From assembly GCF_000426485.1 (NCBI RefSeq), contig NZ_AUFL01000009.1, positions 1 to 64,000 on the forward strand: 64,000 bases of DNA, given 5' to 3'. This DNA is from Indolivaga capnocytophagoides DSM 22835. GTDB lineage: Bacteria > Bacteroidota > Bacteroidia > Bacteroidales > Dysgonomonadaceae. A program made the position numbers and the translations under genes. The notes below the pieces were generated by a model, which worked only from the letters and a program-made list of their open reading frames with translations, had not been told where the DNA came from and did no database searches. Below are positions 1 to 64,000 of the stretch, piece after piece; within the stretch, counting starts at the first letter, position 1, and each line of letters opens with the position of its first letter.

Positions 1-174
1 CTCTAGGCGCTTTGCTGGCATCTGCTGAAGTTGCTCCATCGGTATACCACTCTCTTGAAACAAACGCACATACTTGCGCACTGTGTTGCGGGATAGCTCA
101 AAGGTCGCGCTGATACCTTTTATCCCCATCCCCATTGCATAGCAATGAAGAATGTTTGCTAACTTTGTTGTCAT
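1..174 (-). CDS. istA: IS21-family transposase IstA, N-terminal part (runs off window)
   Basis: The minus strand encodes 58 residues from an ATG at 174 to the window edge. They contain a helix-turn-helix (residues about 14-36, with the stretch GMGIKGISATFELSRNTVRK) like the N-terminal DNA-binding domain of IS21 IstA proteins. The DDE catalytic core would lie outside the window. The ATG is the first in frame and follows the IS terminus and an upstream hairpin, which fits the usual IS21 layout of end, istA, istB. Family assignment rests on the HTH, the terminal repeats and recall of similar Bacteroidetes IstA starts. Confidence 0.7.
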   Translation of the reverse strand, partial: MTTKLANILHCYAMGMGIKGISATFELSRNTVRKYVRLFQESGIPMEQLQQMPAKRLE

Positions 175-229
175 TGTAATTTTAGCTTTAACCCATCGAC
201 CAGGACGGGAATCTAAATTACATAAAAAT

Positions 230-257
230 CCCCTGTTGGTTTATATTCCGACAGGGG
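230..257 (-). terminator. Hairpin between the IS end and istA
   Basis: CCCCTGT at 230-236 pairs with ACAGGGG at 251-257, and a further wobble and two GC pairs continue inward, giving a 10-bp stem with an 8-nt loop. It is flanked on both sides by A/T runs. It sits upstream of istA inside the IS. Hairpins at this place in insertion sequences often block transcription entering from outside or sequester the transposase start; which applies here is inference. Confidence 0.5.
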
Positions 258-338
258 ACATTTTTATTTTGGCGAAAAGGGTCAAACATATTTTGGTACA
301 TGGGGGCAATTTAGACTGGCACGAGGGGGCAACGCTCA

Positions 339-690
339 CTGGATTTTCCATGCGTAAAGCAGCGAATCCAAAATTCATAATAAATCGGGGTAATCCGATC
401 TTGAAATAATCACGAAATTCAGATTTTACTCCATTGGGAGGTAATAAGCTAAATACTCCTATTATTTCCCTTGAATTTTTCATTCTAACGACTTTTGTCA
501 CAGATTGTCTTTTGTTTATCAGGTATAGATTGGTTTTGAATAACCAGAACAATCCGTCTCGCAATCTATCCTTATTTACAAAGATTGAAGTATAGGCCAG
601 ATTCGATTCAAAAGCATCTACTAAAATAGCAGCGACCTCTTCATATTCAGATTCTTTCAATTTATCTATTCGGACATCAGGTAAGGACAT
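339..690 (-). pseudogene. GNAT-like acetyltransferase, 3' truncated by IS21 insertion
   Basis: The ATG at 690 opens a frame of about 117 native residues. It has a GNAT-like N-terminus (IDKLKESEYEEVAAILVDAF) and a beta-strand segment SREIIGVFSLL, then runs straight into the IS end. The last 30 or so in-frame residues are encoded by the IS, not the gene. The acetyl-CoA-binding C-terminal half is missing, so the product should be inactive. A well-formed promoter lies just upstream. GNAT assignment is by pattern only. Confidence 0.6.
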
Positions 691-728
691 GACAATTGCT
701 TATTGATATTACGGTTCAATTAATCAGA

Positions 729-759
729 CAAATTTAAATATAAGTGATTGGATACACAA
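729..759 (-). promoter_or_regulatory. Bacteroidetes promoter of the truncated acetyltransferase
   Basis: On the minus strand TAAATTTG (736-729) matches the TAnnTTTG -7 consensus, and TTG (759-757) lies 20 nt upstream as the -33 element. The predicted transcript starts near 722, about 30 nt before the ATG at 690. Confidence 0.5.
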
Positions 760-800
760 TGAGACCAAGAAAGAAGCGACCATTGAAATAATAATTTCAC

Positions 801-905
801 TATATTTGCCACTGAAAGGTCTTTGTTCTACGATTCGGAATAGTCGTTTAACATTGATTTTTTAGTGGTGGCATCCAGAGCTAAGCTCCGGATGCCTTTT
901 TCTTT
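801..905 (+). promoter_or_regulatory. Leader or small-RNA candidate: -7 box plus terminator-like hairpin
   Basis: The 691-1025 gap holds this element and little else. TATATTTG at 801-808 fits the Bacteroidetes -7 box, although no good -33 element is spaced for it. A strong hairpin follows: GGCATCC (870-876) with GGATGCC (890-896), and an inner stem GAGC/GCTC around a TAA loop, followed by a T-rich run. Transcription from about 815 would give an RNA of some 85 nt ending at the hairpin, about 120 bp before the DUF1896 gene. It could be an attenuator for that operon, a short ncRNA, or simply a terminator. Confidence 0.4.
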
Positions 906-1025
906 CCCAAACTATAAGCTAAAGAAAGTGCTTTGTGGTATATCATTAGGTCTAAGCCTATTGGTATATCTACTCTCATAAAAGCAATAACAAAAGGGTC
1001 TTCGACCCCACTAAAAATCAATGAT

Positions 1026-1469
1026 ATGACAACAAAACCAAAGACGACAGTCACAGATCTGTCTTATTTCCGACTATCCCTATTATCCTACCTACGTGAT
1101 ACACACCCCGACAAAGCCATTGACCATGAATTTATTGCTGTACGTGGCGATGCCGCAGCAGAAATGTATAGCCAAGCTATAAAAGAAGGTCATACCCACG
1201 ACGAAGCAGAAGTAATCTCTTCACAAGTCCTCTATGAAGGCTTGCATTTCTCCACCTACCGAACCCTTGTAACTATCCTCTGGGATGAATTTTCAGAAGA
1301 AGTAAACCCTTCACAAGCCGAAGGCATAGCAATGGAGCTAGTATCCCGCCTTGCAGATACGATTCAGAAATACACCTTGTCTGATGATTTTGCCGATACA
1401 CCAGAGTACAATCAGTTTTACACGGAACTGACAGGCGAAATACAAATCCTGCTCGAAAATGGCTTATAA
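1026..1469 (+). CDS. DUF1896 family protein
   Basis: The protein has 147 residues from ATG 1026. The opening [18 protein letters not shown] and the pattern of [19 protein letters not shown] match the DUF1896 family, which is found almost only next to conjugative-transposon helicase/methylase genes in Bacteroidetes. A longer frame back to 933 exists, but its extra 31 residues are low-complexity and unlike the family start, so 1026 was chosen. The 3' end overlaps the next gene by 11 nt, which suggests translational coupling. The biochemical role is unknown. Confidence 0.8.
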
Positions 1470-4400
1470 TAAGAAAGCCCATCTTCGGGACAATATCGAG
1501 GCAATAAGCATTGCTTTTGCTCTTGATAAAGAGAAAAGGCAGGCTACCGATGATGAAAAAATAAAATTGGCAGCCTATTCCGGTTTCGGAGGGATAAAAG
1601 CCGTGTTGAATCCCGCCGCCAAACAGGAAGATATACAATATTGGAAAGCCTCGGAGCATGATTTGTTCCCTCTGGTAACCGAATTGCACCAAGTGTTACG
1701 GAATGGAGCGAAAGATGATGCTGAATACAAACGCTATGTAAGCTCCCTTAAAAATTCGGTGCTGACCGCTTTCTATACCCCCAAGCCCGTTATTGATGCT
1801 TTGGCACTCGCTCTGAATAACAGTGGTATCAAACCTCAACGTTTTCTTGAACCGAGTGCTGGAGCCGGAGCGTTTATATCCTCGTTCAAAGAAACTGTTC
1901 CTGATGCAAAAGTAACAGCTTTTGAAAAAGACCTGCTGACAGGTAAGATTCTCTCGCACCTTCACCCACAAGATAAAATACGGATTGAAGGCTATGAGAA
2001 GATGGAAGGACGATACTCACAGCATTATGATGTAATTGCTTCCAACATTCCTTTCGGGGATGTTGCTGTATTTGATCCTTTGCTCTACAAACATGAGATA
2101 CCCGCAGTAAGTCAATCGACAAAGGCAATCCATAATTATTTTTTCACCAAAAGTGTGATGGCTGCCCGTGAGGGAGGATTGATAGCTTTTATTACTTCGC
2201 AAGGAGTTCTTAATTCGGAGCAGAATAAACCGATTCGTGAACACCTGATGAATAGTTGCAATGTCGTTTCCGCCATCCGATTACCCAATAACTTGTTTAC
2301 AGAGGAAGCAGGAACAGAAGTCGGAAGCGATTTAATTATCCTGCAACGTAAGAATATAACTATTTTACCGAGCCAACGCCAACAAGATTTTATAGAATCC
2401 CGTAAATTATCCAACGGTATATCTGTTAACAACCTCTTCAAAGACTTCGACAGAGTGATACAGACCGATGTAAAAGTAGGTACTGACCCTTACGGAAAAC
2501 CTGCAATGGAATTTACTCATTCAGGAGGAACGGAAGCCATTGCCGCCACATTGTATCGGATGCTGAATGAAGATTTTACTCAACATTTAGATGTACAGCA
2601 TTATCAAAGCCATGCACAGAGTACAGCAGAACAATTACAGGTAGCTCGCTCTGCGGAAATAAGACAAACACCCAATTTAGATGAAACTCGCTTTCCCGAT
2701 GACCTTAGTCCATTTTGGCAAGAAGTGGAGGATTTTCTGACACAGCCGACAGTACAACAATCCGAAATAACAAAACAAAGCCAAAAGCCAAAAAACACAC
2801 AGGAAATATCTGTTTCGGATATGGTAGAACTAAGTCCCAAATCGGCTTATGAACCTATTGAAGAAGATTTAGTCCTTTTCCATCCTTTTGGAGAAGCCAG
2901 AAACCGCAAAGCATGGGCGGAACTGTCCGAACAGGGGAGAAAAGCAGTTGTAGAACCACGCATTGCCACACCAAAGGAAAAGACGAAGGCTATACCAACA
3001 ATAGAAAAAAAAGATACAATCATCAAGGATGAAGCCAGCGGATTGTTTGTAAATACGAATACTGGAGAAGTAATAGAACAAAAGGAAGTACCGCCGCCTG
3101 ATATGCAGCAACAGCCGATTGTTACCTTGTACGACTTGTTTGGATTTTCAGCCGAAGAACGTTCACAGATTAAACAGCCCAAGCGTTCCCGTCGCCGTAT
3201 GCCCATACCACAGCCTAAAGCCAGCCAGCAAAAGGAGGTACAAGCTAAAAGTCCGACAGCAAGTACACCAACAGAAACACCCGAACAACGTGCGGGACGT
3301 TTGGAAAAGGAAAAGGCAGAACGATTAAAGCCTATTCCGATGCCAATACCCGAAACCGGATTGCCAAAACATTATAAGGATGGCTCATTAGTCACTGATG
3401 CAGATAATCGCATCGGCTACCTGCGGGATATGGACGGACACCAACCTATGTTTCATCCGTTGGAATTGCCACCGAATCAACAAAAACAGGCATCACTCTA
3501 TATCGAGATACGCGATACTTACAACCATCTGTACAACAACGAAGCCGATACACTGAAAGAGAATCCCGCATTACGGCAGATGCTCAATCGCTTGTATGAT
3601 GATTTTACACAAAAATTCGGAAACCTGAACGATGCGAGAAACCTCGAACTTATCAAGATGGATGTCGCAGGACGGGAAATACTTTCGTTGGAACGTTACC
3701 GAGAGGGCAAAGCGATAAAGGCTGATATCTTTGAACGTCCCGTAGCCTTTAATCCCGATGAGATTTCCAAAGTAGCTAATGCATATGAAGCTCTTGTCTC
3801 CAGTCTCAATAAGTACGGAGCAGTCAATTTGGACTACATGGTTTCGCTTACAAGCAATACGCAAGAGGGCATACTTGATGAGTTAAAAGGTAAGATTTAC
3901 TTCAATCCTCTTATGGGAGGCTATGAAGTAGCGGATAAGTTTATCTCGGGCAATGTTATCTCAAAAGCTGATGAGGTACAGAACTTTATTGACCGCAATC
4001 CCGGACATAAAGCAGCCAAAGAATCCCTGACTGTTTTACAGGAAGCGATACCCAAACCGATAGCCTTCGATGATCTGGATTTCAATTTCGGTGAACGTTG
4101 GATACCTACGGGTATTTATGCCGCTTTTGCCTCACACCTCTTTGAGACGGATGTCAATATCCATTATGCACAGAGCCGAGATGAGTTTAGTATAAATTCT
4201 AACACTAAAAATGCCAAGATTAGCGATCAGTATGCTGTCAAAAGCGAAAGCCGCACCTTTGACGGTATTGCCCTGATGCGTCATGCTTTGCACGACACCA
4301 CTCCCGATATGACAAAAACGGTCAGAGTCGATGGCAAGGAGACGAAAGTACGCGACGGAGAAGCGATACAGCTTGCCAATACCAAGATAGATGAGATGCG

Positions 4401-7266
4401 TAACGGCTTTTCGGAATGGCTCAGAGAACAAACACCCGAATTTAAAGACAGACTTGCCGATATGTATAACCGCACGTTCAACTGTTTTGTACGTCCCGAA
4501 TATGATGGATCACACCAGACTTTTCCCGGACTCGACCTGAAAGGTTTAGGTATTCCCGATTTATACAAGAGCCAGAAAGATGCCATCTGGATGCTTAAAC
4601 TGAATGGTGGTGGCATAATCGACCATGAGGTGAGCGGCGGTAAAACACTGATTATGTGTTGTGGTGCAATGGAGATGAAGCGACTCGGATTAGTGAATAA
4701 ACCGCTTATTACAGGGCTGAAAGCCAATGTTCACGAAATCGCCCAAACCTTTTGTACGGCATACCCTGATGCCAAGGTACTCTATCCGGGCAAGGAGGAT
4801 TTTACACCGCAGAACCGCAATCGTATTTTCAACGAAATGAAAAACAACAATTGGGATGCGGTGATTTTAACACATGAACAGTTCGGTATGATACCACAAT
4901 CTCCGGAGATACAGCGGGACATCTTACAAGCTGAACTCGACAGTGTGGAGGAAAATCTCGAAGTGCTGCGTTCACAGGGTAAGGAGGTATCAAGAGGGAT
5001 GCTGAAAGGTTGTGAGAAACGCAAAAGCAATCTTGAAGTTAAATTGGAAGGGGTAGCCCACCAGATCGAAAATCGCAAGGATAATATGTCAGATTTTCGG
5101 ATGATCGGCATAGACCATTTGTTCGTAGATGAATCTCACAAATTTAAAAATCTGACTTTTACTACCCGCCATGACCGTGTGGCAGGCTTGGGAAATACCG
5201 AAGGTTCACAACGGGCACTCAATATGCTTTTTGCCCTGCGTACCATACAAGAACGTACAGGCAAGGACTTAGGAGCTACTTATTCGTCGGGAACAACGAT
5301 CTCTAATTCATTGACCGAACTGTATCTGTTATTCAAATATTTGCGTCCCAAAGAACTGGAAAGACAGGGTATCAATACCTTTGATGCTTGGGCAGCTATC
5401 TTTGCCAAGAAAACCAAAGATTACGAGTTTTCGGTTACCAATCAGATTGTACAGAAAGAACGTTTCCGTTATTTTATCAAAGTGCCGGAACTGGCTTCTT
5501 TCTATTCCGAAATAACCGACTATCGCACTGCACAGGATATTGGCATAGATCGTCCCGAAAAAAACGAGATTTTACACAATATACCACCCACACCCGACCA
5601 GCAGGAGTTTATCGGTAAGCTGATGGAGTTTGCCAAAACAGGCGATGCCACTTTGTTGGGACGTACACCACTATCGGAACGGGAAGAAAAAGCAAAAATG
5701 CTGATAGCGACTGATTATGCACGTAAAATGTCACTTGATATGCGGATGATAGACCCCGATAAGTATGGCGACCATATAGACAACAAAGCCAGCCATTGTG
5801 CCGCTTCGATAGCGGACTATTACCAAAAATACAATGCCCAGAAAGGGACACAGTTTGTATTCTCGGATTTGGGAACCTATAAGCCGGGGCAATGGAGCCC
5901 ATACACCGAGATTAAACGCAAATTGGTGGAGGACTACGGTATCCCTGCATCCGAAGTGAGATTTATTCAGGAAGCTACCAGCGAGAGGGCACGAAAAGCG
6001 ATGATTAAGGATATGAACGAGGGTAAAATCCGTGTTATGTTCGGTTCTACCGAGATGTTAGGAACAGGCGTGAACGCTCAAAAACGGGCGGTAGCTATTC
6101 ATCATTTGGACGCACCTTGGCGGCCAAGCGATCTGGAGCAGCGCGACGGAAGGGCAATACGAAAGGGCAACGAAATAGCCAAACTATATGCTGATAATAA
6201 GGTAGATGTAAAGATTTATGCTGTTGAAAAATCATTGGATGCCTATAAATTTGGATTACTTCACAACAAGCAGTTATTTATCAAACAGCTTAAAAATAAC
6301 AATTTGGGTACTCGTACCATTGACGAGGGCAGTATGGATGAAAAAAGCGGCATGAATTTCTCTGAATATGTAGCTATCCTTTCGGGAAACACCGAATTAT
6401 TGGAGAAAGCTAGAATAGAAAAGAAGATCGCTGCTTTGGATAGTGAAAAGCAGGCTTTCGTTCGGGGCAAATCTTCGAGCCGCTACAAATTAGAGAACAT
6501 CATGCAGACCGTAGAATCTAATAAGGGTTATATTGATCGCATCTCTAAAGATGTGGAAGCGTTCAATAGTCGAGTGCAGGTTGCTCCTGATGGCTCGCGG
6601 CTGAATCCTATAAATTTGGATGGGTTTCAAGCCACAGACCCAATTGCCATTGGGAAGAAGTTGAACCAAATTTCGGATAGGGCACGCACACATGGGGCAC
6701 ACGAGAAAATCGGTTCGCTATATGGTTTTGATTTGTTGGTAAAATCCGAAACTACGAACAAAGATGGTTTTGATCTGATACAAAACCGATTTTTTATACG
6801 TGGCGAGGGACAGATACTTTATAACTACAATTACGGGAGTTTGGCGGCCGACCCCAAAACTGCTTCACTGAATTTCTTAAATGCACTCGACAGTATGCCC
6901 AAACTTTTGGAGAAGTACCAAGCAGACACCGATAAACGGATGCAGGATGTACCCGTTCTCAGGCAAGTAGTCGAAAGCGTGTGGTCGAAAGAGAATGATC
7001 TAAAGGACTTGAAAACGGAGCTCACAGCTTTGGAGCGTAAGATAGAGTTATCATTGAAGCCCATCGAGCAAAGTGAGGGACAAGAAAATGTTTCTGAAAA
7101 AGATCAGGTTCAATCTCAAAATAACCCAAAATCAACAGTAATTCAAGATGCCCCTTTGCCAAATACTTTGCAAGGAGTGAAAGAAGCTATGGGAGACAGG
7201 TTCGTGATTGCATCGGTGGGTAGTAGTCCGCTACCAAAAGAAGAAAAAAAAGGCATGAAGCTCTAA
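1459..7266 (+). CDS. Giant N6-adenine methylase / SNF2-like helicase of conjugative elements
   Basis: This 1935-aa protein is a Bacteroidetes mobile-element type. A methylase domain lies at the N-terminus: [11 protein letters not shown] near 105, the SAM-binding EPSAGAGAF near 131, and catalytic-type NIPFG near 196 in place of NPPY. A long charged linker rich in P, Q and K (about 450-640) follows. The C-terminal half is a superfamily-2 helicase with SGGKT near 1058, DESH near 1224, SSGT near 1280 and [11 protein letters not shown] near 1561. A coiled-coil tail ends the protein. It follows the DUF1896 gene with an 11-nt overlap. Known relatives may protect or process the element's DNA; the exact role is not established. 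The frame is intact, unlike several neighbours. Confidence 0.85.
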
Positions 7267-7271
7267 ATGAA

Positions 7272-7303
7272 GATGACCGTAGAAGAATAATTCTGCGGTC
7301 ATC
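7272..7303. terminator. Bidirectional terminator between convergent genes
   Basis: GATGACCG at 7272-7279 and CGGTCATC at 7296-7303 form the outer stem, extended by AGAA/TTCT around a GAATAA loop, with one mismatch. It lies between the convergent ends of the helicase gene and the HTH gene. Confidence 0.75.
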
Positions 7304-7309
7304 TTATAT

Positions 7310-7630
7310 TTATTCTTTTTCTACCATATCCTCATCTATATTGTCTCTAAAATGATCACGAATAAATTTCTCTACGTTTTTCTCTGTGTAAAATATCTTG
7401 TGATGGATGGTTATATAGGTCAGTTCCCCAGCCGAACGGTAACGCTGTAATGTCCGTTTGCTTACGTTCAGCATTTGGCACAGGTCTTGATTGTCTAAAA
7501 GCCGTTCGCCGTTCAGTACGTTATGTCGTCCGCTCATTATATCCATAAATTTATCCAATCGGTCGAAACGTCCCATAAATTGTTCGAACCACGCCTGCAT
7601 AAAATCTTTTAGGTTGTTATCGTCGTTCAT
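7310..7630 (-). CDS. Helix-turn-helix (excisionase-like) protein
   Basis: The 106-aa protein carries a MerR/HTH_17-like DNA-binding domain in its second half: LLDNQDLCQMLNVSKRTLQRYRSAGELTYI, followed by a wing-like strand HHKIFYTEKNVEKFI. The N-terminal 40 residues are probably helical. Proteins of this type act as excisionases or regulators in Bacteroidetes integrative elements. It lies between the helicase and the broken rteC, consistent with remnant excision control. It resembles the HTH proteins at 56343-56645 and 56972-57280 in architecture. Confidence 0.7.
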   Translation of the reverse strand: MNDDNNLKDFMQAWFEQFMGRFDRLDKFMDIMSGRHNVLNGERLLDNQDLCQMLNVSKRTLQRYRSAGELTYITIHHKIFYTEKNVEKFIRDHFRDNIDEDMVEKE

Positions 7631-7685
7631 CTACTTGCTTGTTTTAATTTCTTCTGCAAGTTTAGCGGAAACGAAAACAATAAAA

Positions 7686-7711
7686 GTGGTATCTACCACC
7701 GCAGATACCAC
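7686..7711 (-). terminator. Terminator downstream of rteC
   Basis: GTGGTATCT (7686-7694) pairs perfectly with AGATACCAC (7703-7711) around an 8-nt loop. Read on the minus strand it is followed by TTTTATTGTTTT, as expected of an intrinsic terminator 40 bp after the rteC stop. Confidence 0.6.
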
Positions 7712-7750
7712 CATTTAGTTTGTAACATATTGATTATTAAACTTAGTGTT

Positions 7751-8373
7751 TTACTTATAGAATTTGTCTACTTCATTCTTATAAACGGCAAGCAGTCGCT
7801 CTAACATAGAGGAAGGATTTTTTTTACGTTCCATTGTGCGAGTTTTGCGGCTGTAAATATTTTTTGGAATGTTGACATTGAAAATAAGCTTCAGGCCTTG
7901 TATGATTTCAGAAAAACTGATTAGTTTACCGGATGCTTTACGAATCAGTTTAATATTATAAATCGCTATTGCCAGTTCTATTAGATCTGTGATTGTCCCT
8001 CCCCAGATATAATAGCCGGAGGAAGAAGGCTCTGTTGTGTTATTTGTATCGGAAGAAACAGGTTTTGGATTATACTCTATCCATTGCAAAGCAGCATTAA
8101 GGAAGGATAAACTATGGGCTATGCAACTTAGAATTGGAGCATTTTTTTTCCCGCCCCCTTATCGCTTAATGACATCTGGAATCCTTCCAATTCTAAGCGG
8201 GTATAATGTATTGTAAAATAAGCAGGAATACTTTCTTTCTCTGAGGTACAAAGAGTCGTGACTTTATGTACGAAGTCTTCATACGCTGATTCAATATCAT
8301 ATTTGCCAAGATTGAATGTTCCATCCATTTTCTTCAGCAGGCATAATAACTGTGTGTTTATTAATCTTTTCAT
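7751..8373 (-). pseudogene. rteC: RteC-like regulator, frameshifted in a run of eight A
   Basis: Two fragments join into one RteC-like protein of about 205 aa. The first reads MKRLINTQLLCLLKK... to DKGAGKK and stops at 8128. The second continues in another frame as NAPILSCIAHSLSFLNAALQ, then the conserved WGGTITDLIELAIAIYN and the C-terminal KNPSSMLERLLAVYKNEVD. The break lies at a homopolymer (T run 8142-8149 on the plus strand); one more A in the coding strand would restore the frame. RteC is known to control excision of CTnDOT-type elements. The gene may be dead, a sequencing error, or read by slippage. Confidence 0.75.
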
Positions 8374-8702
8374 ATCACTCTTTTTTTTAGATTATTATTA
8401 AAAGCAAACAGGTGGCAATACCATATTTACTCAGCTTTCTGTTTCTTATTCGACGATAGCTTTCTTTCTCTGAAAATTATAAGTGCTATATCATGCTATA
8501 AACCTGCTTATTTTTTAGGCTAACCGTTTTCAATCACTATCATATAGACTTATTATGTCCAAAGTTTTATAAAGAGATAATAGCATAAATAATCATATGT
8601 AACAGCTATTATCTTGTATACTTTATAAAATATTGGCCTATGAATAATTTTAGAGTATTTTGTATATCCCAAGGAAGTTCGATATTTATCTCATATTCTA
8701 CA
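8374..8702. other. Gap between rteC remnant and reductase gene
   Basis: No coding frame of note was seen in these 329 bp. The sequence is very AT-rich and contains one long imperfect inverted repeat, listed separately. No consensus promoter for rteC was recognised. Confidence 0.5.
8565..8630. repeat. Imperfect 20-bp inverted repeat, AT-rich
   Basis: The left arm at 8565-8584 (TTTTATAAAG then AGATAATAGC) pairs with GCTATTATCT (8605-8614) and CTTTATAAAA (8621-8630). A 6-nt bulge interrupts the right arm and a 20-nt loop separates the two. It may terminate the reductase gene that ends at 8703, or be a cruciform or binding site. No T tract follows on either strand. Confidence 0.55.
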
Positions 8703-9254
8703 TTATTTAATGTTCCTCTGATACTTAAGACGTATTACACCATTCGGGTAAGCTTGTTGTGATGATAACTCCCAATAGTTTTCTTTCGCATTTCCCATGG
8801 ACAAGGGAAAACCATGCCCCAGAGTTACCGGAATTATTATAAGGGTAAATTCATCTATCAATTCCTGTTCTGAAAATTCGGCAATTAATTCATGATCTCC
8901 TGCAAGCCAGATATCACCGCCCCCATAGGAAATGATCTCCTGTACCTGGTTCATATAGGATCTGGATGATTTCCTGTTATCAAGGATAATACGGATATCC
9001 CTTTTCGGTGGGGCTTCAAAAAAATGCCTGGATATAACATAGCAAGGAAGATTTTCGTATTTCCAACGATAATTATAACATTGAATCATCGTATAATGGC
9101 GATGACTGAAAAGAACACAATCAATTGTTCGAAGAAAATCTTTGAATCCATAATCATATTGCTTTATGTACTTTTCCGAGAAATCTATATCCCCGTTTAC
9201 TTGAGCTATATAGCCATCAAGAGATATGACTGCATACATCTTTATCTTACTCAT
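8703..9254 (-). CDS. RibD C-terminal/dihydrofolate-reductase-like protein
   Basis: The 183-aa protein begins MSKIKMYAVISLDGYIAQVNGDIDF and has the mid-protein pattern SYGGGDIWLAGDHELIAEF, both hallmarks of the RibD_C (YyaP-like) superfamily of NADPH-dependent reductases. The C-terminal half LIIIPVTLGHGFPL fits the same fold. Such genes are frequent cargo beside rteC in Bacteroidetes conjugative transposons. The true substrate is unknown; it is probably not folate metabolism. The frame is intact. Confidence 0.75.
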   Translation of the reverse strand: MSKIKMYAVISLDGYIAQVNGDIDFSEKYIKQYDYGFKDFLRTIDCVLFSHRHYTMIQCYNYRWKYENLPCYVISRHFFEAPPKRDIRIILDNRKSSRSYMNQVQEIISYGGGDIWLAGDHELIAEFSEQELIDEFTLIIIPVTLGHGFPLSMGNAKENYWELSSQQAYPNGVIRLKYQRNIK

Positions 9255-9474
9255 ATTTTAGGTCTCTCTATTTTAATAATGTGTGTCATCAATAATATTC
9301 TCTAGATAATATGTAATTCCCTATTTGTCGTATTGATTGGAATAAGAGAAATTCTTGACTCTATATAGATATAATATTTAACTTCCCAAATTTCATTTGA
9401 CTGGTCAAGCCAGATCCTCTGAGACAAGTGTCAGCCTGTTAAGAAAAGGTCATTAGCACATCTCTTTTTATCGT

Positions 9475-9663
9475 TTATTTATAGGAGCGGCTCGGCTCCA
9501 CATTTCTTTCAATACCAATATGATATTCCTTTTCTTTTGTCCAATACGTTATATAATCAATACTATATCTTACCCCGGAGTGATGGGTCCGGACTTTAAT
9601 TTCATGGTCTCCGCATAAATCCTGCTGTTTCTGTAAATCTGTTATTAATTCGCTTATTTTCAT
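9475..9663 (-). CDS. Small hypothetical protein
   Basis: The 62-aa protein starts MKISELITDLQKQQDLCGDHEIKVRTH. The opening resembles the short helix-plus-strand proteins common in phages and mobile elements (MKxSELIxxLQ), which have no known function. The single ATG start has a short AT-rich leader. The gene stands alone on the minus strand between the reductase gene and another hypothetical. No further domain was recognised. Confidence 0.5.
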   Translation of the reverse strand: MKISELITDLQKQQDLCGDHEIKVRTHHSGVRYSIDYITYWTKEKEYHIGIERNVEPSRSYK

Positions 9664-9810
9664 GTTTTTATTTTTAGAAAAAGATAAGTCTTAAATATTT
9701 GCAGACTGATAACGTCCGATAGAAATAGAATCGATAAGATCGTATCCGTTGAGAAAAAGTCCATGATCAATTCCTGATATTATCTATATTTTTTCTCTCA
9801 GCTATATATA

Positions 9811-10254
9811 TTAGTATCTACGCAATTTCACATCCGGATTCTTGGCCATTTTTCCTGTCAGCATCCAGTATAATATCTGTCTGTCCTTCTTAAAGCGATA
9901 GAAGCCCAATGTGCAGAAACTGTCAAATGAAGGAGTATCAGTTCCCCTGGAGATCTCATAATCCACAGCAAAAGTAATCCGGGATAAAATATTGTCTATA
10001 TAAAAACATCCACCTCCGGGTTCTTTATTTAATCCTTCGAGATAGGCTAGAACCTCTCTCTCTACTTTGTCGGATACTTCAGGTTCGAAAAGTGTAAAAC
10101 ATGTCAGTATATCTTTCTCCAGTCGATATATACAATAAATATCCCCAAAAGGGGAATCACTTAATCCGTAAACTAAACCTTCCTGAGGGTTATAAGTCCC
10201 TTTAATTATCTGGTTCTGTAAGTTTCTTATTATCCGCTTAGCGTATCGTTCCAT
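9811..10254 (-). CDS. Hypothetical protein, 147 aa
   Basis: The frame runs from ATG 10254 to 9811. The protein is soluble, with mixed alpha/beta character, no signal peptide and no membrane segment. The N-terminus is basic (MERYAKRIIRNLQNQIIKG) and the C-terminus ends KNPDVKLRRY. I do not recognise a family. Its position at the edge of the mobile-element remnant and its orientation shared with rteC and the reductase suggest element cargo. Codon use looks ordinary for the region. Confidence 0.5.
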   Translation of the reverse strand: MERYAKRIIRNLQNQIIKGTYNPQEGLVYGLSDSPFGDIYCIYRLEKDILTCFTLFEPEVSDKVEREVLAYLEGLNKEPGGGCFYIDNILSRITFAVDYEISRGTDTPSFDSFCTLGFYRFKKDRQILYWMLTGKMAKNPDVKLRRY

Positions 10255-10774
10255 GTATTAGATATGTTTAATTTTTATATTGTATACTCCTTTATATATC
10301 CTTTACTTATATGTACATTCAATTTCCTGTGCAGGTAGAAAACAAAGAAGAAATAAATAGAATAATGAGGATATCTATACTTATTATTGTCAATATGCCT
10401 GCAATTTTTACCCAATCGTATCTTTTGAAAAACCTTTTAATCATTTAAGTTATTTTTTCATTATTTCTTCTTATTCCATTCTCTTAAACACTTTACTCTA
10501 AGATCATATATTACAAACATATGGTTAGAAATTATTCATTACACCTTATGTTCATTTTATCGGTATAATTTATAAACCGCGCGAAATATCACATCTCACG
10601 CGGATCATCCTTAACACAAACTTTACATAACTACCTATCTCAATCGGTAGCATATTTTAATTTTATTTGACTGTTTTTTCTTAAAAAAACCGCGCGAAAT
10701 ATCGCATCTCACACGGTTCACAAACTTTACAAAACTACACTACTGCCAATACTAATCGGCAGCATTTTTATTTT
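10255..10774. other. 520-bp gap after the fimbrial operon
   Basis: The stretch separates a hypothetical gene from the 3' end of the fimbrial operon. Its only clear content is the pair of structured tandem repeats at 10575-10768. No open frame was supported. Confidence 0.5.
10575..10768 (-). repeat. Two tandem copies of a structured 3' element, terminator-like
   Basis: Copies lie at about 10575-10657 and 10688-10768. Each reads, on the minus strand, a small hairpin (CTGCCGATT...GGCAG in the near copy, CTACCGATT...GGTAG in the far copy). A conserved single-stranded part AAAGTTTGTG follows, and then a second hairpin closed by CCGYGTGAGAT and ATATTTCGCGCGG. The near copy ends in a T run. The paired changes in the first hairpin (G/C swapped for A/T on both arms) keep the stem. 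They follow the stop of the last fimbrial gene at once, so double termination or mRNA 3' protection is likely. Confidence 0.65.
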
Positions 10775-13700
10775 CTATCTTAATAAAACACGGTCTGTTT
10801 TGTTGATAGAATTGTTCTCTCCAAGAACTTTCACTATGTAAATCCCTTGTCTAATTGATGGGCTACCAGAAAACTCAGTAATTCCGTTTTTTCGAACTTG
10901 TTTTTTCATAACAAGTTTACCCATCAAATCGTAAACTATAGCTGTACAATCTTCCTCGCTTTGATTATTTATCGTTATAATATTATTTCTTACGTAAATA
11001 TTTATTAAGGAAGATTCTGTCTTGTCCTCAATAATACCTGAAGTAGATGCCATTATTTTGAATCGATCAGATTTTGAAGTATTAAATCCTGCGATTACAT
11101 ATTCCGCATCGTTTACAACAGGATAATTTCGTCCGGTAAATAAATCTCTAAGGAAAAGATTACGGGATTCAACTTCAGGGGATACCGACAGACTGATTGA
11201 ATAATTTGTCATAGCTTCGGATCTGATACTGATTACAGTTCCATTCATATCTGGAACTGTGGCTATCTGATAGTCAGACTGGTCACTTCCCGGAATATAT
11301 GCTTGAATAAGTTCCCCTTCTTTTATCTTGTAACCGTCCCAGCCGTTATCAAATCCTGTAGTTGTATTATGATTCTCGAAAAGCCACACTCTATCAGCCG
11401 ATTCATTACTAATCACATCTACTATAACATGTGGTAACTCTGATGATGAACTACTTCTGAGCTGTGCCGATTTCCATGGTTTTATTGTAGATTCATTCAA
11501 GTCATTTTTTACCAGTTGGTCATATTTAAGTGTAATATTACCAGGAGTTGTTACATCCAACATAAATGTATGCATGGATAATATCCTGTCCGGTATTCCA
11601 GCTTGTCCGGCAAGATTGAATGGAACAGCCTGATATTGTCCTGCCGCAATTCCGTCTGCACTTCCTCCGTTAAGCTTGCGCCATTGGTCTCGGGTTCCGA
11701 TATTAAACAGATAAACGGTATTCGATTCTAGTACCACACTTTCATGACTTATAGCCGCAGATGTTATGGGTATGGCTGCTGTAAATGAATTAGCAATAAG
11801 ATTCATCCCCGAATAATTTACATTAAGTGTCCGGGTAACACCCACAGTTGCATCACCGACATTGAGTATACCAGGAAAACGATATATATGAGTCGGCTCA
11901 GCGTTGGTATTATTTGTGATTTCATAACCTTTGAATGCTTTTAAGCTTAGATCCGGAGTATATGGAGCCGGACGCCATTTATTGCTATAAATATAAGGCT
12001 CAACCCACTCGTTTATAGTTTCAACTTTCGGATCCAAGTAAGGAAAATCTGAGGATTGTACCGGAATACCAAAATATTGCCATTGTTTTTTATAAAATCC
12101 GCAAGTCGCGCATTCATAAGCTTTATTATAAAATTCGACAATGGCATTTACTGTTGTATTATTGGGAGGATTCGTGAATATTAACGTTCCCGTAGCCTTA
12201 TCTGGATCTGATTTTATAACGATAGTACCCTTATTGGAATTGTCGTCTTTTACAGTACCATTGATAGTTAGCTGATTTTGAGTAGTGATAACTAAATCTA
12301 CATTCGAATTATTAATCAGATCACCTATAATACGGTCTTTGTCTAGATATAGATCTCTTTGAGCCGGATTATTACTATTATTAACAGCAGTCGCAAATTC
12401 AATGTCTTCTCCAGTATCAGGCACTTTCTTAGCTGTCCAGTTATTGGCTATTGCCCAATTGGTACTTTCGGTTCCATGCCAATAGTTACTGCAATATTGG
12501 TCCACAATAATTATAAACTCCCAGTAACAAGTTATATACATTCCTGGAGGAATAGCATAATAAATAGAAGATTCACCGAAAGTTCCCACAGGGAAACCTG
12601 TCGCTGAAGTATATTGTATAGCATCGTCTGCGGGAGTTACAATACCAGTTGAGACATCTTTATTTACTTTACTGTAAAATTTTGAGCCTTTGGGGAAATT
12701 GGGTGAAACATCTGTAAAGGGAATAGTTCCCCCAGCAGACAACCCACAATATTTAAACTTTCTGCGAGTATAATAATCAGGATCTTCACCCTCTGGAACC
12801 GTACAACTTGTAGCTAAGTAATCTGTTGCATCTATATTGAAGTTTACAGGTTCATATACAGGCTGTCCATCGCAGGATCCATCTTTTATAAATCCAGTAA
12901 TAAATTTATTATTTGTAAATGATACTCCGGAGGTCACTCCTGTTCCAGTAGTAGTCCCATCTACAGAAACCGTTATACAAGATGCGTTGTTGAGAATAAA
13001 GCAATCATTCGTAACTTTCAATCGATAGGTTAACTTAGCTAATACTTCGTCTTTATCTACAGGCAAAGGAATATTACCTATATTCCATATAATGGATCCG
13101 GTTCCTCCGAGAGCCGGATCATAGGTTACTGTCCCCGACATAGAAGGATTACCTTGCCAAAAATATTCAGCGTAAGAACTCATATAAGTGGTTGTGAATG
13201 GAACAGGTATAATAATCTTACCATCCTTTACTGCTTCTGTCCCCAAGTTCTTAAGAAATACAGTATATTCAATCTCATCGTTAGGATATACGGTTGTCGA
13301 TGATTCTCCCGGGACGTATGGAATATCATTTACAGAGATCACATTATTCTCACTTTGTACTTCCGGTATATAAGCATCCACTGCCATAGCAATACAGAAA
13401 ATAATATATGTATCTTGTGTAGAGTTATACTGAAAACGTGTGGAAGTCTGATTATTAGTCATCAAAGATTTATCATCATTATTGAGTGTAAACATAGAAA
13501 TGTCTAATCCCGTGTTGTTTTTTAAATTGGGATTACGAGCATTTCCTCCTGTATATATTGATGAATTAAAGAAGTTATTTGTTGTATTGTCTCCATGGGA
13601 GAGATTGACCCAATTACTATTGGCTGCATTTCTTATCTTAAACTGGTCTCCAGAAATACCAACATCTCCTTCTCCAGCCATTAACCCTAATTTTACATCC

Positions 13701-14899
13701 ACAGGACCCTGCTGAACAGTATTAAAACCGGAAACTGGTAGTTCATATGTATAATTCCCTCCTGCGACATAAGCATGACCGTCAAAAAGAGTTACATCGC
13801 GCCATTTCATCTTGGAGTTTTCATAGACTACGATCAATCCCCAACCACCATAAAATCCGGTTCCACCTCCGTTACCTTCCTGTAAAGCAATATCAGCTAC
13901 AAAATATTCACCTAATCCATTTGCCTTAACATAATCAGTTACCTCTGCATAAGCTGAATACATGTACCCGTCGTCTGCGGTTGGATAATAGATATCGTTG
14001 GAGTTCGCAGTGATAGTTTGATAAGTATCCCCGGCTTTTTTCAGTTTTACCTGTCGCTTATTCAATAATTTTGCATCTGATGTTACACTTGCTCGGTAAT
14101 TGTCATTAATACTGTTATTTGTTCTCCTTTTTCTCAATGAATTGAGAAAAATAGTCTGGCTCCCAGAACTTATGCCGTAAGGAGTATTAAAGGTAAAGGA
14201 ATAGTTGTTATTAGACGTACTTGTCAAATCTCCAGAGAGTGCAGTTTCTGTTCCGTTACCGATCTGAACTGTTACTGAACCTTGATCGGAGTTTCCCGAG
14301 TTCCAGGAACGAAAGCGAAAAACAACCTTATTTTCTCCCCCAGAAGGAGTGAAAGTGTAGGTCGCAATACGGCCATCTGATGTGCCTGAGCCCTGAGATT
14401 GATCGGTGGCAGCGATAGACAAGGTATAGCCGTTGAAACTATCAGTATTATATCGATTATCAGTTGAACCTCCGATTGTAAATGCATTAGGGCTTGTACC
14501 ATTATGTGCCCTGCCCGTCCAGTAGAGTCCTGCATATATAATATTAGAACAATTCGGATCTGCCACACCACCTTCTGTAGAAAAAGTAAGGGTGGCTGAA
14601 GATGAGTTTAAAGTATTAGGGTCACCATCTACATCTACATAGTCCATATTAGCATTATTACTGCCATTATCACTATAATTTCGTAACGTGAGATTCGTAT
14701 TGCCTATCATTGTAAAGTCTCCCTTGATATTATATACTTTTGTATCAGTACTGTAAGTTGATGTTCGCTGAGTGAATGGGACTCTCACCTGTGCCCCTAT
14801 ATCCTGGAAGGAAGAAGTTATCCCTATAAATAGAAATAATAGAATCCATTTCCAGCCCACTCTATTTTTATGATGATATAGTTTTTTCATATTCTTCAT
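10775..14899 (-). CDS. Large T9SS-exported surface protein, putative fimbrial tip/adhesin
   Basis: The protein has about 1374 residues from the ATG at 14899 (another in-frame ATG at 14923 overlaps the previous gene). A hydrophobic signal segment (WKWILLFLFIGITSS) ends near ...DIGAQ. The N-terminal 500 residues are beta-rich with repeats of N, S, T and G and the motif VVYENSKMKWRDVTLFDGHAY. A DUF11-like stretch follows (NDEIEYTVFLKNLGTEAVKDG, near 550-660), then long beta regions. The last 75 or so residues, with AIVYDLMGKLVMKKQV and QGIYIVKVLG, are a type-A T9SS sorting domain, so the protein should cross the outer membrane by type IX secretion. It is the last gene of the fimbrial operon. In Porphyromonas, Mfa5 has a comparable place and export route; sequence homology to it was not verified. 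Confidence 0.75.
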   Translation of the reverse strand: MKNMKKLYHHKNRVGWKWILLFLFIGITSSFQDIGAQVRVPFTQRTSTYSTDTKVYNIKGDFTMIGNTNLTLRNYSDNGSNNANMDYVDVDGDPNTLNSSSATLTFSTEGGVADPNCSNIIYAGLYWTGRAHNGTSPNAFTIGGSTDNRYNTDSFNGYTLSIAATDQSQGSGTSDGRIATYTFTPSGGENKVVFRFRSWNSGNSDQGSVTVQIGNGTETALSGDLTSTSNNNYSFTFNTPYGISSGSQTIFLNSLRKRRTNNSINDNYRASVTSDAKLLNKRQVKLKKAGDTYQTITANSNDIYYPTADDGYMYSAYAEVTDYVKANGLGEYFVADIALQEGNGGGTGFYGGWGLIVVYENSKMKWRDVTLFDGHAYVAGGNYTYELPVSGFNTVQQGPVDVKLGLMAGEGDVGISGDQFKIRNAANSNWVNLSHGDNTTNNFFNSSIYTGGNARNPNLKNNTGLDISMFTLNNDDKSLMTNNQTSTRFQYNSTQDTYIIFCIAMAVDAYIPEVQSENNVISVNDIPYVPGESSTTVYPNDEIEYTVFLKNLGTEAVKDGKIIIPVPFTTTYMSSYAEYFWQGNPSMSGTVTYDPALGGTGSIIWNIGNIPLPVDKDEVLAKLTYRLKVTNDCFILNNASCITVSVDGTTTGTGVTSGVSFTNNKFITGFIKDGSCDGQPVYEPVNFNIDATDYLATSCTVPEGEDPDYYTRRKFKYCGLSAGGTIPFTDVSPNFPKGSKFYSKVNKDVSTGIVTPADDAIQYTSATGFPVGTFGESSIYYAIPPGMYITCYWEFIIIVDQYCSNYWHGTESTNWAIANNWTAKKVPDTGEDIEFATAVNNSNNPAQRDLYLDKDRIIGDLINNSNVDLVITTQNQLTINGTVKDDNSNKGTIVIKSDPDKATGTLIFTNPPNNTTVNAIVEFYNKAYECATCGFYKKQWQYFGIPVQSSDFPYLDPKVETINEWVEPYIYSNKWRPAPYTPDLSLKAFKGYEITNNTNAEPTHIYRFPGILNVGDATVGVTRTLNVNYSGMNLIANSFTAAIPITSAAISHESVVLESNTVYLFNIGTRDQWRKLNGGSADGIAAGQYQAVPFNLAGQAGIPDRILSMHTFMLDVTTPGNITLKYDQLVKNDLNESTIKPWKSAQLRSSSSSELPHVIVDVISNESADRVWLFENHNTTTGFDNGWDGYKIKEGELIQAYIPGSDQSDYQIATVPDMNGTVISIRSEAMTNYSISLSVSPEVESRNLFLRDLFTGRNYPVVNDAEYVIAGFNTSKSDRFKIMASTSGIIEDKTESSLINIYVRNNIITINNQSEEDCTAIVYDLMGKLVMKKQVRKNGITEFSGSPSIRQGIYIVKVLGENNSINKTDRVLLR

Positions 14900-14907
14900 T
14901 TTTTCGT

Positions 14908-15471
14908 TTACTGAGGAATACATAATTGGTAGAAGACTTGTATATATTCTTCTGTTTCTACAGTATTATTAATCACTGCTTCCGAAACTTTAACGTTCAG
15001 ACATTCCTCGTTTTCATTATCGTCGCAGACAGGATATTCATAAACAAAAAGGATATATTCTAATGAGGTGAAAGCTTCTAAGCGGGAACAGTCTATTTCC
15101 ATCCGTTCATCATCAGTGGATTGCAAACGTATCTGAATAAGCTCTACTGAAGAGAACTCCTTTCTTTTACTATAAAGAGAGGATATGTCATTTGCATCCA
15201 CATATAACACTAAAGGGGCGGAGTTGCCATACATCGCACACTTTCCATCTGTAAGATAAGCATCTGGCTTTAGCCCTGTAATTAATGATCTCAATTTAAT
15301 ATCTGTAGTGCTTTTAAGTGGCTCTGCGGCATTTATTGTATTATGAATACTTGAGAGAAGGTCTGTAAAAAGAAAACAAGTAAGAACTAAAAATATTCTT
15401 AACCTGCATGTACTGTATGTACTTTTAAGTATCATGTCTATATCAAATTTCATATTCGTTTTGTTTATCAC
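14908..15471 (-). CDS. Hypothetical exported protein of the fimbrial operon
   Basis: The 187-aa protein has a hydrophobic segment at about residues 24-40 (LRIFLVLTCFLFTDLLSS), which looks like a signal sequence after a rather long N-terminus. A later internal start cannot be excluded. The mature part has several Cys and many acidic residues (YPVCDDNENEECLNVKV). I do not recognise a family. The 3' end reaches the start of the large T9SS protein gene and the upstream gene ends 35 bp away, so it belongs to the operon and may accompany the large protein. Confidence 0.55.
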   Translation of the reverse strand: MINKTNMKFDIDMILKSTYSTCRLRIFLVLTCFLFTDLLSSIHNTINAAEPLKSTTDIKLRSLITGLKPDAYLTDGKCAMYGNSAPLVLYVDANDISSLYSKRKEFSSVELIQIRLQSTDDERMEIDCSRLEAFTSLEYILFVYEYPVCDDNENEECLNVKVSEAVINNTVETEEYIQVFYQLCIPQ

Positions 15472-15505
15472 ATTTATTGTGAATATTTAATTCTATAACT
15501 TCCGT

Positions 15506-16450
15506 CTAAATCTCCACATCGTACACATACCAGTTATTGCGCTCTATTTTTGCCGGCAGTTGCAATTTGTAGGTCTCGTCTCCAAATTCAGGTGGGGGTA
15601 GGAATCCCCCGTCAAAATAAGGCAAACTGAGCTCTATGCTTGTTCCTGCATTATCCCGTTCGTTGAGGTAAGTTATCAGGGTCAGGTTTGTTACTTTTCC
15701 ATTGCCATCAAGCGTATAGGATGTTATAGCATCGTTCCAGTTTATCCAAGCGAGTGAGCTGACCAGATTATCGGTTTTCAATATCTGTTTCAGGACATAG
15801 GTATTCTTATCGAAATCGATAAGCCTATATTTATATCGTGTAGTGCCTTCCCCAGACAATGGTTTTTCCTGATGCTTTGCTGTCAAGCTTATGTTGAGTT
15901 GTACTTTGGCCACAGCCCGAATCAGAGGAATACTGCTAAGCTGGTAATTCGAATTAAAATTGTGTGTCTTATTGCCCGACATCAAGATAGGAGTCGTTAG
16001 TGTCGTAGACCAAGGCGTGCTGTTTGACTGTAAAACCGATTGTAACCCTGTTACGGTAGAGACTCCATCAAGTGATGTTTTTATTCCGGTACAGTTGGCT
16101 ACAACATATACATCTCTGCTACCAGCTTCTGCCTGTGTAAGGTTGAGTAATACTTTGTTATCTGTATTGTTCCATGAACCGCCGGAAAAACTAGCCGATG
16201 GTATGTAATAAGATTTAAATGTCTGTGCCCCTGATGTAGGAAATAAAAACACATACAGGTTATCAATTGTCTGTTCAGCGGCAGAGCCATTGTCAGTAGC
16301 TGCTTTCAGACTCCCTTTAACGAAACTGTTTATTTGAAAAGAGAGTATTATTTTTTCATTATCCGTACTGCCTGCCACAGGGTTGTCATCACCTGAACAA
16401 CCGGTGAACAGCAGACTTAAGAAGCCTATTATGTATATATATATTTTCAT
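15506..16450 (-). CDS. Fimbrillin-family accessory lipoprotein
   Basis: The 314-aa protein has a lipoprotein signal with lipobox LLFTGC (Cys18). The body carries fimbrillin features: TIDNLYVFLFP, a mid-protein DVYVVANCTG, and SIPLIRAVAKVQLNIS, a pattern shared by FimA/Mfa1-type subunits just before the second beta domain. The C-terminus ends RNNWYVYDVEI, like donor-strand-type fimbrillin ends. It lies 6 bp downstream of the 436-aa lipoprotein gene. It is probably a minor tip or accessory subunit; which of the Fim/Mfa C, D or E roles it fills is not decided. Confidence 0.7.
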   Translation of the reverse strand: MKIYIYIIGFLSLLFTGCSGDDNPVAGSTDNEKIILSFQINSFVKGSLKAATDNGSAAEQTIDNLYVFLFPTSGAQTFKSYYIPSASFSGGSWNNTDNKVLLNLTQAEAGSRDVYVVANCTGIKTSLDGVSTVTGLQSVLQSNSTPWSTTLTTPILMSGNKTHNFNSNYQLSSIPLIRAVAKVQLNISLTAKHQEKPLSGEGTTRYKYRLIDFDKNTYVLKQILKTDNLVSSLAWINWNDAITSYTLDGNGKVTNLTLITYLNERDNAGTSIELSLPYFDGGFLPPPEFGDETYKLQLPAKIERNNWYVYDVEI

Positions 16451-16456
16451 ATTCTT

Positions 16457-17767
16457 TTATTTACTGAATGTCTTCACCAGAATCCCATTGTAATATACTT
16501 CCAGATAATTCCCAGATTGAGGAATATTTGTCAGTGTATAATCCTCTTTGTCAGTAGGGCTTGTCTTTATAAATTCTTTAGTCAATGCAGCGTCCGAGAA
16601 GGTACATCCGTTTATAGCTTTCAGCGTAACATGATGCGGATCACAAACTTCTATCGTATTACTGATCGTTATATTCCCGTCATTGTCAACGTTCACATTG
16701 TACCCGTAACCCATGTAAGTTGCACTTTTTTTAACTGTCCATGGATCGATGGTATAAATGATTTCTATCGTTTGCAATTTTTTGATAACATAGTAGTAAT
16801 GCCTGTTTCTGTAGATGTTATAGTCGGGTTTATCCGTATTTTGACCGGTGGCAAAGGCCAGATAATCCGTGTCTGTGATGGTGCGGTCGTCTGTAATGAC
16901 AGGTATGTCGTAGGATTTTCCGTCAAGGGTTTCAATACTGAAGTAGTTGACCGGTTTATGATCTGCCACTGACCATACAGGATTTGTATTCATCATCATG
17001 GCTTCCGGCATATAGTACAGGTATGAATTACCCACTTTTTTTAATAGCTTATCTTCATAATACCCTACAGTTGCAGGATACATATCCGGTATGAGCCCGA
17101 ACTGACGATATGCATTTTTATAATAAATGTTCTTGACACCGGAACCTATAGATGCCCCCTCTATTACGACCTCGAGTTTGGCGACAGCACGGATTAACTT
17201 CACCCGGTTTTCTTCTGTCCCGTTCACAACAGGTCGGAAAGGCTTCGGCTGGTAGATGTTTCCGCCTTCACTTACTGTTTGGTTCAGATATGTTCTGGAC
17301 ATCGGGAAGCCCTTACTTTCTGCGGCTGAAAGATACAGGTCTGTATCCATATCGCGGAAAGCAGACATGTAACTGTCCATCAATGACTTTGTGGCTATCA
17401 TCTTCAATGCTGCCATCGGCATATTGGCCACAAAATAAAAATCACGCTGTCCTGTGGTCAGCTTTACGGTAAAGGTTTTTTCCTTATCTGTAAAGGGTAT
17501 TGCTTCATCGAAATATTCAGAGATCTTTTCTCCGGTCGATGAATCGAAGACCAGCAAGGCCAGATCGTGTACGCGATCTTCATTATCTGCTGCATCTTCA
17601 TTGATTGTTTCCGTATCGGCTGCCTGCGCCCTGGTTACAGATAAGTATACCTCCTGTCCTTTGGTTGTCTTGTCTGTTTCATCCTGATTTTCATAGATAA
17701 AAGAGTCACAAGCCACAAGCAGAACCGGCAGACAGAGTAAGAGTATATATCGTATTTTTAATATCAT
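16457..17767 (-). CDS. Fimbrial accessory lipoprotein (Mfa/FimD-like)
   Basis: The 436-aa protein has lipobox VLLVAC (Cys20). It contains the fimbrillin signatures RVHDLALLVFDSSTGEKI, GQRDFYFVANMP and VKLIRAVAKLEVVIEG. A C-terminal extension of about 80 residues after YVIKKLQTIEIIYTIDPW carries GCTFSD and KTSPTDKEDYTL. The order after Mfa1 and Mfa2 and the size suggest a minor subunit at the fimbria tip. It is tightly spaced with both neighbours. Family placement is firm, exact role inferred. Confidence 0.7.
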   Translation of the reverse strand: MILKIRYILLLCLPVLLVACDSFIYENQDETDKTTKGQEVYLSVTRAQAADTETINEDAADNEDRVHDLALLVFDSSTGEKISEYFDEAIPFTDKEKTFTVKLTTGQRDFYFVANMPMAALKMIATKSLMDSYMSAFRDMDTDLYLSAAESKGFPMSRTYLNQTVSEGGNIYQPKPFRPVVNGTEENRVKLIRAVAKLEVVIEGASIGSGVKNIYYKNAYRQFGLIPDMYPATVGYYEDKLLKKVGNSYLYYMPEAMMMNTNPVWSVADHKPVNYFSIETLDGKSYDIPVITDDRTITDTDYLAFATGQNTDKPDYNIYRNRHYYYVIKKLQTIEIIYTIDPWTVKKSATYMGYGYNVNVDNDGNITISNTIEVCDPHHVTLKAINGCTFSDAALTKEFIKTSPTDKEDYTLTNIPQSGNYLEVYYNGILVKTFSK

Positions 17768-17803
17768 AATCGTTTGGATTATTCAAGCCCGGCAGGCTTA
17801 AAT

Positions 17804-18784
17804 TTATAAATCAGTGCTATAGCTATGAACAAGCCAGTTGTTCACATAAATGGCGCAACTGAAGTGAGTCCAGCACTCGGCACAATAATCCTTGATCAGG
17901 AATTTGATTGTAAAGTCATTTTCACAGTCGAGGTTTACACCCTTGTCTACAGCCCTTAACAGGATGCTGGCAATCAGGTCACCGTCAAAGACGGTTTCTT
18001 CCTTATCGTTTCCTGTATAGGTAATATTCAGTTTGTTGCTGTAGCCGGTAGTAAGGTCCAGCATGGCATAATTCCATTCACCTGTATTTCCTTCCAGTTT
18101 GGTCTCTATCGACGGATAGGTCAGTACCGGAGTATTCATAGGCATCGTACCGTTTATACGTACCGTACCATTGGCTGAAGAAACATCCACATTGAGTTTT
18201 GTAGGATCATATTCTTTCATGGTTACCTTATCAAACTCAATAATAATTTTGATCCTGTTGGTTAGCTCTTTTAAATTTATAGCAGTATGTTTATATAACG
18301 AGCCGTATTCTTCCGGATTGGGTAAAAAAACGACTGGGCTTTCACCATGCCATATATGTTCTGTAGAAGTAAGAGTGGTCGCTATATTATTTGTTGAGTT
18401 AATAGTCATCATCACATCCTCTTTTGTGGTTACCCCGGGAGAAAATGTGTTCTTGTTGAATTTATCATTTATCCCTGCCCATGCTATAAAGGAATAGTTC
18501 CCATTGGAGACTGGTACAAGCACTTCAAAGTCACGGCTCAGGTTTACGTTTTGCTGTTGTATTGTAGTTGAAAGTTTGCCTTCCTGGTCGAATGCAAATA
18601 CGGTAAGTGAGGACACGTTCCCGATAAACAGAGAATCGTCCGCACATGGGGTCTTGGAGTAGAATTTTACATAAACACCCTGAGGGCAATCTTTCAGGTC
18701 ATCGTAGATAAGGGAATCGCAACCCCAGAAAAGAGCCCCTGTCGCGAACAATACCATTATTATCCAGATTCGTAAATTCTTCAT
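17804..18784 (-). CDS. mfa2: FimB/Mfa2-family fimbrial anchor lipoprotein
   Basis: The 326-aa protein has lipobox LFWGC (Cys22) followed by the family mark SLIYDDLKDCPQGVYVKF, with the second cysteine of the FimB/Mfa2 group and a downstream SLTVFAFDQEGKL. NYSFIAWAGI and TNRIKIIIEFD fit the same family. FimB and Mfa2 anchor the fimbria to the outer membrane and limit its length. The gene lies directly after mfa1, as in Porphyromonas gingivalis. The gene symbol is by family, not by verified orthology. Confidence 0.85.
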   Translation of the reverse strand: MKNLRIWIIMVLFATGALFWGCDSLIYDDLKDCPQGVYVKFYSKTPCADDSLFIGNVSSLTVFAFDQEGKLSTTIQQQNVNLSRDFEVLVPVSNGNYSFIAWAGINDKFNKNTFSPGVTTKEDVMMTINSTNNIATTLTSTEHIWHGESPVVFLPNPEEYGSLYKHTAINLKELTNRIKIIIEFDKVTMKEYDPTKLNVDVSSANGTVRINGTMPMNTPVLTYPSIETKLEGNTGEWNYAMLDLTTGYSNKLNITYTGNDKEETVFDGDLIASILLRAVDKGVNLDCENDFTIKFLIKDYCAECWTHFSCAIYVNNWLVHSYSTDL

Positions 18785-18877
18785 CCCTTGTACTTTTTAT
18801 TAATTTAATGTTTGATTTGAATAATCGGTAGGGAAATACGGCTCCCTACCGAAGTTATTGTTTTTTATTTTTGAGGA

Positions 18878-20533
18878 TTAAATCCCCGGAGATACAGAAT
18901 ACGAGTGAAGCGTCCAAGGAAGAACTTTCACATCCACGCTCATCCACGTTTCAGGAGTAGTTAACGGATCAGTCGGTTTAATCGGATTCTCCGGTTCTTC
19001 GTATCCCGGCACACTTGGTTTCGGATCCGGATTTAGAGGTAGGTTCGTTCCCGGATTAGAAGGGTCTTCAGAACCTTTAGGATTATTCGGATCTTCAGGA
19101 AATAACGGGTTCCAGTTTGTTCCCAGATTTCTGAATCCTGTAATGTGGATATGGTATACGTTATTTCTTATAACCGGAGAATTATACCATGCCGGAACTT
19201 CATCTGGATTTACCCATGCATAATACAGAACTTTACCTTTTACGTATCTGGCGACTTTTTGATTTGCGGCACCGCCTTTAGCTGTATTCTGTGCATTTTC
19301 CGCGGTAGTATAAAACTTACCGTTTTCACCCACGAAGAAGTCGTTATTTGGAGTATACGTTTCACCGTCAGCAAATGCTGCAGCCGCAGGTGTGAATTTA
19401 GCACGGATAAGCACATAGGCTGTATTCCCTTTTTTATAGCTGGAAGTAGCACCTGCAGCATAAGCGTGTGTGTTTGGCAGGATAAATTTACCTGACAGTT
19501 CGGCATTCAACTCTGCAGTTACTTGTCCGTAAGGATCGGTTGCATAGTCAGTCATTGTTTTAACGGCAGTTCCTCCGAACTGGTTAGCAGAGTCATAGTT
19601 TTCAAACAAACCCGAATAATCGTATCTAGAAGAGCTACCTGTAATATCGGTTCCCCAAAAGTCAGCATCTGAAACGGGAACCCATGAATAGCTAGGTGTA
19701 ACCCAATCTGCTTTGCGTTGGATAAACAATGAACTTTCACCTTGTGCCAGTACCCAGTTGATATCGGATATTACACCCAGGGGTGAACCTCCCGCTGAAG
19801 GCACGGTGTAGCTCAAAGCCTGAGTCGAAACCATAACCCGGGCGACAGCTCTTTCCACTTCCAGGCTAACACGGTTTTTAGGTGAGGTTGTAGCCAACGT
19901 TTCGGTATCTGTTACATTGGCTTCCACATTTATTGTTTTAGGCTCAACATTGGTCATGACGATTGTTTCATCTGTCGTCCCATTTTTGACTGCTAGTTTA
20001 TCCGCAGAAGTATTGGTAAATGTTTGGGCACCCGAGTTAGCCAGATACAACGCCGCCTGGGTGTAAGCATTTTCAAACTCAGCCACCGGCGTTTTAGCCA
20101 ACGCATTTACTACTTCTGTTGTTCCGTTTACCAGAACATATACTTTCTTGGCTCCGGCTGTAGTCTTAATTGCAGCATTTTGTGTTTTAGGAACCAGTGT
20201 TATGTCACTACCGTTTATGATTTTTTCATAATCTTTCCCTGAGCCACTGGCACCGACTTCAAGTGATTTTGAGGTAACCGATGATCCGTCTATGAGATAA
20301 ACAGCTACAGTTTTTATATCGTCTTTTCCAGCCCATTCCCCGATATTGTTGTAATCTTCAGGCAGAGCTTTTGTTGCCCTCAACCCTGAATTCTGGGACA
20401 TCTTCAAGGTAACACTCACATTCGTGTTACCTTCTTTTTCTCCGCCCGATGATATATCATCGTCATTGCTACATGCTGTCAATCCCAAACTTAATGCGAT
20501 TGCAGCAGTTAAAAATAATTTGGTTACTTTCAT
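18878..20533 (-). CDS. mfa1: Mfa1-family major fimbrial subunit
   Basis: The 551-aa lipoprotein precursor has lipobox LGLTAC (Cys21). Near residue 52 the sequence LRATKALPED resembles the arginine site at which gingipain-type proteases mature FimA/Mfa1. It carries KTVAVYLIDGSSV, KKVYVLVNG and VERAVARVMVSTQ, the core fimbrillin pattern, and a C-terminal GFRNLGTNWNPLFPEDPNNP typical of the Mfa1 C-terminal domain. A P-rich low-complexity stretch precedes the final strand WMSVDVKVLPWTLHSY, the likely donor strand. It is the main structural subunit of the operon and probably its most expressed product. Confidence 0.88.
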   Translation of the reverse strand: MKVTKLFLTAAIALSLGLTACSNDDDISSGGEKEGNTNVSVTLKMSQNSGLRATKALPEDYNNIGEWAGKDDIKTVAVYLIDGSSVTSKSLEVGASGSGKDYEKIINGSDITLVPKTQNAAIKTTAGAKKVYVLVNGTTEVVNALAKTPVAEFENAYTQAALYLANSGAQTFTNTSADKLAVKNGTTDETIVMTNVEPKTINVEANVTDTETLATTSPKNRVSLEVERAVARVMVSTQALSYTVPSAGGSPLGVISDINWVLAQGESSLFIQRKADWVTPSYSWVPVSDADFWGTDITGSSSRYDYSGLFENYDSANQFGGTAVKTMTDYATDPYGQVTAELNAELSGKFILPNTHAYAAGATSSYKKGNTAYVLIRAKFTPAAAAFADGETYTPNNDFFVGENGKFYTTAENAQNTAKGGAANQKVARYVKGKVLYYAWVNPDEVPAWYNSPVIRNNVYHIHITGFRNLGTNWNPLFPEDPNNPKGSEDPSNPGTNLPLNPDPKPSVPGYEEPENPIKPTDPLTTPETWMSVDVKVLPWTLHSYSVSPGI

Positions 20534-20612
20534 TTTTTTATCGATTAAAAATTAAAAATCTATTTTTGTTTGTTTTGTGAATAATGCGGTTTATCAGTAT
20601 TGTATATTATTT

Positions 20613-22079
20613 TTATTTGAGGATTCTATTAATAATTTCCAGATTGGCACTTGCATCTTTATCTCCGTTATCTGCTGATTTATTGAAATACCCTAAAGCT
20701 TTTTCCATATCACCTTTTAATATATAAGCCACACCAAGATTATTCCACACAGTCGGTTTCTCTTCTATTCTTTTTAGCCGTTCAATGGCTGTGTCATAAT
20801 TTTTGCTTTCAATATCTGCGGCTGCGGAATTAATAATAGCAATTTCGCTCTCAGGGTATAATCTGACTGCGATATCAAAGACGTCACGAAACTCTTTGCT
20901 GTTCGATGGGTAACTTTCTGCCACCAGGAACATTTCGTTTAGGCTGAGAAGTTTTGGATTTTTCTTTATCACTTCTCTGGCTTCTTCCACATTAAAGGCA
21001 CGTACCACGTAGGCTACTGTATATTCTGTACGTCTCAATAGAGGATAATAATTATTAAGCAGTGTTTTGTAGGTATCTCCGTTTGAAAGTTTCAACAGTT
21101 CAATATCCCGCACATCGGGATTCTGAACCTTGTCAATTATATTCAGAATATTTTGTTTGTCTGCCAGGAATGAAACAGAAATGGCTTTACGCAGACCTTC
21201 CCAGTCTTCTCCTTTGCCTTCAACCGTAAATTTGTCGTGCGAGACACCAAATTTGGAGACCAGGTAATGAGCAAAGGAATTAGCCCTGTTTTGCGCCAGT
21301 ATGCGGTTATGTTCAAAGCTGCCTTCGGGAGAGGCATATCCGGCAATGGTGAATTCGGTTATTTCAAGATCTTGGTTATCTCTTATATCCCCAATAACCC
21401 TGTCTACTTCATCAAATTGAACTCTATTATTCCTGTAATCCCTTAACAGTTCATAGCGATCAACATGATAGTTGAAAGTCGCCGTGTGACGGTCACTGCG
21501 TGCTTTCACAGGTTCCACTTCCGGTATGATAAATGTCAATTTGTAAGATGCCGGATCTCGCTTTGGCAAAATATTTTGAACGATTAATTGCCTGTCTGAC
21601 TCATCATAACAGTTAGCGCATCCGGATACAGCTTTTTGAATTGTAAGCGAGGCATTATCCATCCATTGTCTGTAAGCCACGGATGTATTATAATTTACTG
21701 ACTGGGATGTGTTGTTTTTACGTTTTAAGATGGTCTGTGGTTCTGTTTCAAAAGGGAGTTGATCACCGTTTCCCAGGTTCTGTTTACGGTTAATAATTTT
21801 ATTACGCAGAGTTCCGGTTATAACTACTGGTGCAAGTGATAATATCTCTCCATTAGGTTCATTTGATTTAAGAACAGGAGTTAAAATAACCATTTCATTT
21901 CGTTTAACGATCATCCCATCCAAATCAAAAATCATCGAAATAGATACATGATTACTTTCCTTACTGATATGCTCGGAAGAAACCTTAAAATCTCCTGATT
22001 GTATCATCTGGGAACGAAGAGGTATTATAAAGCCTAAGAAGATTACGATCAGTATTGCTTTCATTATATTATTGTTCAT
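20613..22079 (-). CDS. DUF3868/OmpA-like protein of fimbrial locus
   Basis: The 488-aa protein has a signal sequence (ILIVIFLGFIIPLRSQ). The N-terminal 200 residues fit the DUF3868 family found in Bacteroidales fimbrial loci. Residues about 230-330 form an OmpA-like peptidoglycan-binding region (ITEFTIAGYASPEGSFEHN, ILAQNRANSFAHYL). The last 65 residues contain TPR-like helices (VWNNLGVAYILKGDMEKALGYF). It probably ties the fimbrial assembly to the cell wall. It lies 6 bp after the DUF3575 gene and 80 bp before mfa1, with no internal promoter seen. Confidence 0.78.
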   Translation of the reverse strand: MNNNIMKAILIVIFLGFIIPLRSQMIQSGDFKVSSEHISKESNHVSISMIFDLDGMIVKRNEMVILTPVLKSNEPNGEILSLAPVVITGTLRNKIINRKQNLGNGDQLPFETEPQTILKRKNNTSQSVNYNTSVAYRQWMDNASLTIQKAVSGCANCYDESDRQLIVQNILPKRDPASYKLTFIIPEVEPVKARSDRHTATFNYHVDRYELLRDYRNNRVQFDEVDRVIGDIRDNQDLEITEFTIAGYASPEGSFEHNRILAQNRANSFAHYLVSKFGVSHDKFTVEGKGEDWEGLRKAISVSFLADKQNILNIIDKVQNPDVRDIELLKLSNGDTYKTLLNNYYPLLRRTEYTVAYVVRAFNVEEAREVIKKNPKLLSLNEMFLVAESYPSNSKEFRDVFDIAVRLYPESEIAIINSAAADIESKNYDTAIERLKRIEEKPTVWNNLGVAYILKGDMEKALGYFNKSADNGDKDASANLEIINRILK

Positions 22080-22085
22080 TGTGTC

Positions 22086-22685
22086 CTATTTTATTATGTA
22101 AATAAATGAGAGTTCAGCTTTTGTCACACCCCAATAATTATAATTACCTTCATCCTGCTTAGTTCCGCAATCTTTGCATGGGTATTCATTATAATGAATG
22201 CGGGCATATCCCGCTCCGATATTGAACTCGAAGTTCCAACGATTACTCAACACCCATTGATAGCCATAACTAAGGCCTCCACCATAGAGATAACCTTCAT
22301 AGCGTTTATCTTTAAAGACATCCAGTCTACCGATAGGAATATCCCACCCTCCTACATTAAATTGTGCACCATGTGCGTGCACTCCAAGAAAATGTCCGTT
22401 AAAGGTTTCACAGAACCACCAACGATATTCCGGTTGGACGAGCCAATGCTTGAACCTCTTATTATCTGAGAATTCAAAAGGATTGAAACCTCCGCTGATT
22501 TCAAGTGTACTCTTTTTGCCCAAAGCAAACTCCATCCCCAAATTAGGTGTTGTAGTAGCCCAATAAGCCAGATTAGTCTTTATTGCAACCTCTTGGCTCC
22601 GAGCTTGCTGGTTACAAAAAATAAAGATTAAAATGACGACGTAGACCTTGTTTAATTGATTGCTGAAATTCATCTTTAAGTTCAA
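22086..22685 (-). CDS. DUF3575 outer-membrane protein, first gene of fimbrial operon
   Basis: The 199-aa protein begins with a signal sequence (VVILIFIFCNQQARSQ). The motif KTNLAYWATTTPNLGMEFALGKK, followed by strands such as WLVQPEYRWWFCETFNGHFLG and YGYQWVLSNRWNFEFNIGAGYA, defines DUF3575, a small beta-barrel family next to DUF3868/fimbrillin genes. The gene starts 28 bp inside the left recombination site of the invertible segment, so all its transcription should come through that site. Confidence 0.8.
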   Translation of the reverse strand: MNLKMNFSNQLNKVYVVILIFIFCNQQARSQEVAIKTNLAYWATTTPNLGMEFALGKKSTLEISGGFNPFEFSDNKRFKHWLVQPEYRWWFCETFNGHFLGVHAHGAQFNVGGWDIPIGRLDVFKDKRYEGYLYGGGLSYGYQWVLSNRWNFEFNIGAGYARIHYNEYPCKDCGTKQDEGNYNYWGVTKAELSFIYIIK

Positions 22686-22712
22686 TTGTTAAAGTGTTTT
22701 ACAGCAAGAAGT

Positions 22713-22733
22713 CTCTTTCTTTGTGGGAAAGAG
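22713..22733 (+). repeat. Left inverted repeat / recombinase crossover site
   Basis: The 21-bp core (CTCTTTCTTTG to GGGAAAGAG) is an exact reverse complement of 23012-23032. Around it, 13-bp arms AAGAAGTCTCTTT (22706-22718) and AAAGAGACTTCTT (22728-22740) flank a 9-nt spacer CTTTGTGGG. This arm-spacer-arm form is the normal architecture of a tyrosine recombinase crossover site. Confidence 0.85.
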
Positions 22734-22952
22734 ACTTCTTAATCTTAATTGTGTATTCTGTTTATAGTGAAGTTTTACATTCAGAGAATATAAAACTTAT
22801 AAATTTGTCTAAGAATGTGTTATATTATTTTATTACCTTATTGTCAGGCAAAATTGAGTGTGGAAAAATGTAAGCTATGATCAAAATATAGTTTCATATA
22901 CTACAATCCAATATAGAAATAATTGATATTTAATAAATATCGACAATAATTA

Positions 22953-22982
22953 TTGAATCTTAAAAAAATATAATTATCTTTG
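22953..22982 (+). promoter_or_regulatory. Consensus promoter inside the invertible segment
   Basis: TTG at 22953-22955, a spacer of 19 nt, and TATCTTTG at 22975-22982 fit the Bacteroidetes -33/-7 pattern exactly. The predicted start near 22989 gives rightward transcription into the 3' end of the recombinase gene, antisense to it. A second, weaker -7 box TAAATTTG lies at 22800-22807 on the same strand. Confidence 0.75.
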
Positions 22983-23011
22983 CTGCAAATATTTAAGACA
23001 CAGTTGGAAAA

Positions 23012-23032
23012 CTCTTTCCCACAAAGAAAGAG
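23012..23032 (-). repeat. Right inverted repeat / recombinase crossover site
   Basis: The reverse complement of the left core, ending 2 bp before the recombinase stop codon. The arms outside the 21-bp core are less symmetric here (AAGACTCTTT against AAAGAGTTTT), so only the core is shared between the two sites. Confidence 0.85.
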
Positions 23033-23034
23033 TC

Positions 23035-24039
23035 TTATGGGACTACCGAAGTGCAAAAGTCTTTTTGATATTTTCCTTTTCTTTTCTTATCCAATCGAAC
23101 AAAACGATTCAACATATCATTTACTTCCCGATCTACTTTTGTCGTTGAAATAGACGATAAATATATTTGTGTTGTTCTTATTGATGTATGCCCCATGCAT
23201 TGGCTAATAATCTCAACCGATTTTCCGGCTTCCAGCATTAATGTGGCCCAACTATGCCGCATAACATAAGTAGTTAATTTACCCGGGAGATGAAGCATTT
23301 GACCAATAATTAAAGCATGCCGATTGATTCGTCTTAATGCCGATTTCTCACATAATACAGTTTTATTATTTTTTTCTCTAAGAAAAGGAAAGATATACAA
23401 ATTATTGTTTTTTTTATATCGTAACATAATTTCTTGTGCCTCTTTTGGAACAGTCAAACGAATAGACTGTCCGGTTTTACTTCGGCGGTATTCAATTTGC
23501 CAGAAATCGTTAATCATATCCCAGCTGAGGTTATATATGTCATGAAAGACCATCCCCCGGCAATATAGACTCACTAATAATATATCTAAGGATTCTCTTT
23601 GACTATCGGTTAGAGATGAACCTAATTCCGGATTTAGCAGTTTCGACAACATTTTTACGGAAAGTGCTCTTTTAGGCGTTAATCCTTTCTTCACATACAA
23701 TCCAATAAATGGATTTATAATATTAAGATCGGCATATTCTTTGGTCTTAATTGTAGCGTTAAATAAGGAGCGGAGTCCTCTAAAATAGAAATCTACAGTT
23801 TGGGGTTTATCCGGATGTCTTTCATGTAGCCATTCAATATATGATTCAACCCACCCTTTGTTTAGCTCATCTAGAGAAAAAGATTCGCTTTGTTTCCCAA
23901 GATACAGATTTAATTTATTAATAAAGCTCACATAGTTCGCAACCGTGTGATATCGACCACTCAGCTTTTTCATTTCGAGGGTTTTCCGAAAAGCTATTAA
24001 CACCGAATTCTTATTTAAAAGAATTTTCTTTTTTTTCAT
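23035..24039 (-). CDS. Tyrosine recombinase, probable promoter invertase
   Basis: The 334-aa protein has an N-terminal SAM-like core-binding domain (about 12-105) and a C-terminal catalytic domain. Catalytic residues visible are R161 (YCRGMVFHDIYNL), K188 (RRSKTGQ), R261 (TTYVMRHSWATLM), H284 (GHTSIRTT) and nucleophile Y293 (TQIYLSS). The usual first His of HxxR is Tyr258, a substitution common in Bacteroidetes recombinases as I recall. It ends 2 bp from the right crossover site, so inversion leaves the gene whole. Its position makes it the obvious enzyme for the adjacent fimbrial switch, although a trans-acting enzyme elsewhere is possible. Confidence 0.85.
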   Translation of the reverse strand: MKKKKILLNKNSVLIAFRKTLEMKKLSGRYHTVANYVSFINKLNLYLGKQSESFSLDELNKGWVESYIEWLHERHPDKPQTVDFYFRGLRSLFNATIKTKEYADLNIINPFIGLYVKKGLTPKRALSVKMLSKLLNPELGSSLTDSQRESLDILLVSLYCRGMVFHDIYNLSWDMINDFWQIEYRRSKTGQSIRLTVPKEAQEIMLRYKKNNNLYIFPFLREKNNKTVLCEKSALRRINRHALIIGQMLHLPGKLTTYVMRHSWATLMLEAGKSVEIISQCMGHTSIRTTQIYLSSISTTKVDREVNDMLNRFVRLDKKRKGKYQKDFCTSVVP

Positions 24040-24515
24040 ATAAATAATATTTTACAATTTTAGACATACAAAGATTAGCAATTATCGTATTCTCTAAAAC
24101 AAACATTTAACTCAAATTATATCGTAGGATATATATAAGTAATGCCTTATTGAATCAAAAAGAAAGTGATAATATATTTGTAGTGATCTCAGAATAGATA
24201 AATATCCTTACTTATCATAAGATTAGGTCATATATGAAAGAAGCATCTTTAACTTATAGAAAAAATAATGAGGTAACTATTGATAATTACTAATTAGGAT
24301 TTATGGGATAGAATAAAATAACTAAGGATAGACATTTGTTTATAAATGGCAGACAGTCATATTCTAAATATACATTCAAATTATAATTTTCAAAGCTATA
24401 TAGGAGACACTCCGAAGTAATTAAAGAGGAATACGGAATCTTAAAATAAACAAAATAAACAAACATTGTTGCTTCGTCTTTGTTTTACTTTCTATTTGTA
24501 CAAGTTTTCGAGTTG
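24040..24515. other. 476-bp gap upstream of recombinase and small exported protein
   Basis: The gap separates divergent genes. A near-consensus minus-strand -7 box (AATCTTTG at about 24069-24076) could serve the recombinase, but no -33 element is correctly spaced. No other structure was seen. Confidence 0.4.
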
Positions 24516-24866
24516 ATGTATAAAAGTATTATCACATATTTGGCTCTATTGCCATTGGCAATCCTCATAAGCCTTTCTTGCCCACTTAAACAGGAAGTTA
24601 GATTATTATTGGACATTCCGGTGAATACATCTGCTCAAACTGACAATTACAAATCTTCCAAAGTATGCCTAGCTGTATTAACTAAGGATAAAGAATCGCA
24701 AAAAAGAAAACAATATTTTAATATTAAAGTTCAATTTTTACGAAAAGATTCAGATAGTCCCTCTTCTGATTCAAACACTTCAGTCATTTCCCACATTGGC
24801 TATTTCAACCTTAGTAGATACAAAGAGGTTCCTATTTTTCTCCTCTTTCGAAAGTTAATTATTTAA
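24516..24866 (+). CDS. Small hypothetical exported or lipid-anchored protein
   Basis: The 116-aa protein from ATG 24516 has a hydrophobic N-terminus (SIITYLALLPLAILISLSC) that could be a signal peptide with a lipobox-like LSC. The body contains LLLDIPVNTSAQ and ends VPIFLLFRKLII. A longer frame back to a TTG at 24480 was rejected. I do not know the family; a vague likeness to short Bacteroidetes proteins with the same C-terminal end is only recalled. It has its own terminator and probably forms a single-gene unit. Confidence 0.5.
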   Translation: MYKSIITYLALLPLAILISLSCPLKQEVRLLLDIPVNTSAQTDNYKSSKVCLAVLTKDKESQKRKQYFNIKVQFLRKDSDSPSSDSNTSVISHIGYFNLSRYKEVPIFLLFRKLII

Positions 24867-24891
24867 ATCCCGAAAATATGTTTTAAAATTA

Positions 24892-24918
24892 CCAATAAAA
24901 TGAAATTTATTTTATTGG
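24892..24918 (+). terminator. Terminator hairpin after the small exported protein
   Basis: CCAATAAAAT (24892-24901) pairs exactly with ATTTTATTGG (24909-24918) around a 7-nt loop, and a GTTTCTCATTT run follows. The stem is AT-rich, so strength is uncertain. Confidence 0.5.
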
Positions 24919-24961
24919 GTTTCTCATTTATTCGAGTATTTAACAATTAAACAACTTTCTT

Positions 24962-25990
24962 ATGCAAAAGAATCATAAAGAATTATCTCAACTATATAGT
25001 CTTTCAGGGACTTTCACGCTAGCACTACGATTGGTTGTCGGGTGGACTTACTTCTCTGCTTTTTGGCGACGATTGATTCTTGAAAACAAGTTAAATCCCG
25101 ACGTTTCGGGATATATCGGAGAAAAATTTAACCACTTCCTGCCAAATGCTCTAGGAATAAAACCTATGATAGAATATCTAGTATCTAATCCCGATACTCT
25201 TTGGTGGGCGATGGTTATCTTTACTATTATAGAAGCAATTGTCGGACTGTTCATTATGCTCGGGCTAATGACCCGGCTAATGAGCGTTGGAGTATTGGCT
25301 TTAGCAACAGGTATTTTACTTGGCTCGGGTTGGTTGGGAACAACATGTCTGGATGAGTGGCAAATCGGAATATTGGGTATATCCACAGGATTTGCACTGT
25401 TTTTCACTGGTGGAGGGAAATATTCAATTGATAATTGTTTACTCAAAAAGATGCCGGAGTCTAGACTAAAGTTGTTTTCTTGGATTGGATCTGGGTCCCT
25501 TCCTTTAAATATGAAAACAATACAACGAATAGCAATTTCGGGAACAATCGTTATATTCTTTATGACCTTGTTCACAAACCAATATTTTCATAATGGAGTA
25601 TGGGGGAATCTTCACAACAAGTCGGTTAAACCCATTGTAGAGATATCAGATGCTAGCTTGACAAACAAGGGATTATCCTTTACGATATTCAGGGTAGAAG
25701 GAGCAGATGTATACGGTTCTTTCCTGATTGGCATTGAACTGAAGGATAAAGAGGGTAATATTGTTATTAATAAAAGTGGATCAGAATTATCGATGTTTCC
25801 CGAGACGAACATCAGCAATTATTACGTTGCAAAAGTTACTCCGGGAAAACACAGTTTGGTAATACCTTTAGGTAGCAAAGCCGTATTGACTATAGATGAT
25901 GAGCGTCTTCATGCCTTAGAAAAGGGTGAATACAAACTGACCCTTACTGATATTAGCGGAATAACATGGTCTCAACTAATTATTTACTGA
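24962..25990 (+). CDS. DoxD/DoxA-type thiosulfate:quinone oxidoreductase-like protein
   Basis: The 342-aa protein has an N-terminal DoxD-like membrane domain with about four helices (RLVVGWTYFSAFWRR, IIEAIVGLFIMLGLM, VGVLALATGILLGSGW) and the motif WLGTTCLDEWQIG. A further helix near 190-205 leads into a C-terminal beta domain of about 120 residues like DoxA. In Acidianus the DoxDA complex oxidises thiosulfate and reduces quinone. Fused DoxD-DoxA proteins occur in Bacteroidetes without a proven substrate. Nearby rhodanese and CoA-disulfide-reductase genes suggest a sulfur role. Confidence 0.75.
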   Translation: MQKNHKELSQLYSLSGTFTLALRLVVGWTYFSAFWRRLILENKLNPDVSGYIGEKFNHFLPNALGIKPMIEYLVSNPDTLWWAMVIFTIIEAIVGLFIMLGLMTRLMSVGVLALATGILLGSGWLGTTCLDEWQIGILGISTGFALFFTGGGKYSIDNCLLKKMPESRLKLFSWIGSGSLPLNMKTIQRIAISGTIVIFFMTLFTNQYFHNGVWGNLHNKSVKPIVEISDASLTNKGLSFTIFRVEGADVYGSFLIGIELKDKEGNIVINKSGSELSMFPETNISNYYVAKVTPGKHSLVIPLGSKAVLTIDDERLHALEKGEYKLTLTDISGITWSQLIIY

Positions 25991-25993
25991 TAA

Positions 25994-26029
25994 AAAGTGT
26001 TAGTCTGCTTATCGGCAGACTAACACTTT
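25994..26029. terminator. Strong bidirectional terminator
   Basis: A perfect 15-bp stem, AAAGTGTTAGTCTGC (25994-26008) with its reverse complement at 26015-26029, closes a 6-nt loop between the convergent doxD-like and NifX-like genes. A/T runs lie on both sides. Confidence 0.85.
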
Positions 26030-26044
26030 CTTTGCATCCTTGTA

Positions 26045-26413
26045 TCAGTGATGTTCACACTGATGGCCTTCCTCATGATGATTACACCCCTCTCCCGAAT
26101 CAGTCACTTTACCGTCTAAGAAGTCATTGATTAGCCCTGTTACATTTCCGGAACATCCACGATATACTTTTATCCCATGTTTTGTTAGGATATTTAATGC
26201 GCCTGTTCCCATATTACCGGCAAGCATAATTGTTACATCCTTGTCTTGTAGGACCGAGGCGATATTACTTTTGCAGCCACATCCCTGAGGAGAAGCTAAC
26301 GTCTCGGTACTTTCTATATTTTTATTCTCTCCGATGGTAAATATAGAATAGGATTCACAATGTCCGAAATGATTATCAACAGCATTCGCTCTTGTTGGTA
26401 TTGCAATTTTCAT
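26045..26413 (-). CDS. NifX/NifB-type (dinitrogenase FeMo-cofactor family) protein with His-rich tail
   Basis: The 122-aa protein starts MKIAIPTRANAVDNHFGHCESYSIF, the usual opening of the Nitro_FeMo-Co (PF02579) family, and contains CGCKSNIASVL and MLAGNMGTGALNIL. The last 12 residues are rich in Cys and His (CNHHEEGHQCEHH), a likely metal-binding tail. No nitrogenase genes are present, so it is more likely a metal or Fe-S cluster carrier. It overlaps the upstream paralog by 4 nt (ATGA). Confidence 0.8.
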   Translation of the reverse strand: MKIAIPTRANAVDNHFGHCESYSIFTIGENKNIESTETLASPQGCGCKSNIASVLQDKDVTIMLAGNMGTGALNILTKHGIKVYRGCSGNVTGLINDFLDGKVTDSGEGCNHHEEGHQCEHH

Positions 26414-26736
26414 AACTTTTGATTTTTTAATTGATTGATAATTTCACTTACTATTTTTGTTCTCTGTGGAATGATTATCTGGATGTTTTTTTCTCTTAAT
26501 AAAACAGTCGTTATAGTACCAAAACGACCTGATAGGACAGTATCAACATTTAGTTCAAGTAAGAAATTTATAGTTTTTATTCCCGCATTCTGTTTTCCCG
26601 CCCCTGCTATATTCTCGATAAATATCACCTCTTCTGTATCCGCATTATACAAACAGAAGCATTGGCTTCGTCCAAAGTTTTCCGAAACCGGCTGATCCAA
26701 ATCGTCTTTTTTATCTGTTGAAATCGCAATAATCAT
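26410..26736 (-). CDS. NifX-family protein (second paralog)
   Basis: The 108-aa protein begins MIIAISTDKKDDLDQPVSENFGRSQCFCLY and contains KQNAGIKTINFLLELNVDTVLSGRFGT, a PF02579 pattern. It lacks the His-rich tail of its neighbour. Translational coupling with the downstream paralog and with the DUF134 gene directly upstream suggests the three act together, perhaps in metal or cluster delivery or sensing. Confidence 0.75.
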   Translation of the reverse strand: MIIAISTDKKDDLDQPVSENFGRSQCFCLYNADTEEVIFIENIAGAGKQNAGIKTINFLLELNVDTVLSGRFGTITTVLLREKNIQIIIPQRTKIVSEIINQLKNQKL

Positions 26737-27138
26737 TTACTCAAATTTATTTAATGTAATCTCTTTACTCTTGCAAAGGGGACAGCTCTTTCCACCTATA
26801 TTTTTTAGAGTAAATATAATTTCGCATTTATCACACGTGTACCATTCTGCAATCAAGCTATCTCCTCCCTCATAAGTAATCGGTAAGCCTTCAATGAATG
26901 CCCGTGCAATTTTAGATCGAACACTTTCATAAATACGGGTAAATGTAGGGCGTGAGATATTCATTAATTCTGCCGCTTCTGCTTGAGTCAAATGTTCATA
27001 GTCACATAACTTGAGAGCCTCGTATTCTTCAATATTTATCATGACTTTACTACGTTTTTCGTTAAGTACTCCGAATGGCTTGAATCCTCCAAAACAAGGA
27101 GCCATCTGGACTAGTCTCTTTTTCTTTATTCGAGCCAT
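26737..27138 (-). CDS. DUF134 family DNA-binding protein
   Basis: The 133-aa protein matches DUF134 (PF02001): CFGGFKPFGVLN, MINIEEYEALKLCDYEHLTQAEAAELMNISRPTFTRIYESVRSKIA. The middle is a sigma-70-region-4-like HTH, and the C-terminus adds a zinc ribbon (CDKCEI...CPLCKS). Members lie beside NifX-like genes in many anaerobes and are presumed metal-responsive regulators. It is the first gene of the three-gene unit and may regulate it from the palindrome at 27188-27199. Confidence 0.82.
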   Translation of the reverse strand: MARIKKKRLVQMAPCFGGFKPFGVLNEKRSKVMINIEEYEALKLCDYEHLTQAEAAELMNISRPTFTRIYESVRSKIARAFIEGLPITYEGGDSLIAEWYTCDKCEIIFTLKNIGGKSCPLCKSKEITLNKFE

Positions 27139-27169
27139 AAATATTATTTGATTGCGGTTTTAAAACATT

Positions 27170-27204
27170 CAAAGATAATATTATTATGAACATATGTTCG
27201 TAAT
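27170..27204 (-). promoter_or_regulatory. Promoter and palindromic site of the DUF134-NifX operon
   Basis: TATCTTTG on the minus strand (27177-27170) is a perfect -7 box. In the -33 region the perfect palindrome GAACATATGTTC (27188-27199), flanked by ATTA and TAAT, takes the place of a TTG element, as expected of an activator or repressor site. DUF134 is the natural candidate to bind it; this is inference. Confidence 0.6.
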
Positions 27205-27229
27205 GATGCAATAAATAATATTTTACTAT

Positions 27230-27298
27230 ATTTTCCTGTGGAAATTTGTTTCTTTGGAAAATATTATTTTCCTTTGCTGTATATTTCCAATGGAAAAT
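27230..27298 (+). promoter_or_regulatory. Efflux-operon promoter with three MarR-like palindromes
   Basis: TTTG (27245-27248), 20 nt, and TTCCTTTG (27269-27276) make a promoter with start near 27283. Three palindromes surround it: ATTTTCC-tgt-GGAAATT (27230-27246), GGAAAATATTATTTTCC in the spacer (27256-27272), and ATTTCCAATGGAAAAT (27283-27298) at the start point. The last one has the same distance from an identical TTCCTTTG box as the operator in front of the marR gene at 39159. Confidence 0.7.
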
Positions 27299-27320
27299 AA
27301 AATAAACGATAATAAAGAAC

Positions 27321-28640
27321 ATGATAAAAATGAAAAGAGCGATAATTATTACATTAAGTGTGATTTGGCTTGGCTTCTCTATCCAGGCGCAAAATTCACC
27401 ATACATCACCGTTGATAAAGCTGTAGAAATAGCAGTGAAAAATAACAGTAATGTGAAAATGTCCGATTTAGATGGCAAAGTAGCGAATGCAAATTATCAT
27501 CAAACAGATGCCGTATTCCTTCCTCAAATTACGGTAGGGTATACTGCTTTAAGTACCAATAATCCATTGAATGCATTTGGCTTTTTGCTACAACAAGAAT
27601 CTGTTACAGCTATGGATTTCGATCCTGCCAAGCTAAACAATCCGGGAGCCAGCCAAAATTACAGTACGCAGGTAGAGGCTAAGCTACCATTGCTGAATAT
27701 GGACATGATTTATGCACGGAAAGGGGCAAAAGCTAACGAAGAAGTCTATAGACATAAGGTCGAACGAACTAAAGAATATATTGAGTTTGAAGTGCGAAAA
27801 GCATATACTCAATTACAAATGTCGTATCAGGCTCGAAACATTCTTCAAAAATCATTAGATGATGTGAAACAAATACATCAATCAGTTTCCAATTTTTATA
27901 ATCAAGGATTAGTTCAAAAATCGGATGTGTTGAATGCTCAGGTACAGGTGAATACGATTGAGGCAGCCCTGGCAAAAGCTGAAAGTAATATACATAATGC
28001 TTCCGACGGGCTACGGCTTTTGATGGGACAGGATGCTAACGATGAAGTGTATACAACAGATTCCTTGTCCCAACAGATGAGCCTGTATCAAGCCGCTGAA
28101 CTTTCATCTTTTCGTTCCGATATAATGGCGTTAAACAAGGCTGTGAATGCAACTGATATGATGGTAAAATCGTCACAAATGGCATTCCTGCCACGTATCA
28201 ATGCTTTCGGTTCGTATGGACTGAATGATTCTAAAGCCTTCAAATTCCGTAATGATTCTTATTTGGTAGGTATAAATCTAAGCTGGACAATATTTTCCGG
28301 CAATCAGAATCGGAGTAAGATGAAGTCTGCACAATTTCAACGTGATAAAATGCAAGAAGAGCTCAATCTGCACATCAAAAAAGAAGAACTGGAGCTAAAT
28401 AAAACTAAGCGAGATCTGACCGATTTGCAAATAGAGATAAACAAGCAAAATACAAGTGTAGGGCAAGCCGACGAAGCCTTACGTATTCTAACCAATCGCC
28501 ATCATGAAGGTTTAGCCAGCACCACTGACCTGTTGATGGCTCAAGCGCAACTTTCGCAACAGAAACTCCTGCTATCACAGTCCATCATGTCATATAATAT
28601 CACAGAGGCATACCTCAATTTTTTATCAAAGACGAAATAA
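27321..28640 (+). CDS. TolC-family outer-membrane efflux protein
   Basis: The 439-aa protein (an alternative ATG lies at 27330) has a signal peptide ending near IQAQ. Paired long helical coiled-coil regions with repeated motifs (LRLLMGQ, RHHEGLASTTDLLMAQAQLSQ, and VNFF-type SVSNFYNQGLVQKSDVLNAQVQV) define the TolC trimeric outer-membrane channel family. It is the first gene of a TolC-adaptor-RND operon and lies 38 bp from the predicted transcription start. The pump's substrate is not evident from this subunit. Confidence 0.88.
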   Translation: MIKMKRAIIITLSVIWLGFSIQAQNSPYITVDKAVEIAVKNNSNVKMSDLDGKVANANYHQTDAVFLPQITVGYTALSTNNPLNAFGFLLQQESVTAMDFDPAKLNNPGASQNYSTQVEAKLPLLNMDMIYARKGAKANEEVYRHKVERTKEYIEFEVRKAYTQLQMSYQARNILQKSLDDVKQIHQSVSNFYNQGLVQKSDVLNAQVQVNTIEAALAKAESNIHNASDGLRLLMGQDANDEVYTTDSLSQQMSLYQAAELSSFRSDIMALNKAVNATDMMVKSSQMAFLPRINAFGSYGLNDSKAFKFRNDSYLVGINLSWTIFSGNQNRSKMKSAQFQRDKMQEELNLHIKKEELELNKTKRDLTDLQIEINKQNTSVGQADEALRILTNRHHEGLASTTDLLMAQAQLSQQKLLLSQSIMSYNITEAYLNFLSKTK

Positions 28641-28662
28641 TAAACAAAACCTATAAATAGAT

Positions 28663-29745
28663 ATGAAAACTTTAAGAAATGTATTTTTAGTAATAGTAGG
28701 TATCTCGGCTTTCTATTCCTGCTCTTCATCCAACAAGCCCGAGGATAAAGATAGAACCATAGTGAAAGTCGAAGTTTACACTCCAACTCAGTCATCTAAC
28801 GAAGGCTTTTATCTTAGTGGTGAGGTCACAGCCAAGCAAACGGCCAATATCAGCACTCGTATGATGGGTTATATAACCAAAATATATGTGAAACCAGGCG
28901 ACAAAGTAGCGTCAGGGCAACTCCTCGTATCTATTAGCAGCGATGATATTCTGGCAAAAAAAGCACAGGTACAGGCTATGATTACCGAAGCTGAAGCCGC
29001 GTCAAAGAATGCGCAGCGTGATTATGAGCGTTTCAAAACACTGCGCAGCCAAAACAGTGTATCAGACAAGGAACTCGAAGATGTGTCTTTGCAAAACACA
29101 TCGATGAATGCGAAAGTGCAGATGGCTCGCCAGCAGATGAACGAAATAAATGCAATGCTTTCCTACACCAATATACGCGCACCATTCTCGGGAGTGGTAA
29201 CACAAAAAATGCTGGACGAAGGCAGTATGGCAAACCCAGGAATGCCTATTCTGACGATTGAGCAGAGTGGCGAATTACAAATCGTAGCATCCATTCCCGA
29301 AAACTATATACCGTATGTCAAAATAGGAGATGTTGCCAAAATAGAGTTGAAATCATTAGGCACAACTATTGATGGAAAAGTATCGGAGCTTAGTCCGTCG
29401 GCATTCCGTACAGGGGGACAATATTCGATGAAGTTAGCTATCGACGCAAAAGATAAAACTAATATCCGCTCCGGCATGTATGTCAATATTTTGATACCGA
29501 ATAAAACAGGAGAGGATATCTCTTCTAAAATTATGTTGGATAAAAACTCAATTGTTTATCGTGACCAACTGACAGGAGTATATGTAATAGACGATCAGAA
29601 TCAAGCTAATCTTCGCTGGATACGTTTAGGTAAGACAATCGGCAATCAGGTAGAAGTACTTTCCGGCTTGAGCCAAAATGACAGAATTGTATCTAAAGCC
29701 GAAGGCAAATTATATAACGGAGTAAAAGTATCTGTAAATAAGTAA
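28663..29745 (+). CDS. RND efflux periplasmic adaptor (HlyD/MFP lipoprotein)
   Basis: The 360-aa protein has a signal with lipobox AFYSC (Cys20). A barrel-sandwich half-motif GYITKIYVKPGDKVASGQLLVSI and its partner YTNIRAPFSGVVTQKMLDEGSM flank a hairpin of about 90 helical residues; beta-barrel and membrane-proximal domains follow. This is the standard membrane fusion protein. It lies 22 bp after the tolC gene and 4 bp before the permease gene. Confidence 0.9.
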   Translation: MKTLRNVFLVIVGISAFYSCSSSNKPEDKDRTIVKVEVYTPTQSSNEGFYLSGEVTAKQTANISTRMMGYITKIYVKPGDKVASGQLLVSISSDDILAKKAQVQAMITEAEAASKNAQRDYERFKTLRSQNSVSDKELEDVSLQNTSMNAKVQMARQQMNEINAMLSYTNIRAPFSGVVTQKMLDEGSMANPGMPILTIEQSGELQIVASIPENYIPYVKIGDVAKIELKSLGTTIDGKVSELSPSAFRTGGQYSMKLAIDAKDKTNIRSGMYVNILIPNKTGEDISSKIMLDKNSIVYRDQLTGVYVIDDQNQANLRWIRLGKTIGNQVEVLSGLSQNDRIVSKAEGKLYNGVKVSVNK

Positions 29746-29749
29746 AATT

Positions 29750-32700
29750 ATGGAAAACGGAATTTCAGGAAAAATAGCCGGAGCGTTTATCAAGTCAAAA
29801 TTGAGTATCCTGCTCATGTTTGCCTTTATGCTCTTAGGACTGTTCAGCATATATTTCATTCCGCGCGAAGAAGAGCCTCAAATAGAAGTCCCTATGGCGG
29901 ATATTATGATTGGTTATCCCGGGGCAACACCTCAGGAAGTAGAATCGGGAGTAATACAACCTATCGAAAAGATCATTTCGAATATCAAAGGGGTAGAGCA
30001 TGTATATTCTACCTCTATGAATGGTATGGGTATGCTTACTGTACAATTCTTTGTGGGTGAAGATGTCGAGCGTTCGTTGGTTAAGCTCTACAATGAGATG
30101 ATGAAGAATATGGATCGTATGCCACAAGGCGCAACTATGCCTTTGGTGAAATCGCGAGCCATAGACGATGTTCCTGCATTAGCTTTCACTCTTTGGAGTG
30201 ATAAGATGGGCGATTATCAGATACGTCAGGTAGCAGAAGTGGTTGGCAACGAAATAAAGAAAATACCGGATGTAGCACAAGTCAATGTTGTAGGAGGACA
30301 GAGCCGTCAGGTAAAGGTCATGCTCGATAAGGATAAAATGGCACAGAGTAAACTAGACTTTGGAGCTATAACCCAAACTCTACAAGCGAACAATGCCCAA
30401 ATGCAAAGCGGAAATATCGTAACAGGCGATATGGTTTATTCAGTGCAAACAGGCAATTTTTTTACCAATGTGGAAGAAGTGAAAAATCTGATTGTCGGAA
30501 CAAATGATAATCAACCGGTCTATCTGTATCAAATCGCAGAAGTAGAAGACGGCCCCGAAGTCCCTAAACAATATGTTTCGTTTGGATATGGTGCTGCGTC
30601 GGGCGATAAAAAAGCGGATATGCCCGATGACTATTCTGCCGTAACTATTTCCATTGCTAAGAAAAAAGGTGCAGACGCCATGAAGCTGGCAGAGGTAGTG
30701 ATCAACAAAGTAGAGCATCTGAAAAAAGATGTTATCACTAATGATATACATGTTGACGTTACCCGTAACTACGGAGAAACGGCATCACATAAAGTATCCG
30801 AATTGCTTTTTCACTTGTCTATTGCCATTGTGGTAGTAACCCTGTTTGTGATGTTGGCAATGGGCTGGCGTGGCGGATTGGTAGTATTTCTTTCCGTGCC
30901 TGTAACGTTTGCCCTGACTCTTTTTGCTTATTACTTCTTGGGATATACACTCAATCGTATTACACTGTTTGCTTTGGTGTTTGTTACAGGTATTGTTGTG
31001 GATGACTCCATTGTGATTGCGGAAAATATGCACCGTCACTTCAAGATGAAGAAACTACCACCGTTACAAGCTGCGCTATATGCTATCAATGAGGTAGGGA
31101 ATCCGACTATCTTGGCAACGCTGACTGTTATCGCTGCCGTACTGCCCATGGCATTCGTATCGGGAATGATGGGTCCATATATGAGTCCGATGCCTATAGG
31201 TGCATCCATAGCCATGATTTTCTCTTTACTGGTAGCTCTGACATTGACTCCATATTTCGGCTATTTATTCTTAAGACATAAAGATAAAAAAGGAGAAGAA
31301 CACGAAAGTGAAGAAAAAGAAACAGATTTGCACGAAACGAAAATATACAAATTATATGCTAAAATAGTAACACCGTTTTTGGAAAGCAGAAAACGCCGCT
31401 GGACATTTATGATTGGCTTAACTGTCGTTTTACTAGGATCGTTTGTGTTGTTTTATACAAAATCTGTTCCGGTAAAAATGTTGCCTTTCGACAATAAGAA
31501 TGAATTTCAAGTAGTGATAGATATGCCGGAGGGAACGACATTGGAACGTACTGCCGCCGTAGCTAAAGAATTAGCTGTGTATATCAGTCGGAATGATAAG
31601 GTAACGAATTATCAAACTTATGTGGGAACATCCGCTCCTATCAGCTTTAACGGGTTGGTTCGCCATTATGATATGCGCATGGGTGATAATGTGGCCGATA
31701 TACAAGTCAACCTTGTTGATAAAGGAGAACGTAGTGAACAGAGTCATGATATAGCTACATCAGTGCGTGCCGATTTGCAAGCTATCGGTAAAAAATACAA
31801 TGCCAATGTAAAAGTGGTGGAAGTTCCTCCGGGTCCTCCTGTCATGTCTACCATTGCAGCCGAAGTATATGGCCCTGACTATGAACAACAAATAGCTGTA
31901 GCCAAACAGGTGAAAGATCTGTTGGCGCAAACTGACAATGTAGTCGATGTGGATTGGTCGGTAGAAGATGCTCAGACCGAATATAAATTTGAGGTGGATA
32001 AAGACAAAGCGATGAAATTGGGCATTCCGAATGCGCAAGTGGTTCAGAATATGAGAGCGGCTTTGTCGGGTATGTCCGTGGGTGTGTTGCATCAACCTGC
32101 GTCTGTCAATCAAGTTGGTATTATCCTTCAATTTCCTGAAAAAGAGAAATCTACTATTGAAGATGTATTAAGCCTAAAAGTGGTGAGTCAACAAGGAATG
32201 GCTATTCCTGTAGGCGATTTAGTGAAGGTTACAAAAGGAGAAAAAGAAAAGAGTATTCATCGCAAAGATCAGAAGCGTGTAGTGTATATATTAACCGAAG
32301 TTGCAGGAAGTTTGGAAAGTCCGATATATCCTATTACGGAAGTGTCTGATAGATTATCGCAGGTAAAACTTCCCGAAGGATATACTTTGTCGGAAGAATA
32401 TAGTGAGCAACCAAAATATGAAGACAACTTTTCCTTAAAGTGGGATGGCGAATGGCAGATAACATATGAGGTATTCCGTGATTTGGGGCTGGCTTTTCTA
32501 TTTGTACTGATCATTATCTATGTGCTGATTGTGGCTTGGTTTCAAAACTTTATTACACCCTTGGTACAATTGGCAGCTATACCGTTATCCTTGATTGGTA
32601 TCATATTCGGGCATTGGATTATGGGAGCTTACTTTAGTGCTCCGTCAATGATTGGGTTTATAGCTCTTGCCGGAATCATGGTGCGAAATTCGGTATTACT

Positions 32701-32950
32701 TATCGACTTTATCGACATACGGCTCAAAGACGGCATCCCGTTGAAACAGGCTGTTATCGAAGCAGGGGCTGTACGTACAACGCCTATAGTTTTGACAGCA
32801 GGAGGTGTAGTTCTGGGGGCTATTGTAATTCTGTTCGATCCTATATTTCAAGGTCTGGCAATCTCGCTGATGGGAGGAACAATAACCTCTACCGTACTTA
32901 CATTGATTGTAGTACCACTACTGTATTATAAAATGTTGAAAAGAAAGTAA
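29750..32950 (+). CDS. RND-family efflux permease (AcrB-like)
   Basis: The 1066-aa inner-membrane proton/drug antiporter has an N-terminal helix (SILLMFAFMLLGLFSIYFIPREEEPQ) and two duplicated halves with large periplasmic loops. TM4 has the proton-relay aspartates in GIVVDDSIVIAEN, typical of hydrophobe/amphiphile rather than heavy-metal RND pumps (which carry a different TM4 motif). The second half ends SMIGFIALAGIMVRNSVLLIDFI and GGVVLGAIVILFDPIFQGLA. Length is normal for the family. Substrate unknown; the MarR-type operators and redox-thiol genes nearby suggest response to an electrophile or sulfur stress. Confidence 0.9.
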   Translation: MENGISGKIAGAFIKSKLSILLMFAFMLLGLFSIYFIPREEEPQIEVPMADIMIGYPGATPQEVESGVIQPIEKIISNIKGVEHVYSTSMNGMGMLTVQFFVGEDVERSLVKLYNEMMKNMDRMPQGATMPLVKSRAIDDVPALAFTLWSDKMGDYQIRQVAEVVGNEIKKIPDVAQVNVVGGQSRQVKVMLDKDKMAQSKLDFGAITQTLQANNAQMQSGNIVTGDMVYSVQTGNFFTNVEEVKNLIVGTNDNQPVYLYQIAEVEDGPEVPKQYVSFGYGAASGDKKADMPDDYSAVTISIAKKKGADAMKLAEVVINKVEHLKKDVITNDIHVDVTRNYGETASHKVSELLFHLSIAIVVVTLFVMLAMGWRGGLVVFLSVPVTFALTLFAYYFLGYTLNRITLFALVFVTGIVVDDSIVIAENMHRHFKMKKLPPLQAALYAINEVGNPTILATLTVIAAVLPMAFVSGMMGPYMSPMPIGASIAMIFSLLVALTLTPYFGYLFLRHKDKKGEEHESEEKETDLHETKIYKLYAKIVTPFLESRKRRWTFMIGLTVVLLGSFVLFYTKSVPVKMLPFDNKNEFQVVIDMPEGTTLERTAAVAKELAVYISRNDKVTNYQTYVGTSAPISFNGLVRHYDMRMGDNVADIQVNLVDKGERSEQSHDIATSVRADLQAIGKKYNANVKVVEVPPGPPVMSTIAAEVYGPDYEQQIAVAKQVKDLLAQTDNVVDVDWSVEDAQTEYKFEVDKDKAMKLGIPNAQVVQNMRAALSGMSVGVLHQPASVNQVGIILQFPEKEKSTIEDVLSLKVVSQQGMAIPVGDLVKVTKGEKEKSIHRKDQKRVVYILTEVAGSLESPIYPITEVSDRLSQVKLPEGYTLSEEYSEQPKYEDNFSLKWDGEWQITYEVFRDLGLAFLFVLIIIYVLIVAWFQNFITPLVQLAAIPLSLIGIIFGHWIMGAYFSAPSMIGFIALAGIMVRNSVLLIDFIDIRLKDGIPLKQAVIEAGAVRTTPIVLTAGGVVLGAIVILFDPIFQGLAISLMGGTITSTVLTLIVVPLLYYKMLKRK

Positions 32951-32951
32951 A

Positions 32952-33269
32952 ATGATTATGAAGCTATTAGTTGTATTAAGTATAAAAGAGTATCAGGAGC
33001 AGGTAGCAAGCCTACTCCAAGATGCCGGAGTGAAACGATTCAGTGTGACCAATATCACTGGCTATAAAAAGAAAGAGGAAAATTTGGGCTGGTTTGCGGC
33101 TAATGCGAGCAATGCTAAAACAAACTCTATAATGCTTTTCAGCTTTGTGACAAAAGAAATTGCTGATAATGCTATTACAGAGATTGACAGTTGTAATATT
33201 GAAACGAATAATCCTTTTCCTGTACATGCTTTTGTCCTTGATGTAGAAAACTTCTCTAAATTGATTTGA
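32952..33269 (+). CDS. Small PII-like protein linked to efflux operon
   Basis: The 105-aa protein starts MIMKLLVVLSIKEYQEQVASLLQDAG (a second ATG at 32958) and alternates strands and helices as in ferredoxin-like PII/DUF3240-type proteins that accompany RND pumps. The end reads NPFPVHAFVLDVENF. It begins 2 bp after the permease stop and its own end overlaps the next gene. Family recognition is by pattern only; a ligand or regulatory role for the pump is inferred. Confidence 0.55.
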   Translation: MIMKLLVVLSIKEYQEQVASLLQDAGVKRFSVTNITGYKKKEENLGWFAANASNAKTNSIMLFSFVTKEIADNAITEIDSCNIETNNPFPVHAFVLDVENFSKLI

Positions 33270-33271
33270 TT

Positions 33272-33460
33272 ATGAAACGTGAATATATTATCCGTATAGT
33301 AGCAGGCACAATGGTTCTGATTGGTATTTCGTTGGCTTATTTTGTTTCCATCGGATGGCTGTTGTTGCCTGCATTTGTGGGAGTGAATCTGATACAGTCT
33401 TCATTTACTAAATTTTGTCCGTTGGAAATCCTGCTCGATAAATTAAACATTAAACGGTGA
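33272..33460 (+). CDS. DUF2892 (YgaP-type) small membrane protein
   Basis: The 62-aa protein from ATG 33272 has two membrane helices (IIRIVAGTMVLIGISLAYF, GWLLLPAFVGVNLIQSS) and the characteristic end FTKFCPLEILLDKL of the YgaP-like DUF2892 family, often fused or linked to rhodanese. It is the last gene of the efflux operon. Its presence ties the pump to sulfur-transfer functions, since a second DUF2892 gene is in the rhodanese-thioredoxin operon at 36202-36450. Confidence 0.75.
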   Translation: MKREYIIRIVAGTMVLIGISLAYFVSIGWLLLPAFVGVNLIQSSFTKFCPLEILLDKLNIKR

Positions 33461-33479
33461 ATTGATTAATAAGTTTCTG

Positions 33480-33524
33480 AGAGAGCAAAACCGAATTCTG
33501 AAATCGTCTTTTGCTCTCTTTTTT
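33480..33524 (+). terminator. Intrinsic terminator of the efflux operon
   Basis: AGAGAGCAAAA (33480-33490) pairs perfectly with TTTTGCTCTCT (33509-33519), followed by TTTTT. It ends only 4 bp before the next start codon, so phospholipase expression needs a promoter inside the hairpin region or readthrough. Confidence 0.8.
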
Positions 33525-33528
33525 AGAT

Positions 33529-34443
33529 ATGAAAACAATATTTTATATAATAATCGTATTGTTTATCCTCATTATACACATACCCAGGGTCTACTCACAA
33601 GAAAATACGATCTTACAGGTAGATAGTATTTCACTTCGGAATAACTATCTGAATGAGATGCAGTCAATAAATGTATTGAAACATAGACCGATTGAAGTTT
33701 CAGAAGACCTTGTAAGGTCTGTACTAGACAAGCAGGCTCCTTTTGCGGTGTATAAGGATAATTATATGGTAACGGGAATCCCTTTAAACAAATCGGTAAC
33801 CCGTAAAACAGCGGATGCATTCTTCCAGTTTAGTATTCGCCACAGAGTTACCAGAAGCGTCTTGCCATTCAATTCGTTTTTGTACATTATTTATTCTCAA
33901 AAGTCATTCTGGGATATTTATGACAAATCGAGCCCTTTCCGCGATACGAATTACAATCCCGGAATAGGAGTCGGACGCTACATTATCAAAAACAACAAAC
34001 TGAAAGGAGCGGTAATGGTTTCTCTGGAACATGAATCGAATGGAAAAGCAGGAGAAGATTCTCGTAGTTGGAACTATCTGAATCTGTCAGCCAAATATTT
34101 CTATAATATGCGCTTATCGGCTAAAGCTCAAGTGTATCTACCTTATGTGGATGGAGGTAATAATAAAGATTTGTTACGTTATAAAGGTTATGGTATCTTT
34201 TCGGTTAATTATATTGATAGTAAAAATTTATGGTGGTTCAGTCTTAATATAATCCCATGGGATCAGTTTATAAACCCTAATTTACACACATCTTTATCAT
34301 TTAGAGTATCGAAAAATTCAAATCAATACTTAACTTTGGATTATTATGCCGGTTATGGAGAAGGGTTGCTGAATTACAAAAAATATACAAATCAGGTAAG
34401 AATAGGATTTACGATAAAACCGGATTTCTTCAGTGCATATTAA
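33529..34443 (+). CDS. pldA: Outer-membrane phospholipase A (OMPLA-like)
   Basis: The 304-aa protein from ATG 33529 has a signal sequence ending near RVYSQ. The beta-barrel phospholipase A motifs are clear: YSQKSFWDIYDKSSPFRDTNY, and HESNGK with catalytic His168 and Ser170 (counted from this start), then GYGIFSVNY. The fold hydrolyses phospholipids in the outer leaflet when lipid asymmetry is lost. It follows the terminator of the efflux operon directly. A TTG start at 33511 inside the terminator was rejected. Confidence 0.85.
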   Translation: MKTIFYIIIVLFILIIHIPRVYSQENTILQVDSISLRNNYLNEMQSINVLKHRPIEVSEDLVRSVLDKQAPFAVYKDNYMVTGIPLNKSVTRKTADAFFQFSIRHRVTRSVLPFNSFLYIIYSQKSFWDIYDKSSPFRDTNYNPGIGVGRYIIKNNKLKGAVMVSLEHESNGKAGEDSRSWNYLNLSAKYFYNMRLSAKAQVYLPYVDGGNNKDLLRYKGYGIFSVNYIDSKNLWWFSLNIIPWDQFINPNLHTSLSFRVSKNSNQYLTLDYYAGYGEGLLNYKKYTNQVRIGFTIKPDFFSAY

Positions 34444-34453
34444 CAAAAAATGA

Positions 34454-34941
34454 ATGACTATGAATAATAAATGGGACGAAAGTTACAATATGGAAGAATA
34501 CCGCTATGGAGAAGCTCCAAATCTATTCTTCAAGCAAATCATCGATACGCTTCCAACAGGAAAAATTCTTCTTCCGGCTGATGGAGAGGGACGGAATGGT
34601 GTATATGCAACAACAAGGGGATGGAGTGTAGACGCTTTCGACCAAAGCCAGCAAGCTAAAGAAAAAGCCTTGCGTTTGGCCAAAAGAATAGCGTGAATAT
34701 TTCATTCAAAGTGATTGATTTCGAAGATATCTCTGAAAATTATATTGTCGACTCCTATGATGTAATTGCTCTTACCTATGTTCACCTACCGGAACAATTA
34801 AAAGAGAAATATCACAGGTCGTTATTGCCTTTGTTGAAAACCGGAGGGCATATTATTATTGAAGGATTCGGTAAAGAACATGTAAAACATCAGCAACAAA
34901 ACCCATTAGCCGGAGGTCCGCCATATGTGGATATGATGTAA
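34454..34941 (+). pseudogene. SAM-dependent methyltransferase, frameshifted and truncated
   Basis: The two frames join into one TehB-like methyltransferase. The first, from ATG 34454, runs YRYGEAPNLFFKQIIDTLPTGKILLPADGEGRNGVYATTRGW..., with motif I as LLPADGEGRNG, and breaks at about 34693. The second, starting with VNISFKVIDFEDI, continues with DSYDVIALTYVHLP and LLKTGGHIIIEGFGKEH. The second frame ends at VDMM, well before the normal C-terminus. Two lesions make it a pseudogene. It lies 10 bp after pldA. Confidence 0.75.
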
Positions 34942-35326
34942 TGGAATAATTCGCTTGAACACAGAAGGATGTAGTGAACCTATAGAAACTTTATTATCCT
35001 CAGATTAATTATCATATGAAGCCCAAAAGAGTAACCTAAATTCCTTTAAGAAAACTGAATTATATATTGGCTATATTTCGGATCAACTCCGCTTAAATAA
35101 GGTATCTACCGAATAAGTAGATTTTAAAGAAGAAAAAACAATATTGTTTTCAATGTATTCAAGACTTTTACAAAGATAATAAAATTTGCCTAACCTATGA
35201 AATTACACGGAAATTAGATCTTTTATCCAAAATCTAACTTACTAATACGTAGTGGTTCTTGTTGCGTATTTGCAACTTGTTTTATAGTAGAAAAAAGAGA
35301 GAACAAATCGTCAATAGATAAAAATT
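34942..35326. other. 385-bp gap after the broken methyltransferase
   Basis: This probably contains decayed methyltransferase sequence at its left side (a short frame LNTEGCSEPIETLLSSD is visible). A weak hairpin GTTGC/GCAAC lies near 35255-35275. Nothing else was supported. Confidence 0.4.
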
Positions 35327-35704
35327 TTATCTTTTTATAATAGATTCTAGTGTTTGAGGTATATCAAACTCAGCACATTTTATCGATTCAAGTTTCTTCT
35401 TGCCCAGATCAGTCAAAGCAAAATACATCTGGCGCTTATCCTCCTTACCTACAATACGTCTGATAAGCCCTTTCTTTTCGACCGATTTTATCACTTTCGA
35501 TGTATTCGAATTGCTCAATCCCAATACACTAGCCAATTCATTGGATGAATATTTCTGAGCATTCAGCGAACATAGCAGCATCCCTTCGTTCAGTCCAAGA
35601 TCATATAATTGCTGAAAGTTTAACTCAAAGTCATAAATAGCCCGATACACATCCCTGATCTGGCATAATGTTCTTACTTGCGAATTCTTTGTATTGTCTG
35701 CCAT
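35327..35704 (-). CDS. MarR-family regulator (first of two paralogs)
   Basis: The 125-aa protein has a winged-helix MarR fold: SSNELASVLGLSNSNTSKVIKSVEKKGLIRRIVGKEDKRQMYFALT. The last strand-turn GKEDKRQMYF is the wing. It shares clear sequence with the protein at 38800-39159, so the two are paralogs. It has Cys residues in the dimer helix (LCQIR, LLCSL) that could sense redox or persulfide state. It is the last gene of the rhodanese-DUF2892-thioredoxin operon, which it may regulate. Confidence 0.82.
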   Translation of the reverse strand: MADNTKNSQVRTLCQIRDVYRAIYDFELNFQQLYDLGLNEGMLLCSLNAQKYSSNELASVLGLSNSNTSKVIKSVEKKGLIRRIVGKEDKRQMYFALTDLGKKKLESIKCAEFDIPQTLESIIKR

Positions 35705-35728
35705 TTTAGTCTAAATTTATATTTACTG

Positions 35729-36199
35729 TTACTCTTTTAATAAAAGATTATCAATAGCCTCCTTCAGTTGCTGTTTTGGTAATGCTCCTGCACCCATTTG
35801 AGGTTGTCCGGTCATCGGAACAAACAGTAAAGAAGGTATGCTTCTTATCCCAAACGCAGACGCTAGTTCAGGTTCAGTTTCCGTATTTATCTTATAAATA
35901 TATATACGACCTCCGTATTCTGCGGCCAATTCATCCAGCACCGGAGCTATAGCTTTACAAGGGCCACACCAATCAGCATAGAAATCAATCAATGCCGGTT
36001 TATCCCCTAAATATTTCCATTCAGTAGGATTTGTTTCAAAATTAGCAACTTTTGACAAGAATTCTGCTTTTGTTAAATGTATTGTTGTCATTTTATCTTC
36101 TTTTTTAATTGTTTCTTTTGTTTGACTTTTTGTCTCAGCTGTGTTATTACAAGAAATAAGCAATAATGCCACAAGTGGAAGTAGTATTGTATACTTCAT
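35729..36199 (-). CDS. Thioredoxin-like lipoprotein (WCGPC)
   Basis: The 156-aa protein has a lipoprotein signal (LLLISC, Cys17). After a Lys/Thr-rich linker the thioredoxin domain covers about 45-156 with WCGPC (Cys78, Cys81) in FYADWCGPCKAIAPVLDEL and the cis-Pro motif RSIPSLLFV. It should be tethered in the periplasm, unlike cytoplasmic TrxA. Its operon partners (rhodanese, DUF2892) point to sulfur or thiol redox chemistry. Confidence 0.88.
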   Translation of the reverse strand: MKYTILLPLVALLLISCNNTAETKSQTKETIKKEDKMTTIHLTKAEFLSKVANFETNPTEWKYLGDKPALIDFYADWCGPCKAIAPVLDELAAEYGGRIYIYKINTETEPELASAFGIRSIPSLLFVPMTGQPQMGAGALPKQQLKEAIDNLLLKE

Positions 36200-36201
36200 T
36201 T

Positions 36202-36450
36202 TTAATCCGGTTTATATTTTTTTATCTGATCTCCATAAATATTTTCTTTGTACTTATTGTCTGTATAGCACCCTGCGGAGCCACAACAGGAAATATTCAT
36301 AATTGCCTGAAAAAGTAGCAATCCACCTAAAACTAAAAACATATAATCCTTCGTAGATATTGAATAGATAGCTATCAACACTCCCAACAATAAACGAATT
36401 ATCCGGGCTGCATCCCATTTCTTTAATATGCGTTTCATTCTGTTACTCAT
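36202..36450 (-). CDS. DUF2892-like small membrane protein
   Basis: The 82-aa protein from the ATG at 36450 opens MSNRMKRILKKWDAARIIRLLLGVL, has two hydrophobic helices, and has a Cys cluster ISCCGSAGC in the loop, as in YgaP-like proteins. A longer frame to 36474 lies within the rhodanese gene and was rejected. It overlaps the rhodanese stop by 8 nt and sits 2 bp from the thioredoxin gene. A role in membrane-associated sulfur transfer is inferred. Confidence 0.7.
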   Translation of the reverse strand: MSNRMKRILKKWDAARIIRLLLGVLIAIYSISTKDYMFLVLGGLLLFQAIMNISCCGSAGCYTDNKYKENIYGDQIKKYKPD

Positions 36451-36961
36451 TAAAATTAAACCAGCTTCCGCCATTATATACTTTCTGAAAACCTTTATTC
36501 TTTAAGAGAGTCACCGCACTGCGACTACGCATACCACTGGCGCATATAGCAATAATCGGTTTATCTTTTTTTAGTTTCGATAAATTACTATTCAAACTAT
36601 CCAGAGGAATATTGACTGAGTTTGTTGCTGCTCCCTGTTTATATTCTTCTTTTGTTCGGACATCCAGAAGTATAGCTCCATTCTCTAAGAGAACTTTAAA
36701 ATCAGCTTTGTCCTCCAATCCGAGTAATCTGCTAAGAAATCCCGCCATATTATTTATTTTATTTTTGTTTTTTTTATTTCTTTTAAAAATTCCTCCGAAT
36801 AAGCCTCCCAATAAAACTCCGTATAGAGTACTGATTGTAGGTGATGACGTTATGGGACAAGTACCGGTACTACATCCAATATACCTCCAATACATATATC
36901 CACCTATTGCTCCGATAAGTGCTCCTAAGAGATATGTCCAATTGTTTTTTATTATTTGCAT
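36443..36961 (-). CDS. DUF6132-type membrane segment fused to a rhodanese domain
   Basis: The 172-aa protein has an N-terminal membrane part (about 1-60: WTYLLGALIGAIGGYMYWRYIGC, GTCPITSSPTISTLYGVLLGG) that resembles the DUF6132 family. A Lys/Asn linker leads to a rhodanese domain (about 72-172) starting MAGFLSRLLGL and with active-site CASGMRS (Cys140). In related genomes, as I recall, the two parts are separate genes, so this is a fusion or a lost stop. It is the first gene of the operon and would carry sulfane sulfur at the cytoplasmic face. Confidence 0.75.
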   Translation of the reverse strand: MQIIKNNWTYLLGALIGAIGGYMYWRYIGCSTGTCPITSSPTISTLYGVLLGGLFGGIFKRNKKNKNKINNMAGFLSRLLGLEDKADFKVLLENGAILLDVRTKEEYKQGAATNSVNIPLDSLNSNLSKLKKDKPIIAICASGMRSRSAVTLLKNKGFQKVYNGGSWFNFNE

Positions 36962-36985
36962 ATTTAATTGCGTTTATATTTCTTA

Positions 36986-37034
36986 CAAAGATAATATATT
37001 ATTTCCATTAGAATATAGTTCCATAAGAAATAAT
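36986..37034 (-). promoter_or_regulatory. Promoter and operator dyad of the rhodanese operon
   Basis: TATCTTTG on the minus strand (36993-36986) is a perfect -7 box. Behind it an inverted repeat runs from ATTATTTC (36998-37005) to GAAATAAT (37027-37034), enclosing two TTCCAnnAGAA-like half sites. No TTG sits at the -33 position, so the dyad probably binds a regulator. The motif resembles the MarR operators listed at 27230 and 39167 but is not identical. Confidence 0.55.
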
Positions 37035-37087
37035 GTATTTAAAACTCTAATTTTGTTTAAATACGGAGTGATGGCTGAATTTTTCTA

Positions 37088-38749
37088 TTATAAAGAGTAT
37101 TCTGCTATTGCTGTTGCATAGGTTGTATAACCTCCTGACAGATTTAGAACATTAGAAAATCCATATTGTGCTAATATCCGCGAAGCAATATACCCGCGTA
37201 AGCCGACAGCACAATAGATTAAAACGTCCTTCTCTTTTGGTATTTCTTTAATCCGGGAACGCAGTTCATCCAGGGGGATGTTCATCGCACCCTTGATATA
37301 TCCTTCGCTGCATTCTTCTGAAGTACGGACATCTAACAGGGTCGTTTTGGCGAGATTTATTTTTCCAATATCCCGCCATTGGGCTACTTTCATCTTTCCT
37401 TTAAGAATATTATCAGCTACAAAACCAGCCATATTGACAGGGTCTTTAGCCGATGAATAAGGCGGGGCATATGCATGCTCAATATCCATCAGATCGTAAA
37501 TTGTACCTCCTTTTTTTATAACCTCAGAAAACAACTCAATTCTTTTGTCGGCTCCTTCTTTTCCTACAACCTGAGCTCCCAAAAGCTTTCCATTCAAGGG
37601 GGAGAAATTAACCTTTACTGACAATTGAGATGCTCCGGGATAGTATCCCGCGTGTGAACTTCCATGAGTAAAAGATGATATATGCTCAATACACTCCCTG
37701 TTCAGCACTTTGGATGAAAGTCCTGTCGCCGCAACGGTTAGGTCAAACACCTTAGCTATAGATGTGCCGATAGTTCCCGGGTAGATATATTTGTTATCCT
37801 CCAGTATGTTATCTGCAACAATACGGGCTTGTTTATTGGCCGGACCCGCCAAAGGAATCAACATCTGTTTAGTTATTACCGGATTCAGTACTTCCACGGC
37901 ATCACCCAAGGCATAGATATTGTTATCACTCGTCTGCATATAACTATTAACTTTAATCCCTCCTGTCGTTCCAAGTTCCAGCCCTGCATCTTTTACAATC
38001 TTAATATCGGGACGAACACCAATACTGAAAATAACCATATCGGAGATAAGTTCTCTACCGCTTTCCAATACTATTCTAACGCCGTTTTCTTCTTCGAGGA
38101 AAGAAGTCACTCCTTCTTTCAGATAAAGCTCTACTCCTTTCTGCCTAAGTTGCTGATGAACTATTGCGGCCATGGAAAAATCAATTGGAGCCATAACCTG
38201 ATCCGCCTTCTCCACTAACTGTACTTCAAGTCCTGCATTATGTAAATTTTCTACCATTTCCAGTCCGATAAATCCTCCGCCGATGACAACTGCTTTTTGG
38301 GGTTTATGAGTTATAAGAAAGTTTTTGATTTTATCGGTATCAGGTACATTACGGAGTGTAAATATCTTTCTGCTATCGATGCCTTTGATTGGAGGTTTCA
38401 CCGGTTCTGATCCGGTAGATAGAATAAGTTTGTCATAAGATTCAGTATATTCTTTATTTGTGATAAGGTTTTGTATGGTTATACTTTTATTTTCCCTATT
38501 GATACAGATTACTTCCTGCAATACCCTGATGTCTATCTTGAATCGCTTAGAAAATCCATCTACAGTTTGGACGAAAAGATTATCTCTGTCCGCTATTGTA
38601 CCTCCGATATAATATGGTAATCCACAATTGGCATAAGAAATATATTCGCCTCTTTCAAATAAAATAATTTCAGCCTGTTCATCCATTCTCCTTAAACGGG
38701 CTGCAACAGATGCTCCCCCGGCAACTCCTCCTACAATTAATATTTTCAT
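37088..38749 (-). CDS. CoA-disulfide reductase with C-terminal rhodanese domain (CoADR-Rhd)
   Basis: The 553-aa FAD/NAD(P)H-dependent reductase begins MKILIVGGVAGGASVAARLRR. Its redox Cys42 lies in YANCGLPYYIGG, and a second Rossmann motif KAVVIGGGFIGLEMVENL is near 155-170. The C-terminal 100 residues are a rhodanese domain with CAVGLRG. This class reduces CoA persulfide or disulfides in sulfur-handling anaerobes. It lies 50 bp after the second marR gene on the same strand, so the two are probably cotranscribed. Confidence 0.9.
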   Translation of the reverse strand: MKILIVGGVAGGASVAARLRRMDEQAEIILFERGEYISYANCGLPYYIGGTIADRDNLFVQTVDGFSKRFKIDIRVLQEVICINRENKSITIQNLITNKEYTESYDKLILSTGSEPVKPPIKGIDSRKIFTLRNVPDTDKIKNFLITHKPQKAVVIGGGFIGLEMVENLHNAGLEVQLVEKADQVMAPIDFSMAAIVHQQLRQKGVELYLKEGVTSFLEEENGVRIVLESGRELISDMVIFSIGVRPDIKIVKDAGLELGTTGGIKVNSYMQTSDNNIYALGDAVEVLNPVITKQMLIPLAGPANKQARIVADNILEDNKYIYPGTIGTSIAKVFDLTVAATGLSSKVLNRECIEHISSFTHGSSHAGYYPGASQLSVKVNFSPLNGKLLGAQVVGKEGADKRIELFSEVIKKGGTIYDLMDIEHAYAPPYSSAKDPVNMAGFVADNILKGKMKVAQWRDIGKINLAKTTLLDVRTSEECSEGYIKGAMNIPLDELRSRIKEIPKEKDVLIYCAVGLRGYIASRILAQYGFSNVLNLSGGYTTYATAIAEYSL

Positions 38750-38799
38750 ATATTTATTTTTTTAATAAAATGGTTTATAAGATCTGTCTGAAATTTTGG

Positions 38800-39159
38800 T
38801 TAGTCCATAAACTTAGCCAATGACTTAATAAGTTCTCTATATTCACCTTCAGATCTCTGTATTTCTTTCTTTTTCTCCAGTCCCTTTTCCGTTAATGAAA
38901 AAAGCATCTGCCTTTTATCGGCTTGTCCCATTGTCCTTATAATATATTCCTGCTGCTCTAAGCTACTCAGAATTTTAGATGTCCGGGAGTTCGATACGTC
39001 AAGCTGGCCGGACATATAACCCGCACAGGAGCTTCTTGTTTCGGGCAAAGAATATATAATAATAGCTTCATTTAATGTGATGCCATTGTTTTCTAAAAAC
39101 ACTTTTTCGAGTCTATAAAGTATTTTCTGTATATTCTTTATTTTTGTAATTATGCACAT
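38800..39159 (-). CDS. MarR-family regulator (second paralog, probably autoregulated)
   Basis: The 119-aa protein starts MCIITKIKNIQKI and has a winged helix DVSNSRTSKILSSLEQQEYIIRTMGQADKRQMLFSLTEKG. It contains Cys2 and a Cys in SSCAGYM, candidate sensors. An operator overlaps the predicted start point of its own promoter, and the same operator-promoter spacing is present at the efflux operon 12 kb away. It therefore probably represses itself, the reductase gene and the efflux genes. Confidence 0.82.
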   Translation of the reverse strand: MCIITKIKNIQKILYRLEKVFLENNGITLNEAIIIYSLPETRSSCAGYMSGQLDVSNSRTSKILSSLEQQEYIIRTMGQADKRQMLFSLTEKGLEKKKEIQRSEGEYRELIKSLAKFMD

Positions 39160-39166
39160 ATATTAT

Positions 39167-39218
39167 AATTCCACTGGAAATAATAAACAAAGGAAATAAA
39201 TATTTTAAGATTAGCAAA
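39167..39218 (-). promoter_or_regulatory. Promoter and operator of the marR-CoADR operon
   Basis: TTTG (39218-39215), 19 nt, and TTCCTTTG (39195-39188) on the minus strand make the promoter. After 6 nt comes the palindrome ATTTCCAGTGGAAT-like (39184-39167), directly before the ATG at 39159. Box, spacing and palindrome align with those of the efflux operon at 27269-27298. Confidence 0.7.
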
Positions 39219-39289
39219 CTTTCTTTCATGAAATGTTTGATCATATACGTTTTGTGAAAAATAGAAATTTACAACATCGGTTATACCAT

Positions 39290-39322
39290 TCTATTAGTTC
39301 GTCTATATAGACTACTAATAGA
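39290..39322. repeat. 33-bp near-perfect palindrome
   Basis: TCTATTAGT (39290-39298) pairs with ACTAATAGA (39314-39322), and the centre is the perfect palindrome GTCTATATAGAC (39301-39312). Only one base breaks the symmetry. No T tract follows, which argues against an intrinsic terminator. Confidence 0.6.
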
Positions 39323-39605
39323 CACTACTCAAATACCAGAGGATAGAAGTTCGGGAGCTTATCTAATCAGAGTAATTTCTATGATTATGACGAAGTATAC
39401 ACCCTTTATTTCTAAAACAGTTATTTAGACAGCCGGGGGAGATTTATTTCAGATAAGATAAATGGAGTAAAACTAATGCATCAAAAGAAATAGCACGTTC
39501 TGATATTTGGCATTTCTACAATATAATTTAACACAGGTAGAGGAATAATTTAAAAGACCCTTGATTATTCCATTAAAATATTTCTACAAGTTCGGTCTTG
39601 ATCAA

Positions 39606-40949
39606 TCAATTAATTCTGTCAAAATAGACCCTAATTTCTTTTTCATTTAATCTTTTCATTAGCCAATTCTTTATTTTCTCCTGATCGTTCTTTGGAAGAA
39701 TGCGTTTAGATGTGATCATAAATACACCAGTTTTCGCTCTATGCAAAGTATCATTCTGGGTATAGATATATGATTGGGCATACGAACAACTCTCTATATG
39801 AGGGTATAAAGGAGTCAACTCAGACAGTAATTGTTTGCCTATAAGATATTGGCTTTGTATACTGTCTATTTTTTGTTTATAATCAGCAATTTCTACATTT
39901 AAGCGGACTATTTGTTGCCGGGACCTCTCTTCTTCAGACTGAGCTTTTAGTCTATCCTTAGCTATATCATTATCTATGGCCAACCCTTGTTCTATTGTTA
40001 TTTTCGCATCATCTAAAGAGAATAAGCTTGCCTGACCGATAATTGCATCTTTGTCTTCTTCTGTCAACGAAGATCCGCCGTATACCAAATTAATTTCTTT
40101 CCTGTTTGCAGCAACCTCATTGTTTAATAAATAATTCCCTTTGTATATTCCTACATAACGTGTATATTTTTCGGCATTTACTCTGAATTTCTCATTCTGG
40201 GACATCCGGTAACCCAAATATATACTGGGCAATATGATTATAATAAGAACGATTGATAAGCCCTGATTGATACGATTCTTTCTTGTCTCACTTATGTTGG
40301 TATCTCTGATCGGAAACTTCAACATTTGAGAAATTAAAACCGAAGCATAAGCAATACAAACAGTGTTGATGGTAAACAGATAGAATGCTCCATAGAAAAA
40401 AGAAAATTGGAGCGTAGCTAAACCGTAGCCGGCTGTACAGAGAGGTGGCATCAAGGCTGTAGCAATAGCAACACCGGGAATAACATTTCCTTTCTGCTTA
40501 CTGCTGATTGCTATAATACCCGCAAATCCACCAAATAGAGCAATTAAAACATCATAAATCGTCGGACTGGTTCGGGCTAAAAGCTCTGAATGGGCTGTAT
40601 GAACGGGGGTTATCGAAAAATAAACAGTGGATGCTATAAGGCTGGCCAGCACCGCAAAACCAAAGTTTTTTAATGACTGACGAAGCAATCCAAAATCATG
40701 AATAGCAATACTGTAACCCATTCCATTGATTGGCCCCATCAGTGGAGAAATAAGCATGGCTCCTATTATCACAGCGGTTGAATTGGTATTAAGCCCTACG
40801 GATGCTATGATTATCGCGCAAACTAATATCCATATATTCGTCCCCTTGAACGAAATCCCCTGTGTTATCGAATTATGGATTTCTTCAAAGTCTTCGGTTT
40901 GCTTTTGCAGACTAACGTAAGTGACTACTTTTCGTATGAAGTTATACAT
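39606..40949 (-). CDS. DUF389/TIGR00341 membrane protein
   Basis: The 447-aa protein has an N-terminal DUF389 membrane domain of about five to six helices: NSTAVIIGAMLISPLMGPINGMGYSIA near 55-80 is the family signature, and ALFGGFAGIIAIS follows. The C-terminal part (about 250-447) is soluble, with a long helical region. The family is uncharacterised. It stands 100 bp after the trkA gene on the same strand and may be part of the ion-transport block. Confidence 0.75.
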   Translation of the reverse strand: MYNFIRKVVTYVSLQKQTEDFEEIHNSITQGISFKGTNIWILVCAIIIASVGLNTNSTAVIIGAMLISPLMGPINGMGYSIAIHDFGLLRQSLKNFGFAVLASLIASTVYFSITPVHTAHSELLARTSPTIYDVLIALFGGFAGIIAISSKQKGNVIPGVAIATALMPPLCTAGYGLATLQFSFFYGAFYLFTINTVCIAYASVLISQMLKFPIRDTNISETRKNRINQGLSIVLIIIILPSIYLGYRMSQNEKFRVNAEKYTRYVGIYKGNYLLNNEVAANRKEINLVYGGSSLTEEDKDAIIGQASLFSLDDAKITIEQGLAIDNDIAKDRLKAQSEEERSRQQIVRLNVEIADYKQKIDSIQSQYLIGKQLLSELTPLYPHIESCSYAQSYIYTQNDTLHRAKTGVFMITSKRILPKNDQEKIKNWLMKRLNEKEIRVYFDRIN

Positions 40950-41048
40950 GCTATATATTATTAGTATTCAGACTATACACCTGATTTGAATAACTATGGA
41001 AAAGATACTTCTTTTTTATCAATTATATATTTACCAATCACACTTTTT

Positions 41049-41747
41049 CTATTTATGATTTTTGTTCTTGCTTATAAACTGTTTAATATCTTTGTTAGAT
41101 CCATAAACAACCAAGATATCATTTTTTTCTAACATGGTATCGGGTGTTGGTATACCTTGAACGTCGGCAACAACTCTGGTTTTCCCTATTATGCTCTTCT
41201 TTTCTACATTTTTGATAACAGTCAACACGAGCATATTATATTCCTTACGAAAACCGATTTCTTCGATTGTCTTTCCAACAAGAATATCCGGCACTACAAT
41301 CTCTACCATGCTGTAATTCTCATTTAACTCAAAAGAATCTACCATTCCCCGAAGCGTTAGTTTCTTGGCCCATCTTTCTGCGGTTTCTTCTTCCGGCCGG
41401 ACAATCTCATGTACGCCGATTGCCTGTAAAACATTTTCTTGCAGAGGATTAAGAGATCTTCCTATAAGCCGTTTTACATTCAGGTTTTTAAACATGGCTG
41501 TCGCCATTATATTAGCACCTTGATCTTCTCCTATACAGACAATGACCACATCTGTATTCTTCAAGGGTAATGTTTCTACTGCAGCAGCATCTGTTACATT
41601 CAAACATGCAACATGTGTTATTTTATCTTTCAGTTCATTTACCCGTTGCATCTTTGTATCTACTCCGATTACCTCATTGCCCTGTGATGCTAACTTCTCA
41701 GCAAGTGAAGAACCGAATACACCGAGTCCGACAATAATATATTTCAT
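41049..41747 (-). CDS. trkA: TrkA/KtrA potassium uptake regulatory protein
   Basis: The 232-aa protein begins MKYIIVGLGVFGSSLAEKLASQGNEVIGVD, the NAD-binding RCK_N Rossmann motif (GxGxxG). It continues with NIMATAMFKNL and a C-terminal RCK_C domain with YNMLVLTVIKN. Such proteins gate TrkH/KtrB channels with bound nucleotide. It lies 12 bp after trkH, consistent with a coupled transporter pair. Confidence 0.88.
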   Translation of the reverse strand: MKYIIVGLGVFGSSLAEKLASQGNEVIGVDTKMQRVNELKDKITHVACLNVTDAAAVETLPLKNTDVVIVCIGEDQGANIMATAMFKNLNVKRLIGRSLNPLQENVLQAIGVHEIVRPEEETAERWAKKLTLRGMVDSFELNENYSMVEIVVPDILVGKTIEEIGFRKEYNMLVLTVIKNVEKKSIIGKTRVVADVQGIPTPDTMLEKNDILVVYGSNKDIKQFISKNKNHK

Positions 41748-41759
41748 TCTTTCTTCTTT

Positions 41760-43154
41760 TTAATTAATCAGTATCTCCTCCGATGGATAAGTATAATTAG
41801 ACATCCTCACTTGCTTAAAGAAAGCAATAAGCAGCGTGAGTGTTGTTACACGTCCTATAAACATCAGTATTATCAGCACCAGTTTACTGGCAGAACTTAA
41901 ACCGGGAGTTATCCCCAGACTCAGCCCGACTGTACTATAGGCCGAAACCGATTCAAATATAATATCTAATAGCCGCAAGCCTTCATCAAAATATGAAATA
42001 AGTAATGAACCTATCCCCAAAACAACAACAGAAAGTGTCATCACCGCAAAAGCTCGTCTTATGGATGTTTCTGATACCTCCCGACTATACACCTCAATAT
42101 TCTTTCGCCCTTTGGCCAAACTGATAAAGTTCAGAACGGCTATTGCAAATGTACTGGTTTTTATACCTCCTCCCGTAGAGGCAGGAGAAGCTCCGATCCA
42201 CATCAAGATGATTATAATAATGAGTGACGATAGATGTAACTGATTAAAATCAACTGAATTGAACCCTGCTGTACGGGGCGTTGTCGCTGTAAATAGTGCT
42301 GTGACGAATTTCCCGATTCCCTGATGAGAAGCCAGTATATTATTATACTCGTTGATAAAAATAAGGATGGTTCCGATAACAATTAAAGAGATAGTTGTAA
42401 CCAGATTTATCTTACTTCCCAGTTTCATCACCCAAGGCTTGTAAACGTCTTTTTTATGATTGAAAATCTGTAAGAATGTTCTGCGGATTAAATGTTTCAG
42501 GTATTTCAACAAATTGATTACAATCGGGAATCCTAATCCTCCGAGAACGAAAAGAAATATCAGGCTCAATTGTAATCTGTAGTTATCCACATATCCGTTT
42601 TCCATGATACCATGCGGCAATGTGGAAAATCCTGCATTACAAAAAGCAGATATGGAGTGGAATACTGAAAAATAAATCCGGTCACCTAATAATGGAATTA
42701 AATCAGGGTTTAAACTAGTAAAAATAAAGAAAGCCCCGACAGCTTCAATACCAACTGTTATAATTAATATCCGCTTTAACGTCTTAAAAATTTCATCAAT
42801 CTTCTCTATGTTAGAGATATTACCCATCGTTAATTGATCCTCATAAGACGAGCCTCCCTTAAAGAAGTAGCTGAAATAACTGGCAAAAGTCAATATACCT
42901 AAACCGCCGGCCTGAATCATGACCATGATGACTGTTTGTCCGAACAATGTAAAATCTTTACTTGTATCCAATGCTACCAGACCTGTTACACAAACTGCAC
43001 TCGTTGTTGTAAAAAGAGCATCTATCAGGCTGATGCTCCCTGTTGTGGATACCGGTAATAACAGTAAAATTGTCCCTATAAGAATCAGTCCTAAAAAACT
43101 GAGAACAAATAAGCGAGCCGGGTTTAATCCTATATATTTTATTCGGGATAACAT
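41760..43154 (-). CDS. trkH: TrkH/KtrB family potassium uptake channel
   Basis: The 464-aa protein has four repeated M1-P-M2 units with K+-filter-like pore sequences: DALFTTTSAVCVTGLVALDT, FHSISAFCNAGFSTLP, FTATTPRTAGFNSVDF and FESVSAYSTVGLSLG. This is the Trk/Ktr channel fold. It overlaps the nhaA stop by 1 nt (TAATG) and pairs with trkA downstream for K+ uptake in ion homeostasis. Confidence 0.9.
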   Translation of the reverse strand: MLSRIKYIGLNPARLFVLSFLGLILIGTILLLLPVSTTGSISLIDALFTTTSAVCVTGLVALDTSKDFTLFGQTVIMVMIQAGGLGILTFASYFSYFFKGGSSYEDQLTMGNISNIEKIDEIFKTLKRILIITVGIEAVGAFFIFTSLNPDLIPLLGDRIYFSVFHSISAFCNAGFSTLPHGIMENGYVDNYRLQLSLIFLFVLGGLGFPIVINLLKYLKHLIRRTFLQIFNHKKDVYKPWVMKLGSKINLVTTISLIVIGTILIFINEYNNILASHQGIGKFVTALFTATTPRTAGFNSVDFNQLHLSSLIIIIILMWIGASPASTGGGIKTSTFAIAVLNFISLAKGRKNIEVYSREVSETSIRRAFAVMTLSVVVLGIGSLLISYFDEGLRLLDIIFESVSAYSTVGLSLGITPGLSSASKLVLIILMFIGRVTTLTLLIAFFKQVRMSNYTYPSEEILIN

Positions 43155-44482
43155 TATTTATGCTTTACGGAACGGCTTAATGTGATATATCCTAATACTC
43201 CGCCAATGATAGAAGCTGCAAAAATACCGATCTTAGCCTGCACCATATATTCGGGATGAGTGAATGCCAAAGAAGTGATAAATAGCGACATGGTAAAACC
43301 GATAGATGCCAGCAAACCTAAGCCAAACAGATTACGAACATTCATTCCCTGAGGAAAAGGAGCTACTTTCAGCTTTATCAATAAAAGAGTAAAGCCAACC
43401 ACACCTAACACTTTGCCTAGCAGTAAACCCAAAGCTACTCCTAAAGCTATATTCGTACTGAATAGTTGCTCAACATCAATATTAAGTGAAACTCCGGCAT
43501 TAGCCAACGCGAATATCGGTATGATAACAAATGTCACTAAAGGGTGCATTCGGTGTTCTAAGCGTTGTAACGGAGGAATCGCTTTATTGGTATCTATTTT
43601 TATTTCTTCCAATAGGTGTAGCTGGTCGTTTGTCAGTGTCGGTATTTCGTTTTTAGGATCGACCTCCCTGAATTTATTCAGATAGTTCTTTATCCGTTCC
43701 ACAAATAGATTCTCTCTTATTTTCACATCCGCAGGAATCATAAAGGCGGCAATAACAGAAGCTATTGTAGCATGTACTCCTGATAAGAGAAAAGATGTCC
43801 ACACTCCGAGAATACCAAATATGGCGTAGAACAAAATACTCCGCACACCCATTTTATTGCCAACGAACATAATAAGAGCAAAGCCAAAACCAATAGCAAG
43901 GCTCATGAATGAAATATCGGATGTATAGAAAAATGCAATAACCAAGACAGCCCCCAGATCATCAACAATAGCCAGTGCTGTAAGAAATACTTTCAGAGAT
44001 AACGGTATCTTGCTCCCCAATAGGTACAAAACACCTAAAGCAAAAGCAATATCGGTTGCCATCGGTATTCCCCAACCGTGATGAACTTCTCCTGATGGAT
44101 TCAGGCTCATGTAGATAAGTGCAGGTACGAGCATACCGCCGATTGCGGCACCGATAGGCAAAAGGGCTTTGCGCGGGTTGGATAGTTCTCCTCCTACAAT
44201 CTCTCTTTTGAGTTCTAAGCCCACTACAAAGAAGAAAACAGCCATCAGCCCGTCATTGATCCAGTGATGAATGCTATATTCAAAGAATGGAATGCCATCA
44301 AATATAAATCCCAGTTTATGCTCCAATACATGAAAATAGTCTTCCGACCATGGGGAATTAGCTAAGATCATAGCAATGATAACACTCAGCCCGAGGACTA
44401 TACCTCCGGCCTTTTCCTGTAATATAAATCGCTGAATGGGTTGAACCACCTTATCGATAGCTTCTTTTTTTTCTCCTGTCAT
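43154..44482 (-). CDS. nhaA: Na+/H+ antiporter NhaA
   Basis: The 442-aa protein has NhaA signatures: WINDGLMAVFFFVVGLELKREIVGGEL, PIGAAIGGMLVPALIY, GIPMATDIAFALGVLYLLG and LTALAIVDDLGAVLVIAFFY (adjacent catalytic Asp residues). Members have 12 helices and exchange Na+ for H+ to control pH and sodium. A cytoplasmic loop of about 60 residues (NYLNKFREVDPKNE...) is longer than in Escherichia coli, as in other Bacteroidetes. It leads an nhaA-trkH-trkA operon. Confidence 0.92.
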   Translation of the reverse strand: MTGEKKEAIDKVVQPIQRFILQEKAGGIVLGLSVIIAMILANSPWSEDYFHVLEHKLGFIFDGIPFFEYSIHHWINDGLMAVFFFVVGLELKREIVGGELSNPRKALLPIGAAIGGMLVPALIYMSLNPSGEVHHGWGIPMATDIAFALGVLYLLGSKIPLSLKVFLTALAIVDDLGAVLVIAFFYTSDISFMSLAIGFGFALIMFVGNKMGVRSILFYAIFGILGVWTSFLLSGVHATIASVIAAFMIPADVKIRENLFVERIKNYLNKFREVDPKNEIPTLTNDQLHLLEEIKIDTNKAIPPLQRLEHRMHPLVTFVIIPIFALANAGVSLNIDVEQLFSTNIALGVALGLLLGKVLGVVGFTLLLIKLKVAPFPQGMNVRNLFGLGLLASIGFTMSLFITSLAFTHPEYMVQAKIGIFAASIIGGVLGYITLSRSVKHK

Positions 44483-44879
44483 CTATCCGGATTTTATGGA
44501 AATGTTGAATATTTTAATAAACATCAAAAATAATTTATTTTTTTCGACTAGAAAAAATATTACCGATTAACTCTATTTTAATAGGCATAGCATACTTATA
44601 ATGAGCCATTAAACATAAATTAACTTTTAACCAAGCTCTAATTTTACTACTTTTGTTCCTAATACTGGAAAATCCGGTACTGTTCAGGAGTGGTTTTATT
44701 ATTAGTCTATTATCTTTCTTTACATATTCTGAACTCTTTTTTTATCTTATATGACCGAGGAACTATTTATATCATTTGTAATGATGAGTTCTGCTATTGA
44801 GGTATATTTTAGATGCTTTATTTAGCATATATTTTTATTTCTCTACCATAATGAATTAAATAGTCTTATTTAGAAAAAC
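44483..44879. other. 397-bp divergent gap between nhaA and porin genes
   Basis: A perfect -7 box TACTTTTG lies at 44648-44655 on the plus strand, with only a weak TTTT at the -33 position. It would give a leader of more than 200 nt to the porin gene. No promoter for nhaA was recognised and no structured leader is evident. Confidence 0.4.
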
Positions 44880-46058
44880 ATGTCAAGATTTGTTCCCGTT
44901 ATTATTTATATCTTTTTTTCTTCCAATCTTAATATTTGGGCATCGGATGGGGAGCCTCAAAAAAAAACTATAAAAATAGGTGGAGCTGTACGGTTTAATA
45001 TTGCTTCAGAAAACTATGAATCTGCTGCTAGGCCTTTAGATTCTTATATTAAATTAGATACATGGTTTTTGTCAGTAGATGCAGGATATGAGGATTTTGA
45101 TTTAAGTTTTCAATATAGGCTTTATCCCGGATCAAAAGCACATTTTATACATCATGCCTATGTTGGATACAGGTTAAATGATAGTTGGTATGCAAAATTA
45201 GGAGTTTTTCAAAAACCATTTGGGATAGCGCCGTCTGCATCTCATTCTTGGTGGTTCCAACTTCCATATTATATGGGACTGGAAGATACTTACGCAACCG
45301 GCATAGGTGCTGAATACAAGATCGAGAAGCTGTCTGTTGATATGGCATATTTCAGACAGGCTGCACCAAAAGGTTTCTTAAGTTCAGAGTATGAAGATAA
45401 TGCTGTAGGAAACAGCCGTTTTTCATATGCTGTTGTTCCCACAACAGGGCTTACTGGAGCTAACAGAAGTAAAGCTTCCATCCGCGAACTAGACCAATTT
45501 AACATGCGTATATGTTATCAATTGACAGAGATCGCAGAAGTTGGCTTATCCGGACAGTTGGGTAGTATCTATAATGAGACCTTGAATAAAAGGAAATGGA
45601 ACTTGTCCTGGGCGATACACTCAGTATTCAATTATCGAAGATGGAATTTAAAGACTGAAATTATTGGGTATAATTATAAATCTCAAAATGACAAAGGAGA
45701 ACTTTTAGATGCCGTACAAATGGCTGCTTATGGCTCTTCTTATGATGTAGCAAGCAAAGGATTTGTATACCTGGCAGGAATATCATATACTATTCCTATA
45801 AAAAGGAAATTCATAAAAAGTATAGAAGCATATGTAGATTACTCAATAGCTGACAAAAGTAAAGCCGGATATAACAATACTCATCATTTAATACCCGGAG
45901 TATCCATTGCTTCGGGACCTATTTATACATACATAGATATGGCTATAGGAAAGAATCACCCATGGCTTACGAGCAACTTTGGAGAAGGACTTGCACAAGG
46001 TAGCGATAATGCCAGATGGAATAGCCGTTTTAATATAAATATCGGATATTATTTTTAA
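44880..46058 (+). CDS. Porin-like outer-membrane beta-barrel protein
   Basis: The 392-aa protein has a weak signal sequence (VIIYIFFSSNLNIWAS) and regular amphipathic strands ending in aromatic residues (NINIGYYF at the C-terminus). The features SWYAKLGVFQKPFG, DTYATGIGAEYKI and a YR-rich barrel recall phosphate-selective (OprO/OprP-like) porins of Bacteroidetes. It lies 42 bp upstream of the BCCT transporter gene, so it may admit the transporter's substrate through the outer membrane. Substrate is unknown. Confidence 0.65.
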   Translation: MSRFVPVIIYIFFSSNLNIWASDGEPQKKTIKIGGAVRFNIASENYESAARPLDSYIKLDTWFLSVDAGYEDFDLSFQYRLYPGSKAHFIHHAYVGYRLNDSWYAKLGVFQKPFGIAPSASHSWWFQLPYYMGLEDTYATGIGAEYKIEKLSVDMAYFRQAAPKGFLSSEYEDNAVGNSRFSYAVVPTTGLTGANRSKASIRELDQFNMRICYQLTEIAEVGLSGQLGSIYNETLNKRKWNLSWAIHSVFNYRRWNLKTEIIGYNYKSQNDKGELLDAVQMAAYGSSYDVASKGFVYLAGISYTIPIKRKFIKSIEAYVDYSIADKSKAGYNNTHHLIPGVSIASGPIYTYIDMAIGKNHPWLTSNFGEGLAQGSDNARWNSRFNINIGYYF

Positions 46059-46100
46059 AATCAACACATTACAACAAGTAAAAATAAAACAATATATAAT

Positions 46101-48098
46101 ATGATAAAAAGCAAATTACCTTTTCGAACGACATTAACCAAATCAGTTGCTCTACCAGGGCTAATTGTTATACTTTTTGTATCCCTTTATTGCGGTTTCT
46201 TTCCCGAACAAGCCAATAAATCTCTGTCGGTTGTGAAAACCTATTTTTTTAACAACCTGAGTTGGGTTTATGTATTGATGGTAACTTTGTTCGTTCTGTT
46301 TCTTATTATTATAGCTTTAAGTAAACTTGGCAATATTCGCTTAGGTTCGGATAATTCCCGGCCTAAGTATAGCTTCTTTTCATGGATAGCAATGCTGTTT
46401 GCAGCCGGTATGGGAATCGGGCTTATGTATTTCGGTGTGGCAGAAACAATGTCTCATTATGCAAATCCGGCTATAGACGATACGCTTCAACGAGCAAAAG
46501 AAGCCCAATTATACACTTTTTTCCATTGGGGAATACATGCCTGGACCATATATGCTGTGGTGGGATTAGTACTGGCTTATTTTGCCTATCGTTATAAATT
46601 GCCGTTGGCAATACGAAGCGGTTTATATCCTTTGTTGAAAGATAAAATATATGGTCCAATCGGAAATATTGTAGATACTTTTGCGCTGTGCAGTACATTT
46701 TTCGGAATTGCAACGACTTTGGGATTTGGTGTTGTACAGCTAAATGCAGGATTGCAGAGTATAGGATTGGTGCCAGAGAACAGTTTTACATTTCAGGCTA
46801 TTATCGTTATCGTAGTCATGGGTATCGCTATATTTTCAGCTTTTACAGGCGTAGATAAAGGTGTGAAGCGATTAAGTGAACTGAATCTGTCTCTCGCTTT
46901 TATTCTGATGGTATTTATTTTGATTGCGGGACCAACAATATATATACTTAGCACCTTTAGTGAAGGTATCGGTTATTACATCAGTAATTTAACAAATCTG
47001 ACCTTCAATACTTTTGCCTATGAAACAGAAGCTCAGGGCTGGTTCTCGGGCTGGACAATTATGTATTGGGCATGGTGGATATCATGGTCTCCGTTTGTTG
47101 GGTTGTTTATTGCACGTATATCGAAAGGGCGTACCATACGTGAGTTTATTATAGCTGTTCTGCTGATTCCTTCCTTATTCAATTTCTTATGGATGACTAT
47201 ATTTGGCAGTAGTGGTGTTTGGCTGGATAAATTCGTAGCAAATGGAGAATTGAGCCTATTGGCGAACGATCCGGATACTCTCCTGTTTCGCTTTTTTGAA
47301 TATTTTCCATTTACAGGTTTATTGAATATAATAGCAATCTTGATGATTGGGGTTTTCTTTGTTACTTCGGCAGACTCCGGTATATTGGTTATGAACAGTA
47401 TAGCATCCGGTGATAAAAAGAACTCGCCGAAGTGGCAAAATATATTTTGGGGTGTACTGCTCATCATTCTCTCTCTTACACTGCTTCGGGCAGGAGGTCT
47501 GGCCTCACTGCAAACGATGACTCTCATTTCCGCATTACCCTTTGGGTTGAGTATGCTACTCTTATGTTTTTCTTTATGGAAAGCTTTGCAAATCGATCAT
47601 TTATTTCATAATACCAAACTGCCCTATGGTAGTATTGCATGGGACGGGAGCAGATGGATGGAACGGCTGAACAGAATACTAACCTTTTCCCACAAAAGAG
47701 ATGTCAAGGACTTTTTGAATGGCACGGTAAAAGAAGCATTCTGCGAACTTCAGCAAGAATTATCCGCCAATGATATTGAAGCTGAAATAATAACTGGTAA
47801 AAACACTCCTCTATCCATAGAGTTATTCATAAGGCATGATAAAATACGAAATTTCCGATATGGTGTCGTTGCTGAGCCTCAAACGATCTCGGAGTATATG
47901 ATAGAAGAAGAGAATACTCCAAATGTTGATATGGAAACGCCTTATATCCCGATTACCTATTTTAATGATGGGCGTAAAGGAAATGATATACAGTATATGA
48001 CAAAAGAGGAAGTGATAGCTGATGTCCTCAGAGAATATGAAAGATTTATAAGTCTCATCTCTGATGATAAAAACGAATTGCTTATTATTGACAAGTAG
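46101..48098 (+). CDS. BCCT-family (betaine/choline/carnitine) transporter
   Basis: The 665-aa protein has 12 helices with BCCT signatures: AAGMGIGLMYFGVAETMSHYA, FFHWGIHAWTIYAVVGLVLAYFAYR, and the Trp-rich YWAWWISWSPFVGLFIARISKGRTIREF. A cytoplasmic C-terminal tail of about 150 residues is longer than usual and may sense osmotic state, as the tails of BetT and BetP do. The porin gene upstream belongs to the same unit. Which compatible solute it carries cannot be read. Confidence 0.9.
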   Translation: MIKSKLPFRTTLTKSVALPGLIVILFVSLYCGFFPEQANKSLSVVKTYFFNNLSWVYVLMVTLFVLFLIIIALSKLGNIRLGSDNSRPKYSFFSWIAMLFAAGMGIGLMYFGVAETMSHYANPAIDDTLQRAKEAQLYTFFHWGIHAWTIYAVVGLVLAYFAYRYKLPLAIRSGLYPLLKDKIYGPIGNIVDTFALCSTFFGIATTLGFGVVQLNAGLQSIGLVPENSFTFQAIIVIVVMGIAIFSAFTGVDKGVKRLSELNLSLAFILMVFILIAGPTIYILSTFSEGIGYYISNLTNLTFNTFAYETEAQGWFSGWTIMYWAWWISWSPFVGLFIARISKGRTIREFIIAVLLIPSLFNFLWMTIFGSSGVWLDKFVANGELSLLANDPDTLLFRFFEYFPFTGLLNIIAILMIGVFFVTSADSGILVMNSIASGDKKNSPKWQNIFWGVLLIILSLTLLRAGGLASLQTMTLISALPFGLSMLLLCFSLWKALQIDHLFHNTKLPYGSIAWDGSRWMERLNRILTFSHKRDVKDFLNGTVKEAFCELQQELSANDIEAEIITGKNTPLSIELFIRHDKIRNFRYGVVAEPQTISEYMIEEENTPNVDMETPYIPITYFNDGRKGNDIQYMTKEEVIADVLREYERFISLISDDKNELLIIDK

Positions 48099-48131
48099 AT
48101 AAACCTGAAAAAGAAGGCTGTGAATAAATTA

Positions 48132-48166
48132 ATAGATTCAGGAAGGAATGATCGTCCTGAATCTAT
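48132..48166. terminator. Terminator between BCCT and arsM genes
   Basis: ATAGATTCAGGA (48132-48143) pairs with its reverse complement at 48155-48166 around an 11-nt loop, between convergent genes; T-rich sequence follows on the right. Confidence 0.75.
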
Positions 48167-48195
48167 TTATTTGCAATCTCTTTCTTTAAACTTTG

Positions 48196-49005
48196 CTATT
48201 TTATTCCTGTCACAGTAATCGAATAAATGCCGACATTACCAGCTTTGTATTTAGCTATCGTCGATTCATCCAAATGCTCCTGTAAAACATCTTCTGGAAT
48301 GACAACTGTTTTTGTTCGTTCAATCTTTATATCAGTAAAATTAGCCTTTTCAATCTCACCCAAATAATCGTCTTTTTGTATGGCACTAGCTATACAGCCT
48401 GCATACATGGAAGCATTATCTGTAAATTCTTTTGGAAATACACCATTCAGCACAACATCAGAAATACAGAAATGGCCGCCTTCTTTCAGTACCCGATATA
48501 TTTCTTTAAAGATTTTATTTTTTTCGGGTAATAAATTCAAGACACAATTACTTACTACAACATCTATGGAACTATCGGGTAAAGGCATATTTTCAATATC
48601 TCCTTCGATAAATTCGACATTGGTATAACCTCGCTTTGTTGCGTTCTTTCGTGCCTTTTCTATCATCTGTGGCGAAAAGTCAATGCCGATTACTTTTCCT
48701 GTTTCCCCGACTTCTGCCCTGGCTATAAAACAGTCGTTACCTGCACCTGAGCCTAAGTCTAAAACTGTATTACCTTCTTTAATGCCTGCATACTCAGTAG
48801 GTAGTCCACAGCCTACACCTAAATCAGCATCTACTTCATACCCTTTAAGCCCGCTGTAATCTTCGCTCATGATCGTAAAGACCTTTTTTGAAGGAGTCGC
48901 AGGATTCGTTCCACAACAGCAATCGGATTTTAAAGCATCGCTATTCAAAGCCAGTTCGCTATATCTCTGTTTTACCAAAGCTTTCTTTTCTTCGTTCGTG
49001 TTCAT
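48196..49005 (-). CDS. arsM: Arsenite S-adenosylmethionine methyltransferase
   Basis: The 269-aa protein contains the SAM motif VLDLGSGAGNDCFIARAEVG and the cysteines of the ArsM family: CCCG near 29-32, GCGLPTEYA, SNCVLNL and YAGCIASA. ArsM methylates As(III) to volatile or less toxic forms. It is the last gene of the arsenic operon, 15 bp after acr3. Confidence 0.9.
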   Translation of the reverse strand: MNTNEEKKALVKQRYSELALNSDALKSDCCCGTNPATPSKKVFTIMSEDYSGLKGYEVDADLGVGCGLPTEYAGIKEGNTVLDLGSGAGNDCFIARAEVGETGKVIGIDFSPQMIEKARKNATKRGYTNVEFIEGDIENMPLPDSSIDVVVSNCVLNLLPEKNKIFKEIYRVLKEGGHFCISDVVLNGVFPKEFTDNASMYAGCIASAIQKDDYLGEIEKANFTDIKIERTKTVVIPEDVLQEHLDESTIAKYKAGNVGIYSITVTGIK

Positions 49006-49020
49006 ATTAAAAGTGTTATT

Positions 49021-50055
49021 TTATTTATAATATTTCTTTCTTAGCCAAAAGGCAATGTTTACCAAAAGTATAAGTACAGGCACTTCAACTAATGGGCCTA
49101 CTACGCCTGCAAAAGCCTGCCCGCTATGCAAGCCGAAGACTCCTATTGCAACTGCAATAGCCAGTTCAAAGTTATTACCTGTAGCTGTAAATGCGATTGA
49201 AGCGTTTTTATCGTAAGATACACCCATTAATTTGCCCGCAAAGAAGCTGAGGAAGAACATCACCACGAAATAGATTAATAACGGTATGGCTATCCGTACT
49301 ACATCCAATGGGATTTGTACGATCAGTTCACCTTTGAGGCTAAACATTAATACAATGGTAAATAGTAAAGCGATTAAAGTAATTGGTGAAATTGCAGGGA
49401 TAAACTTATCCTTATACCATTGTTCCCCTTTTATTTTAACCAATATCAAACGGCTTAGAATACCTATCAGGAAAGGAATACCCAAATAGATAGCGACTGT
49501 TTCGGCTATTGTACCTATGGATATATCCACGATTGCCCCTTCAAATCCGAATAAGGGAGGAAGTTTTGTTACAAATATCCAGGCATAAAAACTGTAAAAG
49601 AATACCTGAAAAATACTGTTCAGGGCAACTAATCCTGCACCGTACTCCGTATTGCCCTCTGCCAGGTCGTTCCATACAAGCACCATCGCTATACATCGTG
49701 CAAGACCTATCAGAATAACCCCAACCATGTATTCAGGATAATCGCGTAAAAAAAGAATGGCAAGTAAGAACATTAAGACAGGCCCGATAATCCAATTCAG
49801 AATTAACGAAATAGATAATATCTTTACGTTAGAAAACACTTTTGGCAGTTGTTTGTAATCTACTTTTGCCAATGGCGGGTACATCATCAGGATAAGACCG
49901 ATTGCCAGAGGAATATTTGTTGTCCCACTCGACATGGAATCTATGTAGTTACTGAAAGAAGGTATAAAATATCCCAATCCTACACCGATAGCCATCGCAA
50001 GGAATATCCAAAGTGTTAAGTTCTTATCTAAGAAACTCATTTTCTTTTTACTCAT
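49021..50055 (-). CDS. acr3: ACR3-family arsenite efflux permease
   Basis: The 344-aa membrane protein has about 10 helices. Signatures are [59 protein letters not shown] (catalytic Cys in LARC) and [18 protein letters not shown]. It exports As(III) using the proton gradient. The start overlaps arsC by 8 nt. Confidence 0.92.
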
Positions 50056-50473
50056 GACCTTTTATCTTATCGGTGTATAATTCATAAAAAGCTATTTTGA
50101 TTTCATCCCTTACCCTGATATACTCGGATTGAATAAATTCGGCTGTTCCCGTAGCTTCGGAAGGATCGTCAAAGCCGATATGCAGACGGTTCTTTACTTT
50201 TCCCGAGAATGCAGGACAGCTTTCATTTGCTCCACCGCAAACAGTAATCACATAGTCCCACTCATCATTCATATATTGCTCTACACTATCGGATGTATGG
50301 TGCGAAATATCTACACCTGCATCCTGCATGACTTCTATTGCCTTTGAGTTTACTTTTCCGCTTGCTTTTGTCCCTGCGGAATAAACAGACAATGAAGGAT
50401 CGAATGATTGTAAAAATCCATGAGCCATCTGGCTGCGGCAACTATTTCCCGTACATAGAATTAAAATTCTCAT
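50048..50473 (-). CDS. arsC: Arsenate reductase, thioredoxin-linked (LMW phosphatase fold)
   Basis: The 141-aa protein starts [19 protein letters not shown] with the CX5R catalytic loop (Cys7-Arg13). It has the two resolving Cys79 and Cys86 in [12 protein letters not shown], matching Cys82 and Cys89 of Bacillus ArsC. It reduces arsenate to arsenite for ACR3. It overlaps acr3 by 8 nt. Confidence 0.92.
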
Positions 50474-50546
50474 ATTGTTTATAATTTCGTATTTACACTA
50501 ACAGTTCCTATTTCGTCGAATAACGAATATATCTCTTAAAAAAATA

Positions 50547-51011
50547 TCAGGATAAAACTTTTGACATTTTATAGTTTGTCATGGAGATACCAATGCAAAC
50601 GGTCTGTTGTTCCAGAATAACATAGCCTTTTTTTGAGAAGAAAGGCTCGGCTGTAATACTGACATCAGCAGTTATTTCTGAAATATCTTTCAACCGTGCA
50701 TATTCTTCAATCTTTTTAAGTAAGAATGTTGCAATCCCTTTGCCCTGATAGTCTTTATGGACAAACATAGAATTTAAATATCCTGACAATTTTAAGGCGG
50801 CAAACCCTAATATCGTATCGTTTTCCTCAGCAAGTATAAAGTATTGCTCATTTATCCGCTCCTCCCATACACTCGCTTCTTCTCCTCTTGCAGCCCAGCA
50901 TCCGACCTGTTCGGGTGTATAGTCTTTCAGATTGACTGAAAGGATAGTTGAACGAAACAGCTCTTTAATAGCAGGGATATCCTTTTTTGTTGCAAACCTG
51001 ATGTCCATCAT
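50547..51011 (-). CDS. GNAT acetyltransferase of the ars operon
   Basis: The 154-aa protein from the ATG at 51011 begins MMDIRFATKKDIPAIKELF. The acetyl-CoA motif is VHKDYQGKGIATFLLKKIEEYA. The C-terminus ends PFFSKKGYVILEQQTVCIGISMTNYKM, like the GNAT proteins that accompany ars genes. The upstream frame to 51056 lies inside arsR and was rejected; the ATG sits at the arsR stop. Role in arsenic resistance is inferred from position. Confidence 0.8.
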   Translation of the reverse strand: MMDIRFATKKDIPAIKELFRSTILSVNLKDYTPEQVGCWAARGEEASVWEERINEQYFILAEENDTILGFAALKLSGYLNSMFVHKDYQGKGIATFLLKKIEEYARLKDISEITADVSITAEPFFSKKGYVILEQQTVCIGISMTNYKMSKVLS

Positions 51012-51012
51012 A

Positions 51013-51333
51013 TCAGCAAATATCGTCTGTTTTCTGTAATTGGGTAAAAAAGCCACTAAACAGTTCTTTGGCTTTATTCCAGTTCTCGTTATTGATACAA
51101 TATTTCACGGTGGGTAATGTAATTGTTCCCTGAATCAATCCTGCATCTTTCAGTTCGTTCAGATGCTGTGACAGCGTGCTTTTGGCAATCGGTAACACCT
51201 CTGACATATCGCCATGATAGCAGCATGACTCATTGGCAAGCATTTCTAATATCGCTATACGAATAGGATGTCCTAATGCTTTAGCAAAGCGTGCTAATTG
51301 CTCCTGATCGGCTGTTAATTCTTTCTTTGACAT
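51013..51333 (-). CDS. arsR: ArsR-family repressor
   Basis: The 106-aa protein from ATG 51333 has the ArsR/SmtB winged helix: ARFAKALGHPIRIAILEMLANESCCYHGDMSEVLPIAKSTLSQHLNELKDAGLIQGTI. The paired Cys in NESCCYHGD may bind As(III), a variant of the usual ELCVCDL loop. The upstream frame to 51384 lies within the promoter and is not translated by this reading. The operator palindrome directly upstream suggests autorepression of the ars operon. Confidence 0.88.
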   Translation of the reverse strand: MSKKELTADQEQLARFAKALGHPIRIAILEMLANESCCYHGDMSEVLPIAKSTLSQHLNELKDAGLIQGTITLPTVKYCINNENWNKAKELFSGFFTQLQKTDDIC

Positions 51334-51354
51334 AGACTCGATATTTATTGTTCG

Positions 51355-51394
51355 CAAATATACGAATAAAGATCGGATTCGCAAGATTGCGAAT
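51355..51394 (-). promoter_or_regulatory. ars promoter with ArsR operator palindrome
   Basis: On the minus strand TTG (51384-51382), 19 nt, and TATATTTG (51362-51355) form a perfect promoter with start near 51348, 15 nt before the arsR ATG. The palindrome ATTCGCAA-ga-TTGCGAAT (51377-51394) covers the -33 box, the expected place for a repressor. This geometry also excludes the longer arsR start. Confidence 0.8.
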
Positions 51395-52002
51395 GTTTAT
51401 TTTGTAAATTATCTTAGAGAGAAATATCCAGATATTAATCTAAAGTTTTCAAAGAGTAACGAAAGAGGAAAAGTTTTTTAGTATCTTAACTTTGACTATA
51501 TAGTATCATTTTTTTACTACTACATAAATTCTATTTGAAGATGAAAATCTAAGAAATTCAGTTCTCTAAAACGAAAATTTTATATCTTTACAAAAGATAA
51601 GTTGCTCTTTATATATTGAGGAAATTAAGCATATCTAAGAACTAAGCTGGTTTCTAAACTCAGCACTCAAAATGCAAGAACGGGTAAAACGACGTAAGTA
51701 TCTGATATACCAGTGATAACTTCATTATTCTTCTCTCCGCTGCAAGCAGTAAAAAAGCAAGATATTGTGTATTTAGGAAAGCTTTCCGTTACGAATACGT
51801 TACCTGTTTTAAACTGTGGCAACCCATTCAAAGAACGGATTTTCCTCTAACAGTAAACGATTTGGAACGAATTCGACAAACAAAGCTACGCTCTGTTCGT
51901 TTTATACTCTGAATCAGTTTCCTATTCACTAATTCACAATACTTTGCGTATCGTTGATTAGCTCTATAACAGTTAATTTTATAACCTGTAAAAGAGTTAA
52001 TT
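51395..52002. other. 608-bp gap upstream of tandem integrases
   Basis: No supported gene lies here. The stretch is expected to contain the left junction of the mobilisable element; a 12-bp candidate att core lies at 51970-51981. No tRNA gene was seen beside it. Confidence 0.45.
51970..51981 (+). repeat. Candidate left att core (12 bp)
   Basis: CAGTTAATTTTA occurs here, 21 bp before the first integrase gene, and again at 60519-60530, just after the last mobilisation gene. The flanks TAGCT upstream and TAAC downstream are also shared with gaps. Such direct repeats can mark an integrated element's ends, but a 12-mer in AT-rich DNA may be chance. Confidence 0.35.
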
Positions 52003-53247
52003 ATGCAAGAAGTAAAAGTAAGTTTCTACCTCAAACGAAATGAGGAGAAAGCAGACGGAACGATTCCGATTCTCGGACGTATCCGCATCGAAAAATCAAT
52101 GGTACAGTTCAGTGCCAAAGTTTATGTTCCCGTATCCCTTTGGGATACTACCTCGGGCAGAGCTATCGGTAAAAGTAAAACAGCTTTGTCCATCAACGCA
52201 ACCTTGGATAAGACCTGCGTAGCCATCCATTCCGCTTATCGGGAACTTTCGCTAAAGAAAAACGACATCTCTGCTTTGGAAGTAAAGAATGCCTTTCAAG
52301 GTATTGCATCTGAACAGGATACCCTTGTCAAATATTTCGAAGCCCACAATGAGAAATTCTTACAAAATGTAGGCATAAACCGTGCAGAAGGAACGTATAA
52401 ACGCTTCCTTACCTCTTTGGGACATCTGAAACGTTTTATGCGAAAGAAATATAATATTTCCGACATCCCCTTTCAGGCATTGACTCCTTCCTTTGTTGCC
52501 AATTATGACTACTACCTGCGTATCGAACTTGGTCTTGCTTGTGGAACAATAATCAATACAATCGTTCATCTGCGAAGAATCATTAAAATAGCGATAAACA
52601 ACGGCTTGGTTCGCTTCGATCCGTTTATTGACTACAAGTACATTGCCCAAGAGTCTGTTCCCAAATCATTGACTTCGGATGAGTTGGATACACTGATAAA
52701 AGTAAAACTGTCCCGACCGAATCTGAACTTTATTCGGGACATGTTCTTATTTTCCTCCTTTACAGGCATTGCATTCAGTGATATGCGGAATCTGACTAAA
52801 AAAAACATTTCCAAAGCCGAAGACAGAGTCTGGTGGATTCATCTTAATCGGAAGAAGACAGGAGCACCCTGTCATATTCCATTGTTGGAAATACCTCTTC
52901 AACTCATCAAAAAGTATCGGGGAATAGCCAAAGAAGGAAAACTGTTTCCGATGATCAGTTGCAGTAAAACCAATATCTACCTGAAACGGATCGCTAAGGA
53001 ATGTGGTATAAACAAACGAGTCACCTTCCACATGGCACGTCACTGCTATGCTTCGGTAATTACACTCTCACAGGGTGTTCCACTCGAAACAGTAGGCGAA
53101 CTGCTTGGACATACCGATTGGAGAGCCACCCGTATCTATGCACAGGTCAGCAATGATAAAATCGGAAAAGACATGCAATTGCTTAACAAACGCTTGTCGG
53201 GCAAATACGATTTTGAGGGGAGTAACTCTGCTGATGCAGTATTGTAA
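52003..53247 (+). CDS. Tyrosine-type site-specific integrase (first of tandem pair)
   Basis: The 414-aa protein has an N-terminal arm-binding-like domain (about 5-90, KVSFYLKRNEEKADGTIPILGRIRI), a SAM-like core-binding domain (about 107-205), and a catalytic domain with R262 (DMRNL), K285 (NRKKTG), H343xxR346, H370 (GHTDW) and Tyr379 (ATRIYAQV). It is the usual Bacteroidetes transposon integrase architecture. The gene is 3 bp from the next, so both are in one operon. Confidence 0.88.
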   Translation: MQEVKVSFYLKRNEEKADGTIPILGRIRIEKSMVQFSAKVYVPVSLWDTTSGRAIGKSKTALSINATLDKTCVAIHSAYRELSLKKNDISALEVKNAFQGIASEQDTLVKYFEAHNEKFLQNVGINRAEGTYKRFLTSLGHLKRFMRKKYNISDIPFQALTPSFVANYDYYLRIELGLACGTIINTIVHLRRIIKIAINNGLVRFDPFIDYKYIAQESVPKSLTSDELDTLIKVKLSRPNLNFIRDMFLFSSFTGIAFSDMRNLTKKNISKAEDRVWWIHLNRKKTGAPCHIPLLEIPLQLIKKYRGIAKEGKLFPMISCSKTNIYLKRIAKECGINKRVTFHMARHCYASVITLSQGVPLETVGELLGHTDWRATRIYAQVSNDKIGKDMQLLNKRLSGKYDFEGSNSADAVL

Positions 53248-53250
53248 TTT

Positions 53251-54603
53251 ATGGAGAAAAGAGAAATGAATGCAACAAGGAACAAGAATAACAACAATAC
53301 GAAAAGCACCGTTTACAGCACTTTTGCTGTTTTGTTTTATATCAATCGGCAGAAGATAAAGAAAAACGGTAGGTGTCCTTTAATGGGCAGAATATCCATC
53401 AATGCAGAAATGGCTCAGTTTTCTGCCGGATTAGATGTCGATCCGAAACTTTGGGATGTAAAAACTTATCGTCTGACAGGCAGAAGCCAGCATGCATCCG
53501 AAGCAAACTATCAGATAACACAACTGACAGAAAAGATTCAGCGGTATTATAAAGAAATACTTAATGAACAGGGATATATTACAGCAGAGCTGGTCAAAAA
53601 TGCCGTAGGTGGTATTGGACGGAAGAAAGAAAATCTCTTGGAACTCTTTCGAGAGCATAACGAAGAATATTCCAAACAAGTAGGCATTACGCGTTCTGCT
53701 GAAACCATGCGAAACTATATTTCGGTATATAACCAAACAAAAAGTTTCTTATGCACCCACTATAATGCAGAGGATATACCACTCCGACAATTAGAATTGT
53801 CTTTTATCGAAAAATTTGATTCGTTTATGCGTATCGAACAGGGTTTTACGGCACATACAGTTTCTTCCTATACAATTATGCTACGAAAGATAATCCGCAG
53901 GGCAATCAGTCAAGGAATATTACACAAAAATCCTTTTGCCAGTTATATTCCCGAGCAACCACCCCGTAAGCGTAGACACATGACTCGCGAAGAACTAGAT
54001 AAATTTATGAATGTTTCGATAGCCTCCAAACGTGTATGCCACACTCGCGACATGTTCATCTTTGCGACATTCACAGGTTTGTCGTATGCAGATATGCGAA
54101 ATCTATCAGAAGAAAATATCCACCAAGAGCAAAACGGCAGTCTTTGGATAAAGATAAAACGGCAAAAGACTGGCAGTAAATGCAATATTCCACTATTGGA
54201 TGTGGCATTACAAATCATGGAGAAATATAAATCGGAACGAAAAGGAAGCAAGATTTTCAATATGATAACTCTGTCATGCATGGAAGTTAATTTGAAGAAA
54301 ATTGCGAAGCTATGTAAGATAGAAACACGGATTACCTACCATCAAAGCCGACATAATTTCGGAACCCTTATCACGCTCTCACAGGGAGTCCCGATGGAAA
54401 CCGTCAGTCAGATGATGGGGCACAAGTGCATTAAAACGACCCAGATTTACGCCAAGCTAACACGACAGAAGCTTAATGAGGATATGAAGAAGTTAAGTAG
54501 CCGTATTGGCGGGAAATACAAACTGGAGGATTATGCTGAAAATGAGAATAAAGCAAATCAATGTAAAACAGTGCAATTAAAACCAAACAAGCATGGAAAA
54601 TAG
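53251..54603 (+). CDS. Tyrosine-type site-specific integrase (second of tandem pair)
   Basis: The 450-aa protein has the same architecture as its neighbour with catalytic residues R283, K306, H364xxR367, H391 and Tyr400. The N-terminus carries an Asn/Lys-rich lead and a domain VLFYINRQKIKKNGRCPLMGRISI. Both integrases are complete and diverge strongly, so the pair is an old arrangement rather than a recent duplication. The 3' end overlaps the HTH gene by 11 nt. Confidence 0.88.
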   Translation: MEKREMNATRNKNNNNTKSTVYSTFAVLFYINRQKIKKNGRCPLMGRISINAEMAQFSAGLDVDPKLWDVKTYRLTGRSQHASEANYQITQLTEKIQRYYKEILNEQGYITAELVKNAVGGIGRKKENLLELFREHNEEYSKQVGITRSAETMRNYISVYNQTKSFLCTHYNAEDIPLRQLELSFIEKFDSFMRIEQGFTAHTVSSYTIMLRKIIRRAISQGILHKNPFASYIPEQPPRKRRHMTREELDKFMNVSIASKRVCHTRDMFIFATFTGLSYADMRNLSEENIHQEQNGSLWIKIKRQKTGSKCNIPLLDVALQIMEKYKSERKGSKIFNMITLSCMEVNLKKIAKLCKIETRITYHQSRHNFGTLITLSQGVPMETVSQMMGHKCIKTTQIYAKLTRQKLNEDMKKLSSRIGGKYKLEDYAENENKANQCKTVQLKPNKHGK

Positions 54604-54988
54604 AAAGATCAGAATAGAAAACGCAGAAATAACTGTTCCGAGTAAAACAAAAATGAACATTTCGGAAATTGCCGACTTGTTTGGTATCTATTATCATACG
54701 GCAAAAAAGCATATTCGTGCTATTGAGAAACAACGTTCAACGGAACGAAGTGTAGTTAAATTAGGCGTTGCCAGAGGAGACTATTCTTTGAGTTGTACAG
54801 TCGAAGGTTCAAAAATCTATCCAGATTATTGCGGATTGGAGATGGTTATTGCCGTTGCTTTTTAGGTACAATCGGCAAATGCAGAGGTATTCAGGCAATG
54901 TATACAAGAAAAGATAGCTTCAACCATACGTAAAAAGTCAATTCGATTCATAGGAAGTTGGCAAGATCAAAATAGTTCTCTCAACTAG
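54593..54988 (+). pseudogene. HTH-like element protein interrupted by an in-frame TAG
   Basis: The first 90 residues (MENRKIRIENAEITVPSKTKMNISEIADLFGIYYHTAKKHI...) contain a helix-turn-helix and end at TAG 54863-54865. Directly after the stop, in the same frame, 40 more codons encode a plausible continuation (VQSANAEVFRQCIQEKIAS...) to TAG 54988, without a frameshift. The continuation resembles the C-terminus of similar tandem-integrase partner proteins. It is a nonsense-mutated gene, or the product is truncated by design. Confidence 0.6.
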
Positions 54989-55174
54989 CAACAAACGAAT
55001 TACTGTCCAACTTATTAATGGGACTCTTAATGAACTAACACTATACTACTGTTGTCCTCCACTAAAAAAACAGTATCCGTTCTTAAACTATTTCGTATTT
55101 TTATAGACTGAAATAAAAAACGTGAAATTATTTATTTAAAGTTATTTGCATTCCTATATGTATATTAGGAACAA

Positions 55175-56119
55175 ATGATAAAATATGATATGATAGATTT
55201 TAAAGAATTACCAGAAGATGGTATTTTATTTGAACAGCTAATCCGAGAATTATTAGTTCTTGAGGGGTTTGAAACTCATTGGACAGGAGTTGGACAAGAT
55301 GGTGGTCGAGATTTAATAGTCGTAGAGAAGCTTAAAGGTGAATTGTCTGAGTATGAGAGAAAATGGTTAATCAGCTGCAAACACACTGCAAATTCTGGAA
55401 AATCATTAGGTAGAGAACAAGCTGGAAATATAACAGAAGATTGTCGAGCAATTGGTGCTGAGGGTTACATATTAGCATGTTCAACACAACCAACAGCTAG
55501 TCTTGTCACAAGATTGGAAGAGATAGCACTTAAACAGCAAATTATCACCAGATTTTGGGATTCAATAGAACTTGAAAATAAACTTCTAAAACCTAATACA
55601 TTTAAATTGATACATACATTCTTTCCAAAGAGTGCTGTAAATTATCAATGGAAAATATATAATGCTTTTTCTCCTGCATTTTGGGCGGCAAATTATAAAG
55701 ATTATTTTTTCTATTTGAGTTCTCGACATTCCAATACTTATCCTTATTTAGAAAGCATAGAAACAATTGTCTCTTTAATTGAAAAAATACCAATTTATAA
55801 GGATAAAAATGATTGGTGGAATTCTCATTATTTAAGACTCCGCTCGGTGTATTATGATGACAAACATTGTACTCATATAGCATATATTGATTATATAATC
55901 CCTCATAAGGCAGACAAATCAACAATTATAGCACCTAAACAATTACAAAAGCTATTATTTGATTCATTTACTGAAGAAGAGCATAAAATAATGAATTTAC
56001 CAGACTGGGATATATTGTATATCGAAGATTCGACAGTAAGTGATAGCTTTCAACTTGATCATAAACGATATTATGAACCATTCATAAAAGAATTTGAGAA
56101 AGGAATGGCTAGGAAATAA
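55175..56119 (+). CDS. Mrr-like restriction endonuclease, putative defence cargo
   Basis: The 314-aa protein has a PD-(D/E)XK nuclease domain at about 14-150: LLVLEGFETHWTG, GQDGGRDLIVVE (catalytic Asp), WLISCKHTANSGKSLG (the conserved K) and AEGYILACSTQPT. This is the Mrr_cat pattern. The C-terminal 160 residues, with several aromatic blocks (PAFWAANYKDYFFYLSS), match nothing I know. It is a single gene inside the mobilisable element with AT-richer codons than its neighbours. A role in restricting modified or foreign DNA is inferred. Confidence 0.7.
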   Translation: MIKYDMIDFKELPEDGILFEQLIRELLVLEGFETHWTGVGQDGGRDLIVVEKLKGELSEYERKWLISCKHTANSGKSLGREQAGNITEDCRAIGAEGYILACSTQPTASLVTRLEEIALKQQIITRFWDSIELENKLLKPNTFKLIHTFFPKSAVNYQWKIYNAFSPAFWAANYKDYFFYLSSRHSNTYPYLESIETIVSLIEKIPIYKDKNDWWNSHYLRLRSVYYDDKHCTHIAYIDYIIPHKADKSTIIAPKQLQKLLFDSFTEEEHKIMNLPDWDILYIEDSTVSDSFQLDHKRYYEPFIKEFEKGMARK

Positions 56120-56323
56120 AATATCTATTAACTAATTGTCCTGCCATTTTAACATAGTTGTTATATTTTAATGAACTGCAGGCTCTATTGACATTCTGCC
56201 ATTTTTATGGCTACAAGTTATTTACCGTCCAATTTCAGTTATTTCCACTTATAGCTTCCCTGCCGTTTTGAGGGCGGAAGCTCGCAGAATAACTGATTGT
56301 CCGATAATAACTTTTATCATAGG

Positions 56324-56347
56324 GGTAGCCTCTCTGTTCAGGCTACC
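56324..56347 (-). terminator. Hairpin overlapping the HTH stop codon
   Basis: GGTAGCCT (56324-56331) pairs with AGGCTACC (56340-56347) around 8 nt. The stop of the minus-strand HTH gene lies in the stem. No clear T run follows, so terminator activity is only probable. Confidence 0.4.
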
Positions 56348-56645
56348 TTCTGAAACTTTGTTTGTAACCATCTTGCAGTAGTTTCTCAATATCAGAGGAG
56401 CGATATAGAATTTTGCCTCCCAGCTTAATATATGATATACGCCCCTCGTTGCGATAGTCCTGTAAGCTTCTTCTACTTAACTTTAGTTTCTTTGATAGTT
56501 CTTCGTCTGTATAAAAACTCTCTCCGTATAGTGTCGGTTTGCGAATGGGAAAGAGTCGCTCCATTAGCGAAGCCAAGCGATCCAATGAAAGAAAAAACGA
56601 TTTTACACGTTCATTGTTCTCCGATGTGATTAATTGGTTACTCAT
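56343..56645 (-). CDS. HTH (excisionase-like) protein
   Basis: The 100-aa protein has an HTH_17-type DNA-binding domain: ESFYTDEELSKKLKLSRRSLQDYRNEGRISYIKLGGKILYRSSDIEKLL. It resembles the protein at 7310-7630 and the one at 56972-57280. It is the third of a divergent HTH-DUF3876-HTH cluster, common in mobilisable Bacteroidetes elements where such proteins direct excision. Confidence 0.72.
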   Translation of the reverse strand: MSNQLITSENNERVKSFFLSLDRLASLMERLFPIRKPTLYGESFYTDEELSKKLKLSRRSLQDYRNEGRISYIKLGGKILYRSSDIEKLLQDGYKQSFRR

Positions 56646-56684
56646 AATTTCGTTGTTATTTTATTGATTTACATGCAATTTAGT

Positions 56685-56969
56685 TTAACACTTTATATAA
56701 CTACCCCAGCTTGTGATATGGAGTCCATAGGGCGAACTTTCAGATGTTAATCGACAAGACCTCATTCCTGTTCGGATATACCAACCATTTTCGTCGGCAT
56801 CGATATCGTAGCAAGAAAAATTTCCTCGTTCCGATTCTTTGTCGTAGCTGTATGCTAGCAGATAATAATTGCCATCATATCCCTGAAGGATATACACATC
56901 GGGATTACCGCTGACACTTTCCCACGCTCCTAACCATGAGAGAGGGAAGATTTGAGATTCATTTTCCAT
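56685..56969 (-). CDS. DUF3876-like protein
   Basis: The 94-aa protein begins LSWLGAWESVSGNPDVYILQGYDGNYYLLAY and ends SYIKC. It is beta-rich. I place it in DUF3876 from the WLGxWESVSGxPDVxI opening and its position between two HTH genes of a mobilisable element. The function is unknown. Confidence 0.6.
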   Translation of the reverse strand: MENESQIFPLSWLGAWESVSGNPDVYILQGYDGNYYLLAYSYDKESERGNFSCYDIDADENGWYIRTGMRSCRLTSESSPYGLHITSWGSYIKC

Positions 56970-56971
56970 GC

Positions 56972-57280
56972 TTATAATTCTTTTCCACTGTGAATAGCCT
57001 GCTTATGTTTCTCTTCCACCAATGGGAGAGCCTTTTTTACATCTTCGGGCTTGTAGTAGGTCTTATGATTGATTTGGGTATAAGCCAATGTTCCATTGTC
57101 CCGAAGTGTTTGCAGAGTTCTAGGTGAGATATTCAATAGCATGCACACATCCTGATTGTCCATCCATTCGCTCTCAGTGTTGCCATACAGACGGCACAGG
57201 TGTTCCATTCGAGTAGCGAAACTCTCAAATTTAGAGAGCATCGCTTCAAAGGTTTTTGCTTCAATATTTATAATCTCCAT
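56972..57280 (-). CDS. HTH (excisionase-like) protein, first of cluster
   Basis: The 102-aa protein has a coiled N-terminus (TFEAMLSKFESFATRMEHLC) and the HTH domain WMDNQDVCMLLNISPRTLQTLRDNGTLAYTQINHKTYYKPEDVKKAL. It lies 2 bp from the DUF3876 gene, so the cluster reads as an operon. It is likely an excisionase or transcription factor for the element's transfer genes. Confidence 0.75.
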   Translation of the reverse strand: MEIINIEAKTFEAMLSKFESFATRMEHLCRLYGNTESEWMDNQDVCMLLNISPRTLQTLRDNGTLAYTQINHKTYYKPEDVKKALPLVEEKHKQAIHSGKEL

Positions 57281-57811
57281 TACACTATATTTTAAAAATT
57301 ATTATTCGTTTTGCTCCAAAAGTAAGCCTTTCAATTATCACATTCCAAAGGAGAGAACCCTTTGCTCCCTTATGTTGTATTTTGCTTATAAACAGGATAT
57401 TTACATTGTAATAACTTCACCATCTTGCAGCGAAGTAAAAAAGAAAAATTCAACTATCAATGGCTTTGCAATCAGGTAGTAGCTTGTGGCAGGGGTTGTC
57501 TATAGTGTAACTCCATTTTTCTCATTTTTAAGGATAAAAATGATTTCTATTACCTCAAAATATGTATTCAAATTTTGAAAAAGAATACATCGTCTTAGTG
57601 TATTGTATTTTGCTTGTATAGTTCAATCAGAAGAGCGAAACGATGACGTTTACACCCTTCGTATATTCATCTCAGCAGAAAGATATTGCAGAATATACCA
57701 GACGAATCTAGTTCGTTCACACACCTGACTAATAGTTGTTTATTTGCAATCGACAATCGGTTCTCTATCTTTTGAAGAGCCACAATATTCACAATTTAAA
57801 TATCAAATTCT
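57281..57811. other. 531-bp divergent control region of the mobilisable element
   Basis: The gap separates the leftward HTH cluster from the rightward mobilisation genes. A 13-bp direct repeat TTGTATTTTGCTT occurs at 57375-57387 and 57603-57615, 228 bp apart. It could be a binding site; no promoter with both elements was recognised. Confidence 0.45.
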
Positions 57812-58351
57812 ATGAACAGTAAACAGACTGACAACAACGAGCGAAAAAAAACAATGCCTGAAGATTACTCTCCTATCTCTTCATTTTTAGGGAGAGCTAA
57901 ATCGGCAGAGCCAAGCAATGAAAATGTTGAAGCCGAATTTCAGAAAATGTTTGCCGATGGAGTTATTGGCGAGACTATGCCCAATCACAAGACTAGTCGC
58001 AAAAGGGCAAACAGTATTGATACCGGTGATTTTATCGAGTCTGACGACAGTACCAATACAGTAGATCGTTTGCAAACGGAGTCGACTGTAGAAACACTTT
58101 CCACCCCGAAGCGTGTCAGCAGTAAACAACGAAAAGAATCTCTAGAGGAATATCGGCAGACGTTTCTCTCTGTTCCGAAACTCGAAGACCGAAAGCCTGT
58201 ATTTATCAGTCGAGAAGTCAGGGACAGTTTGGATGAGATTGCTCGCAAATTGGGAGGACGAAGAATGAGTGTATCGGGCTTTATTGAAAATCTTGCCCGT
58301 CATCATTTGGAAATCTACTTCGATGCCCTTGAAATATGGAAGAAGCTTTAA
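57812..58351 (+). CDS. DUF3408 family mobilisation-associated protein
   Basis: The 179-aa protein has a disordered acidic N-terminal half and a compact C-terminal domain KPVFISREVRDSLDEIARKLGGRRMSVSGFIENLARHHLEIY, a ribbon-helix-helix-like DUF3408 pattern. These proteins stand upstream of relaxase genes in Bacteroidetes conjugative and mobilisable elements, and may bind oriT DNA. Start at the ATG beginning MNSKQTDN. Confidence 0.7.
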   Translation: MNSKQTDNNERKKTMPEDYSPISSFLGRAKSAEPSNENVEAEFQKMFADGVIGETMPNHKTSRKRANSIDTGDFIESDDSTNTVDRLQTESTVETLSTPKRVSSKQRKESLEEYRQTFLSVPKLEDRKPVFISREVRDSLDEIARKLGGRRMSVSGFIENLARHHLEIYFDALEIWKKL

Positions 58352-58437
58352 GTTTGGCTTCTACCAATTGTAAAGTAAGTCTGCACAGTATCTATGACTT
58401 AGCTTTGAATGGAACATTCCATGTTCATGTTAGCGGA

Positions 58438-58550
58438 GCGAGGTTATGTTTTGATTGCATCAAAACCCTCGCTTTGGCTAACCGCCAAAGGGAAAACCGC
58501 TCCCGATGGTCGCAGTTTAGGGTCAGGGTCACAGACCCTTTTATTTATTA
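58438..58550 (+). other. Candidate origin of transfer (oriT)
   Basis: The gap before mobC holds three hairpins in a row. The first is TTTTGAT-tgc-ATCAAAA (58449-58465) with outer GCGAGG/CCCTCGC. The second is CTTTGGC-taacc-GCCAAAG (58472-58490). The third is GGGTC/GACCC near 58520-58538. Inverted repeats directly upstream of mobC and the relaxase gene are where oriT regions normally lie. The nick site itself cannot be located by eye. Confidence 0.55.
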
Positions 58551-58581
58551 TTGCTTTATCAGTAAATAATAATCGGAAAAT

Positions 58582-58971
58582 TTGAGTCAAGACAATCAAG
58601 ATAAGCGAAAAGGTGGACGCCCGAAGAAGAGTTCCATTACTCGGAAAGACAAGACTATTGCCGTTTGTTTTTCTGAGCCGGAACTCTATGCTATCAGGCA
58701 TCGGGCAGCCAAAGCCAATCTTCCGCTTAGTGTTTATTGTCATGATGCTATTTTGAACGGTGAAATAAAAGAACCACTCAAAAAAGAAGAGCTGGATACG
58801 CTTCGAAGCATCTCCAACATGGGAAATAATCTAAATCAATTCGTAAAAACAGCCAAGTTTTTGAGTGTAAAACGTCTCGAAAATATGGCTGTTCCATTAC
58901 TGGAATCGATACAAAATATCATAAACAAGCTTTCGGATGATTGGAAAAATAGTAAAAGGAAGAAGCTTTAA
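58582..58971 (+). CDS. mobC: MobC-like relaxosome accessory protein
   Basis: The 129-aa protein reads from a TTG at 58582; no in-frame ATG precedes it after the upstream stop. It opens with a basic GGRPKKSS segment, then a ribbon-helix-helix like KTIAVCFSEPELYAIRHRAAKANLPLSVYCHDAIL, and the MobC mark LRSISNMGNNLNQFVKTAK. MobC opens and bends oriT for the relaxase. It overlaps the relaxase gene by 35 nt. Confidence 0.82.
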   Translation: MSQDNQDKRKGGRPKKSSITRKDKTIAVCFSEPELYAIRHRAAKANLPLSVYCHDAILNGEIKEPLKKEELDTLRSISNMGNNLNQFVKTAKFLSVKRLENMAVPLLESIQNIINKLSDDWKNSKRKKL

Positions 58972-59872
58972 GGGGTGTATTTCATATGTTTTGGCTGATA
59001 AAAATGCTAAGGTTTTGGTGAGCGAAGGTGTCTTGGAGGTTGATACAAAATCAATAATCAACAGCTTTTATATGCAGAGCCTGCTCAATCCGAAGCTTTC
59101 GAAATGTGTCGGACATATCCCTTTGGCATTCTCTCCTGATGACAAAGAGCGGATGACGGATCAGTTTATGGAACGCTTGGCAAAAGAATATATGAAAGAA
59201 ATGGGAATAGAAAACACACAATATCTCATTGTTAGCCACAGCAATACTTCTCATCCGCATTGTCATATTGTGTTCAATCGGGTGGATAACGATGGTAAGA
59301 CGATTTCCGATAAAAACGATCAATATCGTAATGAGAAAGTATGTAAACAGCTAAAGGATAAGTATAATCTGACTTATGGTAAGGGTAAAGAGAATGTAAA
59401 TGTACAGAAGCTCAAAGGAGCGGAGCAAACTAAATACGAAATCTACCATGTGATTAAAGATGCTCTTCCTAAAGCCACGAGTTGGAAACAGTTTGAAGAA
59501 ACCCTCAAACAGCAAGGAGTAGCTATCGAATACAAACGTAAAGGACAAACCAACGAAATGCAGGGTATTTCATTCAAAAAAGGAGAACATTCTTTCAAGG
59601 GTTCGGAAATAGATCGGAAATTCAGCTATTCCAAGTTGGATACACTGTTTAACGATAGTAGCTATAGTCTGGAGCAACAACAAGATCAACAAGTAGCCAT
59701 TCCAAAAGCCACAGAAACGAATTTGATAGAAAATGCTGTATCAGGAGTAGCCGATGCAGTATCAGGTATAGGTAGTTTGTTTGATATCCAACCATCAAAT
59801 TACGATATGAATGAAGCAGAAGCCTTACGATTAAAAAAGAAAAAGAAGAAAATCAAAAGACCAAGACTCTAA
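58937..59872 (+). CDS. MobB/MobA-type relaxase
   Basis: The 311-aa protein starts MIGKIVKGRSFKGCISYVLADKNA. The relaxase metal-binding motif is SNTSHPHCHIVFNRVDNDG (HxH, near residue 110), in the PF03432 family. It nicks oriT and leads the strand into the recipient using a helper element's transfer machinery. The C-terminus ends in a Lys-rich basic tail. The overlap with mobC indicates coupled translation. Confidence 0.85.
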   Translation: MIGKIVKGRSFKGCISYVLADKNAKVLVSEGVLEVDTKSIINSFYMQSLLNPKLSKCVGHIPLAFSPDDKERMTDQFMERLAKEYMKEMGIENTQYLIVSHSNTSHPHCHIVFNRVDNDGKTISDKNDQYRNEKVCKQLKDKYNLTYGKGKENVNVQKLKGAEQTKYEIYHVIKDALPKATSWKQFEETLKQQGVAIEYKRKGQTNEMQGISFKKGEHSFKGSEIDRKFSYSKLDTLFNDSSYSLEQQQDQQVAIPKATETNLIENAVSGVADAVSGIGSLFDIQPSNYDMNEAEALRLKKKKKKIKRPRL

Positions 59873-59906
59873 AAACGAATTATTAATCACTTAAAAATAA
59901 AAGAAT

Positions 59907-60431
59907 ATGGCACAGGCAGTATCAAACGATGCCCTTTGGGAGAAACTTTCAGAGATAGATAAGAAGTTGGAAAAACTTTCCGAAATGCATAAATTATCAA
60001 ATTTAAGGGATGAGCAGGTAACCATTAAACCTGATTTTCAGAAAGAAAAAGACGAGATAATCTCAAAATTAGAAAAGTATATACAAGGATTGGGTACACA
60101 TTGCGATTCGCATTTCAAAGTTATTCATAAAGATATTGAGCAGTTAGAAAAGAATACGGAAGGAGTATATAAAATTTTGTCTTATATGTCAGCAATACTG
60201 AAAGAACCCGCAGAACAGCCTGCAATAAAGTCAGATGATAAAAAGTCCTTCTTGAATTTCAAATTATTCAAACTTCGGAAATCGTCTTTAGTAATTGCTA
60301 TTCTTAGCTGGCTGGTGTTTATTCTGACACTATTTTGTATGAAACAGCAGAATGATTATGTGATTTTGATGGATGGACATTATAAGCTGAATAGATATTT
60401 AAACGAGACACAAGTGGATACCGATAATTGA
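59907..60431 (+). CDS. Coiled-coil protein with C-terminal membrane helix
   Basis: The 174-aa protein has long charged helices (SEIDKKLEKLSEMHKLS..., EKDEIISKLEKYIQ) over the first 100 residues and one membrane helix near 128-148 (VIAILSWLVFILTLFC). The tail of about 25 residues is outside or inside the membrane, not determined. It is the last mobilisation gene, 34 bp after the relaxase, and may anchor the relaxosome at the membrane. I do not recognise a family. Confidence 0.55.
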   Translation: MAQAVSNDALWEKLSEIDKKLEKLSEMHKLSNLRDEQVTIKPDFQKEKDEIISKLEKYIQGLGTHCDSHFKVIHKDIEQLEKNTEGVYKILSYMSAILKEPAEQPAIKSDDKKSFLNFKLFKLRKSSLVIAILSWLVFILTLFCMKQQNDYVILMDGHYKLNRYLNETQVDTDN

Positions 60432-60510
60432 GAAGATGGTTGAAATAAGCAAAATTGATGGAATATGGGAGTTCCGAACTACAAAACAGAAGATAAATAC
60501 ATAATGCTCG

Positions 60511-60518
60511 TAGCTTTG
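60511..60518 (+). promoter_or_regulatory. Candidate -7 box of the serine recombinase gene
   Basis: TAGCTTTG matches TAnnTTTG exactly and would start transcription near 60525, giving a leader of about 36 nt. No TTG is correctly spaced upstream, so the promoter may be weak or regulated. Confidence 0.4.
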
Positions 60519-60530
60519 CAGTTAATTTTA
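60519..60530 (+). repeat. Candidate right att core (12 bp)
   Basis: This is the second copy of CAGTTAATTTTA (see 51970-51981). If both are real ends, the element is about 8.6 kb long and stops directly before the methylase switch locus. Confidence 0.35.
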
Positions 60531-60560
60531 GAATAACTACCTTTTTACATTTAGAGCAAT

Positions 60561-61211
60561 ATGATTTACGGATATATTAGAGTAAGTAGCGATAAGCAGA
60601 CTGTAGAGAACCAACGATTTGAGATTGGTAATTTTTGCGATAAGGAAGATCTTAACATAGACGGATGGATAGAAGAGACTATCAGTGGAACGAAGGCATA
60701 TAACAAAAGAGAACTTGGTAGGTTATTAAAAAAAGTTCAGAAAGACGATTTGATTATTTGTGCAGAGCTGTCTCGACTAGGTAGAAATCTCTTTATGATA
60801 ATGGAGATATTGAATATTTGCATGTCTAAAGAATGTAAAGTATGGACAATTAAAGATAACTATCGTCTTGGAGAAGATATCCAAAGTAAAGTATTAGCCT
60901 TTGCTTTTGGACTTTCTGCCGAGATAGAACGAAATTTGATAAGCCAAAGAACGAAAGAAGCATTGGCACGTCTGAAAGCAGATGGGAAGCATATCGGTAG
61001 AAAGGAAGGTATCAGGAATGTTCATCTAAACAAAGTTTGTAGTAGAAATCACAATCTAATTTTAAAAGAGCTAGAAGGTGGCACTAGTATTCCGGATATC
61101 GCAAAGAAAATAAAAGTAGCTCGTGGTACTTTATATCGCTACCTCGCTTATACCAATATTAGAAAACCAACTAAATCTATCAACGGACGTTGGGAAAGAG
61201 GTATATACTAA
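60561..61211 (+). CDS. Serine recombinase / DNA invertase
   Basis: The 216-aa protein belongs to the resolvase/invertase family. It opens MIYGYIRVSSDKQTVENQ with nucleophile Ser9 (Ser10 is adjacent). Other motifs are AELSRLGRN (Arg residues of the active site, about 69-76) and the helix SAEIERNLISQRTKEAL. A C-terminal HTH (about 173-196: GGTSIPDIAKKIKVARGTLYRYL) binds the crossover site. The length and C-terminal domain match Hin/Pin-type invertases. It ends 12 bp before the left inverted repeat of the methylase switch, so it probably inverts it. Confidence 0.85.
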   Translation: MIYGYIRVSSDKQTVENQRFEIGNFCDKEDLNIDGWIEETISGTKAYNKRELGRLLKKVQKDDLIICAELSRLGRNLFMIMEILNICMSKECKVWTIKDNYRLGEDIQSKVLAFAFGLSAEIERNLISQRTKEALARLKADGKHIGRKEGIRNVHLNKVCSRNHNLILKELEGGTSIPDIAKKIKVARGTLYRYLAYTNIRKPTKSINGRWERGIY

Positions 61212-61223
61212 GTTCAAGTTTGT

Positions 61224-61318
61224 CGTCCAGTTTTTGAAGACAAACTCCGGTAAAAAAGGACAAGGTATGCCTGTTGTCAGAAACCCTCAATTCTATTTTA
61301 GGGAGGGATTTTGTTGGA
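61224..61318 (+). repeat. Inverted repeat, left copy (95 bp)
   Basis: It encodes the shared stretch VQFLKTNSGKKGQG...FREGFCW. It is identical to the reverse complement of 62055-62149 but for one base (A against G in the GGGAGGGATTTTG part). Confidence 0.9.
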
Positions 61319-61320
61319 TA

Positions 61321-61695
61321 GATGTTAACTCTACCTTTTTGAAAGCTCGCTTGAAAGAAAAGTGCGTTTTTGATGTGTTAAGTATGAGTTTATTCACTAC
61401 CTTAAATTTACCAGATTGGTATTACGTGTGTCTTATCAACTCACATTTTATTAGCTTGTATGTTGACAACTTTATAAATAACACATCTCATTTTCAAATA
61501 AATGATGCAAGACAGTTGCCTATAGTGATACCATCAGAACAGGAATTAGATATATTTCATAATATATTTATTGCTGCGGAAGAGATAAAAAAACAACAGT
61601 TTGCATCATTACTAACGTCCCAAGAAGCAGATAACTTCTTGATTAAAATTCAAAATAGATTGGACAAAACTGTTAGCGAACTATATAGAATATAA
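61321..61695 (+). pseudogene. Silent alternative 3' cassette of the methylase gene
   Basis: An open frame continues from the repeat for 125 residues after FCW (IDVNSTFLKARLKEKCVFDV..., SMSLFTTLNLPDWYYVCLINSHF..., FQINDARQLPIVIPSEQELDI) to VSELYRI. It aligns in pattern with the active end (N...ARLLKAKIK, DVGSMSLYSA, INSNFLFTYYREFIN, QINDIRQLPIIIPTEEQ, VSELYSI) but differs in sequence. No start codon, promoter or upstream gene body is present, so it is a stored variant. Confidence 0.85.
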
Positions 61696-64000
61696 TTCAC
61701 TAACAAAGGAATCCAGTTTGTTTTCTAATAGATCAGCATCTTCCTTGTCATTTTGAGAAGAAGTTGAAGATTTTAAATATATCATACTGTCAAACAATTG
61801 TTTACAAATATTCAATTGTTCTTCTGTTGGAATTATTATTGGTAGTTGACGAATATCATTTATTTGAATATTCACGGTACAATTTATAAATTCTCTATAG
61901 TATGTAAATAGAAAATTAGAATTAATTGCAGTAACAATATAAAAATTAGGACTATAGCTATATGCTGAATATAGTGACATCGAACCAACATCATTTACTG
62001 AGATGGACTTTATTTTAGCTTTCAGTAATCGAGCTTGCGGATTAAGAATATTATTCCAACAAAACCCCTCCCTAAAATAGAATTGAGGGTTTCTGACAAC
62101 AGGCATACCTTGTCCTTTTTTACCGGAGTTTGTCTTCAAAAACTGGACGTTTTCCTTAGACCATGCAATTGCAAATGGAGTTTCTAAATACCAACGATTA
62201 CCATCTTTATCTCCCTTATCATAAGGAACGTAATAATTTTTAGAAGTATCAATACCATTTTCCTTTTCATCATCTGTAAGAGTGTCTACATCAGCAATTT
62301 CATTATCTTCAATTAGTCGATATATATACCCTTGTCCAAAAATATCTCGTCCATATTTTTCTTTTAACTGGTCGAATTTAATGGCAATTTCCTCTTCGGT
62401 TCGTTGTGTCAAAAACTCAATTGGTGAAAGCCCGGCCAATTCATTATTGGATATTTTATATCTAGTCATGACCTCTACTAGCTTCTTGGGACGAGAGTTC
62501 GTGATATTGGCAGCCCATTTGGTAGACTTCCGTATAGCGATATATTTGCCATTGTTCGCAGTAGCCAATCCTTGTCCACCTTCGGTTAAGCAACCGAGTA
62601 ATGCAACATCTCCCGGTTTTAGGCTCCTTCTATACTCTTCTAGTAATGCTGCATTTTGAGTAATTTTTTTACTGGTTTCTATTTTGTCCCACCACTGGTC
62701 ATATAAGTCTTTTACTTTCTTGCCATAGCGATTGTGGATCTTTATATTATATTCTGTAGGCTTAAAAAGAACGGAGTTTTGTGTCTCACGATAAACTTTT
62801 TGAGCTATGCTAGGAAAAAATATTGGATCTTTCAGATTTTTACTTCCATCCAAGAAGTTCACTTTATGGCTTTCTGTATACGGCTTCTTGACGACTTGTA
62901 TTATGCAGGTATCTACCATCACTGAATCGAAAGGATTTGCAGTATCAAAAATATAGCGAATTGAGTTCTTTAAAATTAATTCACGCATATTTCTTTTTGT
63001 CTGTGTTGTCCAAAAAGTTTTTGGTATGATGTATGTAATTGACCCATTCTCTTTTGTAAGCCTCATGCCCTTAAAGGTAAATAGATTATATGTGTCATCT
63101 GAAAATCCAAACTCAATTTCATATGATTTCTTTTCTGCCGTAGAAATTCCCTTTGTGGAAATGTAAGGAGGATTTCCTATCACTATATCAAAACCATTTT
63201 TTACCCCAAACATCCATTCTGAATCAAAAAATGGTGAAGAAGCATTTTGGTCAAACATTTTCCATTGTTGCATTAATACAGCATTGTGACTATCTACGAC
63301 ACGCAAATTTTCTAGTGTATCTGCTATCTGACTTTGTAGTTCTTGCACACGTCTTCTATACTTATTCTTAGTTTTATTACTCTTGGCTCCAAATATACGG
63401 TGAGTTGCCTGAATCAATTTTTCTTGTAATTTTTCTAATTCAGGAGTATTGAAGAGATCCTTTGTCTTTTGTAGTCCAATCAGTGAGTTGGCTGCAACAA
63501 ATTTGGCTTCTAAATTAGGCAGTGGTCGAATACCAAAGTTGTCTTCTGGCTTAGTAGTTGGTCGTTGGTCTACAATCAATGATATGAAAAAACGCAACTT
63601 GGATACTTGAACTGCAATGCTTTGAATATCGATACCATAGATACATTTTTCTATCAAATATAATTTACGAGCATAATCTGGACTATTGATATTGTCATCA
63701 AAGCTTCGATTAATATCTGTTTGAATTTCATCTCGTTCTTCAACAGAATAATCTTTCAATGTTGAACTTATTTCCTTCATCGACTCCTGAAGAATTAATG
63801 ACTTCCAAATCTCATTTTTAGGATCTAATTGAGAGAGAATATGCACCATCTGTTGTAATACTCCTACAGGAAAGGCCCCTGATCCACAAGCTGGATCTAA
63901 CACTTTGCAGGTTTGTATTGCTTGAATTATTAATTGTTTAGTTTCATTACTCAAATTTAGATCTTCTTCGGAATATAACATTAATTTGCGATACTCTTCT
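61681..64000 (-). CDS. Large Eco57I/PglX-like adenine methylase (type IIG or BREX), N-terminus off window
   Basis: About 771 residues are visible; the frame is open to the window end, upstream of the first ATG at 63981, so the true start lies outside. SAM motif I is CKVLDPACGSGAFPVG and catalytic NPPY lies near 269, both m6A type. The body resembles Eco57I-like methylases, including BREX PglX. The C-terminal 155 residues lie after the 95-bp repeat and form the variable part, probably target recognition. Type IIG enzymes carry the nuclease in the missing N-terminal part; PglX has none. The window does not settle which it is. Confidence 0.8.
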   Translation of the reverse strand, partial: EEYRKLMLYSEEDLNLSNETKQLIIQAIQTCKVLDPACGSGAFPVGVLQQMVHILSQLDPKNEIWKSLILQESMKEISSTLKDYSVEERDEIQTDINRSFDDNINSPDYARKLYLIEKCIYGIDIQSIAVQVSKLRFFISLIVDQRPTTKPEDNFGIRPLPNLEAKFVAANSLIGLQKTKDLFNTPELEKLQEKLIQATHRIFGAKSNKTKNKYRRRVQELQSQIADTLENLRVVDSHNAVLMQQWKMFDQNASSPFFDSEWMFGVKNGFDIVIGNPPYISTKGISTAEKKSYEIEFGFSDDTYNLFTFKGMRLTKENGSITYIIPKTFWTTQTKRNMRELILKNSIRYIFDTANPFDSVMVDTCIIQVVKKPYTESHKVNFLDGSKNLKDPIFFPSIAQKVYRETQNSVLFKPTEYNIKIHNRYGKKVKDLYDQWWDKIETSKKITQNAALLEEYRRSLKPGDVALLGCLTEGGQGLATANNGKYIAIRKSTKWAANITNSRPKKLVEVMTRYKISNNELAGLSPIEFLTQRTEEEIAIKFDQLKEKYGRDIFGQGYIYRLIEDNEIADVDTLTDDEKENGIDTSKNYYVPYDKGDKDGNRWYLETPFAIAWSKENVQFLKTNSGKKGQGMPVVRNPQFYFREGFCWNNILNPQARLLKAKIKSISVNDVGSMSLYSAYSYSPNFYIVTAINSNFLFTYYREFINCTVNIQINDIRQLPIIIPTEEQLNICKQLFDSMIYLKSSTSSQNDKEDADLLENKLDSFVSELYSI
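62055..62149 (-). repeat. Inverted repeat, right copy (95 bp, inside the methylase gene)
   Basis: This copy lies inside the active gene and encodes the same residues VQFLKTNSGKKGQG to FREGFCW. Its outer end (62149) is the last base shared with the left copy; upstream of it the gene body is unique. Confidence 0.9.

Follow-up and report, generated by a model that had tools for sequence, protein, structure and literature searches.

The window analyzed here, a stretch of 64,000 nucleotides from Indolivaga capnocytophagoides DSM 22835, contains three units of genes with related promoters. The first is an efflux operon on the plus strand, which begins with a gene for a tolC-type outer membrane efflux protein (27321-28640, Pfam OEP) and continues with genes for an HlyD-type membrane fusion protein (28663-29745, Pfam HlyD_D23), an RND permease (29750-32950, NCBIfam RND_permease_2, under the curated cut-off) and a P-II-like small protein (32952-33269, Pfam P-II at the cut-off, 25 vs 25 bits). 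The second unit, on the minus strand, encodes MarR1 (38800-39159), a MarR-type protein without the two cysteines common to the other MarRs, and a CoA-disulfide reductase-type protein with a C-terminal rhodanese domain (CoADR, 37088-38749, Pfam and NCBIfam). The third, also on the minus strand, encodes a rhodanese-domain protein found by family search (36443-36961), a thioredoxin (35729-36199, NCBIfam TIGR01068, over the cut-off) and a second MarR-type protein, MarR2 (35327-35704). With 125 amino acids and a Pfam MarR score of 36 bits (cut-off 24.6), MarR2 has the size (about 120 amino acids) and the family match of a winged helix MarR protein. The labels MarR1, MarR2, CoADR, TolC, HlyD, RND, P-II, DUF134, FeMo-Co, DoxDA, rhodanese and thioredoxin come from family searches, while the genes labeled DUF90, DUF2892, PLA, MT, DUF389, TrkA/H, NhaA, BCCT, porin and int are what we take them to be from our own reading. 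A remnant of a gene that we labeled methyltransferase-like, its frame broken, was also observed at 34459-34950, and a similar gene precedes MarR1 in genome G023 (locus L058).

Promoter elements and operator sites

The sequence TTCCTTTG is found on the plus strand at 27269-27276, ahead of tolC, and is followed after 6 nt by ATTTCCAATGGAAAAT (27283-27298). The same box is found on the minus strand ahead of MarR1 (39195-39188), followed after 6 nt by ATTTCCAGTGGAAT (39181-39168). The match of box, spacing and palindrome on which the original prediction was built is thus real, as the window has exactly two copies of TTCCTTTG-N6-ATTTCCA, ahead of these two genes. With up to three mismatches, the joint pattern gave 15 window matches for 4.59 expected. 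When TTTG was added (TTTG-N18..21-TNNNTTTG-N5..7-TTTCCNNNGGAA, a composite designed post hoc, after the sites were known), the tolC and MarR1 sites were the sole window matches and none was observed in 60 Markov windows (3.84 Mb).

The most plausible role for the box is that of a -7 element in a Bacteroidales promoter. In the available text of PMC7366714 and PMC4747536, the consensus for the Bacteroides sigma-ABfr is TAnnTTTG at -7 with TTTG near -33. Ahead of tolC, the putative -33 TTTG (27245-27248) lies 20 nt from the putative -7 box, and ahead of MarR1 the corresponding TTTG (39215-39218, minus strand) lies 19 nt from the box at 39188-39195; each box has one mismatch to the consensus, TT for TA. 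Both promoters would therefore have the same -33 and -7 elements as the sigma-ABfr promoters described in the accessible part of PMC7366714. The third promoter, ahead of the rhodanese, thioredoxin and MarR2 genes, has a perfect -7 box (TATCTTTG, 36986-36993, minus strand) but no TTTG at -33. We also considered TTCCTTTG as part of a regulator signature, a half-site in its own right, and rejected it: the box agrees with the -7 consensus, and similar boxes occur in promoters of the sister clade whose palindromes are different. Indeed, the sister (core) MarR genes, including C10:126779 in this genome, mostly have such a box and, after it, another element that ends in TAGCAAATA. Because the core genes combine the same box with another element, the box and its fixed spacing represent a promoter followed by an operator at the start site, and what the sites share beyond a promoter lies in the palindrome and its position. 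The TTTCC within the TTCCTTTG box, 16 bp from that of the downstream operator, might still add weak contacts.

The palindrome of this operator is TTTCC-N3-GGAAA, a putative binding site. The tolC promoter has an exact copy, O1 (TTTCCTGTGGAAA, 27232-27244), upstream of and abutting the -33 element; an imperfect copy with two mismatches, O2 (27248-27260), between -33 and -7 and 16 bp from O1; and O3 (TTTCCAATGGAAA, 27284-27296), immediately downstream of the -7 box and near the putative transcription start. Two palindromes in addition to O3 had been reported at this promoter; the one at 27232-27244 is indeed an exact copy, whereas the one at 27248-27260 is only an imperfect one. Ahead of MarR1 and CoADR, the operator TTTCCAGTGGAAT (39168-39180) is kept as TTTCCATTGGAAT in L059 and as TTTCCGTTGGAAT in L070. 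A third promoter, overlooked until now, has two imperfect copies with two mismatches each, TTTCTTATGGAAC (37018-37030) and ATTCTAATGGAAA (37002-37014), 16 bp apart and ahead of the rhodanese, thioredoxin and MarR2 genes.

We then looked at the whole genome (4,377,988 bases), where TTTCCNNNGGAAA occurs in seven places, two of which are 52 bp apart ahead of tolC. A motif search of this kind had been expected to define the regulon. Outside the window, exact TTTCCANNGGAA and TTTCCNNNGGAAA occurred in 13 and 5 places (the sets overlap), all within ORFs except C12:100067 (L014), located 122 nt ahead of a 168-aa frame, and these places yielded no further clear regulon member. When the promoter part of the pattern alone was compared, C7:71932 was a third place that fitted.

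Conservation of the operators in related genomes

The arrangement O1, -33, O2, -7, O3 was kept in all nine promoters compared, each with [T/C]TTG-N20-TNNNTTTG. These promoters came from eight genomes (the window, G023, the second copy in G059, G101 twice, G010, G106, G112 and G303) and precede tolC or a single gene of this set that lies apart. Imperfect copies among the nine include the O3 of G112, the O3 of the separated G101 gene and the O2 of G010. The separated gene, tentatively labeled PLA (33529-34443 in the window), lies apart from tolC in G101 (L103, around 3188). As these operators also stand in a promoter of its own there, the operator appears to go with this gene when it is outside the efflux operon.

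The spacing of O1 and O3 was also used to scan 393 genomes. The pair TTTCCNNNGGAA-N38..42-TTTCCNNNGGAA was found in 8 of them and its reversed control in none (0/393). Four genomes had the match at tolC promoters (G000, G010, G023, G303) and three at CoADR(-TusA-DsrE) promoters with MarR2 downstream (G280, G369, G448). In G298, a repeat family present in several places (e.g., C3:53561) matched the pair pattern with other sequence in between. The layout with operators flanking the -7 element can hence serve as a search pattern, which in 393 genomes found only the same kinds of operon and one repeat family. Conservation in relatives lends good support to the proposal that a single regulator is common to the tolC and MarR1 promoters.

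To place the two MarR proteins, we used a 62-row tree in which a MarR2 clade (30 rows) was separated from a clade of core genes and MarR1 (32 rows) with support of 100/99. MarR1 appeared as a long branch beside the core genes, in a tree where several inner forks were weak and long branches were flagged. TTTCC-N3-GGAAA was the commonest 5-base palindrome (gaps 0-8) upstream of MarR2-type loci (7/23), and its exact form was absent downstream of the same loci (0/23) and from the sister (core) loci (0/27), the MarR2, MarR1 and core labels in this count and in the tree being set by the recognition-helix motif and thus not independent of the tree. Locus L116 is classed as "other" by this motif and groups with MarR2 in the tree, and L044 was dropped before the count as a duplicate of L119. 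Outside the family of the window, the exact palindrome was found upstream of 6 of 16 MarR2-type loci and downstream of none (0/16). With one mismatch allowed and the clade list following the tree, sites were present upstream of 18 of 29 MarR2-clade loci and downstream of 2, compared with 7 and 5, respectively, of 27 core-clade loci. The remaining 11 of the 29 MarR2-clade loci had no site with one mismatch or fewer in the 1.4 kb examined, some promoters being further upstream. Eight core-clade sites were listed for the seven loci, and four of these are a -7 box running into CAAA or TAAA. Locus L141, deep in the sister (core) clade, also has a TTTCC-like promoter, suggesting that the TTTCC specificity may predate the MarR2 clade.

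A matrix built from 23 sites of other families ranked 27284 (23.1 bits), 27232 (22.2), 37002 (16.9) and 39168 (15.7) as the four best sites of the window; its training sites were chosen by the palindrome itself, so these ranks test the place of the sites and not the existence of the motif. In 30 Markov windows, no site scored above 20.0 with the same matrix, and 11 matched or exceeded the fourth score (15.7). The sites at 37002 and 39168 are therefore supported more by their place than by their score.

Candidate regulators

Operators at tolC were found in ten genomes (G000, G010, G023, G042, G048, G059, G101, G106, G112 and G303), and MarR2 is present in all ten. Since the operator tracks MarR2, both in these genomes and in MarR2-clade operons of many families, MarR2 is more likely to be the regulator than MarR1. 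Cysteines 14 and 45 are the candidate sensor thiols of MarR2: both are invariant in 29 of 29 MarR2-clade and 27 of 27 core proteins (56/56 together) and absent in all three MarR1 proteins, a pattern consistent with MarR2 having a thiol switch and MarR1 lacking one. Gene order links MarR2 with the efflux genes as well. In G010, G101 and G303, tolC and the rhodanese-MarR2 genes point away from each other, and in G158 (L156) a single row holds genes for rhodanese, a small protein like that of window 36202-36474, thioredoxin, TolC, HlyD, RND, P-II-like and MarR2, with the only exact palindrome seen at this locus located between thioredoxin and TolC. We therefore consider it probable that a BmoR-like MarR repressor uses the shared element as its operator in three units, with MarR2 as main regulator and a thiol switch. 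The imperfect copies at the promoter of the MarR2 unit itself count against this view. Under this reading, MarR1 would primarily be a target and possibly a second regulator.

A role for both proteins deserves the most attention among the alternatives, although we judge it rather unlikely. Here, MarR1 and MarR2 would bind the same palindromes, MarR2 being thiol-responsive and the cysteine-less MarR1 repressing as well, either as a second layer or constitutively, so as to damp the response or set its timing. The palindrome is kept at the promoter of MarR1 itself in three diverged copies (the window, L059 and L070), the efflux operon of G023 ends with MarR1, and the TTTCC-like promoter of L141 suggests a specificity that MarR1 could retain. 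However, the nearest sister clade of MarR1 in the family of the window uses the other, TAGCAAATA-like element, and the sites persist where MarR1 is absent.

This last observation also weighs against MarR1 as sole regulator, which was the choice of the original prediction and which now appears very unlikely. MarR proteins are often autoregulated, and MarR1 adjoins one of the two sites first noticed; its position within the efflux operon of G023 would also suit such a role. Yet MarR1 is not present wherever the operator is. It is intact in five of the ten genomes (G000, G023, G042, G048, G059), broken in G106 and absent from G010, G101, G112 and G303, for which completeness was estimated at 99, 100, 81 and 99%, respectively, i.e., at least 99% for three of the four. 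In G303, the best match to MarR1 was MarR2 itself and the sole other match was weak (E 5.5e-4). Because tolC operators persist in genomes without MarR1, it is not expected to be the only regulator. Moreover, MarR2-clade loci of other families have kept the operator, and five genomes searched from other families had no MarR1 match closer than MarR2 itself. At L206 (G106:C11) and L071, taken as one locus given the same broken MarR1 and counted once, the rhodanese, thioredoxin and MarR2 genes remain, and a full CoADR was not found beside the broken gene. MarR1 seems dispensable from this locus.

A further candidate is the DUF134 regulator (26737-27138), whose gene is divergent from tolC and adjoins its promoter, and whose product has a weak sigma-70 region 4-like match under the cut-off. 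Its use of O1 to O3 is highly improbable and was rejected, as we found no DUF134 in six stretches that carry these operators (L058, L102, L104, L105, L107 and L159). A better candidate for its site is the perfect palindrome GAACATATGTTC at 27188-27199, between DUF134 and tolC, which was present in the three loci examined with DUF134 (the window, L060 and L205) and in none of six tolC loci without it. This palindrome is possibly the DUF134 operator. Lastly, a chance likeness of AT-rich promoters having only the -7 element in common would account for the box, a promoter element expected at many genes, but the rarity of the sites, the layout conserved across families and the reversed control without a match in 393 genomes leave it a negligible probability.

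A proposed BmoR-like repressor and its regulon

MarR2 resembles the regulator BmoR of Bacteroides fragilis (Teixeira et al., 2018). According to the available text of that study (PMC6158253), BmoR binds the BF638R_0572-bmoR promoter in gel shift assays and represses it; this promoter has one site with TTTCC-containing inverted repeats, and BF638R_0572 encodes a CoADR-rhodanese-TusA-DsrE protein. As far as this text goes, both are short MarR proteins, and MarR2 would also share the TTTCC inverted-repeat operator, a CoADR/rhodanese target and a link with thioredoxin and thiol balance. In three MarR2-clade loci (L152, L153, L160), proteins of 838, 815 and 814 aa have the same domain order as BF638R_0572, and the MarR gene comes directly after it in L152 and L153, whereas rhodanese-like and thioredoxin genes intervene in L160. 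MarR2 is thus inferred to be BmoR-like because of the TTTCC operator and this gene order in relatives.

The two systems also differ. The accessible part of PMC6158253 describes one inverted-repeat site at the BmoR operon, whereas we see two or three around each promoter, and the efflux targets suggested by the sites at the RND operon have no counterpart among the targets reported there. In contrast to the BmoR operon, the MarR2 gene of the window follows the rhodanese and thioredoxin genes, the CoADR-rhodanese protein lacks TusA and DsrE, and three genes lie between CoADR and MarR2. Efflux control by a MarR protein that senses sulfane sulfur through cysteines is described, in the portions available of PMC11211675, PMC8614764 and PMC9495516, for MexR with MexAB-OprM in Pseudomonas aeruginosa and for MarR in E. 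coli, the latter having a TTGCC half-site as quoted in PMC6158253. Those proteins belong to another lineage, and for MarR2 sulfane-sulfur sensing would be an extension by analogy. Our sequence searches of the PDB returned only distant MarR proteins, and our literature searches found no paper linking MarR, Bacteroides, and RND efflux with rhodanese or TolC.

What the sequence itself shows is the sites, the layout of the promoters, how these are conserved and their association with the MarR2 clade; from this we infer binding, repression, a cysteine switch and a signal as follows. Dimers of MarR2 would occupy the TTTCC-N3-GGAAA palindromes around a sigma-ABfr-type promoter. With O1 and O2 covering the -33 region and O3 at the transcription start, RNA polymerase would be blocked, and the placing of the sites fits repression of this kind. 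Oxidation or persulfidation of Cys14 and Cys45 would make MarR2 release the DNA, leading to joint induction of the tolC-HlyD-RND efflux genes, of MarR1 with CoADR/rhodanese, and of the rhodanese, thioredoxin and MarR2 genes. Given these target genes, the signal would be sought first among thiol oxidants and persulfide. The case for MarR2 as repressor of all three promoters combines its Pfam match, the tree, the conservation of the operators and the cysteines. Taken together, the sites are real and conserved, and appear to represent a known kind of redox MarR operator extended to an RND efflux operon.

Such a reading points to a testable regulator and a set of targets within a group of redox MarR proteins for which we found BmoR as the studied example. 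It also connects RND efflux in Bacteroidales, through this operon, with thiol stress and persulfide stress. If it is correct, these anaerobes may switch on efflux pumps under sulfur or oxygen stress even when no drug is present. A bolder version, which we offer as speculative and unlikely in full, is a persulfide-stress regulon of Bacteroidales that moves horizontally. In it, a BmoR-like MarR would sense sulfane sulfur and induce the RND pump along with the persulfide reductase, rhodanese and thioredoxin genes, the pump would serve sulfur and thiol detoxification, and the cysteine-less MarR1, itself controlled through that operator, would be a second-layer repressor.

Recent horizontal transfer of the region around 23035-48098 is itself suggested by its relatives. 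Much of it, including an integrase-like gene and DoxDA, has 98-100% protein identity in G042, and large parts are also present in G048 and G059. Because these three genomes are classed in another genus, such identity would reflect a recent transfer. Genome G059 also has a second copy, which has diverged.

Follow-up and report, generated by a model that had tools for sequence, protein, structure and literature searches.

A probable inversion switch predicted to exchange half of the TRD of a PglX-like adenine methylase in Indolivaga capnocytophagoides DSM 22835

Described specificity switches and the methylase family

Phase variation has been reported to be common in pglX (PMC11341690, PMC7513527), which agrees with an earlier note on this DNA that took inversion of pglX near recombinases to be known in BREX loci. 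The phase-variable pglX genes of BREX type 1, e.g., in Lactobacillus rhamnosus (PMC7513527, PMC11341690), resemble the locus described here in that an adenine methylase with a PglX-type target recognition domain (TRD) varies in its specificity part, and in that a full-length copy is accompanied by a partial one, the recombinase gene being situated between the two or next to them. The present locus differs in that the methylase falls under the PglX cut-off, has no BREX neighbours and is partnered by an HKD/Snf2 helicase, while the recombinase is a serine recombinase of the Mpi family and the silent copy is only a short half-TRD cassette. Programmed inversions reportedly also alter type II restriction-modification (R-M) genes by way of an inverted partial gene copy (the 2023 survey of Milman, Yelin and Kishony, NAR 51:553, cited in PMC11892184), and here, too, such a copy would change an R-M coding sequence; half-TRD exchange in a PglX-like enzyme, a second module (module M, below) and base-level reading of cassettes are not known from that survey. 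In type I R-M, inversion of hsdS switches specificity (e.g., in Streptococcus pneumoniae, PMC4948785), and inversions among specificity cassettes similarly give several methylomes per population; specificity is set there by a separate S subunit, whereas it resides here within a single-chain methylase. The Bacteroides fragilis master DNA invertase Mpi (PRK13413; cited in PMC5903667) belongs to the recombinase family whose cut-off the present recombinase exceeds; Mpi inverts many scattered regions in trans, whereas the recombinase of this locus adjoins one coding switch and has a DNA-binding part of its own. An adenine methylase together with an HKD-nuclease/Snf2 or Snf2 helicase is also found in the BREX-related DUF499 type 2 or Hma systems (PMC12839542) and in DISARM DrmMI-DrmD, from which the present locus is set apart by a genome without DUF499 ATPase, by DrmD and DrmMI resemblance far under the curated level and by the absence of adjacent drmA/B/C. 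Apparently new are the PglX-like, HKD/Snf2-linked methylase, the use of a short coding site by an Mpi-family recombinase to swap half a TRD, the presence of a second module, and cassettes decodable to a single base.

The window, i.e., the whole stretch of 64,000 nt (64 kb) that was analysed, is the beginning of a 240-kb contig. The methylase passed the Pfam Eco57I model (PF07669; 104.8 bits, cut-off 25.3) and has intact catalytic motifs DPACGSG and NPPY. Filing it under BREX/PglX was rejected because it scored 103.6 bits against NCBIfam BREX_1_MTaseX (PglX), for which the cut-off is 500, and because no BREX genes (e.g., pglZ or brxC) lie beside it, the neighbours being helicase, AbiEii, AbiEi, recombinase and mobilization genes. 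The silent cassette matched the BREX-1 PglX profile at 750-908 (E 7.6e-14) and BrxX at 748-839. Filing under the BREX-related Hma/BR group was rejected since the DUF499 ATPase (PF04465) was not found in this genome, a control genome being positive, and filing under DISARM because the resemblance to DrmD (helicase, 139.9 bits; curated level 610) and to DrmMI was far under the curated level and drmA/B/C were not adjacent. The identity with PglX or type IIG enzymes, which the earlier note had left to be searched, is thus answered only in part: the protein is PglX-like yet under the PglX cut-off, and PADLOC type IIG models matched it, with the best-scoring stretches within or beside the methylase part, while no nuclease domain was found in the polypeptide with Pfam. 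AlphaFold, run with a seven-sequence alignment, gave no reliable model of the C-terminal part (mean pLDDT 40 for the window and 43 for the rumen genome RUG382).

Upstream of the methylase, closely spaced and in the same direction, are genes for an HKD-nuclease/Snf2 helicase, an AbiEii toxin-type protein and an AbiEi antitoxin-type protein. The AbiEii/AbiEi toxin-antitoxin-type pair (contig C6, 68788-70562; L004, 8788-10562) immediately precedes the helicase-methylase pair and seems to belong to the same operon. Methylases of this family were present in 40 of 393 sampled Bacteroidales genomes and mostly adjoin an HKD/Snf2-type helicase where the contig extends far enough; most have no switch, and the switch is therefore an addition. 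Two plasmid records examined possess the helicase-methylase pair without the switch. In another phylum, the 11.8-kb plasmid plas2 of Lactiplantibacillus plantarum (NZ_CP113421.1, L135) carries the pair with module M2 and a gamma-type TRD, and a silent cassette was not seen on it. No relatives were found in a search of viral contigs.

The invertible segment, its recombinase and the putative element that carries it

The two arms listed in Table 1 form a 95-bp inverted repeat with one mismatch (61308, A vs G) and a spacer of 736 bp, so that the junction between the expressed 3' end and an opposed silent cassette, as claimed in the earlier note, is confirmed by the coordinates. In a genome-wide search, the repeat stretch was present in two copies only, namely the two arms, and the arm-to-arm E value of 1.6e-41 excludes a chance origin. 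The frame, which was also said to be retained in both orientations, indeed remained open upon in-silico flip of the segment, giving a methylase of 1237 aa instead of 1236 aa; the former C-terminus stayed open on the opposite strand and the recombinase gene was left intact. The residues exchanged are the final ~130 of the methylase. The expressed and silent 3' ends overlap tail to tail at nt 61681-61695, and the silent frame is uninterrupted over nt 61224-61695 (+); 5' of the repeat, it reads on across the recombinase gene's 3' end, where it is unrelated to the methylase. A single orientation was seen in the assembly of this genome. All details of the earlier note that were checked proved right.

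Table 1. Positions of the switch components and of the surrounding putative mobile element (window numbering unless indicated)
Feature	Position	Strand or arm	Remarks
16-bp direct repeat, left copy	51798..51813	+	CGTTACCTGTTTTAAA; right copy at contig 70784-70799
Two tandem tyrosine integrases	52003..54603	+	ORFs of 414 and 450 aa, by sequence motifs
MobC-like and MobA-like mobilization genes	58582..59872	+	ORFs 58582-58971 and 58937-59872, by sequence motifs
Serine recombinase, Mpi family	60561..61211	+	216 aa; NCBIfam PRK13413, 323.4 bits
Invertible segment	61224..62149	.	926 bp, bounded by two repeat arms
Distal repeat arm	61224..61318	+	adjoins recombinase, heads silent cassette; order site A, module M1, site B
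Site A	61225-61241	distal arm	GTCCAGTTTTTGAAGAC
Site B	61297-61317	distal arm	TTTAGGGAGGGATTTTGTTGG
Silent C-terminal cassette, type beta	61309..61695	+	second TRD half and C-terminus; open frame ending ...SELYRI
Expressed Eco57I-class N6-adenine methylase	61681..64000 in window; gene to contig position 65391	-	1236 aa; C-terminal cassette alpha
Proximal repeat arm	62055..62149	-	within expressed methylase gene; site B at 62056-62076

The recombinase, whose ORF ends (61211) 12 bp from the start of the arm (61224) as had been noted before, exceeded the curated PRK13413 cut-off of 272 bits and was the only Mpi-family member found in this genome. Recombinases at loci with the same site (RUG382, L025 and G246) were 53-69% identical to that of the window in the DNA-binding part, whereas at most loci with other sites this part was only 30-33% identical, the catalytic domain being 70-89% identical; the L119 recombinase was intermediate (DNA-binding part, 47%). 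The G246 recombinase had a divergent catalytic domain (76%), yet the closest DNA-binding part (69%). Judged by these identities, the DNA-binding part tracks the type of site. Site B was confined to switch loci in the six genomes searched, except for a few matches with three mismatches. A palindromic core common to sites A and B was not found by eye, and the crossover point is unproven. At every switch locus with an assembled flank, the recombinase gene adjoins the array.

Recombinases of this family also lie beside inverted TRD cassettes of TaqI_C-type Eco57I methylases at L122 and L125, where the repeat arms reach ~310 bp, and, by sequence, at L123; at these three loci the recombinase stop codon coincides with the start of the silent cassette or is close to it. 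The family likewise flanks the inverted TRD cassettes of an Ignavibacteriae methylase at L023, where the recombinase points away. These four are considered independent inversion switches. At L119 (G383:C6; repeats 7689-7736 and 9802-9849), a further switch locus with an Mpi-family recombinase, an inverted repeat is situated at the catalytic GFDIVIGNPPY motif, and a flip would exchange half of the methylase catalytic domain plus the TRD.

Together with the integrase and mobilization genes, the 16-bp direct repeats delimit what is putatively an integrative mobilizable element of 19 kb carrying the switch. Homology to an island of a Tannerella MAG (L018) stops at 70790, the same place as the right end of this element, and mobilization genes of a similar kind (MobA and MobC) flank the switch locus L125. 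An Mrr-type restriction endonuclease gene (PF04471; window 55175-56119) is located on the same putative element. A deletion in L018 (11629-11730 vs window 58430-58470), which fuses site B to the sequence GAGGGTTTTG near mobC (window 58470), took out the cassette, the recombinase and the mobilization genes; the L018 methylase is truncated (1115 aa) and the helicase frame is split. The deletion could be due to the recombinase acting on a pseudo-site or to plain microhomology.

Alternative arrangements, cassette types and module M

The rumen genomes RUG13948 (L021) and RUG382 (L022) share 98.4% identity across 7.2 kb, to the end of site A. Past site A, RUG13948 has module M1 and then a cassette of which 99 bases are available, all of them (100%) matching RUG382 silent cassette 1 in reverse complement; RUG382 expresses a different cassette, which is related to the window's silent cassette. 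These findings indicate that the two genomes represent natural alternative states of the switch, in relatives and not in the genome under study. RUG382 possesses two tandem antisense cassettes followed by the recombinase, and G246 has one silent cassette in sense and one in antisense, a layout as expected from an outer inversion in a three-cassette array. Since relatives such as these hold at least three cassettes, the system is a small shufflon rather than a strictly two-state switch.

The first RUG13948 contig covers exactly 99 bases of the stretch common to the expressed and silent alpha cassettes before it stops, and the second starts precisely with the final base that all cassettes share. 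By default, the maximum k of idba_ud is 100, and the 99-base break thus equals k-1. For the single-sample rumen assemblies, idba_ud was run with its default settings (PMC6785717). If single-sample assembly and not co-assembly is assumed, the contig ends fit the branch points expected of a k=100 graph when the population is mixed; a shared 20-bp site could not break the assembly of one state, and coexistence of both arrangements in the RUG13948 sample is thus indicated indirectly, although a mixture of strains would look alike. Two G246 contigs, C32 and C196 (L118 and L060), have an exact 118-bp overlap on the margin of a silent cassette, which looks like a mixed-orientation assembly break; the boundary is 2 bases off a simple two-state model, and this case was not used as evidence. 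At L025 (9215-11125), a recombinase and two opposed cassettes are present, one of which abuts an apparent truncated iron-alcohol-dehydrogenase gene; a methylase body for them was sought in that genome and not found, and the locus may be a remnant, an ectopic inversion or a misassembly.

Three cassette types, alpha, beta and gamma, recur, with identities of 0.56-0.68 within and mostly 0.31-0.52 between types. The window and RUG13948 express alpha, of which RUG382 and L025 hold silent copies; RUG382 expresses beta, which is silent in the window and in G246; and G246 expresses gamma, again with silent copies in RUG382 and L025. Within types, pN/pS between loci was 0.28-0.42, with synonymous sites saturated and the silent gamma cassette of RUG382 left out, suggesting that silent cassettes are under purifying selection. 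A never-expressed cassette should lack such values, so this constraint supports the switch.

A profile of the TRD and cassette aligned, in consistent register, with DNA-bound E. coli BrxX at 748-853 (E 1.9e-6) and with Salmonella PglX (E 1.3e-4). The BrxX TRD comprises residues 651-837, in which base 1 is read by R751, base 2 by K681 and D684, base 3 by Q784 and base 4 by N823 (PMC11842806). The exchanged cassette spans the equivalents of BrxX 784, 785 and 823, and by this alignment the swap involves only the second half of a PglX/BrxX-like TRD plus the C-terminus, not the whole domain; the final ~60 cassette residues fall outside the part aligned to the BrxX TRD. According to Went et al. (PMC11341690), the base preceding the methylated adenine is C with Lys at PglX 802 (BrxX 785), G with His at 838 (BrxX 823) and A with Asn at 838. 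Residues 785/823 are G/N in alpha, L or V/H in beta and K/T in gamma, in agreement with the signatures reported for A, G and C, respectively; this is a prediction from remote homology, with no methylation motifs available. Residue 784 is Val in all three types, and base 3 may therefore be unchanged. A delta cassette (E785/H823) has a less clear base signature. The same pairings occur in relatives without a detected methylase switch (G103, A785/N823; G292, K785/T823; the L. plantarum plasmid, K785/T823). Mutants at base-reading positions showed broadened specificity and no clean switch (PMC11842806, PMC11341690).

Within the repeat, the stretch between sites A and B, designated module M, occurs as M1, NSGKKGQGMPVVRNPQ, which carries an Arg aligned with BrxX R751, and as M2, of the DPRARYQGHS type, which is 6 residues shorter and lacks this Arg. 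Module M differs between near-identical bodies, namely window versus L018 and RUG13948 versus RUG382; M2 is in the distal arm in RUG13948 and in the body in RUG382, and a copy of M1 was sought in the RUG382 genome and not found. This variation fits a second crossover at site A, with exchange between strains not excluded. A plausible but still tentative extension, of which we are not quite persuaded, is a decodable shufflon of two parts, in which a flip at site B would replace the cassette, setting base 4 in a BREX-like motif (A/G/C for alpha/beta/gamma), a flip at site A would change module M (base 1) as well, and the remaining bases would be fixed by the body. In that case, a single methylase gene could give rise to a limited combinatorial repertoire of motifs that can be predicted from its sequence, and the driver would be a recombinase with a DNA-binding domain tuned to a site concealed in the reading frame.

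Proposed mechanism, rival explanations and meaning

The locus is very probably a site-specific inversion switch for methylase specificity. In the proposed mechanism, the Mpi-family recombinase would invert the segment by way of a short site that lies within the 95-bp repeats, both its action and the crossover point being inferred. Inversion would replace the last ~130 residues, i.e., the second TRD half and the C-terminus, with the catalytic domain, the first TRD half and the helicase-nuclease partner kept constant. The base 5' of the methylated adenine would thereby be re-specified: with alpha, the cassette expressed here, the inferred base is A, with beta, brought in by the flip, it is G, and with gamma, known from relatives, it is C. 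Subpopulations differing in methylation pattern and restriction targets would then exist within one population; a role in phage defence through the HKD/Snf2 helicase is inferred. Directly supported are the anatomy, the preservation of frame, the alternative arrangements in relatives, the constraint on silent cassettes and the position within the TRD. The reading as a switch gains support from the natural alternative states, the fitting assembly break, purifying selection on silent cassettes and the differences at base-reading positions. It is limited by the lack of reads of this genome, so that inversion here and the motifs are inferred, and by the variation of module M, for which one inversion at site B cannot account.

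Whether the flip alters target sequence was also considered. It might instead alter activity or partner contacts (on/off, or restriction strength), for which the last ~60 cassette residues, lying beyond the aligned TRD, leave room since they could touch partners; this is unlikely, as the cassettes differ at positions aligned with BrxX base-reading residues in a pattern fitting the published rule, and both methylase forms are full length. The claim of the earlier note that one body with different C-terminal domains would probably give two methylation patterns is accordingly retained as a switch of specificity, on account of these differences, while a swap of a whole domain gives way to that of half a TRD, and a strictly two-state system is not upheld, as relatives have at least three cassettes. 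It is rather improbable that the cassette and recombinase are relics of a formerly active switch in a lineage that no longer inverts: only one orientation is in this assembly, and L018 has lost the cassette, recombinase and mobilization genes and has a broken helicase frame, but in the window the recombinase, both cassettes and the 95-bp repeat are all intact, and silent cassettes are constrained across loci.

A repeat of 95 bp suffices for some RecA-dependent exchange, and repeats reach ~310 bp at L122 and L125, so that general homologous recombination could act without the serine recombinase. This is very unlikely to be the explanation, because the arrangements alternate in RUG382 and RUG13948, whose cassettes have only the ~20-bp site in common, and because the recombinase gene adjoins each array with an assembled flank and, on the identities given above, tracks the site type in its DNA-binding part. 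Least probable is that the silent cassettes are templates for gene conversion or between-strain exchange without reversible inversion. Module M, differing among near-identical bodies (window/L018 and RUG13948/RUG382) in a way that one site B inversion cannot explain, speaks for it; yet M2 lies beside site A in the distal arm of RUG13948, from where a site A inversion would move it into the body, as in RUG382, and the silent cassettes are inverted and lie beside a recombinase of an invertase family.

With a site-specific inversion switch as the preferred reading, the effect of a flip is predictable, since the residues of the cassettes agree with a published rule that links residue to base: the methylated adenine should be preceded by A at present and by G after inversion. 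The cassettes form a natural series of half-TRDs working on a constant body, which is useful for learning and engineering DNA recognition, and they raise the question of how a restriction-like system survives a sudden change of its own specificity. A further suggestion from the locus is that a phage defence that diversifies itself can be spread by mobile elements, and that recombinases of the Mpi type, which are known for inverting promoters, have been recruited repeatedly to diversify methylases.
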